Assembly (NCBI RefSeq): GCF_036785885.1
Contig: NC_092320.1
Location: forward strand, 14,695,557 to 14,759,556
DNA: 64,000 nt
Direction of reading: 5' to 3'
Source: Coffea arabica
Lineage: Eukaryota > Streptophyta > Magnoliopsida > Gentianales > Rubiaceae
The translations under genes were made by a program, and so were the position numbers. Shown in pieces: positions 1 through 64,000 of this stretch (positions within the stretch are counted from its first letter, which is position 1; the number at the start of each line of letters is the position of its first letter). The notes beneath the pieces were generated by a model. It had not been told where the DNA came from and ran no database searches. It worked only from the letters and a program-made list of their open reading frames with translations.

Positions 1-1665
1 GGACTACATCTGATCACTGTGTTTATGTGAAAAATTTTTTAAATGGTGATTTTGTTATTCTCTTGCTATATGTTGATGACATGTTGATTGTTGGCCGTGA
101 TACTATAAAAATTGAAATCCTTTGCAATGAAAGATTTAAGCCCGGCTAGACAGATATTGGGGATGAAGCTCTGGTTGTCTCAAGAAAAATATATTGAGAA
201 AGTGCTCAACCAATTTAACATGAGCAATGCTAAGAAACTCTCAACTCCACTTGCAGGTCACTTTAAATTGAATATCAAACAGTGTCCTATAAGTGAGAAA
301 AATAAAGAAGACATGAAAAAAGTTCCTTATGCTTCGGTTGTTGGTAACTTGATGTATGCTATGGTTTGCACCAAGCCAGATAGTGCTCATGCAGTTGGAG
401 TAGTCAGTCGGTATCTCTCTAATCCTGGTAAGGAGCATTGAAATGCTGTTATATGGATTCTCAGGTATCTCAAGAGAACTTCTAGATTATGTCTATGTTT
501 CGACAATGGTAAAACTATACTAGATGGATGCACTGATGTAGATATGGCAGGTGATCTTGATAATAGAAAGTCCACATCTGGGTACTTGATGATCTTTGCA
601 GGGGGAGCAGTGTCATGGCAAAGTAAGTTACAGAAGTGTATCGCCCTTTCTAGTATGGAGGCGGAGTACATTGCAACCACTGAAACATGCAAGGAAACTC
701 TTTGGTTGCAGAAATTCTTTCAGGGGTTGGGTATGAAACAAGATAAGTATAGTCTTTATTGTGACAGTCAGAGTGCTATTCATTTGTGTAAGAACTCTAC
801 ATTTCACTCTCGATCCAAACATATTGATGTGAGATATCATTGGATTCGGGAAGTATTAGATTCCAAGTTATTGACACTTGAGAAAGTGCATACAAATGAT
901 AATAGTACTGACATGTTTACCAAGGCATTACCTAAGGAGAAACTCTTGTTTTACAGACAAGAAGCAAGTTTGGTTGAACCCCCCAAATGAGCTAGAAGGG
1001 GAGATTATTGGATGTGGGCCAGTCCATTTGTGCAAGAAAGCAATGCTTGAGGGTTCCTCAAGCTTAAATACAAATAGCAGTCGCAAGATGCTTTCGGTCC
1101 TGGTGAGTGAGAGAACAAAAAGCCAGCCGTCACTTTTGAGAGAAATACGAAGAGAGAGAAAGAGCTAGTGAGAGAAAAACTTCAAGGTCTTGATTGGAGG
1201 GTGATTCAAAAGTCGATTGAGATGAAATTTTACCCACGCGATCCTCTCGTCAGACTCTACTCATCTACCGACTTAGATTTCAAATTTTCTCTTCGTTTGG
1301 TAATAGCTTTACAAACTCACTTTTTTGACATTTGTAATTTTGGGGGGTGATTTTGTAACAATTTCACTTGGTTAGTGGTGGTGATATTATTGTTGTTCGA
1401 ATATTTCGGATAGACCTGTGTATTCCCATTATTATGATGTGGAGATTTTGACTGGACTAGGTCTTGTGATTTTTCCTAATTGGATTTTTCACGTAAAAAT
1501 CTTGGTGTCCTATGCCTTCTATTTTTCTTACATTTTATTATCACTGCTAGCATTATTACTTGGTGATTTGATTTGTTCCTGTTTTAACTGGTACTTGGAG
1601 AAAGCGAAATTTGTCCTGAACTAACTCTGATATTGTGTGCCTGTACTGGTACCCCTTTCCCTACA
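1..1665 (+). mobile_element. Ty1/copia LTR retrotransposon, 3' part only (fossil)
   Basis: The first kilobase encodes the end of a copia-type polyprotein: reverse transcriptase with its YVDD box near 68-80, then RNase H with the KSTSGY and SSMEAEYIA stretches usual for Ty1/copia. A purine-rich tract near 995-1004 precedes a probable 3' LTR from about 1006 to about 1665; the LTR end is inferred from a terminal CA and is uncertain. The left half, including the 5' LTR, lies outside the window, so no target duplication or LTR age can be read. The visible copy is broken, with at least one break in the coding part, and looks like an old fossil. Confidence 0.85.
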
Positions 1666-2746
1666 CATATTATATTTTTTCTGGTTTCAAAACGCCATAA
1701 CCTGACTTTTATTGAGAATAATAAGCGAAAATCCTGAGTAATACATCACAAAGGCTCGAGCCCCCATGCTTGAACTTCAAACAAACATGTATTGAGCGAT
1801 TATGTCCACTTCTATTAGTATTGTTTTGTTATTACCATGGCTTCTACTCTTGATTGATTCTGGGGATCGGTGCAGGGTTTTTTTAACTCTTAAGGGCAAA
1901 CGTGGAGGCTTGATCGAAGTAGCCAAGTACTTTTGAGTGACGGAACCTAAAGCAAATTCCAGCCACTGAGAGTTCTCACTTCACCAAATTTCAGATCATT
2001 CGACAGCTGAAAGATTATGGTCTAACCTTGCCTTGCTACGCACCTTAGGGAGTTAAGTTTGTTTTTTAGATTCTATTACTTGATGACAAGGATAAAGCAT
2101 ATATGTGTTGGTTGCCTGCAAACGCCATTAATTCACACTGTTAGCTGGCTAAAAGTTTGTACATTCCTCCATTTCACTCTTGGGGTGTTTCATCTATTTC
2201 TTGAAGAAGAAACTAGATTGATTCCAGTATAACATGAGAACATTTCATAATGTCAAGGTACCTGTACCATCCTAGAAATTGTAAGGACACATTGTAAGTA
2301 TGAATATCCAAGAACAGCTATCCGAGATATTTTATAATTAACCAAAATTGACGAGGAGTTAGGGTAAACTTTTCACTCTTTTGTCCCGATGTTGAAAAGG
2401 TTTAACTACATGTGCGCACGATTTTCCATTGTTTCTTTAATCTTTCTCTCGGAGAATTTGCCCACTTCAAATACTAAATATCCCAATATTGGCATTCCTA
2501 AGGTTCAATGCTCACCTAGGCCCTCTGATGCTGACTCACAGAATTAAGTGTCATACATTCGTAAATAGTATGCTAATTAGCTCACTTAGCTGACCCTATC
2601 TTTCCTTTGATTTAGTTAATACTTTAATTAAGCATACATTTAAAATAAACCGGACACCCTCACGCAGCGCGCGAGGCCACAATTCAACTACCAAAGTATT
2701 GCTATTACACCAAGATTTGAGATAGGTATAGTGACTAGGAAAAAGA
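1666..2746. other. Intergenic, nothing recognised
   Basis: No convincing open frame, RNA gene or terminal-repeat element was found between the copia LTR and the first hAT-type element. The DNA is plain AT-rich plant spacer. Confidence 0.5.
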
Positions 2747-2754
2747 TGCAAGGC

Positions 2755-3348
2755 TAGGGATGGCAACCGGCGGGTTTAGGAAGGAGGAGGGTTTGCACCC
2801 CCATTATCAAAAAACTCCCCTTTCCCCTGCCCCGTCCCTCGATCTCGTTCTCCCCGCCCCGCTTCTTCTGCGGGTGCCCGCACAGAAAATTAAGAGTCTC
2901 AATTGGATTGTATAATTGATTAGTGAGAAGCGTGTAAAGAAGTTGGAGTCTAGAAATTTTATGCCTTCCAGGTATTAGGAATGTTAGCGAAGGATGTTGT
3001 TAGTGAAGGTAATATTTAGTTGCCAAATATTTTAAGTATGTTTTTTTTTTTTTTTTGTCAATACAGGATGTATTCCAACTTTGCCAGACTAATCACCTTG
3101 CACATGAAGTACCCCGCCCCTCAAGAGCACCCAGGCGTTAAGAGAGGTTCGAACCTTGGACCTTGGGACCTGAATGACTATCCCAAGACCAGGTGATCTA
3201 ACCCCGAGAGGCAAGTATGTTATTATTAGATTATATAATATATTATATTTATTTATATTAACAAATTAAAGCTGGAAATGGGGCGAAAGTATCGTTTACC
3301 GCCTCCCACCCCATTTAAAATGGATCTCCGCCCCCGTTGCCATCCCTA
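2755..3348. mobile_element. hAT-type non-autonomous element with 8-bp target duplication
   Basis: The left end reads tagggatggcaaccggcggg and the right end, reverse-complemented, reads tagggatggcaacggggg, giving a terminal inverted repeat of about 18 bp. It is flanked by a perfect 8-bp direct repeat tgcaaggc at 2747-2754 and 3349-3356. TAGGG-type ends with 8-bp duplications are the hallmark of hAT transposons. No transposase is encoded. A SINE (3041-3212) sits inside it, so the element itself is only about 410 bp and is older than the SINE. Confidence 0.88.
3041..3212 (-). mobile_element. tRNA-derived SINE nested in the hAT element
   Basis: Read on the minus strand this is a 170-bp unit ending in a poly(A) tail (seen as poly(T) at about 3041-3056). 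It contains a B-box-like ggttcgaacctc and an upstream A-box-like ggttagatcacctggt, as in tRNA-derived SINEs. It is flanked by a 9-bp duplication aagtatgtt at 3034-3042 and 3213-3221; the first two tail bases overlap the left copy. Confidence 0.8.
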
Positions 3349-3356
3349 TGCAAGGC

Positions 3357-4239
3357 ATTTTTTATGGCAATTAAAAGTTTGGGTGGGTTCGGTTCGATCT
3401 TCACCACGGGACCAGCAAGCTTTCGAAACCATAGGTTTAGGTCACTTGCAGAAATACTTTCAGATCACTCACCAACATAGCCTGACATCGGCAGAAAAAT
3501 TTGAACATGCGATCTTTTGCGAGAAAGTGTCCCATTTTTACCAACTGAGGTATCTTCAGATCTAACAACTTCTTACTGCTTACATAGCTCCTAATAAGAT
3601 TCTGTTTTAGAAGATCATAGAGCAAACGGTGAATGCTTGGTTATTCGCTTTTGTTCGCGCTTTTTTTTGGCCTTTCTGCCTTCCTATTTGAGCTTTTACA
3701 GGCGAAGTAGTCTACTTTATTCTGTTTTATTTTTTTATATTATTATTGTTTACTTTTGATTGAAGTCTGGGCTGGCCTGATGAAGAAAACCGAAGTGTAT
3801 CCCTTTGTTTTTATGTTCTTTCATTGATGGTTGTTTTGATTGCAGTTTTGTTTTCGGTTATCTATTCCGTTTTTATTTTTTTTCCTTTTTATTTGAGATC
3901 TTACCGGACTTTAAGATCCTTATCTTGCAAATCGCAACTGATAAATGATAAATGATATTTTTGTCCACAAGGGAGTTATTAGAGTTAGGGAGATTTCATC
4001 TAGATCTTCTTAGATTTGTGCAACTGCTGGCCCTCCTGTGTGAGCATATTTGTTCGATGCCTTGACCTGGATGACATTCATTTTTTCTTTTTGGGGTTGA
4101 AATTTGGGGGTGTCTGATGCAGAAGGTGAAAGAACAAATTGTATTATTCGTTCACGGTTATTCTTTGTACAGCTTCAATTTGGCTGTTGCGTCATTCATC
4201 CTTATATTGCTAAATTGATTTCTTTTGCTCAAATTAAGC
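3357..4239. other. Intergenic, upstream of the kelch gene
   Basis: Short open frames here look random. Long T-rich runs between 3660 and 3900 could be 5' flank or an intron of the downstream kelch gene, but no exon was recognised. Confidence 0.4.
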
Positions 4240-5386
4240 ATGTCGCGAACAACAGAGAAAGGAAGAAGTGGGAGACTTTCCTTCAGCTGTATTTTTGGAA
4301 AGCATGAAAGAAAAACAACAGGAAACCTCGTGGTGTGCTTCACGCAAATGGATGGTTATGTGGATCCAATATTTTATTCTTTTAAGTCTTTTCCAATTTG
4401 GAAATTGATTCACCATTCTTCAAGCAGGCTTAAACCGAAAGAGAAGTTTGTCTGGCATGAGATAAAGGATGCATCTGATGCATGCACCCCACATTACTTT
4501 GCTATGAGTTTCATTAAGGCTGGAGGTTTGGTCTATGTTGTTGGTGGTGTGAAGGGCGATGAGGAAGAGAGGCAAACTGCCCCGAGAGTTCAGTTGCATC
4601 TCTCTCTGAACTCCTCTAGAAAACTCTAGAGCAGAGATTAAGCGCCCAATGCATGGGGCAAAGTATTACCCCCTTGTAGAGGAAATTGATGGTCGCATCT
4701 ATGTTCTATCTGGGCCCCTGCCCAACTATGGATCTCCTGACATAGTTGACATCGGGTTTGAGGTTTATTATCCTTCAGAGGATAGGTGGGCTGATCTGCC
4801 GATTCCTCCTTTTCTCGAAAAAGGTAGTTACTTTGAGATGTTTAGGGGCTTCTTTTCATATGTAGTGATTGGTTCAAGGTTGTGTGTTTCGACTGGGGAA
4901 TACGCGTGTGCTTTTGACACTGTGCAGTGGGAGTGGGAGGCTTGTGAGTTATTTTCTGATTTCATGCTTCAACCTGCCGAGCGTTACGTGCAACACCTAG
5001 ATGGTTGCGGTCCTCCATTTTCTTTTGAGAAAAAAGCCATCCTATATAAAGACAATATCTTCTTGTGCATTATACCTGCCTTCCATCCTCCTGTCAATGC
5101 CTTTCAAATTTGTGATGAGAAAGCGGTAAAAATGCCACTTTTATTGGATGGCATGCCAGGTGGAGTTGCTGTTGATCTTGTTGATTTAGGAGATGATTAC
5201 TTTACTGTAATGCTTTTTGAAGACGAAACAGATAGACATGCCGAAGATCTGACAATTGTCACTTTCAAGCTGCTTTCAGAAAGAAGGGGAGATGGAGCTC
5301 TGAGTTGTGCATTGGTAAGTACAAGGACTTGTAATGCAACAGAGAATGGCTTTACTGTGTCTCCCATCTATTCCTTCATATTGTAA
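4240..5386 (+). pseudogene. Kelch-repeat (F-box/kelch-like) protein gene with a 10-bp frameshifting insertion
   Basis: Two adjacent open frames encode one kelch-type beta-propeller protein. The first, from ATG 4240, has a kelch blade ending in GLVYVVGGVKGDE; the second, open from 4610, continues with AEIKRPMHGAKYYP, DGRIYVLSGP and a third blade with EDRWADLPIPP. No F-box is visible in the N-terminal part, so the gene may be partial or an N-terminal exon may be missed. The frames are offset by a short duplication: ctctaga occurs twice around aaa at 4614-4630, and removing 10 bp restores NSSRAEIKRP. A strong donor gtaagt at 5315 suggests a further intron, with a possible last exon at 5786-5812; this is unproven. 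The product would be a propeller protein, typically a substrate adaptor, but as it stands only about 130 residues would be made from the first ATG. Confidence 0.72.
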
Positions 5387-6094
5387 GTTAACAAAGATTC
5401 CACAACTTGCATACCTGGAAACCATAGGGAAGGATGAGCATGGTGGCCATAGGGAGTGCCCATCATGCTGCAATACGCTCCTGGAACGATTCAGGTCTAT
5501 AAGACCTCTGCATCTCTTCTTTGTGGTTAAATATTGACCCTGAATTGATAATTAGGGGAAGAGGAGGTGGGTGTTTGTGGGAGGTGCCTGGGTCGAGCGA
5601 CTGGACTCTCAGGGCCAGGCACACCCATTTTCACTTCTAAGTTGATGTTCATCCATATCATGGAAATGGAATGTGTAGATGTGGTACTGAAAATCAGTCT
5701 CGCTACCAGTGTGCATTTTTTCCTCTTTGTTGGATCGCTGCAAGGACCTGATGGTGGTTCTTCCTTTCTTGCTTACACAATTCAGGTTGAGCGAACTGAG
5801 CACGCCCCCTAAACATATATACTCTTCTTGTTCTGAGTTTCAAACTTTTTAATAAGCTTTCTTTGTCCTGATAGTGTATTTTATTGTTAGTTATTAGTGA
5901 AGCTGCTAATGACTCTGCTCATGCTGTCTCTCTAGTTCTTCTTTTTATTTCATCGAGACAAAAAATACTCATGCCTGTCTTATGGATTCTGCTGATGCTA
6001 TGAAAAGATTGCAGATTGCACCTTTTTAATTCCCGGAGATTGCTGTGCCAATTCTTTTTGTTCTAAGTCTGTATTCAGCAATTTAATTTTTTCA

Positions 6095-6126
<32 letters not shown>

Positions 6127-8089
6127 GGTTAAAGAACTTCCCAAATTCTCATTGGGGACTTTGTATGGCACAGGCAATCTCGATTCTCGAATGTCACAGC
6201 TGAGCATCTCCTTCGTATCAGATTTTTAGTTTTCCTCTTCTTTATCTTCTCAGTTCTCATACTCTCATTGCGCATGTAATGTAGACGGCAACCGGTGCCA
6301 TCTACTTTGTCTAATTCTACTTGTGCCGTGAACTTGTTTGATTCCGTAATTCCCTTGTTCTTTTCCTCGTCTCTTTCCATCACTAATCCTAGTAATCCAA
6401 GTTAAGATAGCTCATAGCCAGACGGTGATGGACCCAAATTAATAATAATAAATCATAAATCCACAGAAATAATCAAAGGAAAAATAATATCAGTTACAAA
6501 CTTATAATAATGATATATATATATATATATATATATAGAAAAGTGGCTGTAACTTGCATTCTAATTCTGTGATGAATCAAAATGAAAAAGGAGTTAACTA
6601 AACAAGAGGAAACTCAGGCTACAACTAGCCTGGATTAGTTTTTGATACTGAACAAACTCAAATTTAATGAGTTCTTTCATGACCAAAGTGATAAAATCTT
6701 TAATGAGGCAAATGCATATCCTCAGTTAGAAATGGTTTCTGCAACTTATAGGGCCAAATTTAGTTAGTACAAAATATGCCTTGTCTGCAGTACTAGAACA
6801 GAACTGGCAAATAGAGGATGTTAGAATCTCATATTTAGATTAAGCATACACGAAAGAGGTAAAATATAATGCCACACAATCAACAAGATATGCCTGTGTA
6901 AGTGTGTTTCCATGACATTCTGCAATACTTATTCGCAATTGGAATGTCAATGCAAGCAAGCTCTGCTTTAATATAGTTGGTTGGTCTCTTATGCAAACTA
7001 TTTCTCGTACTAAAAAGCAAAGAGCTTGTAGTCAAACTCAACATTTACTGAAAAAATATGTAATGACACAGTTCACCTATCTCAAGTACACTCTTTGTTG
7101 TTGTAGCTATGAAATCACATATAACTACTAACAAAAGAGGAAGAGGGATAAAAGGGAATTACACGCCAATAAGTAGTACCATCACTTCTGATAGGAGAAC
7201 TTCAAGAAACTGCCATAAGCAAAAGGACAATTAGAAGACAGCATGACAAACAGGAGAAAAGAAAAACAAGAGAGAAAAAGGGTCAATCTGAATATTTGAT
7301 TCTATTAGTTGGTGGCACGATGAATTTCTAGTGGTTGTACGAGTAAAGCCAATAAACAAGTACCCATTGATGTTCAAGAAGTTTCAAGATCGAAGCTTTA
7401 CATAAAATATAAGATGGGTATTGATACATCCACAAAATTCAGCCACTGAAGCAATTGAACAAGCATTTTATGTGCATTAAAAAGTGGTAAATCGGTGCTA
7501 GCAAGGGTACCATAGAATGCTAGCAAAACACAATAATAGTGTTAAAATGATCAATCCATAGCAATCATGTTAACGCTTCTATTTTCCAGGAAAGAGATGC
7601 AAATTTCGGGTGAAATCACAAGCTTAAAACTTAAGAAAAAAAAAAAAGGTAGGAGGGTAAAGCCTTTCATGAAAACAATCATCTGGGCAGGTCTGGCATC
7701 CAGTAATGGTTGGCAAGCCAAATGGTATACCGAAGGATACGAATCAAAGTAGCATTTCGTTTGCCATTTCTAGCTTTCTATCTTATCATAGCTAAACCAA
7801 CATTCCCGCCATTATCATTTGATGTTGTGATATTTATTGGATAAATCAGGTATAAAACATAAGAAGTTAGTTTAACGACAGATATCCACCTTTTAGAAAA
7901 CCATCACCGTTCACTTCAATCTAAAAGAGACCAAGCTTAAAAAGAGGCAAACTAGAATACGATTCACAAGTTTTTAGACCATTTTGAGAATTCCAACTTG
8001 GCAATGTAGCCATGTTCATCTTGGATACTGGTGAAACTTTGTTCAATGGTAGAAGAAACTGAATTTGAATTTCAGGAATAAGTTTCCTA
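5387..8089. other. Intergenic spacer with simple repeats
   Basis: It contains a poly(T) run at about 6100-6126 and an (AT)n tract at about 6511-6536. Most of the rest is featureless. On the minus strand two short segments (about 7680-7760 and 7960-8060) read as plausible peptides, including DEHGYIAKLEFSKWSKNL; these may be exon remnants, but no family was recognised. Confidence 0.4.
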
Positions 8090-9970
8090 GAACATTGCGG
8101 TTACGTCTGCGGTGGAAAGTTCACTTTTGTGCCATGGTAGGCAGAAGCAATGCAAGGAGGCCATCTGTGTTCTGTGGGGACGCATATAGACAAACAGCAA
8201 AAAGATGCACGGGGTACGGGAGAAAGCCGGTTCTGAGCGGATGAAATAATGCAATACATTTTAAAATCACAATAAAAATCCTCTTAAAAATTTATTCATT
8301 ATCTAATACCCACTACTAACCACCAGTCTTTGGGCTGGTAGCTACTATCAATACATTAAAACTTGGTGGGGTGGGATATTAATTTGTCATATTAAAGTGG
8401 CTTTACTTAAAAAATTCAAACGAGTACGTAGTGCATCATTCTGGTTTAGTGGTAGTTCAGTTTCCTCTCGATTATCTTTGGATCTCTTTCGATCCCCCTC
8501 CTCTCCACTAGTGTAGGATAATTTATCGTATCGAAAAAAAAAAATCTAATACCCACTACTAGAAAATATTCATCATCTAATACTTAGAAAATATTTTGTG
8601 ATCATTAGCTGAAATACAGGTCTCAATGAAAGGGGAAGAGCGAAAAAGTGAATGTCAAAGAAACATGGAAAAAAAAAAGGGCATGAAAAAGTAGATAAGA
8701 TTGTTGTAACGAAAAATTGGTGAAATTTTCAACATTAGTTAGTGAATTTTATACAGGTCAAAACAAATGTTGTCATAGTTTTTCTTTTTCAATTGAGTTT
8801 GATATTTGAAGTAATTGAAGCGTAAATATAAAAGAAAGAGTTGGAAACTCAAATATGATTAAAATAAAAGGAGATGTGCAATTTTGGACCATCAATATTT
8901 GGTCTATGAGTTAAATTAGTCCATGATATTTCGATTAAAATAAATATGGTCCCAAAATTTTTTATGTTAGGCAAATTTATGACAACTAATAGAAAACTAC
9001 AATATCTAACAGTCAAAATCAAATTCGAATTATATTTTTTTGGTCCCTAATATTTGAAAATTTAATCAATATGGTCCCTTATATTTTAAATAATTATATT
9101 TCAAATGAAATAAAATGTGAATTAGAATAAATGCATAAAAAAGTGTTCTCAAATCTCATAAAAATCGTTAAAAGTACTACACATTGTCAAAACACTATCA
9201 TTTAACCTATAGAGCATCTCTTCGTTAAATTAATTACAAACAAATGACAACACATGAATCATATATTTTTAAAAATTAGTGGAAAAAAGAGAATTTTAAT
9301 TTGAATATATAGTAACTTTAATTCTAAACAGTATAACACAAATTGTTGCATGGTTAAACATTGTGATTACATAAACAAGTAAAGGTGATTATCAACACGA
9401 AGGATTCATATAAATTTTTAAAAAAAAAATTCTTGTTGTTTCTTCTTGTCTTTCCTTCGTATTAAATCAAATATTTCAATAATACAATTTAATGTATTTA
9501 TATTTACGTTCATCTGAAATTGATAATTTTGTTGAATAATTTAAACAATTATAAAATCTTATTTCAATTGAAACTTAATTGACAACTAGTTGAAATGTCA
9601 AAAAAAATATTATTCAATCAATTCAATGACATATAGTTGTTCATACTAAAATAGTATATTTAATTAACTATTTTAATTTATCAAATATAAGTATTGGGCA
9701 TTAGATGATGAACAAATTTTTAAAAGAACTTTTATTGTGATTTCAAAACGTAATTGTATTATTTCACCCACGCACGGCCGGTTTTCTCCCGTGCCCGATG
9801 CATCTTTTTGCTGTTTGTCTTCGTGTGTCCCACAGAACACAGTTGGCCTCCTTGCATTGCTTCTGCCTACCTACCGTGGGCAGAACAGTGAAATTTCCAC
9901 CGTAGACGTGTACGTGACTTCCGTTCAGAAAAATCAACTTTCCACGGTAGACGTGACCACCATGGCTCCT
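8090..9970. mobile_element. Mutator-like element with inverted repeats of about 220 bp (non-autonomous)
   Basis: The stretch at about 8096-8325 reappears in reverse complement at about 9690-9915, including shared blocks such as gcagaagcaatgcaagg, gcatctttttgctgtttgtc and tttattgtgatttt. The right end carries two tandem copies of a cacgtctac-gtggaaa motif, like the subterminal repeats of Mutator-like elements. The interior is AT-rich and has no transposase. The exact ends and the expected 9-bp target duplication could not be fixed. A SINE is inserted at the inner edge of the left arm. Confidence 0.72.
8319..8543 (+). mobile_element. SINE, family copy 1 (225 bp)
   Basis: It is flanked by a perfect 18-bp duplication atctaatacccactacta at 8301-8318 and 8544-8561 and ends in a poly(A) run. 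Its body closely matches the unit at 41687-41913 (shared ttggtg, gtggctttacttaaaaaat, atcgtatcgaaaaaa). A-box-like tggtttagtgg and B-box-like tttcgatcccc lie in its 3' half. Confidence 0.85.
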
Positions 9971-11182
9971 TATAATATTCCAATGCCCATGAAACTCTTA
10001 AGACCCATGTGATAAATGTGAGTTCAGAAAAATCAGGATAAATAGTTTTTTTTTTCTTTTTGAGCAAATCAAAATAAATAGTTACTATACGTCAAGATAT
10101 AAAATAAGTAGGAGGATTCAATAGACCAAGAGGGATTCGTATATACATTGGAGCTATAGATTGGGAGAGCATCCGATACTTTTGTTTTAAAGTGTTTTTT
10201 CTTTTAATTTTTAACGAGTTGAAATTTTATTTAACTTAGATTTGTTTATTTATTAAACTTTCTCGAACGCCCTTTTGTCGAATCAAACTCCAGTCGGCCA
10301 CGAACAGGTTATATATTTGTTAACATATTTGATATTAACCAAGTCAAGTTTAAGAGTTTAACAAATCGAACTCAATTTTTAACATATTTGTTAACATTCA
10401 GAAGAGTTCTTAATCAATCGAACTCAATTCAAGTATAAAATAATTTAGTTCATCTTTTATCCCTAAAAAAACAAACGAGGACCATTCTCATTATTCTACA
10501 TATTTTGTTCCTTGCATGTTTTTTTAATCACCTTTCTATTTTACAACACAGTATAACACACCAAAAAAAAAAAACTATATTACCATCTTAAAACAATGAG
10601 GTATTGAATATTCTGGTATAAAAATACCGCTGACTCTTGGAATAGTTGATTAAAGATATACTATAAAGCAATTCAACATAAAATTTTGATCCTAAGTTGG
10701 CTTTTCGGAGTTTAATGAATTCACCCTCATGAGTAAGACTTTTACCTGATTCAGCAGAATTTATTGGCAACCTTCAACACAAAGTCTGATCTGACTATTG
10801 GATTTCTTGTTAGCCAAATCAAACGGCGAAGACTTGAGAGAAAACTCTCATATCAACATTGAAAACGTCCTCTTCAGGCAAGCACAAAAATTTCAACCAA
10901 ACAAGTCCAGTCCCAAAAGGGCCCCCATGATATTTCCTGCTTTAGACGTCCTCCTCCTTTTTAGATTTCTTCTTCTTCAGGTTGTATTCCAGAGTTTAAT
11001 CTATTGTTATATTGGAACCAACTACCGAGTGTCTTGTGATTGTTGCTTTCATCAGGAGTCTCTGGAGAAAACAAAACAATGATGGAGATGGGTTGATGGT
11101 GTTTATGAGAAAATAGATAGGATTAAGGTTTTATTCATAAGATCACAAGTAACTCATCATAACGAGATAAAATAGTTAAATT
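9971..11182. other. Intergenic, no supported gene
   Basis: AT-rich spacer with old repeat fragments. The segment 10250-10440 has cgaatcaaactc-like words typical of degraded hAT elements. Open frames here lack convincing starts or recognisable domains. Confidence 0.4.
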
Positions 11183-11333
11183 AAGGTTGTATTTGGATTG
11201 CATTTTCCGTCATTTTTCATGGAAAAATTACTGTAGCGATTTGATATATGTGAGGGAAAAAGGTGATAGGGAAATGTGATCACGAAAAACGACAATATTT
11301 TCCGACGGAAACAAGCAATCCAAATAAGGCCTT
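11183..11333. mobile_element. MITE, about 150 bp, hAT-like ends
   Basis: The left end aaggttgtatttggattgc and the right end gcaatccaaataaggcctt form an inverted repeat of nearly 30 bp with few mismatches, and the centre holds the attactgtagcgatttgat motif common in eudicot MITEs. A clean target duplication was not seen. Confidence 0.7.
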
Positions 11334-12340
11334 TTCTTAATTATTTCACCACTAGACCAGACCTCATTGGCAACACTAGTCCAATTATAAGTTAGACACT
11401 TCTACAATAATAATATTGTATCAGTCAATCAATAATAATTTGTTATTTCCAAAAAAAAGCTACATCAAATATTAACATATTGAACAATAAATAATATTGT
11501 GTTATTTCAGATCAAGGATGCTGGTACAACCAAATACACAAATCTTGCTCAGATTCCTGTCTCAAGACGTCACTCAAAATTCATTCCTCTAGGGAGAAAC
11601 GTATTGTAGCATTCAATTCTTTTTGGTAGTATTTTGGTTTGTGATTAGATTTTTGTTGCTTTTCCACCCAATGCAATGACAAGGAAAAGGAGGTTCTTGA
11701 AATGATAATGGGGGCTGTACTGTAATGACTAGCACCCCAAAATAGCTGCCAACTGGTCGTGGCTTCTATTTCACTTCTAGACGACTTTCTATGAACAAAC
11801 AAATAGAAAAGCTGCTATCAACGTCACCAGCCAATCCTCCACAACATACCATGTGTTCATGTATTGTTGATCAAAGCACTTTCAATAAATAGGCAGGATA
11901 TGACCTTGGACAAATGCCAGAGAAGTCATATCCTGGCCATGTTGTTGCTCACCCCCAAACTCTTCCTCCTATTTCTGCCTCTCCTACAGTTTTCAACTGC
12001 AGAAACTTGGATGAAATCTGGTTATTGGTATTCTGGCAGTGAATTTCCTGTCCCAGATATCAATTCAGCTCTATATACTCACCTTATTGCTGCCTTTGTG
12101 CATATAAATTCTTCAAACTATGAGCTTTATGTTTCTCCTTCTGATGAGCCATATATATCCACCTTCACAGATATTGTCAAGAAGAAAAATCCATCAGTTT
12201 TAACACTTTTGTCCATCTGGTGTGGAGTAGCAGAATCCTTCGACCAGGGAGAAGCAAACTCTTCTATATTTTTCTCAATGACAAGCCAATCATCGAGCCG
12301 GAGATCCTTTATTGAATCCTCTATTCGAAAAGCACGATCG

Positions 12341-12345
12341 TATGG
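12341..12345. repeat. 5-bp target duplication of the Ty3/gypsy insertion
   Basis: tatgg here and at 18151-18155 directly flank the TG...CA ends of the element and lie within the receptor-kinase first exon, encoding part of its SYGF sequence. Confidence 0.95.
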
Positions 12346-12943
12346 TGTTATGGTATCGAACAGTAGCCAGGCAACAGAACAGCTCCCAATGGACAGATAT
12401 AATGAATTTAGCACAAAACAAGATGAATAACAGGAAGTATCAATAATGTACCAGTGAATGATCAATGAACTGAAATTGATATTGATTAAACAAGAAATTA
12501 CAGAATTGGCGGGATGAAGGAAAGAAATGATAGAATGAAGGAAATCAGAGAAGAAAGGTTCAGGGAATGATCCCTTACAAATTGCTAACAATAATCCTGC
12601 CTTTTCCTCTACTATTCCTGTCTATATATAGAGCTAGCTAATAACAAACTCCTTCCGCGTTCACCCAGCTTGGCCATGTGAATAGCTAACTGAATCTGTT
12701 TGCAGAGCCACTTGCTGTTGAGCTCAAGTTGCTTGAGCTTGTTTCCAGCAAAGGCGTGTTTCTAACCTCACGCCTTTGTTTTCTGCTTCTCCTTCCTGCT
12801 TCACGCTTTCCTCTCCTAATGCACGCCTTCCTCCTTCTTAGTGGACGTGATATCAGTTTTCACGTTTTCAGCTTCCCTTCTGTTATCTTTACTAAGGCGT
12901 GATATTAAGTTCACGTCTTCAGCTTTATTTCTGCTCCATGACA
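12346..12943 (-). repeat. LTR of the Ty3/gypsy element (its 3' LTR)
   Basis: 598 bp, starts tgttatgg and ends ccatgaca, matching 17553-18150 base for base as far as can be read by eye. A TATA-like tatatata motif lies near its middle. Confidence 0.95.
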
Positions 12944-12971
12944 ATTGCTTCCCCTTCAATCAATCTTGTCC

Positions 12972-15900
12972 TCAAGATTGAAATCCAGGGAATTCCTGTT
13001 CAATTCGTTCAGCATCCTCCCAAGTAGCTTCAGCTGGTTGAGTACCCCACCAATGGATGAGCCATTGCACAGTTGCAGCATTTTTCCTTTTAACAATTCT
13101 TCGGTCTATCACTGCTACTGGCTCCACTCTGAGATGCCCCTGTTCGTCTACATTTGGTAGTTGAAGTATAGGGGTGGTATGGTCCCCGACCTTTTTTTTA
13201 AGTAGGGACACATGAAATACTGGATGTATCTTGGCTCCTTCAGGCAGCTTAAGTTTATAGGCAACCTTCCCTATCTTCTGCAATATTTGATAAGGCCCAA
13301 AGTATTTGGCAGACAGCTTGGTGTTGCCCCTTAGTTCCACAGTAGTTTGCCTATGGGGTTGTAATCTGAGGTACACCCAGTCTCCTGCATTGAAGGTCCT
13401 TTCACTCCTCTTTTGGTCAGCATATAGTTTCATTCTGTTTTGTGCTTCTTGTAAGTTGCTTTTAAGTAGTTCATCCAGGCGTTGTCTGTTCTTCAGATGG
13501 TCTTCCACAGTAGCCACCTTGGCTTGAGTGTAAGGCCCCAGAGCTAGTTGGGGAGGGGGTATTCCATATAGAGCTTCAAACGGGCTCATCTGAATGGCAG
13601 TGTGGTAAGTGGTGTTGTACCACCATTCTGCAAGAGAAAGCCAAGCACTCCATCTTTTGGGTTCCAGATGAGTCATACACCTCAAGTACATTTCTAGTAC
13701 TTGATTCACCCTCTCCGTTTGGCCATCTGTTTGGGGGTGATAGGCCGTGGTCAATTCCAGTTTAGTTCCCAGCAGGGAGAACATCTCAGTCCAGAATTGG
13801 CTAGTGAATACCCTGCCTCTATCAGAGAGCATACTGAGAGGCATTCCATGCAGTTTGCAGACATGATCTAAGAATATTCTGGCCACTGTTGGGGCATCAA
13901 AGGGATGAGACAAACTAATGAAGTGAGCTGACTTGGTGAACCTGTCCGCAATTACCATGATGGTATCCTTCCTTTCAGATAAAGGTAGCCCCTCAATGAA
14001 GTCCATAGTTACATGGCTCCAGGAATATTTGGGAATAGGGAGTGGTTGCAGGAGTCCTGGATAGGCAGTGTGTTCATCCTTGCACTTCCTGCAGGTATCA
14101 CATTGTAACACAACATTCCTGATATCCCTATACATACCTGTCCAGTAAAAAAGTTGTTTAGCTCTGAAATAGCTGGCCTGTATTCCTGAATGTCCCCCTA
14201 GCTGAGACTCATGTAGTGTAGCAATAATTTTCTTTCTTATTTCTCCTGCTGAGCCAACCACTATCCTACCTTTGTATCTGAATATTCCATCCTGGTAAGA
14301 ATGTTCTGGTGGATCTCCAGGTGTAAGTACTATCTGCCTGATCATGTTCTGCACCTCCTCATCTCCTTGGTAGCTCCCTATTACTTCCTTCATCCATTCG
14401 GGTAGGACACAGGTTAGTTCAGTGCAATCTCCTTCCTGTCCACCTGCCCTTCTGGATAGAGCATCTGCTGCTATGTTTTCCTTTCCTTTCCTATAGTGAA
14501 TCTCGTAGCTGAGTCCCAGCAATTTGGTAAGCCATTTCTGTTGAAGTGAGGTAGTGATTCTTTGATCCAATAGATACTTAAGGCTCTGATGGTCAGTTCT
14601 TATGATGAAGTGGTTCCCCTCCAGGTAGTGTCTCCACTTAGTAACTGCAGTCACTAAGGCTAGCAGTTCTTTCTCATAAATAGACATTCCCAGGTTCCTA
14701 GGCGCCAGGCTTTGACTTAGGAATGCTATTGGTCTCCTGTCCTGCATAAGTACTGCTCCAATTCCTCCGTAGCATGCATCTGTTTCTATCACAAATTGCT
14801 TAGTGAAATCTGGCAGGGCTAGTACAGGAGTGCTGCACATTGCCAGTTTGAGTTTCTGAAAGGCCTCATCTGCTGCTTCATTCCAGTGGAATCCATCCTT
14901 TTTCAGTAATATGGTGAGAGGTTTTGCAGTAGCCCCGTATCCTTTTACAAATCTTCTGTAATATCCTGTCAGTCCAAGGAATCCTTTGAGCTCCTTGACA
15001 GAAGTTGGTGTGGGCCAGTTCATCATTCCTTCCACCTTCTTGGGATCTGCCCTTACTCCTTGTCCTGAGATAATGTGGCCAAGGTACTCCACCTCTGTTT
15101 GTGCGAAGGAGCATTTACTTCTCTTGGCATAAAGTTGGTGTTCCTGCAACAGTTTCAACACTTCTGCTACCTGCTGCAGGTGTATTTCCAGGGAGGAGCT
15201 GTAAATTAGTATGTCATCAAAGAAGACCAAGACATACCTCCTCAGTTGATCCCTGAAAATGTGGTTCATCAGGCTCTGGAATGTTGCTGGAGCATTTGTT
15301 AGCCCAAAGGGCATAACCTTGAATTCATAAAGGCCTTGGTGAGTTCTAAAAGCTGTCTTGTGTATGTCTTCCACCTTGACCCTGATCTGATGATAGCCAG
15401 CCCTCAAGTCTATTTTGGTGAAGTATTTTGAGCCATGCAGTTCATCCAGAAGCTCATCTATTAGGGGCATAGGAAATTTGTCCTTCATGGTGAGTTCATT
15501 CAGTTGTCTGTAATCTACACAGAATCTCCAGCTACCATCTTTTTTCTTGACTAGTAACACTGGGGATGCAAAATGACTATTATTGGGTTGGATGATCCCC
15601 ATTTGTAACATTTCTTTCACCAACCTCTCTATTTCTGTTTTCTGTACATATGGGCACCTGTATGGCCTAACCTGGAATGGGGTAGCTCCTTGCTTCAGTG
15701 GAATGTTGTGGTCGTGGCTCCTTCTAGGGGGCATGCCTTGAGGTTCAGCAAACACCCCTTGAAATTGGTCCAGCAAGCTCCTCATTTCTGCTGGTATTAC
15801 TTCAGTGTCCTCCTCCCTTTCCTCTATTACACACAGCTGGGCAGATATTCCATATGTCTGTTTTTTCCTCCATTTTGCTAATTTACTCCCCTTGATGGCC

Positions 15901-17519
15901 TTGAGCTTGAGTTTGCTGACTTCCCCCTTCAACTCCACTGGTTGCCCTCCTTGTAGGAACCTCATGGAGAGTTGCCTGAAATCAAACTCAATAGGGCTAT
16001 ACCTGGCTAGCCAATCTACCCCCAGGACCATATGACAGCTTCCCAGTTTTAAAGTATTGAATTGGTGTGTGAATTGATTACCCTGCATTTCCCACTGTAT
16101 AGCTCCCTGCAACTGCCTGGACTCTAATTGCTCCCCATTGGCAACCCTGACTGTTAATGGACTTCCAATAGTTGGTAGTTGTATGGTTTCTGCCAATCTT
16201 TCATCAATAAAACAGTGGGTACTCCCACTATCTATCAGAATTAAGATCTCCACTCCTGCTATCCTACCCTTAAGCTTAAGTGTCTTATGCTCAGTCCCTC
16301 CTGCCAACGCATGAATGGACACTTCTATGTTCTCATTGCTTAATTCCCCTTCTGGACAGTCACAGAACTCCTCTGTGTCTTTCCCTGATTCTTCTAAGGG
16401 TTCCCCTACCCCAAAAGGTTCATCTATCAATATGTAATTCAGGTGAGCTTGTTTACAGACATGTCCCAGGGTATATGGTTCAGCACACTTGAAGCATAAC
16501 CCCTTTTCTCTCCTGTAGCTCAGCTCAGAAGGAGTAATCCTTTTGAACTGATCCACTGTACGGTTAACAGGTCTAGCATTTCTATTGGAAAAAGGTTCTG
16601 GTCTTTTAGGTTGGAAGTTAGGCCACTTTTCTTTAGCAGGTGGATAGAAATTTTGTTTGTTATTTGGTGGGGCACTGGGTGAGGTGGAATATTTCTGCAT
16701 CATTTTTCCTTGGCTTTTTCTAAAGGCTTCCAAATGCTTCTCCTGCAGTTTAGCAGTTTCAATGGTGTCTGTTAAAGTAAGGGGTCTGGTCATCCTAACC
16801 ATGTTCACTATTTCTTCTTTTAAGCCACTAAGAAAACATGATTTGTAATAAGAATCAGGTTGGCCAGGGAGATTTACCATTACTATGGATTTCAGCTGCT
16901 CGAACCTCTCCAGGTACTCAGATACACTCCCAGTTTGCATCAGTTTGTTGAATTCCTCTATGGCCTCCTCTGGATCTCCTTCTCCAAATCTTTCACACAC
17001 TGCCATGGTTAGCTCCTTCCAGGGTACCATTCCTTTCTCATGATACATGCCATGGAACCAGATATCTGCCTTCTCCTTGAAATGGAGCTGGGCAATATCT
17101 GATTTCATTCCTTCCTCCACTCCATGGATCTGGAAATACTTGTTTGCCCTCCTAACCCATTCTCTGGGATTACCCCCATCAAATGTAGGAAAATCCATCT
17201 TGGGCAACCTGGTCCCCCCTTTACCTCCCAACCTTTCAGCTGTATCTGTGGTAATTTCTATCCGTGTCTCCCTCTCAGAACTACTACCTCCTACTTCCTT
17301 CCCCTTATCATTTAACTTGGCCATGATCTGAGCCATCATGTTCATCATCCCCTCATATTTTTGGTCTAAGCTTCTGATGGCTTTATCTGTGTTTTCCTGT
17401 CTATGCTCCATTGCCCTCATAGACTGTTCTACCCCATCATTCTTATTGGCAAAAGTCCTAACCACACTCCCCAACTCAGTGAGTTCTTTCCTTAGAGCCT
17501 CCTCCTGAGTCTTAGTCAT
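12972..17519 (-). CDS. gag-pol polyprotein of the Ty3/gypsy element
   Basis: A single frame of about 1,515 codons on the minus strand. Parts in order: gag (about 16600-17300), zinc knuckle (about 16460-16500), protease (about 16200-16250), reverse transcriptase (about 15100-15700), RNase H (about 14450-14800), integrase with zinc-binding and catalytic parts (about 13680-14220) and a chromodomain at the C-terminus (about 12975-13130). The ATG at 17519 lies just inside the primer-binding site; the frame is also open upstream into the LTR, but that stretch is not part of the protein. The chromodomain assigns it to the chromovirus branch. Confidence 0.9.
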   Translation of the reverse strand: MTKTQEEALRKELTELGSVVRTFANKNDGVEQSMRAMEHRQENTDKAIRSLDQKYEGMMNMMAQIMAKLNDKGKEVGGSSSERETRIEITTDTAERLGGKGGTRLPKMDFPTFDGGNPREWVRRANKYFQIHGVEEGMKSDIAQLHFKEKADIWFHGMYHEKGMVPWKELTMAVCERFGEGDPEEAIEEFNKLMQTGSVSEYLERFEQLKSIVMVNLPGQPDSYYKSCFLSGLKEEIVNMVRMTRPLTLTDTIETAKLQEKHLEAFRKSQGKMMQKYSTSPSAPPNNKQNFYPPAKEKWPNFQPKRPEPFSNRNARPVNRTVDQFKRITPSELSYRREKGLCFKCAEPYTLGHVCKQAHLNYILIDEPFGVGEPLEESGKDTEEFCDCPEGELSNENIEVSIHALAGGTEHKTLKLKGRIAGVEILILIDSGSTHCFIDERLAETIQLPTIGSPLTVRVANGEQLESRQLQGAIQWEMQGNQFTHQFNTLKLGSCHMVLGVDWLARYSPIEFDFRQLSMRFLQGGQPVELKGEVSKLKLKAIKGSKLAKWRKKQTYGISAQLCVIEEREEDTEVIPAEMRSLLDQFQGVFAEPQGMPPRRSHDHNIPLKQGATPFQVRPYRCPYVQKTEIERLVKEMLQMGIIQPNNSHFASPVLLVKKKDGSWRFCVDYRQLNELTMKDKFPMPLIDELLDELHGSKYFTKIDLRAGYHQIRVKVEDIHKTAFRTHQGLYEFKVMPFGLTNAPATFQSLMNHIFRDQLRRYVLVFFDDILIYSSSLEIHLQQVAEVLKLLQEHQLYAKRSKCSFAQTEVEYLGHIISGQGVRADPKKVEGMMNWPTPTSVKELKGFLGLTGYYRRFVKGYGATAKPLTILLKKDGFHWNEAADEAFQKLKLAMCSTPVLALPDFTKQFVIETDACYGGIGAVLMQDRRPIAFLSQSLAPRNLGMSIYEKELLALVTAVTKWRHYLEGNHFIIRTDHQSLKYLLDQRITTSLQQKWLTKLLGLSYEIHYRKGKENIAADALSRRAGGQEGDCTELTCVLPEWMKEVIGSYQGDEEVQNMIRQIVLTPGDPPEHSYQDGIFRYKGRIVVGSAGEIRKKIIATLHESQLGGHSGIQASYFRAKQLFYWTGMYRDIRNVVLQCDTCRKCKDEHTAYPGLLQPLPIPKYSWSHVTMDFIEGLPLSERKDTIMVIADRFTKSAHFISLSHPFDAPTVARIFLDHVCKLHGMPLSMLSDRGRVFTSQFWTEMFSLLGTKLELTTAYHPQTDGQTERVNQVLEMYLRCMTHLEPKRWSAWLSLAEWWYNTTYHTAIQMSPFEALYGIPPPQLALGPYTQAKVATVEDHLKNRQRLDELLKSNLQEAQNRMKLYADQKRSERTFNAGDWVYLRLQPHRQTTVELRGNTKLSAKYFGPYQILQKIGKVAYKLKLPEGAKIHPVFHVSLLKKKVGDHTTPILQLPNVDEQGHLRVEPVAVIDRRIVKRKNAATVQWLIHWWGTQPAEATWEDAERIEQEFPGFQS

Positions 17520-17539
17520 CTCCCAATGGCTCGTAGCTA

Positions 17540-17551
17540 GCTCTGATACCA
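17540..17551 (-). other. Primer-binding site of the Ty3/gypsy element
   Basis: On the minus strand it reads tggtatcagagc, complementary to the 3' end of initiator tRNA-Met, one base inside the 5' LTR. Confidence 0.9.
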
Positions 17552-17552
17552 C

Positions 17553-18150
17553 TGTTATGGTATCGAACAGTAGCCAGGCAACAGAACAGCTCCCAATGGA
17601 CAGATATAATGAATTTAGCACAAAACAAGATGAATAACAGGAAGTATCAATAATGTACCAGTGAATGATCAATGAACTGAAATTGATATTGATTAAACAA
17701 GAAATTACAGAATTGGCGGGATGAAGGAAAGAAATGATAGAATGAAGGAAATCAGAGAAGAAAGGTTCAGGGAATGATCCCTTACAAATTGCTAACAATA
17801 ATCCTGCCTTTTCCTCTACTATTCCTGTCTATATATAGAGCTAGCTAATAACAAACTCCTTCCGCGTTCACCCAGCTTGGCCATGTGAATAGCTAACTGA
17901 ATCTGTTTGCAGAGCCACTTGCTGTTGAGCTCAAGTTGCTTGAGCTTGTTTCCAGCAAAGGCGTGTTTCTAACCTCACGCCTTTGTTTTCTGCTTCTCCT
18001 TCCTGCTTCACGCTTTCCTCTCCTAATGCACGCCTTCCTCCTTCTTAGTGGACGTGATATCAGTTTTCACGTTTTCAGCTTCCCTTCTGTTATCTTTACT
18101 AAGGCGTGATATTAAGTTCACGTCTTCAGCTTTATTTCTGCTCCATGACA
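17553..18150 (-). repeat. LTR of the Ty3/gypsy element (its 5' LTR)
   Basis: 598 bp, the same sequence as 12346-12943, followed by the second tatgg target copy at 18151-18155. Confidence 0.95.
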
Positions 18151-18155
18151 TATGG

Positions 18156-21100
18156 ATTTCAAGGCATTGATCTTTTTGGAGCAACTCCAAGCACCCCTGA
18201 GAACATGACCAATATGGAGGCATTTCTCGATGAGTGGCGAAGGGCCATCAATTTGGAGTCCAGTACATCACGGTTGATCTTGACAATGGCAGGTTACTAT
18301 TCGCCTGTGTTGGACTCAATGACCTACCCTGTGGACTCAATCCGAAAGAACTTAGACTGGGTGCATCTCAGGTCATATGACTATCATATGTCCTCAAAAG
18401 ACAAGTTTACCGGAGCACATGCTGCTTTATATGATCCACTGAGCAGGCTAAATACTGATTTTGGTATAAAGAACTGGATAAGCAAAGGATTACCAGCCAA
18501 CAAATTGGTACTTGGCTTGGCATACCACGGCTATGCATGGACACTTTTGGACCCCAAGAACAATGCAATAGGTGCACCAGCTGCAGGTCTGGCCATAACT
18601 AAAGATGGATCGATGAGCTACAAGTATATCAAGTGGTATATGACAAGTTATGGAGCTACATCAGTTTTCAACTCCACTTATGTGGTGAACTACTGCACCA
18701 TAGGATCATTTTGGATTGGCTTCGACGATGTAGAGGCGATCAAGACTAAGGTTTCTTATGCAAAGGAAAAGGGACTTCTCGGTTACAGCATATGGCAAGT
18801 TCCAAATGATGATACAAAGGATGTACTATCCAGAACAGGTCAGTCATGTCTTATCTACTCAATCTGCAAAGTAATGGTATAGCCAATCTCATTTGTGTCT
18901 TGTATTTCTGCTAAACTGCTAAACCTCAGAGAGCAGATGTTGAAATCATGCATAACTTAAACCCAAATGTTTCAATTATTGTAACCAATATATGGTAATT
19001 CTATAAAGTTCTGTTAAGCAAGTGCCAATACTTGTCTCTGTGGCCTCATTCAAAAAAAAAAAAAAAAAAAAAAATCTGTCTATGTGACTACATTTTTCCA
19101 TTGGATACTTTAAGTGGATGAGGATTATGGAAAACAGATAGACAGGTGATACTTTCCATGTTTGCTCATAATCATCCTACTAGGATTTTATGTCAAAGAG
19201 AGCAAATGTCCTGTTTTTGGTAGACAGATAGGGAGAATTCGTCATGGTGCTTAGCTAATAGATTACTGCAATATTCGCAGCTCAAGCAGCGGAAGATCAA
19301 CAGAAAAAGCAACACTTATTGTTCATATTACTGCCAGCAAGTGCAATACCCTTTCTTCTGGTGGCAATAATATGTTATCTCAAGAGAAAATTCATCCTAT
19401 CAAAAGGTAACGAACTTATTTCCTGAGATAAGTTGATATAGCTTCCTCATTATTTTGATTTAAAATGAAAAGAAACTCAAGATATACTGTGATTATTTCC
19501 TTTCAGTTAGACAGATCACAGATTCAGGCAAGAGATCTATACCACCGCATCTGCAAGCATTCAGCTTTTCTAAGATTAAAGCAGCCACAAAGAATTTCTC
19601 AGAGGAGAACAAGCTTGGCGAGGGAGGATTTGGACCTGTTTATAAGGTAATATTAGATATTCCATCCACAAGTTCATACTGTGATGCAACATGAAGCTTT
19701 TTAGAAGTACTCTGAATATGCAGTCATGCTAATACTAAAGCAAAGAATACAAATAATGTTTATGTTCAAGGAATAAGGTAACCGTTCAAACAAAAAAAAA
19801 AAAAGAAGAATTTCTATTAGCAATAGGGCTAAATTTAGGGTAAGGGTTCTTCAAACAGGTTGGCATTTAGTTCATTACTAATTTTGGCTGTGAGTTTGCC
19901 AGGGTAAACTAAAGGATGGCCAAGAAATAGCAGTTAAAAGACTGTCCAACACATCAACACAAGGATCAGAGGAGTTCAAGAATGAGGTTACACTAGCAGC
20001 AAAACTACAACATGTCAATCTAGTGAGGTTAATCGGAGTTTGCACGGAGAAGGAGGAAAAGATACTCATCTATGACTACATGCCAAACAAGAGCTTGGAC
20101 TTTTATCTCTATGGTCTGTCAACTCTTACACAATTCTGTTAACTCCATAACATACAAGGATTAATCTTTGAGGCGTCAGAATCCATTACTCCATCATAGC
20201 CCTGCATATTGCCATAACCGTGCAACCACCAATATGTTACTTAGAGTGAGCAAACTTTTTGTTAGGCATTGAGAATAAAAAATTGAGTATCTAGCTACAT
20301 GCAGGAACTTTTAACTAGGCAATATTTTACGATATACCAAGTATGGCTGGAGAATTATATCATGATTTTGCACATTCCTCTTCATGAATAGCACCCAATG
20401 CATTAGAAATCACCATTCATGTCCTGGAGGAAAAATGTAAGGTCACTCCACAAATAGAAACAGTAGCCTGACAATTTTTTCGTTGCGTGAGTGTTTCTCG
20501 TCTTTCATGAACAGTTGTTTTTCCTACATTCTTCAAAAAACTAATGAGCTTTTTGGTCATAAAAAGCATCAGAGGAACTGACTTATGTGTTGAGAATCCA
20601 CTGGCATGTTACTAAGCATTTGGGATTCATTTGATGCCAGATCCAACCAGACGGCTATTTCTGGATTGGGAGAAACGGCTTGCTATAATTGAAGGGGTCA
20701 CTCAAGGTCTACTCTATCTCCAGGAGTACTCAGCATACACAGTAATTCACAGAGACCTGAAAGCCAGCAACATCTTACTTGACAGTGAGCTGAAGCCTAA
20801 AATATCAGATTTTGGTATTGCTAAACTTTTCAAAAAAGACGAAAATGAAGGAAACACAAGCAGGATTATTGGAACCTAGTAAGAAATCAATAACTCGGGT
20901 TATTTATATTCTTCTTATCACCATTCACCATACTCACTTTCTTCTTCTTCCTTCTGGAAAACAAGCGGCTATGTTCCTCCAGAGTATGTAAAACGAGGTA
21001 TGTATTCAAGAAAGTATGATGTTTACAGCTTTGGTGTGCTGATTTTGCAAATCATAAGTGGCAAGAGGAGCTCATGCCTATACGGAATGCATAAGAATCT

Positions 21101-21507
21101 GAATCTTTTAGAATTTGTGAGTAGCATTATAACCTTCTTATTATCATTTTTATTCTACTTCATCAGTGATAATAGACCTGCAATAATGACAATTTTAGGC
21201 ATACCAACGGTGGAAAGATGGCAGTGCCTTGGAGTTCCTGGATCCATCACTTGATGATGATCAATCCTCATGCAAACTTCTAAGGTGTATGCAAGTAGCT
21301 CTGCTATGTGTCCAAGAAAAGTGGGAAGATAGGCCATCCATGTTAGAGGTCTCCTCTATGCTGAAGAATGAGAATGAGAGTCTGCCCACTCCTAAGATGC
21401 CTGCATTTTCAACCAACGAACACAAAGATGTAGAGACAAATTTCAGAACAGATGAGGAATTTTGTTCAGTTAATATGGCAACGGTTTCTGATCTTATACC
21501 TCGATGA
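18156..21507 (+). pseudogene. 3' part of the chitinase receptor-kinase gene, downstream of the retrotransposon
   Basis: From 18156 the frame resumes with FQGIDLFGATPS and carries the rest of the GH18 domain to the phase-1 splice donor at 18839. Exons then encode the membrane anchor (19281-19406), the juxtamembrane region and glycine loop (19507-19646), the small kinase lobe (19903-20113), the catalytic loop and DFG (20641-20878), the activation end and large lobe (20966-21116), and the tail (21199-21507, ending VSDLIPR). The exon 5 donor is correctly placed: ggaaccta|gtaaga joined to c|ggctat restores GTYGY, so the apparent stop after GT is intronic. No decay is seen in these exons. Confidence 0.85.
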
Positions 21508-24415
21508 AAGTTCACCCTTTGCTGGGAAGGGCCAAATTTGCAGGACTCATTTTCTTTCTTGTTTTTTCTTTTATTCCTAATACTGGCATTAACTAGCTAA
21601 CATTATTAATCGACAGTCCAAACATCTCTATAGGTGTATAAAGGTAGTTGTCTGTATATTTGACTGACTTTGTTGGTAAAAATAACCATGACCCCCTTAA
21701 CCAGTGAAGAGAACAGCCAAGATAGCCACTCCAAGTAAAAGGATTTCAACCAGTGAAAGTGTTTACACTTTGTAGCGCAAATGTCCTCGAGATTATAACA
21801 TCATACGAATTTGCATCTTACCGCAACTGATTAAGGATTACAATGAAAGTCTGCCTCCGCATAATCAAGAAACATCAAGACTGAGGCAAGACCCTCTAGA
21901 GTCCAGATAGCAAGACAAGATACTGAAAGGAAATGCAGCAAGAATGGTTCAAGCAGAAATGCAAAGTGACAAATTGCAGTAATTCCAAGTATTAAACATA
22001 CTAACAGGAATGCCACAGATTTAACAATAAACATTTTAGGCATTTACACACGCTCATAGTGCAATTACTGGACCATATGGAGGGGCAAAGGTCCCTGACA
22101 TTTGGTCTGAAGTCTATTATGTGCCCACGTCGATGTCATACCTCACTTCCCTATCTGAGCCCATCTTCCAATTGTACAAAGTCCAAACTTGCAAGATAGA
22201 GCATTGACACTTGAGTCTTTAGACTATTTCTGGGACTGCCCCATATCCAAGAAAACAGCATCAGGCATGCAAATCAGTTTCATTTTCATAGTTCAACAAT
22301 TAAGAAGAAATCTTAATCGTTAGGAGAGAAGCATGACGGAATAACAAAGTATTAAAAAATGCGTTACAGATAAGCATTCCATTCCAGTAGCAAGAAGTCC
22401 TGATCTCCCAAAATAAGGATATTCACTGGCAGATTGCCCTTAGATACAGGACAGTTGTACTCTCAGCCCATGGATACCCTTGGATGCTGGCACTCCACAG
22501 ACCGCAATTTTTTGATTGTCTAGCAAAGAATTTTTCTTGACAAAGGTGACAGCCAAGGAAGAGAAAAATTCACCATATATGCAGGATTTTAGCCTGAAAA
22601 TATTTGATATTTTTTACGTGCACCAATTGACAATACCGCGTGATGCACAGATATCAATGAAGTACATGAGATGAATTATTGAAATGATGGCAGGTTATTA
22701 GTACTGTTGTGCCCTTTCTGCTACCAAACCCCCAAAAACAACAATGAGTTTGTACATCTAAGGGTGATCATGGCCTATTCAAACTCTTTTTTCAACCGGT
22801 AACAGCATTTTCATTAAAAAAGCAACCATACAAAGGTTTAATCAACTGGATCAACTGCTCCTGCATCTTCTTTGACTAAATTGGTCAGTCAAACTGGGAC
22901 GGAATCCCTCCAACCAATTTCACCTGCAATGGGTATGGCAAACTTGCTACCATGCTTTAGTATATCTTCTAGAAGTGCGCGAATCAGTGGATCTCCTGTA
23001 CTTTCATCTGCTAGCAATCATGGCTGCTAGCAATCATGGCCTATTCAATGTCCTATTAAATACTACTATAAGTCTAGTAATTTGGCATAGACGACGGGGA
23101 GCTGTATCCTCCACAACAACGGCAAAAGGTGGCTATTTTAACTTATGAAGGAAATATATTGCTACGTACATCAAATATTATCAATCCAAACAAACATATT
23201 AATATCAATCCAAAGCTATCAAATATTATGGTGGGTAACTCTTACGTCTAATAAGAGTAAGGAAAGACCTACTACCATTAAGTAACGGTGAATGGTTATT
23301 TCTATTATTTTGCATGATGTCACGTGGTGTATATAATTCACTCATATTAGCGTTTGTTGAAAAAAAAAAAAGAAAATATATATATAATTCACTCAATGCT
23401 TTCTCTTGGTCCTAATAGTCAATGATAATTTTGAAATTATTGCTATCAGCTGAAATTTTTTGTTTTTTGTTCAAGTAATTAAGTGTAAATATATTTCTCG
23501 CATGACAATTTATTACCTTGTTAAATAAAAAAAAAACTAGAAATTAGTGCTTATGTCATTCTCGTTAAAAACTTTTAAGAGAAAGTGTTTGCACTTACAA
23601 TATCTATACTATATATAAAATTGAAAGTTTAAGTTTCGGTGTAAAAATTTTTTTGTCACTTTTTCAACTCCCATCATTCTTCTCCCATACTACAGCCAAG
23701 GACTTAAACTGACTTGCCGAAGCTCATGAGTTTGAGACCTTGAGACGATGAAAAACTTGGGCTTGGAGGTGGGTTCAAGTCTATTGAAGTCCAAATTTAG
23801 TGGTTGAAGTTTTGTTGGATAAATAGTGGACGTTCAATAAGAAGTTCTGCACCAAATTTCTGGCACTCGAAAAATGCGCATGCTCGCTCGCTTATCTATC
23901 ACCTGAATTTGGGTACGTTTTGTAAAATAAAAATCTGAAAACTGAAATTTAAAATCGGATACCTGAATTAGTGAAGTTACTGAATTGTTAGGTATTAAAT
24001 CTGATACATTTGAATACATATCACATTAAGTGATAAGCACATATTTTTTTTTTGGAGTAAATTTGCCTAGAAAATTTAATGTCATTTAATTAATTTATAT
24101 AGTCTATTTTTTATTATCAAATGCATCTAAACATGTTAAGATTTGAATTCATTAAATTTAAATGTCGAATTAAGTTATCAAATACAGCCTTTGGTTCTTC
24201 AATGCATTGAAAGGAAAAACTAAAAAGCTAATTAAAAAAAACTAATATACCATGAAGTTATCCTAGAAATGAGGCTACCAACAATTAATTACACGCAGTA
24301 AGCATTATGCTCTTTTTTCTTGGTTGGCTGCTGCCTAAACGAACAAACAAACAAACCCAAAAAAGGAACATCTCAAATTCTCAATCTCCACTGAACAAAG
24401 TACTATCACATAATG
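21508..24415. other. Intergenic, no recognised gene
   Basis: Mostly AT-rich spacer. A hydrophobic minus-strand frame at 21831-22043 and a plausible open segment at about 22890-23015 on the minus strand (DPLIRALLEDILKHGSKFA) were noted but match no family I recognise. The stretch at about 23830-24195 ends in ttatcaaatacagcc, typical of hAT-like MITE ends, but its partner end was not found. Confidence 0.35.
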
Positions 24416-24665
24416 CACTAATTGATACACAGAATCCGGTCAAAAACTGTGTACTATTTATTACTTATTGGATGTGCACACAAACGAACAAATTCAGATG
24501 ATTGGTTCAAGATTTCTAGATAACATTTTTTTTTCTCTAAGCACAATCAGAAAGCAAATTCAAAATGCAATTTTCAACAACCCGAAATTTGGTCAACTCC
24601 TTCAAAAACCACAAATGTGCCGTGTCCAAAAGAGCAACAAATAGAACCAGTTTCTTTGTATAGTA

Positions 24666-25000
24666 CTTTCAACGAAGAAATCAGAATTAAATTACCAACC
24701 CTTAATCCCAGGTAAACCTCAAAAGCCGGCAACTCTTGAGGCCACCCAGGGAACTAATAACCTAACTCTCAACCCCCCTTTGATCGATGTGGGATTCTTG
24801 TGGTAAGGCCAGGGAGGCCTCTGCTACTAAAGGTGTACTAACCCCCAAGACATTCGGAAACCTCACCACTCGTTTCTTTTTCTTTCAACGAAAAAATCAG
24901 AATTAAATTACTAACCCTGAATCCCAAATAAACCTCAAAAGCCGGCAACTCTTGAGACCACCCAGGGAACTAATAACCTAACCCTCAACCCCCTTTGAAA
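24666..25000 (+). repeat. Direct repeat, period 216 bp
   Basis: About 115 bp starting ctttcaacgaa at about 24667 recurs at about 24883, including the block gccggcaactcttgag and caccccagggaa-like text. About 100 bp of unique sequence separates the copies. Confidence 0.8.
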
Positions 25001-26186
25001 AAATGATCAACTTATGTATAATGACAAAAATATGTATGTTATTGTAATGATAGCTACTGATATGTACTTAATATGTTACAATTGACCATCGTTTCAATAA
25101 ATTTTATAAAAAACAAAGATACAATAACATGTATATGTTTAATAGAATGCCCACAAAATAAGGAAATACAGACCAAAAAAGAAACAAATATAAGAGAAAA
25201 GGGACGGCATTGCCATTGGCACATATAACAACCAAAGTGATTAGCTAAAAGCTTAATTTTTATATTTCAAAGGGTGGATAATAGTGTTTGAAATTTATAA
25301 TAGATCCACCTTTCTTATTTTGTATGTCCATCTTAGACCATTATAGGCTATGGAACACCATGAATTTTATTAAGAAAGCTCAAAAAGTGAAAAAAAAAAA
25401 AAAAAACATTGTCACAAAAAATGATGTATGTAAATGAAGTCAAATCTAGGTTGAGAACTATAAAAAATCGTTAGTTAAAAACAATCATTCAAACACCATT
25501 AGCCCCAGGAAGAATTGTTAATCATTTCATTTAGCCTAAATTATGTGATAAATCATTGATTAAAACCAGGGCAGAAGTGCCCAAAATCTCCTTTATCCGC
25601 ATGGTGCTCCTAACATCTATTCGCAGCATTGTGGTCGTCCCATCAATGGAAGCTCTTAATTGAAATTGGAACGCTCAAATTTTGTAAATGGAGGCCCTAC
25701 AAAATACTAGTGTTCTTGATTTGCACATGCCTATTTCCTGATTGGTTGCCCTTTGTAAATGGAAGCAGGACTATCTTCATCAGCTATATAAACACGTTAA
25801 TGGATTCATGGATGTATTCATCTTTTATGGTCAAATTGAGACTGAGTCAATACAATCACTTTATTGGATGTACAATCCAACAAAGTCAGATGATTGATCT
25901 GGATATAGTACATCAAGTTTCTCTGTTGGGAAATTAGAATGCAATTTTTGACTATGAAGTGCCAAAATTTGTCAACTCCTCCTAAAAAGAATTGTTGGAA
26001 ATCTGCCTTTCCTTCCGGAGAAGTTACAGGCGTATTAAACTCTTATATTAAAGCCCAAAATCATAATTGATTTTGCTTCAGGGGTTGAATTCTAAATGCT
26101 ACTGTAGAATTCCGCTGTAAATAGGGTTTATGGAATCCATTGAGAAAATATGTTCAAAATAATCTCATGGGTTATCATCACCAGAA

Positions 26187-26380
26187 GCCCCCACGGGATA
26201 ACTCGAGCGGTTCGCTCCCCCTCTTTAGGGTATGGCGACCTTCCTGGCAACCAGGATTCGAGTCCCACTGTTAACACGTTCGGGGGATGGGGCCTCTCCA
26301 CCCGGGTCGGAATGAGATTAGTCGAGCCCCGTAAAGATTGACCTGAACACCCACTCCGTCAGAAAAAAAAAAAAAAAAAA
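26187..26380 (+). mobile_element. tRNA-derived SINE with 17-bp target duplication
   Basis: The head contains gataactcgagcggtt (A box) and ggattcgagtcccactg (B box), followed by a body and an 18-base poly(A). It is flanked by perfect copies of ggttatcatcaccagaa at 26170-26186 and 26381-26397. This is a textbook young SINE, of a different family from the 8319/41687 pair. Confidence 0.92.
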
Positions 26381-26723
26381 GGTTATCATCACCAGAACAG
26401 CAAATATAACTAATTTCAACACCATGTCCAAATGCGCAAATCTGGTGGCGGTGGCCAGGACTTGAAAATTTACAGCCTGTTTCGTTGGGGAGTTGCGCAC
26501 CCCTCAATGGGAATGGGAATGAGAGAGTAATGATTATCATTGATGGTGTTTGGCACACCAACAAAGTCAGATGAATGATCTGGATACATCAAGTTTCCCT
26601 GTTGGGTAATTAAAATGCAAATTTTTGACTGTAAAGTGCCAAACTTTGGTCAACTCCTCCTGCAAAGAATTGTTGGAAATCTGCCTTTCCTTCCGGAGAA
26701 GTTATAGGCGGATTAAACTCTTA

Positions 26724-27052
26724 CTCCCTCCGTCCCACTTTAATAGTCCTGTTTTTCTTTTTCTTCCGTCCCAAATTGTAATCCACTTTTCAATTGAAGA
26801 ATATAGTTGTATTTTAATTTTCCTAAAATACCCTTATTCAATGTAAGTTGTTGTTATTATTAACCTACCACATTTAATGAGAATTGACTCTTTTTTTACC
26901 ATCAATTCAAGTTCCCATAAAGTTGTACTCTATTTAATGTGAGGATATTTTAAAAAAATAGCAATCTAAATTTACTTTTCCAATAAAGTTAACTACTTTT
27001 TCTTAAACTGTGTGAAAAAAGAAACAGGACTATCAAAGTGGGACGGAGGGAG
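26724..27052. mobile_element. Stowaway (Tc1/mariner) MITE
   Basis: The ends ctccctccgtcccactttaa and its inverted partner at 27030-27052 (ending gtgggacggagggag) are the Stowaway signature, with TA target duplications at 26722-26723 and 27053-27054. At 329 bp it is non-coding. The related duplicate near 26029-26045 shows the site without it. Confidence 0.95.
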
Positions 27053-27527
27053 TATATTAAAGCCTAAAGGCATTGCTTTTGCATCAGTGGTTGAATAATC
27101 AGTTTCTTAGTTGATTACTACATAACACTTCAAAATTTATTATTTTGATACAAGATTTTTCTCAGGTTGATTTTCTATTGTTTTTTCTTCATACTGTAAT
27201 AACTAAATTTATGATGATAAATTATGTACAATAATAGAAATGTGCATGCTTTAGTTTACCGTCCCAAATTAATTTCATGACAGCTGCTAACGCAACTCTA
27301 ATCGATTTGTTACGGCTTACAGTTTTAAAGAATTTTACAAAACCAGAAAACTGTAAAGGTAAAATTATACGATCATGTTTAACAAGAAAATGACGGAAGT
27401 AGTTGGTATAGACTTTGTTACTAAAATATTCGATAACATTAATAAATGCGCAGAAAATAAGGAAATAGAGACAAAAAAAAGGAAAAAGGACACAAACAAA
27501 AAAAAGGAAGAGGAACGACGTTGACAT

Positions 27528-28743
27528 TAGGGGTGGGAAAAAAATCTGCCGAACCCGATCTGATTCGATCCGATCTGAAATATAGAATGTCCGATCCAAT
27601 TTTTCTTAATGGGATAGATGAGGGTTGGGTACCCGCGAAAAACATATACGGATACGGATCAGAAAAATAAAAACCCGCGGGTACCCGACCCACAGGGTAT
27701 ATTATATAAATATTAAAAAATTAGGAATCATTTTATAATTTTATAATTTTTAATCCTAAATGTAAGTGGAGTGGCTCACAGTCTCATATTCTAATATCAT
27801 ATAATCCGTCTCTCCTCATACTGTTTGAAGAGAGCGAATATTTTCGGTAAAACCTGAATCAAATGAACAAAATGAAGAAAAATTTATGAAACTCTATCAT
27901 AAAAATTGTTCATCCCTTTGATCCTTTTCATTTTTATTCTACCTCCATCGATCTTTCCTGCAAATATTTCATCAATTCAATCAAAGATTTGTGTTTGGAG
28001 TTCCAATTTTCTGTTAGCTAGATAATTAAAACATTTGCATCTTTCATTTATTTATTTATTTGATTTATTTTATTGTAATTATGTCTCTTAAATTTGTCTC
28101 TTTTATCTTAGTGCAAGAAATTTATTTTTCTTTTTCACCACCTTTAATGCCATAAGGTCTATTCCAAAGATGTAAGGAAATTGGGAAAGATTTTTCAAGC
28201 TTATTTTGGTTATACTTTTTCCAAAAATAATTAACTCTGTTCAATACTTTTCCGGACTTGATTCCACAGTCGACTCATTTAGGATGCAGTCTTATACCAT
28301 AACATCCTTAAGAAAGTTGGAGAAATTGTCAGATACTTATTATCCTTGTGTTTGTTGTGTTGTAGAAGAATGAAATGTGTGAGAATGGTGATGTTCAAAA
28401 TTAACATGAAATTTCGTTTTGTCTATTAGATAATATAATTCTAATATGTACTAAATTGATGAGATCGATTTGATTGTTAGATGAAATATGTGAGAATGGT
28501 GATGTATAGACTTTGTTTACAATATCTCTACCAATATTAATTGAAAAATATGTTTTTTTTAATCAAAAAATATGTTGATATTAAGTGCAAAACAATTTTT
28601 TATTGGAATTTTTTTTAGGAGCGGGTACCCTATGACCCGCCCCTTTTTTCGGGTGTTTAGGGTCATAAAATGGCTGATCCGATATATTAGAGTTGGGTTA
28701 GTTAAATCATGTTAGGACGGGTACCCAACCGTACCCACCCCTA
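27528..28743. mobile_element. hAT-type non-autonomous element, 1,216 bp
   Basis: Ends taggggtggg and cccaccccta form a perfect 10-bp inverted repeat, and gttgacat at 27520-27527 and 28744-28751 is a perfect 8-bp target duplication. Subterminal gggtaccc-rich blocks occur at both ends, and the centre is AT-rich with no transposase. The related block near 25205-25230 is the empty site. Confidence 0.9.
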
Positions 28744-28751
28744 GTTGACAT

Positions 28752-30137
28752 TGACACATATAATTTTAAGATTTCTAGTAAAATGTGGAACAAGGACCAA
28801 AGAGATCAGCTAAAAGATACTGCTTTTACTTGTCACCAACTATACATGCTGAATCTTCTCTGCAGTAACCATACAACAGCTTAATTAAGACAATCACAAG
28901 AAACAAAACTAAAGGATAATATGTTTCTAGATGCATGTCTTTATCAGAATAAAGTATGCCCCTCTAACTAAACATATGAAGAAGCTCGAAAAACATCCAC
29001 AAATTTACTGAAGTTTTTTTGACATGAAAATAACTAATTGTAGGAGTAATTTTTCAATGTTCTTGTTTATTTATTTTAATTTTTTTCTATGTAGCTCAAT
29101 TGTTGTTAAAAAAGAACTGCAAAATGATTCTCCTATACACACTTTCTTCTTAGGAATATTTTTGCAAACTATTTATTTACTAGTTGACATGGTGTAAAAA
29201 TGAAAATAATCTAGTTGATTACATGGGGTTGAAAAATAAATTAAGTTACTTGATACTCGAATCAAATTTGGTTCGATAAGAATTCGTTCGAGTTTGGCCT
29301 GCTAGTTAATCAAACTAAGTCGGAACAGCAATTCATGTTTGATAAACTTTCAAGTTTGTTTTGAGTTCGGTTTGATTAGCATATATGTAAAATTTACATG
29401 TTAAAAGTTCAAGTTACTCGAATCCAACTCGAGTTTGGCTCAATAAAAATTGTTTCGAACTTGTCTCGAGAAATAAATAAATTAAATTTGAACAAAGTTT
29501 CTAAACTCGTCAAAATAATCAAAGAAATTTGAACATTAGAACGTTAACTTGGTTAAACTCGTTTACATCATATGATTATAGAGTATAGGTTTTTGTTTTT
29601 CAACAAACGCTATGGAGGATTATAATCTTGAATATACAACTTGATGTATCACATGACTTTGAGACTTCTCAAGTGATGAACTCTAATTAAAAAAAAAAAA
29701 ATGCAAGAGAAGCGAAAGAAATTAATGGGCGAAAATTCAAAGCGCAAAGATGAAAACTTCTGCAATTATCTTGCACTTTCGCTTCAAAGTTATGAAACCG
29801 TTTCCACTTGAACAACATATCATCCCGGTTGAAAAAGACCTCAAACGTACTTCCTAGAGATGCATTTGCAACAATATATTTCAAACCTATGGACGGTTTT
29901 TTCTAGGAATACTTTTGGAAGGTGTATTGACTTTCACATAAACATAAAGAAAACCCCCCACGGAATTGGCGCCATACTTTCCACAATCTAGAAAGTGGCA
30001 AATCGCGTAATTGGAATGAACTAATGTCTTCACAGTAATTTCACATAATTGGTAACAAGTGATTATATTTGTTCTGATGAACCAGATTTGCAACATTAAT
30101 TGTCGCAATCACCCGATACTCTTTTTTACAGGGAATA
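28752..30137. other. Intergenic, degraded repeats
   Basis: No gene. Around 29240-29560 cgagtttgg-type words repeat in both orientations, resembling old hAT elements of the same style as 30986-31514. Confidence 0.4.
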
Positions 30138-30985
30138 CTCACTCAATATATAGGATGATGATGTTGGGTTGAATATTTCATTTTCTAGAGGGAATGCTCA
30201 ATATTGGTTGTGATGCTAGGTTGAATATGTCACATTCCCATACAACCATCCATTGACTTTTGGGTTTTTAAAAATCTCTTATCTTTATTTCAAAGTTTTT
30301 AATGATATATTTACTGATTACGGCCACGGTGAGAAGCTTTGGCGTTGCCGTTGACTGAATAATATACATCACATGCGCTTATGCTTGCATCAAAAGGTCT
30401 AAATTGCGGAGTCATACTTTGCTTCTGTTCAGATCAGATATATTCAACAGGCCATTTATGGTGCTGGCAGCTACCCAAGCAATAATGTCAACTATTCCAG
30501 AAGGATAACCCAAATGATCATTCTTCAAAGAGAATTTTCTTGCGTGGAAATTTATACTTATTCCAGCCTGTTTCTCAATCTCGATGCCTGAGGAAATAAT
30601 GCACCAGCATTTAGTTGAAAAAAAAAATTGCTTTTGTTGTAAGTATCTTCGTGAAAAAATAGATGTTCTTGCAATATTTGGATTTCCAAGAAAACAAGGA
30701 AGAAGTAATTATCGATGTTATCAAATGGAAAAAATAAAAAATAAAAAGCATAAGATTGATGCTAAGGCCACACCCTTGAATCCTGTTGCTTTTCATTTTT
30801 GTAATTCTATCAGGATTACATTTTTTTTTCTCAAAATATCTAGGACACAGACTTGATTTGTCTTTTCTACTCATCTTTTCATTTTTTGGATTTTTTTGGG
30901 TGGGAGTCCACTCCCGAATGCACAAACCAAAACTTTTGTTAGTGCTTCTTGTCTTGTCAATTTACATTGTTGTCATGCAACGCTT

Positions 30986-31277
30986 CAAGGTTGCAAACGG
31001 ATCGAATCGAGTCGAGTTTTGGCCTAATCGAGTCAAGTCTTAACATAATTTCATTTAACTCGATCTCGAGGAGCTGACAATTTTAAATTCAAGCTCGAGC
31101 TCGAAAAAAATAAAAAATAATTATTTTATTTTTTAAAAAATAAATAAAATAATATTTTTTCTTAATAAATAATAAAATATTAAGGATATATATGTAATTT
31201 TACTATTAAAATTAAAAAAATACAAAGTATATAAATACTTAAAATAAAAATAAAAAATATATATATACTTAAAATAA

Positions 31278-31357
<80 letters not shown>

Positions 31358-31514
31358 TCGAGCTCGCGAACCGACTCGCGAGCTAACGAGCTTAATATTT
31401 TGACATCGAGTTCGAGCTCGATTTCGACTCGAGCCAACTCGAACTCGACTCAAGCTCGATATTGATAGAACTCGAGTCAAGTTTGACGAGCGGTTCGGTT
31501 CGTTTGCAGCCCTA
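30986..31514. mobile_element. hAT-like element with a long (TA)n core
   Basis: The left caaggttgcaaacgga and the right end, reverse-complemented tagggctgcaaacgaacc, form imperfect hAT-style ends; the body is rich in gagctcgag words. It is absent at the equivalent place in unit B. A target duplication was not clear. Confidence 0.6.
31282..31356. repeat. (TA)n microsatellite, about 75 bp
   Basis: An uninterrupted alternating TA run inside the hAT-like element upstream of chitinase 1. It creates spurious open frames rich in Tyr and Ile. Confidence 0.97.
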
Positions 31515-32020
31515 CACGACAGTAATCAGTTAATGGCTTTGTAAATCATTAACATAGTTTAGATTGCAATAAATGTAGTAATATGCAAGATGAGACCGTG
31601 AAATGACTCAAACACAACAAGTTGAGTTTGTGTGTTTTTTTTTTTTGGGTTCTAACAAGAAGTTGAGTTGAAGTCCCAAAAAACACAATCATTAACCCAT
31701 CATGCCAATCGTGGCAATTTATCAGCCCACTATATCCACTTTTGAACGAGTCATCTAGGACGGCTCTGTCTGTATCAGCATGCGCTGAACAATACAAAAC
31801 TCAAATCGTCAAAGGCTTACAAATTTTCTTCCCTTCTCAACCTCAAGTGGATTAGCCTAATATCAAAAATTCAACCAATAGTGTAAATTCAGAATCCAAC
31901 CGCAATCCCTCTGGATCATGAAGCAGCCTCAAACACTATATATAACAGAATGCAAAAGCAATAAGATCCACAAAAACGAGAAATCATTGGCTATAACGGT
32001 TTCATCGAAAGCTCCATTTT

Positions 32021-32030
32021 CTATATATAG
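32021..32030 (+). promoter_or_regulatory. TATA box of chitinase 1
   Basis: ctatatatag lies about 40 bp before the ATG. The equivalent ttctatatatt stands at the same distance before chitinase 2, which supports its use. Confidence 0.6.
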
Positions 32031-32066
32031 GAAAACACGACAGAATTAGCCAGAAACAAAAACAAA

Positions 32067-34089
32067 ATGGGATCAGCTACCATGAAAGCTACTACTAGTA
32101 GTAGCATTTTTTGCACTTGTCTTTTATTCTTGATCATCAGCTTCAGCTCTAGCTATGCTAGCCCTTCATACTCCTCAAAGGCCATGAAGGGAGCTTACTA
32201 TCCCTCATGGAGAGTTGCAGATTTTCCACCATCCGCCATCGATACAACCTTATTCACTCACATCTACTACGCATTTCTCAACCCCAGTGCTTCAACTTTC
32301 GAGCTTGGCATAGATGCTTCAACAGCACAACTTCTCACCAACTTCACATCAACTCTTCACTCCAAAAATCCGCCAGTCAGGACACTTTTCTCCATTGGCG
32401 GAGGAGGCGATGATCCGACTGTATTTTCCCGCATGGCCTCGACTCCAGCCTCTCGCAGGAGCTTCATCCTCTCTACCATAGAAGTAGCAAGAAAATACGG
32501 GTTCGATGGATTCGATCTCGACTGGGAGTTCCCTCAAAACCCGCAGGAAATGAACGACTTAGGCAGCCTATTCGACGAATGGAGAGCTGAAATCGTAAAA
32601 GAATCCAAAGCAACACATCGACCTCAGCTCTTGCTCTCCGCAGCAGTTTATTTCTCTTCAACCTTTTTCCTAGCTGCTACGCCCAGAACTTACCCAATAG
32701 CCTCAATCAACAAGAATTTAGATTGGATCAATGCCATGTGCTACGATTATCATGGCGCCTGGGAACCTACAATCACAGGTTCCAATTCAGCATTATTTGA
32801 CCCCAAAAGTAACATCAGTACTAGCTATGGATTGGGATCTTGGCTCAAGGCAGGGATCTTGAGGAGCAAATTGGTGATGGGTTTGCCGCTTTATGGCAAA
32901 ACATGGACGCTAAAGGACCCTAGCGTCCATGGCGTGGGAGCTCCCGCAGTTGGTCTTGGTCCTGAGGGTGATGGTGGAAGGGGGATTTTGTTGTATTACC
33001 AGGTCGAGGAGTTTAATAAAAAGAACAATGCCACAGTTGGATTTGATGTGGCTACTGCGTCTACTTATTCATTTGCAGGAACTGTATGGGTTGGATATGA
33101 TGATAGTAGATCTACAGCAGCAAGGATTGGATATGCTCAGGCTCTCAGGATTCGTGGTTACTTCTTCTGGGCTTTGAGCTATGATCTGGACTGGAAAATA
33201 TCCAGAACAGGTACTTACTGCTTACCAATACTAGTATTTTGTATTACTTATTGGTCTCTTAATCTAAGTTTCACTTAATTTTGATGAATTATTATTAGTT
33301 TAAGTTTATGAATCTCCGAGTCCAGAATTTTGGTTCTCTCCATAATTCATACTCCTTTATAATCTATATAAAATGAAACCGTGGGTTATTTTCATAAGAA
33401 ACTAAGAAACCTCTTCCTTTTTTTTTTGTATCAATCTTAAAATGATAAATTTTCATTTATAGTACGTGGGAGAAGGAGATACAGATAGGAATATTCAAGA
33501 TTCATTCCATATTGTGGAGTTAGATGCTAGAGCATTAACTATTTATCTTTTAGGTGGCTAATTGAAAACTCTTCCGCAAGATATTTGGTCAGAAAATCAG
33601 GCTGTGTGGGACTGTAATAATGATAGTCCTTTTCTCAATTATTAGCTCTGCACATGAGGCTGAAAAAGATTTATTACTGCACAACTCGTCTGGCCAACTA
33701 AGATGATAAACAAGTATATATGGTGTTGCTTCTTCTTCTTCTTTTTTTTTCTTGCTGTTTTTAGCACTTTTTTGCACTATCAGAAACGGAGGCAATGGAA
33801 ATAAGAGTATTCAGTTGTCCTTCAGCTTAATTTCTTCTTTAAATCTAACGTACTAGTGCTCGAATTGAGACAATATAATATACCTTACACACTCTTGCAC
33901 ATTCAACATTAATGATTAATATACTACTACTTGAATAAAGCCAACAACTCAGACCAAGAAGGAACAAAACTTAAGTTTGACTGCTTCGTATTATTGCTTT
34001 TGCCTCAGGAATTAAAAGGTCATACTCCTAATTTACTTTCCCTGCCGTCCTATATGTATTTTGCAGCTTCCCACTTGTGGATTCATTGA
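32067..34089 (+). CDS. Secreted class V chitinase (GH18), chitinase 1
   Basis: Exon 1 is 32067-33210 and exon 2 is 34067-34089, joined by a GT-AG phase-1 intron of 856 bp; the product is 388 residues. A signal peptide (ends near SSSYA) is followed by a GH18 barrel with the SIGGG strand, the catalytic motif [17 protein letters not shown] and a late WVGYDD/FFWAL strand. The D-x-D-x-E residues are all present, so it should hydrolyse chitin or chitooligosaccharides in the apoplast or vacuole; plant class V enzymes act in defence. The 23-base last exon adds only ASHLWIH. If the intron were retained the frame would run on to 33278, so the short exon was chosen by homology to the four sister genes. 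It is the near-twin of chitinase 2. Confidence 0.92.
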
Positions 34090-35865
34090 ATAATGAAGTT
34101 AAGATCTTATCTGCGGATGTTGGCCGGCAAAGCATCCCTAGGCCATGTTCCATTTGATCCTGCAACCTTTCAAGAACTTGGATGTTGGGACTAACCGACC
34201 ACTGGTGATGCTAGTTGATGGCATAGATGTATTTTTCTTAGTATCCTGTAACACTCCTATTTTCCTATCTAGTAGCAATTTTATTTCTATTGGCCTGCAA
34301 AATAGTTGCACACATAAAAAAATAATGTAAGTTCATTAACTTTACCAGAAAATAGACTCCTCTCTTTATAGTTTATATGTATCCTTTGGAGTTCAAAATG
34401 CCCATTCATTGAGATTAATGATTATCATCACATAATGATCACTAGAATGAGCAAAAGATTAAAAATTGCAACATGTATAAGCGATAAATATAAATATGAA
34501 AATTCCTAAAATTAAGGGATAGTCCGTGATTTCGTTTGCGGCAACTACAACTTAGAGTGGGATTTTTCTAACATATATTAATTGGCGAATGAACTTACAT
34601 ATTGCTCTTATGTATCACGAACCAATAATACATTAATTGGCAGAAATATTGTCAACTACTGGACAAGCTGGAATTCTACCTCGGTCAACTTCAAAACACT
34701 GACAAATGCAATGGAGTACAGTATATTTTTGGCCACAAGGGTGGATTTGGGGTGAGGCTCATAATAAAAATGAGGAAGGTCATAAATTGATGCATGGTTA
34801 TAGCAGGCCTGTTAAATTCTTGACACTTGGGATAAATTCTGGCGAGGATAGGCCAAGCAGTTAATGTGCGAAGTAACTTTTGTTCAGTGGAAATTTAACA
34901 CCTCAACCACTTTGTCACATCAAGTCACCTGTCGAAATTCATTCAAATAATAGATGGAACAAATAATATTTTTAACATTTGAGTTTCATGAAAAGGGATG
35001 TAACCCGTGTTAAATCCGAATTCATTGAAGCTGTATTTATTTTTCAGTAAAAAATTCATGCGCTAATTGAAATATCTTAATATTCGAGTTTCTTTTTTAC
35101 AAGGAAAATGCTAATTCAATTAACTTTGTCGTTAGCTAAATCCAAGATCCAAAACTGAGTCTGCATTCCTTCATTTGAGGACTAGAATCTTGCACAGTAT
35201 TCTTTCCTTTCCTTTGTCGAGATGGCCCTGTTTACTCAGGAACCTCCCGTTAAAAGTTGTTGATTGCTATATTTACGTTTGTTTTCTCCTAAAACCAATT
35301 TATTTATTTTTTTTTAATAAGCAAGAGACTTTCAAAAGTTGCACTATCAGCACCAAATACAAGGGGAAAAAAAGATACTACTGGTGCAGTCAATGGCAGA
35401 TAACACTCTAAAACTTCAAAATTTCCACAAATACCAATAACTCTATGCAGCTTGAATAGATTAGCTGTTCATGTCTACTACGAACAAATTTAACGAGTGC
35501 AAGTTACAAGGCTCAAGAGAAAGATTAGATCTGATCAAACTAACCTAAAAGAGATCCCAAATCTAGTAAGAACAAATGAAGTTAAAAATTCAACGAAAAA
35601 ACTCTTGCTAGAAAAATTGTAATAGAATATAAATTCCCCACTAGGAGAATCCGAATAAATTCGAACTAGGAGAATTTTTGAAGAGAAAATTGTTACAAAA
35701 ACAAAGACAAAAAAAAAAAATCTAGGAAGAGCAGGAGAATAGAGGTTAAGGAATTTCTTGTCTGAAGTAATTCTAGAAGGAAAATTAGGCTGGGGGAGCT
35801 CCTAAAATCAATTTGTTGTTCGCAACTTTATAATTAAAAAACCATCTGTGTCCCATCTTGTATCT
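34090..35865. other. Intergenic after chitinase 1
   Basis: The first 290 bp are the 3' flank shared with chitinase 2. After that no gene or complete element was recognised. Confidence 0.45.
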
Positions 35866-35881
35866 AAGTGCCCAAATATTT

Positions 35882-36104
35882 GGTGCGCTTAGATGATATC
35901 TTTGTTAGGTTACAGAACTTTGACGCTTGGGAGGCTAACTGGGTCCCTAGGAAGGCCAATGTGCCAGCACATTTATTAGCTAGAAATGCTCGCTCTATTT
36001 CAGATATCTGTAGTTGGAGTTATTCTCCACCATCTTTTCTTCTCTCCGCAATTTCGGCGGACCTATCCTCACTTTAATGAAATTTTCTATTTTGCTATCA
36101 AAAA
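35882..36104 (+). mobile_element. 5'-truncated LINE, RNase H end
   Basis: A 223-bp insertion flanked by a perfect 16-bp duplication aagtgcccaaatattt at 35866-35881 and 36105-36120, with a short A-rich tail. It encodes the last 60 or so residues of a plant LINE RNase H domain (NWVPRKANVPAHLLARNA, then a stop). Heavy 5' truncation is usual for target-primed insertion. The intact target duplication implies a fairly young event. Confidence 0.88.
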
Positions 36105-36136
36105 AAGTGCCCAAATATTTATCCTAGCTAAGGAAA

Positions 36137-37493
36137 GGGATAATTTCAGAAATTTCCCTTGAGGTTTCTGACAATGTCACTCAGCTCCCCCCAATTTTAG
36201 AAAACTACACTAACCTCCCTTGCTTTACTGCTGAAGAGACTGTATAGATCCATCAGGCTAGAATTATACTTAAGTATCCTAAAATACCCTTATGCAACAT
36301 CATACATCAAAAGAAAGTGAAAAAAAAAGGTTTAGTGATCAATTTAACCAAAAAAAAAAGGTAACAAACATTTTTATCTAGACTTGCTATGCTTCCACGA
36401 TAATTATAAACCCAAAACCTCATTAACCTGTTCAAACAAACTCCAAATTAAACCCCAAATTCCATCAATTTTGGCATCACTAAAATAAAAAATTTTACCA
36501 AAAATCGCACTCCAACTTAATCCCTAATTTCTATCAATTTCGACATCATCAAGATTCCAATCTCTACCCAAATCACTTCCTCTACAAATCAATCATAAGC
36601 ACCACAACCAATTAAAATACCCTCAAAAAGCTTCTCGCCCTAAATTAACACTATATTTTGTCTATTGATTAATCTCACACCTCAAATTATGAACCCAACA
36701 CCTATCGCCTATCACCTTCCTAAACAGAAAAAGACTTGGCCAACCAGTATTGATGCCTATGCCAAGCGCAACCCCATACTCCAATGGCGTTAGGAATAGA
36801 TAAATTAATCTTTGTGACAAACTACCACCAATACTTGTAAATCAAACAAAAAAATGAAACCAAATGAAGATATTAGATTCTAGTGCATAACAGGCATAAT
36901 AGCATAGTCCAAATTCGTCCCTTTTTCTTTTCCAACCATAACCCATTAATTTTATTTTTTTCCCCTCTATCACAACCATGTTCATCATCTCTATCTAATT
37001 TGACCATGAAATTTTCGTTTGCTCTCTCAATTTGTAATTTTGGAAATTTTGATTATTTAATGTATGCAAATTATAATACGAGAAGAAATAAACAAGAGGG
37101 GTTGATAGTTAAATACCATGGAAAGAGAGAAATAGACAAGAAATAAATACTTCGGATAGGTTTGCATGGTGGTGTAGTTGACGGGTGGAAGAGACTATGG
37201 TGTTATAAACAGGAAGGAGAAAATCATAAGAGGTTGAAAAAAAAGAAGGGAAAGAGAAAAGAAACAGCTGTTAATTAAAGTAGGGTTGGGAATGATGACG
37301 AATTGCTATCGATTTTTATTTTTCTTTTACTTTTGGTTTGGTTTTTGTGTCCGACATATGTGGTAAATTATCTATTAAATAGAGGATATTGTAGTTATTT
37401 TATTGAGTCGAGGGAGGTCAGTATAATTTTCTAAAATTGTGGGAAGCGAGTGAAATTGTCAGAAACCTCAAGGGAGGTTTCTGAAATTATCCC
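36137..37493. mobile_element. Long-inverted-repeat DNA element, 1,357 bp (copy 1)
   Basis: The left arm starts gggataatttcagaaatttc and the right arm ends gaaattatccc; about 85-100 bp of each arm pair up, with shared tttctgacaatgtcact and agaaaactacactaacctccc on the left. Flanks ctaaggaaa (36128-36136) and ctgagggaa (37494-37502) match at 7 of 9 positions, consistent with an aged 9-bp duplication as made by Mutator-like elements. No transposase is visible. A second copy lies at 61365-62270. Confidence 0.82.
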
Positions 37494-39064
37494 CTGAGGG
37501 AATGTTCAATATTGATTGTGATGTTGGGTTGAACATGTCACGTTCCAATACAATCTTCCATTGACTTTATGTTTTCATAGTCTTGCCTTTATTTCAAAGT
37601 TTTTAATGATACAATTACTTATTACAGCCACGGTGAGAAGCTTCTGCGTTGACGGAATAAACATTAACGCTTGCATCAAAAAGGTTTATGTTGCAGAGTC
37701 AAATTTTGCTTGTATACATGTATACGTAACAGACCAATTATGGTGTTGAAATACAATTGATTAACAAATTATGGGCAGCTACTGAAGCAATAATAATGTC
37801 AAATATTCCAGAAGGAGTCAGTTTCTTGCGTGGAAATTTACTTAATTCACCTCTTTGTCAAACTCAACAATTGAGGAAATAAAGCTCTACATAGAAAAGG
37901 AAAAAGTGCTTTTCTTGTGCGTATGAAAAAATCGATGTTTTAACAATATTTGGATTTCCTCAATACCTTAAGAAATAATGCACGATATAGTTGAAAAAAA
38001 TGGATTTCTTGTAAGTATCTTCGTGAAAAAAAAATAGATGTTCTTACCGTATTTGGATTTCCAAGAAAACAAGAAAGAAACAATTTGCCGATGTTATCAA
38101 ATAAAAAAAACATAAAAAGCATAAGATTGATGCTAAGCCCACAACCCTTGATTAATCCTATAGCAATCTTGTCAATCTTCACATACGTTAAGGGCTTTTC
38201 ATATATGCGTTTCATTTATGTAATCCTATTAGGATTACTTTCTGTTTTTTTTCCTCAATAAATCAAGGACTCGGACTTCATTTGTCTTTTCTACTCATCT
38301 TTTCTTTTCTTGGACTTTCTTGGGTATGAGTGGGAATGCACAAATCAAAACTTTTGTTAGTGCTTCTTGTTTGGTCCAAGCTTGATATTAATATATTTGT
38401 GTTTCATGTGGTTCCAAGTACCCGTGAATTATTCCCTAAATCTCGGCTAATATTTAAGGAACCAATAACATGGTCCAACTGAAAGAGATTGGCTGTCTTA
38501 ATCTAGGCATTTCTAACCCATAAATAAATTATTCGAGAGTAGGCATTCGGAAGTATTTATAAACTTCATAACATGTTTAGGCATAATCAACTAATCACTT
38601 TGTATATATCAATGTTGATATATATATAAAATGCAGCATATTTTAGACGCCAATAAATGTAAGTAATATACAAGGTGGTGAGATTGTGAAATGGCTCAAG
38701 CACAAGAAGTTGAGTTGAAGTATCAAATAACACAATGATTAACGCGCAGAGGTGAACCGATCAATGTATCCGCCCACTATATATCTGCTTTTGAACAAGT
38801 CACCTGGGAAGGCTCTGTTTTGTCAGGCGCTGACCAGAACAGAACTGAAATTGTCAAAGGCTTCCCTTCTCAACCTTAACTGGATCAGCGTAATAGTGTA
38901 ATACCAAAAATTCAATCAATAGCGCAAATTCAGAATCCAACCTCAATCCTTCTGGATCATGAAGCTGACTCCAAGACTATATATATGACACAATCCGAAG
39001 GGAATAAAGCCCCACAGAAACAAGAAACCGTTCGCTATAACAGTTTCATCAAAAGCTCCATTTT

Positions 39065-39074
39065 CTATATATTG
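39065..39074 (+). promoter_or_regulatory. TATA box of chitinase 2
   Basis: ctatatattg lies about 40 bp before the ATG, matching the position in chitinase 1. Confidence 0.55.
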
Positions 39075-39108
39075 GAAAAAACAGAGAATTAGCCAGAAAC
39101 AAAACAAA

Positions 39109-41089
39109 ATGGTGTTAGCTCCCATGAAAGCTGCTAGTAGTAGCATTTTTTGCACTTGTCTTTTATTCATGATCATCAGCTTCAGCTCTAGCTATGCTAG
39201 CCCTTCATACTCCTCTGAGGCCATGAAGGGAGCTTACTACCCCTCATGGAAAGTTGCAGAATTTCCGCCATCCGCCATAGATACAACCTTATTCACTCAC
39301 ATCTACTACGCATTTCTCAACCCCAATGCCTCAACTTTTAAGTTCGACATAGATGCCTCAACAGCAAACCTTCTCATCGGCTTCACATCAACTCTTCACT
39401 CCAAAAATCCACCGGTCAAGACACTTCTCTCAGTTGGCGGCGGAGGCGCTGGTCCGACTACATTTTCCCGCATGGCCTCGACTCCAGCCTCTCGCAGGAG
39501 CTTCATCCTCTCCACCATAGAAGTAGCAAGGAAATACGGGTTCGATGGATTAGATCTCGACTGGGAGTTCCCTCAAAACGCACAGGAAATGAACGATTTA
39601 GGCAGCCTATTCGACGAATGGAGAGCTGAAATCGTAAAAGAATCCAAAGCAACACAGCGACCTCAGCTCTTGCTCTCCGCAGCAGTTTATTTCTCTTCAA
39701 CCTTTTTCCTATCTGCAACACCGAGAACTTACCCAGTAGCTTCAATCAACAAGAACTTAGATTGGATCAATGCTATGTGCTATGATTATCATGGCTCCTG
39801 GGAACCTACAATCACAGGTTCCAATTCAGCATTATTTGACCCCAAAAGTAACATCAGTACTAGCTATGGATTAGGATCTTGGATCCAGGCAGGGATTTTG
39901 AGGAGCAAATTGGTGATGGGTTTGCCGCTTTATGGCAGAACATGGACGCTGAAGGATCCTAGCGTCCATGGCGTGGGAGCACCAGCAGTTGGTGTTGGTC
40001 CTGAGGGCGATGGTGGGAGTGGGATTTTGTTATATTACGAGGTCGAGGAGTTTAATAAAAAGAACAATGCCACAGTTGGATTTGATGTGGCTACTGCGTC
40101 TACTTATTCATTTGCAGGAACTGCATGGGTTGGATATGATGATGGTAGATCTACAGCAGCAAGGGTTGGATATGCTCAGGCTCTCAGGATTCGTGGTTAC
40201 TTCTTCTGGGCTTTGAGCTTTGATCTAGACTGGAAAATATCCAGAACAGGTACATAATAGTTCTAGTTTTTTTAACTTCTTGTTATTTAATCTAAACTTC
40301 ACTTAATTTTGCTCAATCACCATTAGTTTAAGTTTATGAATTATAGTGGAAAGAAATTAAGAACCTTTCTTCTTCTTAATTTTTTTATTCCATCTTTTAT
40401 CAATCTTAAAATGATAGAATTTTCGTCCATAGTATATGGGAGAAGGAAATATAAATAGGAAGATTCAAGATCTATTTCATGGTATGAAGTTAGATGCAAG
40501 AGCATTAGTATTTATATTTTAGGTGGTTGATTGAAAAATAAAATCTTCCATGAGATATTTGGTCAGTATGTGTCGGACTATAATGCTTATAAAGTTTTTT
40601 GTCAATTATTAGGTCTGCACTGAGGCTGCAAAAAATAATAATACATAACAAGTCTGGTCGGCTAAGATCTGGACCAAGTCATACAGTAGTTTTTGCCTTT
40701 TTTTTTTCCCCTCACCTTGCCTTTTTTTTTTTTTTTGGTACTAAAGTTTCTTATGGAAGGGATACTTTTTATTCATCACAAAAGGACATAGACTTAAAAG
40801 TATTCAATTGTCCTGTAGCTTTCTTCTTTAAATCAAACATAATAGTGCTCGGATTGAGTCAATATTCACCAAACACTGTAGACATTCGGGATTAGAAAGA
40901 TCACTAATGATTAAATACTAGTTCTTGAATAGAACCAACACCTCATATCAAAAAGGGACAAAACCTAAGTTTGACTACTTCGAATTGCTATTACTATTTC
41001 TTGGAAATTAAAATGTCATGCTCCTAATTTACTTTTCCTGCCGTCCTACATATGTGTGTTTTGCAGCTTCCGAGTTGTGGAATCGTTGA
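39109..41089 (+). CDS. Secreted class V chitinase (GH18), chitinase 2
   Basis: Exon 1 is 39109-40249 and exon 2 is 41067-41089, with an 817-bp phase-1 intron; the product is 387 residues. It has a signal peptide, SVGGG, the catalytic [17 protein letters not shown] and FFWALSFD. All GH18 catalytic residues are kept and the length is normal for a plant class V enzyme. It differs from chitinase 1 by scattered substitutions, mostly in the N-terminal 100 residues and the C-terminal tail (ASELWNR versus ASHLWIH). The short last exon is supported by a clean ttttgcag acceptor at the same position as in chitinase 1. Likely role: defence-related chitin hydrolysis after secretion (inferred from family). 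Confidence 0.92.
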
Positions 41090-41686
41090 GAATGAAGTTA
41101 AGATCTCATCTGAGGATGGTGTCCAACCTAGGCCATGTTTCATTTCATCGTGACCACTGGTGATGCTAATTGATGGCATAGATCGATATATTTTTAGTAG
41201 TGTCCAGTACCAATTCTCTATTTTTCCTATCCAGTAACAGTTTTACATTTCTTGGTGTGCAAAATTGTTGCACACATAAGACAATAATGTAACTTTATTA
41301 ACTTTACCAGAAAATAGACACTTCTCCTTGTAGTTTTCACATCATTCAATTTGTCCTATCAAGTTCAAAATGCGGCATTTGTCCTGCATTTTGTGTCCTG
41401 TAAAATTTGCAAGATTTTGAAGGAAAATAGTTAGTTACTAGTAAAAATTTCAATAACTGCTATTAACTGTCATTAATTTCCTATATTCTCTCAACATTTT
41501 TCTTGGAAAGCAAACATGTGTGAGAAACTTATTTTCGTTTTCCATTGCATCACATTCTTTCATTTCACTTTCCTACACAACTTTCCTTCTATTCAAATGG
41601 AAAGTAAGGAAAAGGTACTTTTAGCTAGAGGGGTATTTTCAATCGACCTTTTAGAGTACCAATCTCCGTCTAATGGATCGACCAAC

Positions 41687-41913
41687 CTTGACCGATTACC
41701 ACCACCAAAGCATTAAAATTTGGTGAGATGGGAGGCAAGATTTGATCCACCAATTTGTCACAATTAAATGTGGCTTTACTTAAAAAATCCAAGCGGATGC
41801 ATAGTGCACCCGTCTGGTTTGGTAATGGTTCAGTCCCCTCTAGTTATCTTTGGACCTCTTGAGGTCCTCCCCCTCCCCTATAGTGTAAGAAACTATCGTA
41901 TCGAAAAAAAAAT
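41687..41913 (+). mobile_element. SINE, family copy 2 (227 bp)
   Basis: Same family as 8319-8543. It is flanked by an 11-bp duplication gatcgaccaac at 41676-41686 and 41914-41924 and ends in poly(A). It shares gtggctttacttaaaaaat, ctatcgtatcgaaaaaa and the central tctggttt motif. Confidence 0.82.
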
Positions 41914-41960
41914 GATCGACCAACAATTAGTTCAACGGTGCAAAGGAATCGCCAAATGAC

Positions 41961-42836
41961 TAGGACTGTCAATGGGGTTGGACTAGGTCAAGCCGGGCTC
42001 GTTCGGCCTGACAAAAAGCCCGAATTGCCTGACCATTTAGTGAGCTAGTCTGAGTTTGAGCCTAAAAATTAGGACCGAATTAAATATGAGCCAAGCTTGG
42101 GAGTTATTAGGTTCAAACCCGATATAGCCCCGACCATTTAATTACCTATATATATAATATTTATATTTTGATATTATGTATAATTATATATCCAAATATA
42201 TTATTACTAAATACTAAATATATATATAAATTACAAAGCACAAAAATACATCTAAAAACTCTTTTATGAGTTTTCTTGAAAACCAATATTAGTAATGCAT
42301 AACTAAATCTCTAACTTTTCTTATTACTTGAGTAAATTTTTGTATTGGCATAATATTGGTTGATTTCTTTTTGGTCTACAAACACATATCATCAAGCATA
42401 TTTGGATTTAAATCACAAAATTATAAAAAAGTTTCAACTTTTAAAGATGTTTTGGCTTATGATCGCATGTTTTATTACTATTTTTCATGCATTTTGAATG
42501 AATTAAATATAAATATTGTTAAAAAATTTTTGGTTTATATACTTTTTAAGAACTATTATTTATTCATGTTTAGTTTTAATATTATAGTCTTGTAAATGTT
42601 AAATTAGTTTTACAACTTAATAGTTTTAGTAATTATATTAAGAAAATTAAGGAGTAATAAGTGAGTTTGGACTAATCCCGATTAAGACTCACAACCCGAA
42701 TATTATGTGAGTTGAGTATCAGTTTCACATTTATGAACCCGAAACTCATAACCCGAAACCCAAAAATGTTTCAAATTAAATGAATTGAACTTGAGCTTAT
42801 CAAAACTCGGTTCATTATGTCCGATTGACAGGCCTA
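41961..42836. mobile_element. hAT-type non-autonomous element, 876 bp
   Basis: Left end taggactgtcaatggg and right end, reverse-complemented taggcctgtcaatcgg, give inverted ends. Flanks caaatgac (41953-41960) and caaatggc (42837-42844) are an 8-bp duplication with one mismatch. AT-rich centre, no transposase. Confidence 0.85.
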
Positions 42837-43232
42837 CAAATGGCTCAACTAACGAGTGCCTGATTTACTGGTTTGGCTAGTCGAGGTCGGAGGTCCCGAA
42901 GGATATAGTGTTGTCGGCAGAAGTGAATCTAATATTTCCCCTGGTGCAAATTATCAGTCGACTACCTTCCATATAATGTGTCACAAGGGACGGCGATGTT
43001 GTATTAGGCGATCAAGACAAAACTCGGACTAGTCAAGAAAACACGTTCCGCTCTTCAACCTTAAATCAAATCAAGTAGCCAATATAAAATTGGTCTCTGG
43101 ATAAACACAACCGTACAAGAATATATACAAAAACAATTTAATGCAAATGCAATAACCCGAGAAATGCTTACAATTGTCACACTAACCCGATATCTTGACT
43201 GCACAAGATCGAGGGTAAAACCTCCACTACTT

Positions 43233-43241
43233 CTATATATG
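43233..43241 (+). promoter_or_regulatory. TATA box of chitinase 3
   Basis: ctatatatg lies about 50 bp before the ATG. Confidence 0.5.
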
Positions 43242-43286
43242 AAAGGGGAGAAACTACAGTAGAATTAGCACACAAAAAAAAGGATC

Positions 43287-45945
43287 ATGTCTACCCTTCA
43301 ATTCATCAGTATTATTTGCACTTTCCTACTGTTCTTGATCAGCTTCATCAGCACAAGTACTTCTGCTGTTGATACATACTCTTATGAGTCCATTAAGGGA
43401 GCCTATTGGCCCTCGGATAGATTTTCATATCTTCCACCATCAGCCATAGATACTACTTTGTTCACTCACGTCTACTATGCATTTCTTTTGCCTAATAATG
43501 TCACGTCTAAGTTTATGATAGACAATTCAACAGCTCTTCAGCTTGTGACCTTCACATCAACTCTCCATTCCAAGAAGCCACCGGTCAAGGCTCTTTTCTC
43601 CACGGGTGGAGGAGGCGATCTTCCATTTCAATTTTCACAGATGGCCTCAACTCCTTCTCTTCGCAGGAACTTCATCCTGTCTACCATAGAAGTTGCTCGA
43701 AAATTCGGGTTTGATGGAATTGATCTTGATTGGGAGTACCCACAAAACCCTCAAGAAATGCAGGATTACGCCATTCTGCTAGAAGAATGGAGGGCCGAGG
43801 TCATAAAGGAGTCTGAGGCAACAAATTGTCCTCAACTCTTGCTGTCTGCAGCTGTTTACTTTTCTGCCAACTTTTTCCTACATGGGCCGTTCAGAACATA
43901 TCCAGTAGCTTCGATTAACAAGAATTTGGATTGGATCAATGCCATGTGCTACGACTATCATGGATCATGGGAACCTACAATTACAGGTTCCCATTCAGCA
44001 CTAATTGACCCCAAAAGTAATATCAGTACCAGCTATGGTTTGGAATCCTGGATCAAGGCTGGAATCTTGAGAAGCAAATTGGTGATGGGATTGCCGCTTT
44101 ATGGCAAAACTTGGACGCTAAAGGACCTTATGGATAGTGGCGTGGGAGCACCGGCGATTGATGTTGGTCCTAGTGGAGCTGGTGGAAAAGGAGTACTGTT
44201 TTATTATGAAGTGGAGGATTTCAACAAGAAGAATAATGCAACTGTTCAATTTGATTTAGGGACACTATCAACTTATTCAGTAGCTGGGAATATATGGATT
44301 GGGTACGATGATAGTAGATCGACAGCATTGAGGATTGCATTTGCTCAGGCTCTTAGGCTTCGTGGCTACTTTTTCTGGGCTCTGAGCTTTGATCGAGACT
44401 GGCAAATATCAGAAACCGGTACTTATGATTATTCTTCTTGACATTTTTACATTCGTACCTTCATTGGCTTAGATTATATTTTAAATTGTTATTATGATTT
44501 ATGTAGATTTTGTATGTTGGCAAAGGATGATGATTGAAAATTTCTGTCTTTTATGAAACTGATGAGCTTCACTCACAATCTCAAGAAGTGGGCACCGGGC
44601 AGTTGGAGATTAATTTTATTATGATATATTTTCCTTTGTAGCTAGAGCATTAACTGTTAACTCGTTTTTTCATCTTTTTCCCCTCCTTATTTTTCAGTTG
44701 GAAAAAGAGGACTTTAACTATTGAACCAACTATAGTATTTTGTTGGCTAAAATACTGAGGCTAAAATACTGATCCTCATATAATAATATGAACTCCATGG
44801 ATGGGACTACTAGGAAACATCTGTAGAATCTCAATGGGATCTTGTCTATGGGGATGCAAATTTCATTAGGGAGCTATTAGCTATATAGCGAATTATATGC
44901 TTTTACAATAATTGTATTTTTTTTTTTGGTGGGCACAGAAGTAATACTTTAGTGAGCAAAATACAACAATTACTACTATTGTTGCTTAGGGTACATGTTT
45001 CCCCATTTGTATTGTGGATCACGTGGTTTGTGGAAACTAGCTTTGGACAGAGAAAAAAAAAGAATTAACTTCATTTTGCATTCTCGAACTTGCATCACTT
45101 TCTCACTTTGTATTTTAAACTCTTAATTTTGAACATTTTACACCCTAATCTCTCAAAATTATCCCATTTAGGTCTAATCAATGATTATGTACTTTCACAA
45201 AATTAACGAATCAAAAGGTGGTGAAAATTAATGACAATGTATCATTTTGTTCCAACTACAATCCCTTAACCTTTTGACCAATTTTAGTTCGTTATTATTT
45301 ATGTATATGGTCTCAATTATTAATATTTCTATGACACATTTTTGGGTTTTCTATGCTGTTAATTCTGCAAAAATTATCATTGACTAAAATTAAATAGGAT
45401 AAACTTGAGAATTTAGGACGTAAAATGTCGAAAATAAAAAATTTATGATGTAAAGTATTCAAAATTGAAATTTAGTGTGCAAAGTAAACAAAATAACACA
45501 AATTCAAGGGTACAAAGTAGAGTTTGTCCAGAAAAAAAAAAAAATCTTTGCTAGAAAATCAGTACAATAAGTTGATTGCATTGAACTTCTTCAAGCTTTG
45601 TATACTTTCAAGAAATTTTGTAAATATTTACATCTAGAACACTTTACTTTCCTTTCCTTTTCTAAAAATGTCTTACATGTAGGACCATCAATTCTAGAGG
45701 ACAATCTTCTCGTCAAAATTTACTGAACTTTTTAACAACTTCTAAAAGGTGACTGAAAATCTCACTCTGTTTAATTGTTTTATGCAGCTGCCTTTAATAA
45801 GAAGGAATTAAGGATCCTCATGAATGACACCCAAAAAAATAAAGAAAAAAAGATTAGCATTCATAAGTTTACATTTCCTCAATTTTAAGCTTTAACCTGT
45901 CGTTTTATGTTTGTAGCTTCCCGATTCTGGATTGGCTGGAAATGA
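43287..45945 (+). CDS. Secreted class V chitinase (GH18), chitinase 3
   Basis: Exon 1 is 43287-44418 and exon 2 is 45917-45945; the product is 386 residues. Signal peptide (MSTLQFISIICTFLLFLISF), a GH18 barrel with STGGGG, the catalytic DGIDLDWEYP, MCYDYHG and IWIGYDD. The catalytic residues are intact. It is clearly related to chitinases 1 and 2 but diverged throughout, so it predates their duplication. The 1,498-bp intron is long partly because it holds an inverted-repeat element (45065-45528). The last exon gives ASRFWIGWK. If the donor were skipped, the frame would end a few codons later at 44441, giving a slightly different tail. Confidence 0.9.
45065..45528. mobile_element. Inverted-repeat element inside the chitinase 3 intron
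   Basis: About 100 bp at each end pair with each other: left aacttcattttgcattctcg, right caagggtacaaagtagagtt, with ttttgaacattttac matched by its inverse near 45430-45480. No coding capacity; the ends are approximate and no target duplication was fixed. Confidence 0.65.
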
Positions 45946-46324
45946 AATCAAGGATCACGTGCAGATATTGTCCGGCCATGAACAATACAAACTGAAAATG
46001 GTATCTTCAAATATCATTGGCCGGATCAAGGATCATTTGCAGATAAACCTTGTCTTATTTATTTTATTCTGTCCTTTCTCCACTTTGGATTATTGTCCAA
46101 AAGTTAATTTATGAAATCAATAAAATATGGATTGTCCACGAAGGATTGTAAATATCGATTGTCCTTTCTCCATTTTTTTTTGTCTTTAATTTATACAAAC
46201 CAACAATTATTTCAACCATGGGTAATTATTCACTTGACCAAATAAAAGAAACTTACGGGCGTCTTACAATTGCATTGCTTCATCATCTCCTCAATTGTCC
46301 AGCCACGGGTTTCAAAATTGTATA

Positions 46325-46543
46325 TGGCTTCATTTGGGTTGAAAATTTTGATAAGATATTTGAAATTCACTCAAATCACTCTAGTTGTTTGAATCATTTA
46401 AGCGATATTTGAGATAGTACATTTTGAACATCAGAATAATCAATGATTTATGAGTCCAAATGCGTCCTACATAATCTAGACAATTAGAAGAATTTGAGAT
46501 AATTTTAAACTTTTCGTTAAATCCTTCAATCCAAACGCAGCTT
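46325..46543. mobile_element. Possible MITE
   Basis: tggcttcatttgggttgaaa at the left and the inverse of ttcaatccaaacgcagcttt at the right resemble eudicot hAT/Mutator MITE ends. The pairing is imperfect and no duplication was seen. Confidence 0.4.
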
Positions 46544-47209
46544 TAAATGATCTTCGCAGAAGCAATTATCGCACAAGCAGATCTACATGTGAAATTTTTA
46601 TTTTCAAGTATCACGAAATAATTATTTTCAAATTAATTAGTTATCACGAAAATGATCCGTACAAATATTATTAATTAGCCTGCAGGTCAATATGAAATTT
46701 AAAAGTTAAGTGGTCAATTACTAGCGATAAGTATAGTCATGTTATTGTATACTAAAAAGAGCATCCCATTCAGTTAAAGCGATTAATAGGTTTTCTTGAA
46801 AAATAAATAAAGTGATATTCTTCCCTATGTTTTGAAAGAACTATTGATTTTTCTCAAGTGGTAGATCTAAAATATAAACACAACAAATAATACCTAAACT
46901 CAACTAGAAAACACATTATACGAAATATTACAACTCATGGGACACTAGAGAATTCTCTAGAAAACTATGCAAGAAGCTGGCAATTTTATTCTAGACGGAT
47001 TGAGAGTAGTTGTTTACTTTCAACAAAGACAACTTTGCAGGACATAGGATCAATTTTCTCTCCCTTTCATGCAAATAGCTCTAAAAGATAAACAAGATAT
47101 GGTAATTAATCAATAGCATACGGGCAAAAGAAAAATAATAAATAAAGACTGATGAAAAGAATTAGCGAATCCTGGCATAACACTTGAGTCCATGATGTCC
47201 GGCTAGCCT

Positions 47210-49097
47210 TCAAATTTCTCCATCCCAAGCCATGGAAGCTGCAACACATTTACATGCACTAGTGAGGAAAGCAAACCCTATTTGTTTTACAACAAAAGCA
47301 ATTCAAAAGGGCGCTAGCTCGAAAATGGACACTCATCAATGTACAGACGGAATATAATTTTGTCATGAGGGGTCTTAGTGACAAGACCTAAACAGTAATA
47401 ACACCAGGGATCCTCGGTTAATCAGTGTAAAATTATTCTTAGACACAGGAAAGATTCATTGTACTGGGTAGTGGCAAAATTTTCTAGAGAAATATCAATT
47501 TCTGGTTCCAAATCAAAATATTTGTATTTCTTGTTTATTGTTCCTGGTGCCTATATAAATCATGGCATGATTAAAACACAGGAGAAATCGAATACTTTTA
47601 TTGTCTGCTCTAGAAAGAGAAAGATTACTAGTGTGGAATGTGGCAAAATTTTCTATTGATTCCTTGAGAAATATTATTTGTGGTTCCAAATCAAAATATT
47701 TTTATTTCTTGTTTATTGTTCCTGGTGCCTATATAAATCATGGCATGATTAAAGACACTGGAGAAATCCATTAACATTTTATTACCTGCTCTAGAAAGAG
47801 ACCAGTTCACATCAGAACCAAGCGCCCAGAAGAAATAACCGCCAAGACCCTGAGACTTAGCAAACTTAATCTTGTTTATGATGGATGTGGCATCATCGTA
47901 TCCAATCCATGTAGTTCCTGCATATGAATAAGTTGACACCGTCTCACTATCATAAACTACAGTAGCATTATTCTTCAAATTGAACTCCACTATTTCATTA
48001 TATCCAATCATCCCTTGGTCCCCAGGACCGACTCCCACCGCAGGAGCTCCAATTCCATTTTGGTTGCCATCCTTCAGTGTCCAGGACCTCCCATACGCAG
48101 GCAAGCCTAGAACTAGCTTCTCTGACGGTACGCCACTCGCTTTCCACGATGAAATTCCATAGCTGGTGCTTATATTGCTGGAATTGTCATAAAGCAATGC
48201 CTGTGCGCCTGTTACTGATGTGTTCCAAAAACCGTGATAATCGTAGCACATGGGATTCAAGAAATCTAAGTACTCTAGAATTGCATATCCTGAATAAGTG
48301 CGATAAACGCCAGAATTGAAGACATTGGAAGAGAAATAAACTGCCGCTGATATAAGCAGTCGGGGTTTTCCTGAAAGAAGTGACTCCTGTTGAGCAGCTA
48401 CTCGCCATTCTCTGAAGAGCAACGCAAGATTGGACATGTCTTGTTGAGTAGCTGGGTACTCCCAATCGAGATCTAAACCATCAAACCCATGTCTTCTGGC
48501 CTCATTCAAGGAGGAGATGATAAATGAAGCGCGATTGTCAAAATTACTCGCCATGTAGGAGAAAATGTTTGCGTTTGCAGCTGCACCACCAATGGAAAGA
48601 AGGACCTTCACTGAAGGAGATTTCTGGTGAAGGGTTGTCGTGAAGTTTGTCATCCATTTTTCATCGAAGGAAGAGATGTTTAAATAGCATGACGTAGGAT
48701 CAATTAAAGCGAATGCGTAGAAAAAGTGGGTGAAATATGAAGTAGGTACGCTTGATGGAGGAATAATTTCTGCTTGCCATGATGGCCAGTATGCACCTTT
48801 GATGCCTGAAGAAGGTAAAGGAGATGGAGATGGAGGTGGAGAAGGAGTTGTACTACAAGGTGATGGTGGTTCTGCTTTTGGTAGCACGGGCGGTTGTGAA
48901 GCCGGCCATGGGGGTAATGAGGTGGAAGATGGAGAAGGTGATGGAGGAAGTATTCCATAGGGTGGTGATACTGGTGGTTCTGATGGAGGAAGTGAAGGAG
49001 AAGCAGAAACTGCATAGTATCCAGAAGTTAAAGGGAAAATTTGAATGTTGAAGACCATAAAGGCCAGAAGAATTGACAGGAATCTTTGCTCTGCCAT
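47210..49097 (-). CDS. Class V chitinase with proline-rich linker (GH18), chitinase 4
   Basis: On the minus strand exon 1 is 49097-47786 and exon 2 is 47238-47210, with a 547-bp phase-1 intron; the product is 446 residues. After the signal peptide (about 1-27) comes a low-complexity region of about 65 residues rich in PP and SP (LPPSEPPVSPPYG, SPPPSPSPLPSSG), then a complete GH18 domain with SIGGA, the catalytic [17 protein letters not shown] and WIGYDD. The linker is absent from the other five genes and makes this protein about 60-70 residues longer. Such Pro/Ser stretches resemble extensin or lectin hinges and might be O-glycosylated or anchor the protein in the wall (inference). The last exon encodes ASMAWDGEI. 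A TATA-like ctatttat lies about 50 bp upstream of the ATG. Confidence 0.9.
47467..47830 (-). repeat. Tandem duplication (period about 178 bp) covering the chitinase 4 exon 1 end
   Basis: ggttccaaatcaaaatattt and the following text to gcatgattaaa occur at 47504 and 47682, and gctctagaaagaga occurs twice. The downstream (intronic) copy contains a decayed image of the exon 1 splice site: ctgctctagaaagag preceded by attgt where the functional copy has attac, so its donor is lost. Confidence 0.8.
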
Positions 49098-49143
49098 TAT
49101 TGGACTCTTTGCTGAGTTCCCTTTCAGACTTCTGTCTGTTGAT

Positions 49144-49154
49144 GCAATAAATAG
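49144..49154 (-). promoter_or_regulatory. TATA-like box of chitinase 4
   Basis: On the minus strand ctatttattgc stands about 50 bp before the start codon. Confidence 0.45.
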
Positions 49155-49159
49155 AGATA

Positions 49160-52100
49160 TTACCTACATGATCAAATACTTGTTTGCTTGCTGAAAATTT
49201 CTAGGAAGAGGTTGTCCTCCTTGTATACCACAACCTTGTTTGTGTTTTACTTCGTTGTATACATATACACACACGTACGTACATTCATATACAGCACCGG
49301 TGAATAACAGAATAACATTTGTGCGAGGGATTAACGTAGGATGCCACTTCATAGATAAGTTGCCGACGCGAAATGTTTTGTGGTCCCATTTCATTGTCTT
49401 GTCTTCGCTTTTTTCCTAGGAAACAAACAAGCGCAAAATTGCGTGGTGAAGCCTTGGATTATTATAAAAACACTACTATCTAATCGGATTTATGTTGGCC
49501 TGCTTTTTTGTTGCCAAATGGAATGGAAGACCTTGTAATCATCATCACTGCCTGGTCAAGCAAGTTGTGCTGTGCCATAGCATGCATAGACGTGTCCTCT
49601 AAGTTATCAGCCAAAACAAGCTCTTTTTTTTTTTTTTTTCTAGTATCAATAGAGAAGTTCTCAAAATCAGCAGGAACTTTCATTTACACTCCTTCTTTTC
49701 TTCCGTGCCATCCAATTCATCCTTTCTCAAATATAGGCTCATTTTGTTGTTTTGCTGTTACGATCATATATAATACACTAGGTAACCTCAATAAACTGAT
49801 GAGTAAAGAAAATCTCATACTTAACCTGAAGAAAAAAAAGAAGAAAGCACCAAAAAAATTTTTGTTTTGAGCAACTCCAAAAGCACTTATGGTAGATTTT
49901 TTTTCCCCCTTGTTTCATCAATTTGGGAAGAAAAATGTCTTTGGCTCAATTTGTCCTAAACTTGACCTTTGCGAAACTTTAGGAAATAAACCATAAAACA
50001 AACACCTCCATTTAGTGGTTTCCTAAACTGTTTGGTAAATAGCTTTCGTCTTTATTTGGTGATTAGTAGTAGTTTCGTTTTTCCTTAGTCGGCTCGGAAG
50101 CCATGTTTAAATTGTTTATTGTGACAAGATTAAGTCTTACTAACTTTAATTGACCCTGGCATCCAAATTTTCTATACCTGATCAATCATCATAAAACAAA
50201 CACCTCCATTGCGAAATCTCCAAGTATTTGTTAGTATAAGACTAATTAAGAACTCTTTTTTTTTTTTTTTTTGGGGAAACGACTCAATGCGGTCGAGGTT
50301 TGGTACAATTAGATCCGGTTGTTATATTTTTTACATTATTTGAAATACAATTATATTATATTGTTGTATTCAAAATAAAAGTGATGTACATGAATAAGAT
50401 ACTTATATACTGAAAACTTGAACATGTACAACAAATGAAATAGACCAAATTAGTAGACATTTAATCAAGAATGAAATCTTATTTGAACTGTCTATATCTA
50501 CATCATCATTCGGAACCATACCGCATCTCGAATCTAGTGAAGTAGGATGTCTTATACATTTCAACTGTATCTCCTTCGAAGGCGTGGTTCAGACAGGAGT
50601 CAAATTCATGGCCATTGAATGGGTACGTAGATGGGGAATTTGCGGTAGTTCGTTACATAATCATGTTTTCTAGCGGTAAAGATAATCATGGAGCGGAGGG
50701 AGGTAGAAGGCATGGCTCTCTTTTGCACTACGTCGCGTTCCAAGAATAATGCGTTTGTGAGGCGCGTTTTGTTGTGTAGCTTAGCCCTCGCGCCTTCAAG
50801 TTCTGCAAAAGGTGTTAGCTTTCAAGGGCTCGCTAATCAAGGTGATCAAACATAAGAATTGGAATCCACACAAATTTTAATAAGTTACATAGAAGAAATA
50901 TTACACTAATTTAACCATAATAGTTTAAAAGAAAATTTATAGCAATAAAAGTAATATTGTCATTTTGTACGTATAGTCTCTAGATATGTATGTATACATT
51001 TGAACACAAATTATTGAAACATCTATATATTGTGCTAAATCTTTTCAATTACACCAACTTCTTGGTTAAATAGACCCTCCAAATAACAATTCAATTTCGC
51101 TGCTAAAATCAAGTTTCTTTTTTGTTGTAATTTAAAATTGTGTTTCGAGAATTCCCAAAAAAAAAAAAAAAAAAAGACTTTAGTAGCATTTAATATAAAG
51201 AAATTGTAGAAAATTCAATACACACCAACTAGCTAGTTATGGTATATACGTGTATTCATATATTAAGTTGTCTATAAGTAGGGTCGTAACAAATACTATT
51301 AATATAGTTTAACGTCTAAAATTCATGGTAAAGAACTTCTATTTTTCTATCTATACATTCCAATTATATTCATTTTATTTACGTACAATTTTTTTGTATG
51401 TGTAATATAGAGATACTTGTGCATTAATCTATACATGTATCTATGTATCCGTATATGTGGCTTCAAATTTTCACTTTGCTTATCAGACCACATGTTGAAC
51501 TGATACAGATGTGACAGAAAGCTATCGTATATACCATATAAATGTGTATTATATGCTATATATTGATCTCAATGGTATATCCCGCACCTTAGCATGTTGA
51601 CAAGGCGATTTTATTTAATGCAATTACATTGATAATTCTAGGTGGTGTAAAATGTTTTAATTTTTATTTCTGTAATTACATAAAAAAATAATAATTATAT
51701 TGAAATACTTTGACGTGGTGAATTTGATTAATAAAGTCAGTAATCTGTGTCGCCTCATTCCAAGATAAAATATTTAAAACATATAGTCTACATCGGTATG
51801 TCTTTTAATTACTACTTATTCTCAGTTAATTTTGAAGAAACCTTAAGAAACAAGTATTCAAAATATGTTTTTTTTTCTTTTTCCATCTCCAAGGTTTTAA
51901 CAGGGTACAGAAATGGAGAATCCACCTTTGTGAGTGATGCTTAGCAATAAATTGATCATTCAAACAGGAACTCAATATTGGCCAAAAAATAATATGCTGG
52001 TAATGTCAATGGCAAGATAAAACATGTACTAAATTTTAATTATGTTTCATCTGCATCCGGCTAGTCTCATTTTACCCTCATTACAACTGTCTGGATTGGG

Positions 52101-52670
52101 ATTCTCGATGTCACTATTCAATGTCAAATCCAGTGTCAGTTCCATTTATCACGTGAGGATAAAAGAAACTTGAATTAAATCAAACCAATCTGATTTATTA
52201 AAAAAATTAAAAGATACATGACAATTTAAATAAATAGAACAGTTAGCATAAATATAAAAGTGATATTAAATTGTCACTAAAAAGTGACACCGAGGATCCC
52301 ATATAAAGGAATTGTAGCCATTTTTTAACCTCTTGAAAGTTAGGGAAACGATAACAGAGGTGATCAATTGTCACTGAATATATAGGCAATGAAGATGTAC
52401 CACAAAACCAAATAATAATACTCTTATCGTTTTTACAGGCTAAACATGCAAGTGCAAACACTATATCTTATGCATATACACGCATGACAAGTAAAAAGCA
52501 CAGAACATATAAAGTACGAAGACTAAAAAAAGGTTAAAATCTCAAACAGGAGACAAATCAAGAGATATATATATAGAAATATCTTTTTATGGGTCATATA
52601 TGAAATGCTGAAAATATGCTCCAAATTATCAACAGCATCTGGATTCTGGCCTCTGTAAAAGCATGCATCT
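49160..52670. other. Intergenic between the two minus-strand chitinases
   Basis: AT-rich spacer with several poly(T)/poly(A) runs (about 49625, 50256 and 51157). A more GC-rich patch at about 50560-50850 stands out but encodes nothing recognisable. No complete transposon was found. Confidence 0.4.
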
Positions 52671-52675
52671 CTCTG

Positions 52676-53950
52676 TCAATCATATTTGCTGTCCCATGCC
52701 ATAGAAGCTGCCATAAGTAAGCATTACACATAAGTATTAAACACACGTCATAATTAATTATTCACATTTTCAAAACAAAAAAAAAAAGAAATTCTTTTGT
52801 GTTAACAAAAATGTAAAAAGGAGCAAAGGAAGTTCTTTCTACCAGCTCTGGCAAGAGTCCAGTTCTCATCATAACCAAGTGCCCAGAAGAAATATCCCCC
52901 AAGACCCTGAGCCTTGGCTAACCTGATCTTCCTTCGAATCGACCTAGGGTCATCATACCCTATCCAATTGGTTCCAGCATAAGCATAGGTTGATACTGTT
53001 TCAGGATCATAAACCACAGTGGCATTATTTTTTATGTTGAAACCCACTATATCTTTATACAACATAACCCCTTGATCTCCAGGGCCTATTCCTACTGCTG
53101 GAGCTCCAATTCCGTGATCATTTGCATCCTCCAATTCCCATGTCCTCCCATACACCGGCATTCCCATGACTAGCTTTCTTGACGGTACTCCATCTGCTTT
53201 CCATGTAGAAATTCCATAGCTGGTGCTAACGTTGCTGGATTTATCATAAAGCAATGCATGAGCACCTGTTTTTGATGTGTCCCAACCACCGTGGTAATCG
53301 AAGCACATAGGATTTACAGAGTCAACGTATTCTCTGATGGCGTCACCAGGATAAGTACGAGCAACATTGTCCAAGAACACATCAGCAGAAAAGTAAACAG
53401 CTGCTGATAGAAGAAGTCGACGTTTGCCTGAAGCTATTGAGTCATTCTCTACTGCTGAACGCCATTCTTGGAAAAGGGATGCCAGGTTTATCATGTCTTG
53501 CTGGTTAGATGGAAATTCCCAATCGAGATCTAAACCATCAAATCCATACTGTCTAGCTACAGAAATGGTGGAGTGAATGAATGTGGCACGGCTGTTTTGA
53601 TTGCTCACCATGTTGGAGAAAAGGGAAGTATTTGTTGCTCCACCACCTATACATAAGAAGGCCTTTGCTGGTGGATTTCTTGTGTGAATTGTGGCTGTGA
53701 AGTTTCCCATCCATTGTTCATCAAATTCAGTGACTGAAAGCTGGTAATTCTCTGCATCAAACTGGACAAAGGCATATATGAGGCGATTGAAGTATGGAGT
53801 TGGTATAGCTGATGGAGGGAGATTTTCTGCCAACCAGGAAGGCCAATATGCACCTTTGACCCCAGAATATCGAGATGCATTAGACTCCGAAGTTTCCAAA
53901 CCAATCAAGACAAAAATAAACAAAAGCAACGCGAGTTTTAGAGTGGCCAT
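52676..53950 (-). CDS. Secreted class V chitinase (GH18), chitinase 5
   Basis: On the minus strand exon 1 is 53950-52843 and exon 2 is 52707-52676, with a short 135-bp phase-1 intron; the product is 379 residues. The ATG at 53950 (MATLKLALLLFIFVLIGLET) gives a clean signal peptide and lies about 60 bp downstream of a TATA box; the longer frame to 54085 has no support. The catalytic [10 protein letters not shown] is intact, with MCFDYHG and NWIGYDD. The conserved SxGG strand reads CIGGG, a Ser-to-Cys change. The last exon encodes ASMAWDSKYD, like chitinase 4, its closest relative in the cluster. Function by family: secreted chitin hydrolase. Confidence 0.9.
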
Positions 53951-54010
53951 TGTAAGGTATTTTGCTCGTTCAACTTTCCAGTGGCTGACAATACTATCAC
54001 TAAACAGTGT

Positions 54011-54017
54011 ATTTATA
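54011..54017 (-). promoter_or_regulatory. TATA box of chitinase 5
   Basis: tataaat on the minus strand, about 60 bp before the ATG at 53950. Confidence 0.55.
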
Positions 54018-54085
54018 CTTGTCCTCAGCAAATAAAGATACAAATACATGTCGACGTCAATCTTTCTATGAAATTCTATTAGCAT

Positions 54086-55225
54086 GACGTTAATGGCACG
54101 GACGGTAGACTTATTGCCATGTTATGCTAATGCAGGCATACACAATTCAGAATAACTCCTGAAGATGGACAGGTGAATACATCCCGACGATCTGTGAAGG
54201 CTATTTGGGATCCCTGTTGTGAACAGTTATCTGTCTGGACAAAGACAAGATGACATTGGTTCCAATCTGATGTCCTAATCAAGATTGTTGGATCCATAAG
54301 CCTACCCTCATTCCAAATTAGGCACCGGTTCCAACCAAAATTTCAGCCAAACATAAATTCATTTCGTTTGTTTGCAAACGTATTTACAGAAGAATCCAAT
54401 TTTTTTCCTCCCAGTAAAGGCAGAGAAGCTGTCAAATCCACAGACAGGCAGTACACTTTGATCTCAAATATCTGTCTAATTTACTTGTGGCAGTGGTAAT
54501 TTTATCAACGGCCTAACATTTGTGATACAATGATAAAAAGCCAAATTTGGAGTTTGATCACCCCAATTAAGATCCTGTTAACTTGCGCTTAATGAATTGC
54601 CCAAGAAGTAACCATCTATTAAAAGCATATGTTTGGATAACAAATTTTTTCAAAAAAAATTTTCGCTTGCATCATAAATACATTTCTCAATTTATCTTTT
54701 TATATTTTTAATCACATTTTTATCTTACATACATCACATCACAAAAAATACTATAGTAATTATTCCAAATAATTATTTGGAATAATACTCTATCCAAATG
54801 GACCTGATTGAGTCTACATCTTTTGACAACTGCAAAAACTCAAATATGCCTCAGAAATATATGAAAACTTGATATTACTATGGCGAAATTTTTTTTTTTT
54901 TTTTTTTTTTTGCCCCTTTATACCAGAATACAGTTCAAGAATAAAAAATCAAAACAATGATGGCAAGAGACCATTAAATGGATGAGAAATGGGAAACTGA
55001 GCAGCTGATGGGATTGTATATTAATAGTATGTCGTCTGAGGAAGCCAGCAAAAGCATGTCAGTAGCAGTAGCAGAACATGTTAGCATTTTTCAGCAAAAT
55101 CCTGCAAACAAACAAGCATCACAGTCAGGAGAGAGAGAGAGAGAGAGAGAGATGGTACAAATGCGGATCAAAAGCTACCTTCACAAAATTTGGTTATGGA
55201 GCTAGCAATCGAGACACCATTGAGG
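54086..55225. other. Intergenic and 3' flank of the DCN1-like gene
   Basis: Holds a probable MITE at about 54625-54801 (tttggataacaaa inverted against ctctatccaaatgg), poly(T) at about 54890-54910 and a (GA)n run at 55130-55151. The right part is probably the 3' untranslated region of the downstream minus-strand gene. Confidence 0.45.
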
Positions 55226-58200
55226 TTAGCTTGCTTTGCTCTTCATCCACTCCACAAAATTATCCAGAATCAAAGACCATGCTTGATCTGAATCATAATT
55301 TTCAAGGTCTGGAAAGCTTATCTGTAAAAAGAGAAATGCTTGACAAAAATTAGAGAAAGATGCCCAAAAATACAGTATCAAATTTGTCCTGAAATGAAGG
55401 AAAAATGGAGGCAATCTGTTCAGGTTAAAGTTTGGCTGATGAAAACGGCAATAGTGATTTGCTAAAAATCAACTGTAATTACAGAAAGGCAATAGTGATT
55501 TGCTAAAAGTTCTGTTTCTTGGATAGCATTATTTATATAGTTGGAAATGGCCAAAGAAATTAAAGAGAAAATAGAAAAATCTATGAAATTATACTGTTAA
55601 CACTTTCTTCACCTAAATTGCTCGTGATACGTGCAAAGGGACAACCAAAGGATGAAATCTTCAAATACGCAAGTGGAAAAGAACTTTTGCTTTTGCTAAA
55701 ACTCTCTTCCGGGCCAATACTCAAATAAGAAAACAAAAGATTTTCAGCAAAGGAACAAGATTTAACAACAAATTCATTGACAAAGAACTCATCAAAATAT
55801 CTATAGCCCCAGATTTGAAACTTCAAATGACAGAAGGAACCAAGATATCAATGTAGGAGTGGAGCAAAGTTAGACACTGAGTCAAGAAAATCAAACCTCT
55901 TGGCAGAACCTGAGGAAGTTTAACCACTGATCCTTGTTAATCACCTTATACTCTTTCTGACTCTGAAACAGGTGCAAGTCTTATTACATCACAAGATATC
56001 AAAATTGATCACAAAAATGACTCCAAAAAGCACAACGTGCTACCCTAATAAGAGATCAAAAGCAAGAACGAAATCCCCAAACTTTGCCTCCTCATTATGA
56101 TGGAGGATGGAAATGAATAGAACAGAATGACTGAAAAAAGCAATCCTCTTTTTTGTTGATTTTTTGCTTAATCCAGCACATGTTTCATGTTTGCGAACCC
56201 TGCTCAAGATTCACAAATTTTGCTCTGGTTAGAGTCATCCGTCATCTACTGAAGTTTTTCGCTATTGATGGAATTTATGTAATTAGAAAATTAGTTCAAC
56301 TTGAGCAAGCTTTTCAAAGTGCAAAATACAGCAAGCAGACTTCCATTCCTCTATCAGAATGCTGCTGGTTAGCTCTTAAATTTTTTATTAAAACCCTTGT
56401 CAATTTTAAGTCCATTGAGTTTTTTATGGGCAAGAAAAAGCTCTACTGCTTAATGTCTCTTTAGCAGAACATGTGATTAAAATACAGAATGGATGGAATA
56501 GGAGTGGCCCAATGCAAAAACTTGGGAACTTTAGCTAAAACTAATGTAAAACCAACCAAACAGACACAAGCTAATTGAGACAAAATGAAATTGGCTGTGG
56601 CTACCAACCTTCAGGTACTTGGTGAAGTACTCAACCTGGGATCGATATTTTGGTCCAAGGACAAGATCTAGTAATACGCAAGCACTCTCAATGTCTACAC
56701 ACTTTTGCTTCTCTTCTGGGAAAAATAAAGAAACCAACCATGTAAGAAAATTAATGGTGCCATTTAGTTGAATAATCTGCTATCTAAGTTTCTTACCTGT
56801 TAGGCAGTAGCGAAATGCATACATATAGAAATCATCAAAGTTTTCCGGCTTTGAGACCTTTGCATAAAAAAGAAAATTAGCAAGTTGTCCTTGTATCTAT
56901 TCAACAAGTCCATCAAGTAAATCAAGAATAAAGAATAAAAAAGCATACCTCTTTCTCCAGATTTGACAAAGATTTTTTCAATTTACTGATCGTGTCAACC
57001 TTAAGAGCATCCAATCCTCTTCGCCACTCTTCCTGAAATGTGAACCAATATAACATACAAAGAACTTCACAAGCAAAATATTCACCTTAAAGCCTACATA
57101 CACGTCTTCAATTTAGCTACAATACAAACTTGTAGACAGCGGCAGCCGTTTAGCATAAAGACCAATCCTTAATGGCATTCTAGCCATGGCAACTGAACCG
57201 TTGAAACAAAAAATATATCACAAAGTCGAGAAACATAACGAAGGAAGTGCACAATCAGAATATGAAATGAACACCCTAATTTGCATGATGCCACAAGCTT
57301 CACTGTGCAAAGTGCATTTTTTAGAAAGAATGCATATTCAGATAACATCAATTTTCCCTCTATGTTTGCTCTGAAGGATATATCAAATTCAGAGCTTCCA
57401 GGGGCCAGTTTTGAGCTCGAGATCAGAAGTGAAAACTAAGTTCTTTATTTAAGCAGGACAGGATAAAAACAAACCAGAAATACTTCAAATTGAATTACCA
57501 TTAACTACCAATTAACACTAGTTAATAACTCAGTTCATGGATCTGTATTGCCAGCTCCCAACACCACCTAAGTTCATGGATTGCTGTTGCCAGCTCTCAT
57601 TGCCTAATGGTAGACCAGTAACAGACTTTTTTCATCAGTAAGACGTCATTCTCCATAGATGTGCAATGCCTGTTACCATCTTAACCTAAAATCACTGATG
57701 CAATTTTTCACAACTCACATCTTAGTGATATTAATATTTCTTCCCCAACAAATATGTCATCTCACTATATCATCTCTTTGCTTATCATGCGGTAGTTTAC
57801 TAGAAAGTTAGGCTACACAGTTGATGAAGTAAGAATATTCATTAACTTTGAAAATTTTCCAGCAATATTAAGAGCCAATTGACTGAGATTTTGGTATAAC
57901 ACAAATTCTTATGTTGAAGCCCACTACTTCTCCCACCATTTTGTGAATATCAGTTGGACTTTGTATAACATAAAGTCAAGTTATGACTCACCACAACTTT
58001 CATTACTTGCAAGGATTGAGTTATGGAAGTCCAAAGAAACCAAAAAACATAAAGTATTTAATAGCCATATGTGTATATCAGCTTAGAAGCACAAAAATGT
58101 CCGAGCATTGATCTTCATGCATGTCTAGAGCACATTAAAAAACACAAATATGTGAAAGAGAGTTTAAAGGTAAGAGTAAATATAACAAAAGCAGTAATGA

Positions 58201-61064
58201 CACCATATGGGGTAAACACCAGGGAAAAAAGAATTGGTTGAGAAGTTCTTTGAACATTACAATAAAGAAAAGAATAACTTTTGGCTTACCTGGGTAAAAT
58301 ATCCTTGCTTTTCTGCTTTCATCTTCCTAAAAAAGGTACCACTTGTCAATTCTAAGTGGAAAGACTCATCATACTCTTAAGTAAGACTGAAGTTATAGAA
58401 TCACAGTGCTGAGATGCTAACTTACCAAGCGAGCATCAGAATCCTCACATCAGTATGATCAACTTGCAGATCCAAGCACAGAGCCTCAATCCCTTCTGGA
58501 CTGCAAATAGACAACATATAACGAATTCTTACTCCAATGCCGCTCAACTTTTTGAAGTAATTTACTGGGCCAAATGATTTCAAAGTCAAACTAGATTTCC
58601 AATACATTTTCTTGTAACTACTACATTAAACAAGATGTCGATCTCAAGTGACCAGATGCCGTCCTATGACTATTTAAACAGCCACTCTTTTTCCCATTTG
58701 CTCTAACCAAGAGTGACAAATTCTGACATGAGAAAAGGATCTTGGTAAGCAATTATTTTTCAACATAAGCTTATAAGTCAAGAAAGCATATCTGATGTGT
58801 CCACAGTGACACATTTTTTAATTTTGACTGTACAAAAGTTTGCCGCAGACATGTAATTTTGTTTGTTTTATTACTTTGGCAATATCCAATCAAGTCAAAC
58901 ATGGAATATGAAGCGCGTTGGACTTTAGTACTTTCTGGTATTCTTTGAATCAACTTATTCAAAATGCAATTCAGCAGATGGAATACTCAACAAAATGAAT
59001 TACTTAAACTAAAATATACTTACTCAATCATTCCCAATGACTTGTTCACATACGACTCAAAGAAGCTGTCAACCAGCTGTCTGACTTTTGAGAGAGCTTT
59101 TCTTGAGGCTGAAACAAGAAAACACCAAATGGGTCAAAAAAACATGCACATAGTTCTTGATTGAAATTGATATTTCAGATTTAGTGTCCTCAGCAAATCA
59201 AGAAAGCCGGAATCTGGTGCAGATAAGCAAAGATGCATACAGTTCTTTTACCTTTTTATTTGCGTTTATAAGGAAGTAATTAGCAAAATGCTGCAATGCA
59301 GTGGCTGCAAAGTTTTGATCTAAACAAGTTGTAAACTTAAGGAAGATCAAGTACCATGAGTGGTTCTTGTGTATATTCAGGATTGTACAAGATTCATTAT
59401 GACTGCGAATCAGTCACATGACATAACCAGCAGCTACGATATCCATAAATTATTTACATCCGAGTGACATAAATATGAAAAGACCATAATGTATTAGATC
59501 TGTTATTTAGATGAAACCTCTCTTAGGTAACAGAGTTTGCTCAATATGGAGCTTCACTTAAATTAACCCATTTTAAGTAGACTATGCACAATAATATCCA
59601 TATAATTCGCAGAGACACAGACATAACATAGGAAGTCTTTATAAGCAGCATATTATGTAATTGGACACTCCTTTTCTCAGAGAAAGAAATCAGATAGGCA
59701 TTCCCTAGGATCCTACCCTAAATCAAGAAGCAAAAGCTTTAGGAGGTCCCGAATATTTTATAATGGTTCCTAACTTGCCAGAGATAAATGCAAGGCCTGC
59801 GGAGCAAAACCAAGCTTGTATGACAAAGCAATATACAGAGACCAAGAAACCATCTCAGTCTGCTTTCTGCTTCTAGGAACATGCAATACTCGCAAAGCCC
59901 GCCAAGTTGCTCAAAGAGCAGAGCCTACATTTCAGTTAACTCCATGTAAATTCCTCCAACCGCTCTATTGAAGAGCAATCCCAGCTCAGTGAACTATATG
60001 CTCACACACCATCTTCCTGAATTTGTTGCCCCAGGATGTTGCTTAACTTCTTAAATATTGTATTTCACAAGGTAGACTTGGCTGCAAATGACTGACCTAA
60101 ATGTTTGGGCTCCCTAAAGGCCAGTTGGCTCTTAATCAAATAGTGGAAACAAATTTGTCCTTAGGAAGGCATTCTACTCTAGAATTAAGTTGAATTTGGC
60201 TGGTGCTGAGACCTGCAGGGGCATAAACATCTCTGCTTGCTGTATCTATTCTATATTTATTAAAGCAAAAATTGTGCCACTTGGAAGTATAAAATGCCAT
60301 TCTTAATCACAAAGTAAAAGCTCCAAAGGCCAAGAATTCTGTGACCACCTTGAACAAGCATCATGTTTCAAACAACACTGAAGGCTCTAAATGGCGCCAA
60401 AAATCGCATCATTGAACTTAATCCAATCTCCACATTTAAGCATATAAACCACCTTTCCATCAGTAGTAATCGGTATCTGAAATCCCAAAATCTTTCGCTA
60501 TCATGCCTTTAATCAAGAAAGCAATAGAAAACCCCAGTACAACAATGGCAATCAACTCAGATCAGACTTGAATAGACCAGATAGTTCTCACTACATAACC
60601 TACCAAATTTGACTAAAATCTTGATCACAGATTATCTGAACAAAGTAAAACATTTATTTACAAATTATAAAGAAACAAAAAGCACATGCACACATACAAA
60701 AACAACAAGAATCACGCTCATAAACATTAATTTTGATTAAAACACAATTTGAATTCAATAAATTCACAACTAAAAAAAATGTACAAACACACAAAATACA
60801 CCGAAATTGAGATAAAACAGTAATCACAGTAATTCCTTAGAAATCCCATTTCTGCTAATGAAACCCACTAATCAAATTTAACAAAGAATAATCGAATTGA
60901 ACAATATTTCCAATCAACCCAACGTTAGATTAAACAGAAACATAAAGAAAAGAAAGAAAAGAAATGGTTTTGTTACCAGAAGAAGAAGAATCAACCCGAG
61001 AAGATTTGGCAGCTGGGGCTGAGTTCAAAGGCCTAGATTTCCTCTTTGAAGAAGCTCGAGGCAT
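55226..61064 (-). CDS. DCN1-like protein (cullin neddylation factor)
   Basis: Nine exons on the minus strand: 61064-60977, 59108-59024, 58500-58426, 58326-58290, 57032-56949, 56857-56797, 56715-56609, 55962-55897 and 55321-55226. All introns are GT-AG and all phases fit; total 232 residues. The N-terminus is short and basic (MPRASSKRKSRPL), with no UBA domain. It is followed by the PONY/DUF298 domain: GIEALCLDLQVDHTDVRILM, then the DALKVDTISKLKK, NFDDFYMYAFRYC and INKDQWLNFLRFCQE segments, ending LDNFVEWMKSKAS. DCN1 proteins help attach NEDD8 to cullins and so activate SCF-type ubiquitin ligases, mainly in the nucleus. The length and lack of UBA match the small plant DCN1-like subtype. The gene appears intact; the first intron is nearly 1.9 kb. 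It bounds the chitinase cluster and has no evident functional link to it. Confidence 0.92.
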
Positions 61065-61364
61065 TTTTTCTATTTTTCTTTTATGCAATGATGAGATTAT
61101 TGTTCGTAATCTTCTTTTACACTGAATTGCTTTTTTCCTTTTCCCTCTCTGGAATTGGGTTTTGTTTTGCAGAGGGTTTTTGGGTAGCTGGGAGCTCTGA
61201 AGAATGCAAATGCAGTGTGGAATATATAAAGGTGTGGGTGAGTGGGTGGGTGGGTCACTACTTACCGGGTTGGGTTGATCGTTGGACTGTTTTAAAGATT
61301 TATAAGAAGCTTCTTAAAACTTATTTAATTAAAGTCAAAATAATTTTTTACTAATATGGTAAAC

Positions 61365-61904
61365 GGATAATTTCATAAACCTCCACTAAAGTTTCTAACA
61401 ATTTCGCTGCCCTCCTTTGAGATTTGAAGAATTATACTAATCTCTCTTGAAATTTATGATTCGGTAACAAAATCAATCCATCTCTAAAAAAGTATGATTA
61501 AAAAATTACTTCTTGGAGAGAGATGAAAAAATTTTGTTCCACAAATGCCCATTATGCATTCCAATCTAGGTGTAGTAGCTGCAAAAAATTATCAATCAAG
61601 ATGTATTGCAATTATGATTGTATCGAAAAATTTCATGATTTTCAGCTAAGATTATAACCTTTAAATATTAAACTTAGAATGGCAGAGATTGTTTACCTGA
61701 TTTAAGGTATGCCTTTTATGATTTAGCACAAAAATGAATTTCCAATTTTGCCTTTCTTCTACCTCTTTTTTCAGTCACTTCCATGAAATTACTCCAATAC
61801 AAAAGGCATCTTTTTAGTTTCTAAACCAAGGGGAAAAATCCTCAAGAGCAAACTTGTTTTTCTATTTCTTTTCTCTATACTTCCTTTATTCTACTCGAGT
61901 CTTT

Positions 61905-61941
<37 letters not shown>

Positions 61942-62270
61942 GATTAAAATATGGTCATGTCAAGTTCTGTCAATCACAAAAAAATGCTAATTGGTGTAGC
62001 AAATTGACGCTATTTTGTATCTTCCACATTACTATTCATACTGTTAACAAATAATTCCGTTAATTACTTGATTTGTGCCATAATTACACAATTCTCAAAT
62101 TTGAATTTCTAATCTCAAATAATGTGTTAAGGTACATGAATAATTTCACGTTAGAAAATGTCAACAAATGGACCCCTTATTCTGTTATGAGAGGTCAGTG
62201 TAATTTTCAAAACCTCAAGAGAGGTCAATGAAATTGTCAAAAAACTCAAGAGCAGTTTCTGAAATTATCT
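61365..62270. mobile_element. Long-inverted-repeat DNA element, 906 bp (copy 2)
   Basis: Ends ggataatttcataaacctcc and, at the right, cagtttctgaaattatct match the family at 36137-37493, including inverted copies of tctaacaatttcgctgccctc and ggtcagtgtaattttc. Flanks tatggtaaa and tattgtata agree at 7 of 9 positions. A (TA)n run of about 30 bp lies inside at about 61909-61940. It sits a few hundred bases upstream of the DCN1-like start codon. Confidence 0.75.
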
Positions 62271-64000
62271 CTATTGTATAATCTAATCAAAAGTACATAG
62301 AATATACATTAGTGATGGTTTAATTCAGAGTTTTGTTTTCCGTCCTTCCTTCGTGACTAAATGAACTAAGACAAATTTAATGAATAGAAACTACTTCAGC
62401 CATTTTATGTCGAATTAGTCATTAGTTAAACCAAAAGGTATTCGATATTACTAGTTGCCAAGGCCTTGAGTTAAATCACAAAAATTATGAGTCGTCATTT
62501 AGAGTCACGTTTTATGGATTAATTCCTTAGATTATAGCCATAAAAAAATCAGTAAGTTGTTACTCTAACAATGTTCGAGTACTAAACTATGCATGCAGCA
62601 CTAACGAAGCATGGTAGGGCAATTTTCTTTTTTTTAAGCATGAATGATGCTATCGTGCTCAATCAGTATGGTAGCGTCGGTCAAGTAAAAAAAATGCTGA
62701 CGGATTCCTTTTTGTTACAGATGCTATCACAATTGTGGAGCAAAAAAAAAAAGGTCAATTGATTCTGGCCATCAAATATCCCGTCTCAGAGACAAGTGCG
62801 ACATATTCTATTTCAGGCAGGCCCATTATCTAGTCGAGGTAGACATCACATGCATGACTTGTATAATGAAACTGTTGGTGAACTTAGCGTTCAAACTTCA
62901 AATCATGGAGATAGACACTCAACCTCGACACAAGCCTTTGAGTCAGCAATTTACTCTATTTGTATCTCTACCAATGACAAATGTGCATGCCGCACGCTAG
63001 CTACACACTTACCTTCGTTTAGAGAATATGTCATGCCACCGTTGCCCTTACCGACCATTGGTGCATAGAGCATGCCATCACTACAGTTTTCGCCTTTTGC
63101 CACACTACCCACACCCTCGCCACACAATCCTGGATTCGAGGCATAATTTCCACTCTCATCACATTTACCTCCGTATGGGTATGTTTCCATGGCATCAGTC
63201 TCTTTTTCATATACTGAGTTACACTCTAATATTCAGTTTCCTTAATAGAACGAGCGGTATTTCTTCTATTCTAAAATTTTTTTATTATTACACTTTCGAA
63301 TAGCCAACTGTCTTTCCTATCACCGACCAACCTGCATCTACATCCGGACACTTTCAATTAGGATATTTTTCCACATTTCGTTCCAAAAATGATTAGATAG
63401 TAGTGATAGTGCCGAATCATCCACAGAGGACGACGTTGACCTTGATAGTGCTTCTAGGGATGATGCACCTCCCTTATTCCTTTGTGAACGTCAAAGACAT
63501 CAACCAAAAAGATTTTATTTCTCACCCATAATACCATGTGATAAGGGCAAGAGTAAGGGCAACATGCATCCTAAGCATTGACGTTATCATTTGTTGGAAT
63601 GTTTCTTAATTTTATCATACAAATGATAGTTATCCTTATTTTTAGATTTCATCATTTGACATCATCATATTTTTCTTCTTTTCTATTTGTTTGGCTTTTA
63701 TTTTTCTGATTTCAAGTATAACAATTTTATATCTTTCTAAATACAACAATATAACTAATTCTATTAATAATTTTAATTACTTAAACCCTAAATGGTAAAT
63801 CATATACCCTAAACGCTAAACTCTAAACCCTATTAATCGATTCAACAAAAAAAAATGAAAAATGAGTGGCTGCCATGCTTGTGCGTAATTATTGGCTGCA
63901 TTGCTACATACAAGAGCAGATGAGAGCATAGATCTTAGGGAAAATGCCGCTTTTCATCCCCAAACTTTGGGATAAGGACACATTTCGTCCCTCAACTTTT
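62271..64000. other. Right-edge region, unidentified coding-like segments
   Basis: Between about 62790 and 63581 base composition shifts and several short frames look gene-like. The clearest, 63396-63581 (+), gives an acidic peptide, DSSDSAESSTEDDVDLDS, followed by a basic stretch and a stop; I recognise no family, and it could be a gene or transposon remnant. Around 63782-63832 there are degenerate telomere-like words (accctaaa, aaaccct). The last 50 bp resemble the end of another inverted-repeat element cut by the window edge. Confidence 0.35.

Follow-up and report, generated by a model that had tools for sequence, protein, structure and literature searches.

A Receptor Kinase of Coffea arabica Probably Joined from a Class V Chitinase Exon and S-Domain-Type Receptor Exons at Phase-Matched Introns

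Results and Discussion

The stretch of DNA analysed here, referred to in what follows as the window, is a segment of 64,000 nucleotides of the Coffea arabica genome (C11:14695557-14759556) that contains one GH18-kinase gene, denoted RLKa, together with five secreted class V GH18 genes. Related loci were sought in the genome as a whole (1.198 Gb, 131 contigs), where GH18 loci come two by two, each with a near-equal partner on the contig of adjacent number. How class V and class III chitinases are distributed among these contig pairs matches a Coffea arabica survey, as far as its accessible portions go (PMC12567117). A second class V GH18-kinase, RLKb (L011, C11:14682300-14690000), starts ∼24 kb upstream of RLKa, and both sit within the chitinase cluster. 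All splice sites, exon layouts and phases given below are predicted, having been read from the DNA. Two further class V GH18 stretches, L022 (C16:3.48M) and L023 (C15:3.57M), have internal stops and are probably pseudogenes.

RLKa lies on the plus strand and its first exon is in two parts. The 5' part (window positions 11939..12345) encodes the signal peptide and the N-terminal GH18 region through the first copy of a TATGG sequence, colinear with the intact gene L009 (4467-5556), while the 3' part (18151..18838) holds the second TATGG copy and the remainder of the GH18 domain. Between them, on the minus strand, is an LTR element of 5.8 kb (12346-18150) with LTRs of 598 bases and TATGG on both sides, which from our reading of its 1618-aa minus-strand frame would be of the gypsy type. 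The two LTRs are identical (598/598), and 0 differences in 598 bases points, with no rate applied, to a recent insertion. The C11 copy of RLKa is thus not an intact gene, its first exon being split by the element. The frame of exons 2-7 is open as far as the stop, and the insertion is therefore the lesion seen in this copy. L009, the paired copy on C12, has no insertion and consists of seven exons with an open frame of 754 residues.

The GH18 portion ends in phase 1 at 18838 (CCAGAACAG/gtcagt, the slash marking the splice site), with the donor gt starting at 18839, and is followed by the fusion intron (18839..19280) that separates the GH18 exon from the membrane exon and in which no micro-exon relic was detectable. 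Exon 2 begins at 19281 (acceptor tcgcag/CTCAAGCAG) and encodes the transmembrane segment in 126 bases with phase 1 at both ends (19281..19406); donor and next exon thus lie exactly where they had been predicted, and in the phase of the chitinases. The kinase starts in exon 3 (19507..19646), which ends at GPVYK in phase 0, continues through exon 4 (19903..20113, 211 bases), exon 5 with the HRDLK motif (20641..20878, 238 bases) and exon 6 (20966..21116, 151 bases), and is completed, with the stop, in exon 7 (21199..21507). A transcript of RLKa retaining intron 1 would stop about 14 codons past the donor (window 18839-18885) and give a soluble GH18 protein; two S-domain genes, L056 and L059, likewise show early stops past the donor.

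The junction of RLKb is also of phase 1 (CAGCAG/gtaaag ... cttacag/CTGAAC), and the succession of intron phases, 1,1,0,1,2,0, is common to intact RLKa (L009) and to RLKb, whose frame is open through to the end of the stretch analysed, where its last exon is cut. The C12 partner of RLKb (L012) has an open exon 1, and its kinase exons 3-6 could be located by similarity. Over their GH18 parts RLKa and RLKb share ∼57% identity, and in each part there is a phase-1 intron near the C-terminus, as in the secreted class V genes.

The five secreted genes of the window share the end of exon 1, a phase-1 donor after one G at the corresponding codon (5/5), and each is completed by a last exon of 23, 23, 29, 29 or 32 bases that starts with CTTCN, both as anticipated from the first inspection of this DNA. 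On the plus strand the exon 1 ends at 33210, 40249 and 44418 are followed by micro-exons at 34067..34089 (ASHLWIH*), 41067..41089 (ASELWNR*) and 45917..45945 (ASRFWIGWK*), respectively, and on the minus strand those at 47786 and 52843 by 47210..47238 (ASMAWDGEI*) and 52676..52707 (ASMAWDSKYD*). All five encode A-S-x-x-W, in agreement with At4g19810 (PDB 3aqu), which reads ...LSRAASQAWD at the same place. A second AG/CTTCN site occurs within 3 kb in two of the five genes, and the site encoding A-S-x-x-W was then chosen; each of the five genes has the chosen site in its C12 copy as well, and the length is kept in 4/5 (the micro-exon of the 43269 gene has 29 bases in the window vs 23 in its C12 copy).

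The donor is found outside the window as well, in 6/6 additional secreted copies of class V, three each on C11 and C12, so that counting open frames of at least 330 aa and including the C12 copies of the window five it is present at the corresponding codon in 16/16 secreted frames. The proposal that the fusion boundary is the class V family's own phase-1 intron is borne out by the donor in the five window genes, in the six additional copies and in both GH18-kinases. Among the six upstream class V copies no CTTCN candidate for a micro-exon was found within 3 kb of L013, L014 and L017, and other micro-exon candidates are present within 3 kb of L016. Candidates in L015 and L018 were rejected, as they sit in a repeated flanking stretch. 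This flanking piece of ∼80-200 bases recurs before and after the upstream class V genes (L015 at 2780 and 22-291; L014, L017 and L018), and its CTTCN site mimics a micro-exon.

Both receptors score well above the curated cut-off for PF00704 (194.5 and 215.7 bits vs 29.6), and RLKa finds its best PDB matches in At4g19810 and tobacco class V. In a midpoint-rooted tree of 23 GH18 proteins, from which the split window copy of RLKa was left out, RLKa and RLKb form one clade (100/100) that adjoins the At4g19810/NtChiV (tobacco class V)/RobpsCRA/L013-L018 clade (95/93), and the five window genes are found across a 99/96 branch, with Cycas chitinase A. The receptor GH18 domain had been assigned to the gene family of its neighbours and it does belong to the same family, but by the tree not to the group of five. 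The branch order suggests that the receptor lineage may predate the divergence of Arabidopsis, tobacco and coffee, and together with the GH18-kinases reported in tobacco and soybean it argues for an old fusion, the tree being moderate evidence as to age, with RLKa and several of the PDB rows on long branches. That the fusion was instead recent and local is unlikely, given the tobacco and soybean GH18-kinases described in the accessible parts of the published accounts.

The GH18 catalytic motif is DxxDxDxE. In place of GLDLDWE the two receptors have GIDLFGA and GIDFSWR, the catalytic DWE having become FGA or SWR with loss of its acidic residues, the Glu among them. By domain, then, the class V receptors would be placed in the GH18 family, yet we do not count them as active chitinases.

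In order to identify relatives of the kinase half a single exon, exon 5, was used as query instead of the whole kinase, which returned mostly receptor genes with the kinase in one open frame; 150 of 2092 candidates were scored. Five non-GH18 kinases were picked from this search by the analyst, of which four S-domain receptors were read, with the fifth (L060) kept outside the counts. Receptor exons 2-7 of the class V GH18-kinases measure 126 or 138, 140 or 164, 211, 238 and 151 bases, followed by the last, so that the receptor half consists of a membrane exon between phase-1 introns and five kinase exons, an arrangement of the S-domain/CRK type. In all four S-domain receptors (L056, L058 and L059, read by eye, and L057 with L064) intron 1 is of phase 1 and lies directly before the membrane exon, and the S-domain genes and the GH18-kinases also have in common the splice position that follows GPVYK and those at the borders of exons 4/5 and 5/6. 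Relative to three of the four S-domain genes the GH18-kinases have 7-9 extra residues at the start of exon 2, which is longer in L057 too. L058 (C3:10347200-10351700) has an in-frame stop at about 2241, ∼60 bases before the exon 1 donor, and may be a pseudogene.

Additional comparisons concern the kinase ends and the kinase domains themselves. DUF3403, which we take to be the C-terminus of S-locus receptor kinase, is matched below threshold at the end of the RLKa kinase (24.1 bits vs a cut-off of 28.9) and shows no match in RLKb. In a kinase tree of 8 rows with no outgroup RLKa and RLKb group together (100/100) and the class V GH18-kinases stand beside L056 with weak support (64/80). The RLKa/RLKb kinase retains HRDLK and DFG. 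An S-domain ectodomain gave no match in the window, L009 or L011, and upstream of the GH18 exon no S-domain relic was matched by tblastn at E 0.001 in the window, L009, L011, L055 or L065 (0.9 kb upstream for RLKb, ∼2.2 kb for the class III gene described below). As a candidate for a nearby unfused kinase donor we considered the best match beyond the two GH18-kinases, C12:13037164, and rejected it, since over the 7.5 kb examined it duplicates only the 3' part of RLKb (exons 5-7). This duplicate (L054, C12:13037164-13037400 and 3' of it) is ∼0.55 Mb from the cluster on C12, and its place on C11 (C11:14178530) has a TGA within the exon-5 match.

Taken together, RLKa is best described as a CHRK1-type receptor kinase with a class V GH18 ectodomain, a membrane segment and an SD1 (SRK-like) Ser/Thr kinase, and we consider it quite likely that it arose by an exchange of ectodomain exons inside introns. 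In an SD1 receptor the original exon 1, which encodes the S-domain, would have given way to exon 1 of a class V chitinase, ending at the chitinase family's old phase-1 intron, with the receptor contributing its own phase-1 intron before the membrane exon; the resulting hybrid intron would preserve the frame and exons 2-7 would arrive from the receptor as a block. The exchange would be an old event, preceding the split of RLKa and RLKb, with recombination, we infer, within the introns. Both parents apparently have a phase-1 intron at the junction, as is required if exons are to be exchanged with the frame intact, and, as such an exchange explains the gene, neither the loss of a micro-exon nor a local tandem event is needed. 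A recombination point could not be recognised in the intron sequence, as among the loci compared intron 1 of RLKa and of RLKb each match solely their own paired copies, with no detectable similarity to one another.

The original prediction had favoured a tandem chitinase upstream of a kinase gene, with the micro-exon skipped or lost and the donor spliced to the downstream membrane exon. The donor and phase shared by the receptor kinase and the chitinases fit such a route, as does the position of the GH18-kinases inside the chitinase cluster, and the class III chitinase on C7, with receptor exons 0.3 kb downstream of it, indicates that adjacency plus a donor is workable. The receptor GH18 domains are, however, placed outside the clade of the five neighbours and the kinase parent brings a phase-1 intron of its own, so that we regard this route as unlikely. 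The search for a micro-exon relic in intron 1 that had been suggested at the outset was carried out with a profile comprising acceptor plus micro-exon, by which true micro-exons, each left out in turn, score 12.0-31.8 bits. The best scores were 3.7 bits (RLKa, window), 3.7 bits (RLKa, C12) and 3.6 bits (RLKb); as 28, 40 and 67 of 200 shuffles, respectively, score as high, no relic stands above the shuffles. This lack of a relic goes against the tandem route but is weak evidence and says little, because the introns of RLKa and RLKb are saturated and share no similarity; an old relic would be invisible, and the test cannot separate the models.

It is also conceivable that the junction lies within the old micro-exon, which would have lost its stop and been joined in frame such that exon 2 starts with micro-exon sequence. 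The start of RLKa exon 2, A-Q-A-A-E-D, can be set beside A-S-Q-A-W-D of At4g19810, and the 7-9 additional 5' codons relative to three of the four S-domain genes would be accounted for. Against this, the exon 2 starts give profile scores of -5.8 (RLKa) and -13.8 (RLKb) vs 7.5-19.9 for left-out real micro-exons, and 80/269 and 219/269 of the AG/CT places in the window score as high as RLKa and RLKb, respectively, making this reading improbable in our estimation.

The search with exon 5 led in addition to a class III chitinase-kinase at C7:7642372-7645235, on the minus strand of locus L055 (C7:7641500-7645700). The GH18 exon, of class III (hevamine-type) and 874 bases long, ends in phase 1 (AAAG/gtagta) and 302 bases beyond it is an exon with a proline-rich stretch, the membrane segment and the start of the kinase; in the predicted protein GH18 and kinase each score above the Pfam cut-off. 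In the kinase tree (8 rows, no outgroup) the L055 kinase groups with S-domain receptor L057 (99/99), apart from the kinases of RLKa and RLKb. On C8, next to a place matching kinase exon 5, there is a GH18 copy 98% identical to that of L055. Beyond this copy the nearest GH18 relatives are open frames on C21, C22, C3 and C4 (83-85% identical), two of which (L061 and L063) end in AAGGGAAGTATCTAA or AAGGGCAGCGTCTGA, where L055 has AAAGGTAGTATCTAA; the end of the more distant L062 (62% identical) also differs from L055 there. From these differences the donor of L055 seems to have been made from terminal codons. The original stop is still present three codons after the donor, so that splicing one intron or not would toggle between a secreted and a membrane form.

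It appears, then, that the genome holds a second, independent GH18-kinase fusion, of class III, at the same receptor intron. Alternatively, L055 could be an ordinary chitinase gene that has an orphan kinase next to it. The accessible part of the Coffea survey (PMC12567117) describes isoforms for class III genes, some of them kinase-bearing, which by description would fit alternative splicing. At the catalytic motif L055 reads DGIDFAIE. The usual form is DGIDFDIE.

The phase-1 donor of L055, apparently made from terminal codons, raises a further reading of the class V case, namely that the phase match is a matter of chance or convergence and that the receptor donor was newly made, as in the class III fusion. 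A shared phase 1, taken by itself, has a one-in-three likelihood of arising by chance. The donor at the corresponding codon in 16/16 secreted class V relatives read stands against it, and we consider this reading very improbable. A more general proposal may be ventured, to which we would give even chances: that the S-domain-type intron 1, which is of phase 1 and precedes the membrane exon, has repeatedly served as a docking site for entire secreted enzymes, the class V enzyme captured via its old donor and the class III enzyme, independently, via a new donor formed from the last codons, with splicing of the class III intron switching between secreted chitinase and membrane receptor.

Loss of the catalytic Glu in RLKa and RLKb makes it probable that the ectodomain binds a ligand, perhaps a glycan, rather than cuts chitin, and it is likely, judging from the conserved motifs, that this chitinase-derived binding domain reports its ligand via an active kinase signalling inside the cell. 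We are probably dealing with a receptor that has a dead chitinase as its outer part and that came about when a chitinase exon was linked, at phase-matched introns, to exons for membrane segment and kinase taken from a different receptor family. This provides a concrete exon-level route from secreted enzyme to cell-surface receptor in which matched phase-1 introns permit an ectodomain swap without loss of frame. The class III locus looks younger than, and independent of, the old class V case, so that the steps of receptor birth become testable in one plant.

Comparison with Known Systems

The type of protein is already known, and any novelty may reside in how the junction is built and in the independent second capture. 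GH18-kinases are represented by 91 plant sequences with CHRK1 as the named example, according to the accessible text of PMC5485988. Tobacco CHRK1, as described there, has a GH18 ectodomain and an intracellular kinase like RLKa and RLKb, a likeness by description only, and the ectodomain of this type is called predicted-enzymatic, unlike those of the two coffee receptors, which have no catalytic Glu. In soybean one class V homologue, GmGH18-20 or CRA receptor, has a kinase domain, as stated in the available portions of PMC11855358 and PMC6272470, the latter also giving it a transmembrane domain; we assume that both papers mean the same gene.

For Coffea, the accessible portion of the GH18 survey (PMC12567117) reports a class V subset with kinase, one class V clade with 6-8 exons, and kinase-bearing isoforms of class III CaChi37, CaChi38 and CeChi20. 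That portion contains no account of the shared junction, of intron phases, of the copy broken by the LTR element or of the two fusions being independent. More broadly, a literature search of partial coverage returned no published account of the intron or phase at a GH18-kinase junction.

Among other receptors, CRKs have one ectodomain exon, one membrane exon and five kinase exons (PMC6368629, accessible text) and SRK genes have seven exons (PMC2650789, accessible text); the ectodomain is DUF26 in CRKs and the S-domain in S-domain receptors, as against GH18 in the GH18-kinases. The chitinase-related agglutinin RobpsCRA (4uri) has no kinase in the aligned chain, unlike RLKa and RLKb, and shares with the receptor ectodomain the class V GH18 fold; in the part of PMC6272470 available it is described as a lectin essentially without chitinase activity.
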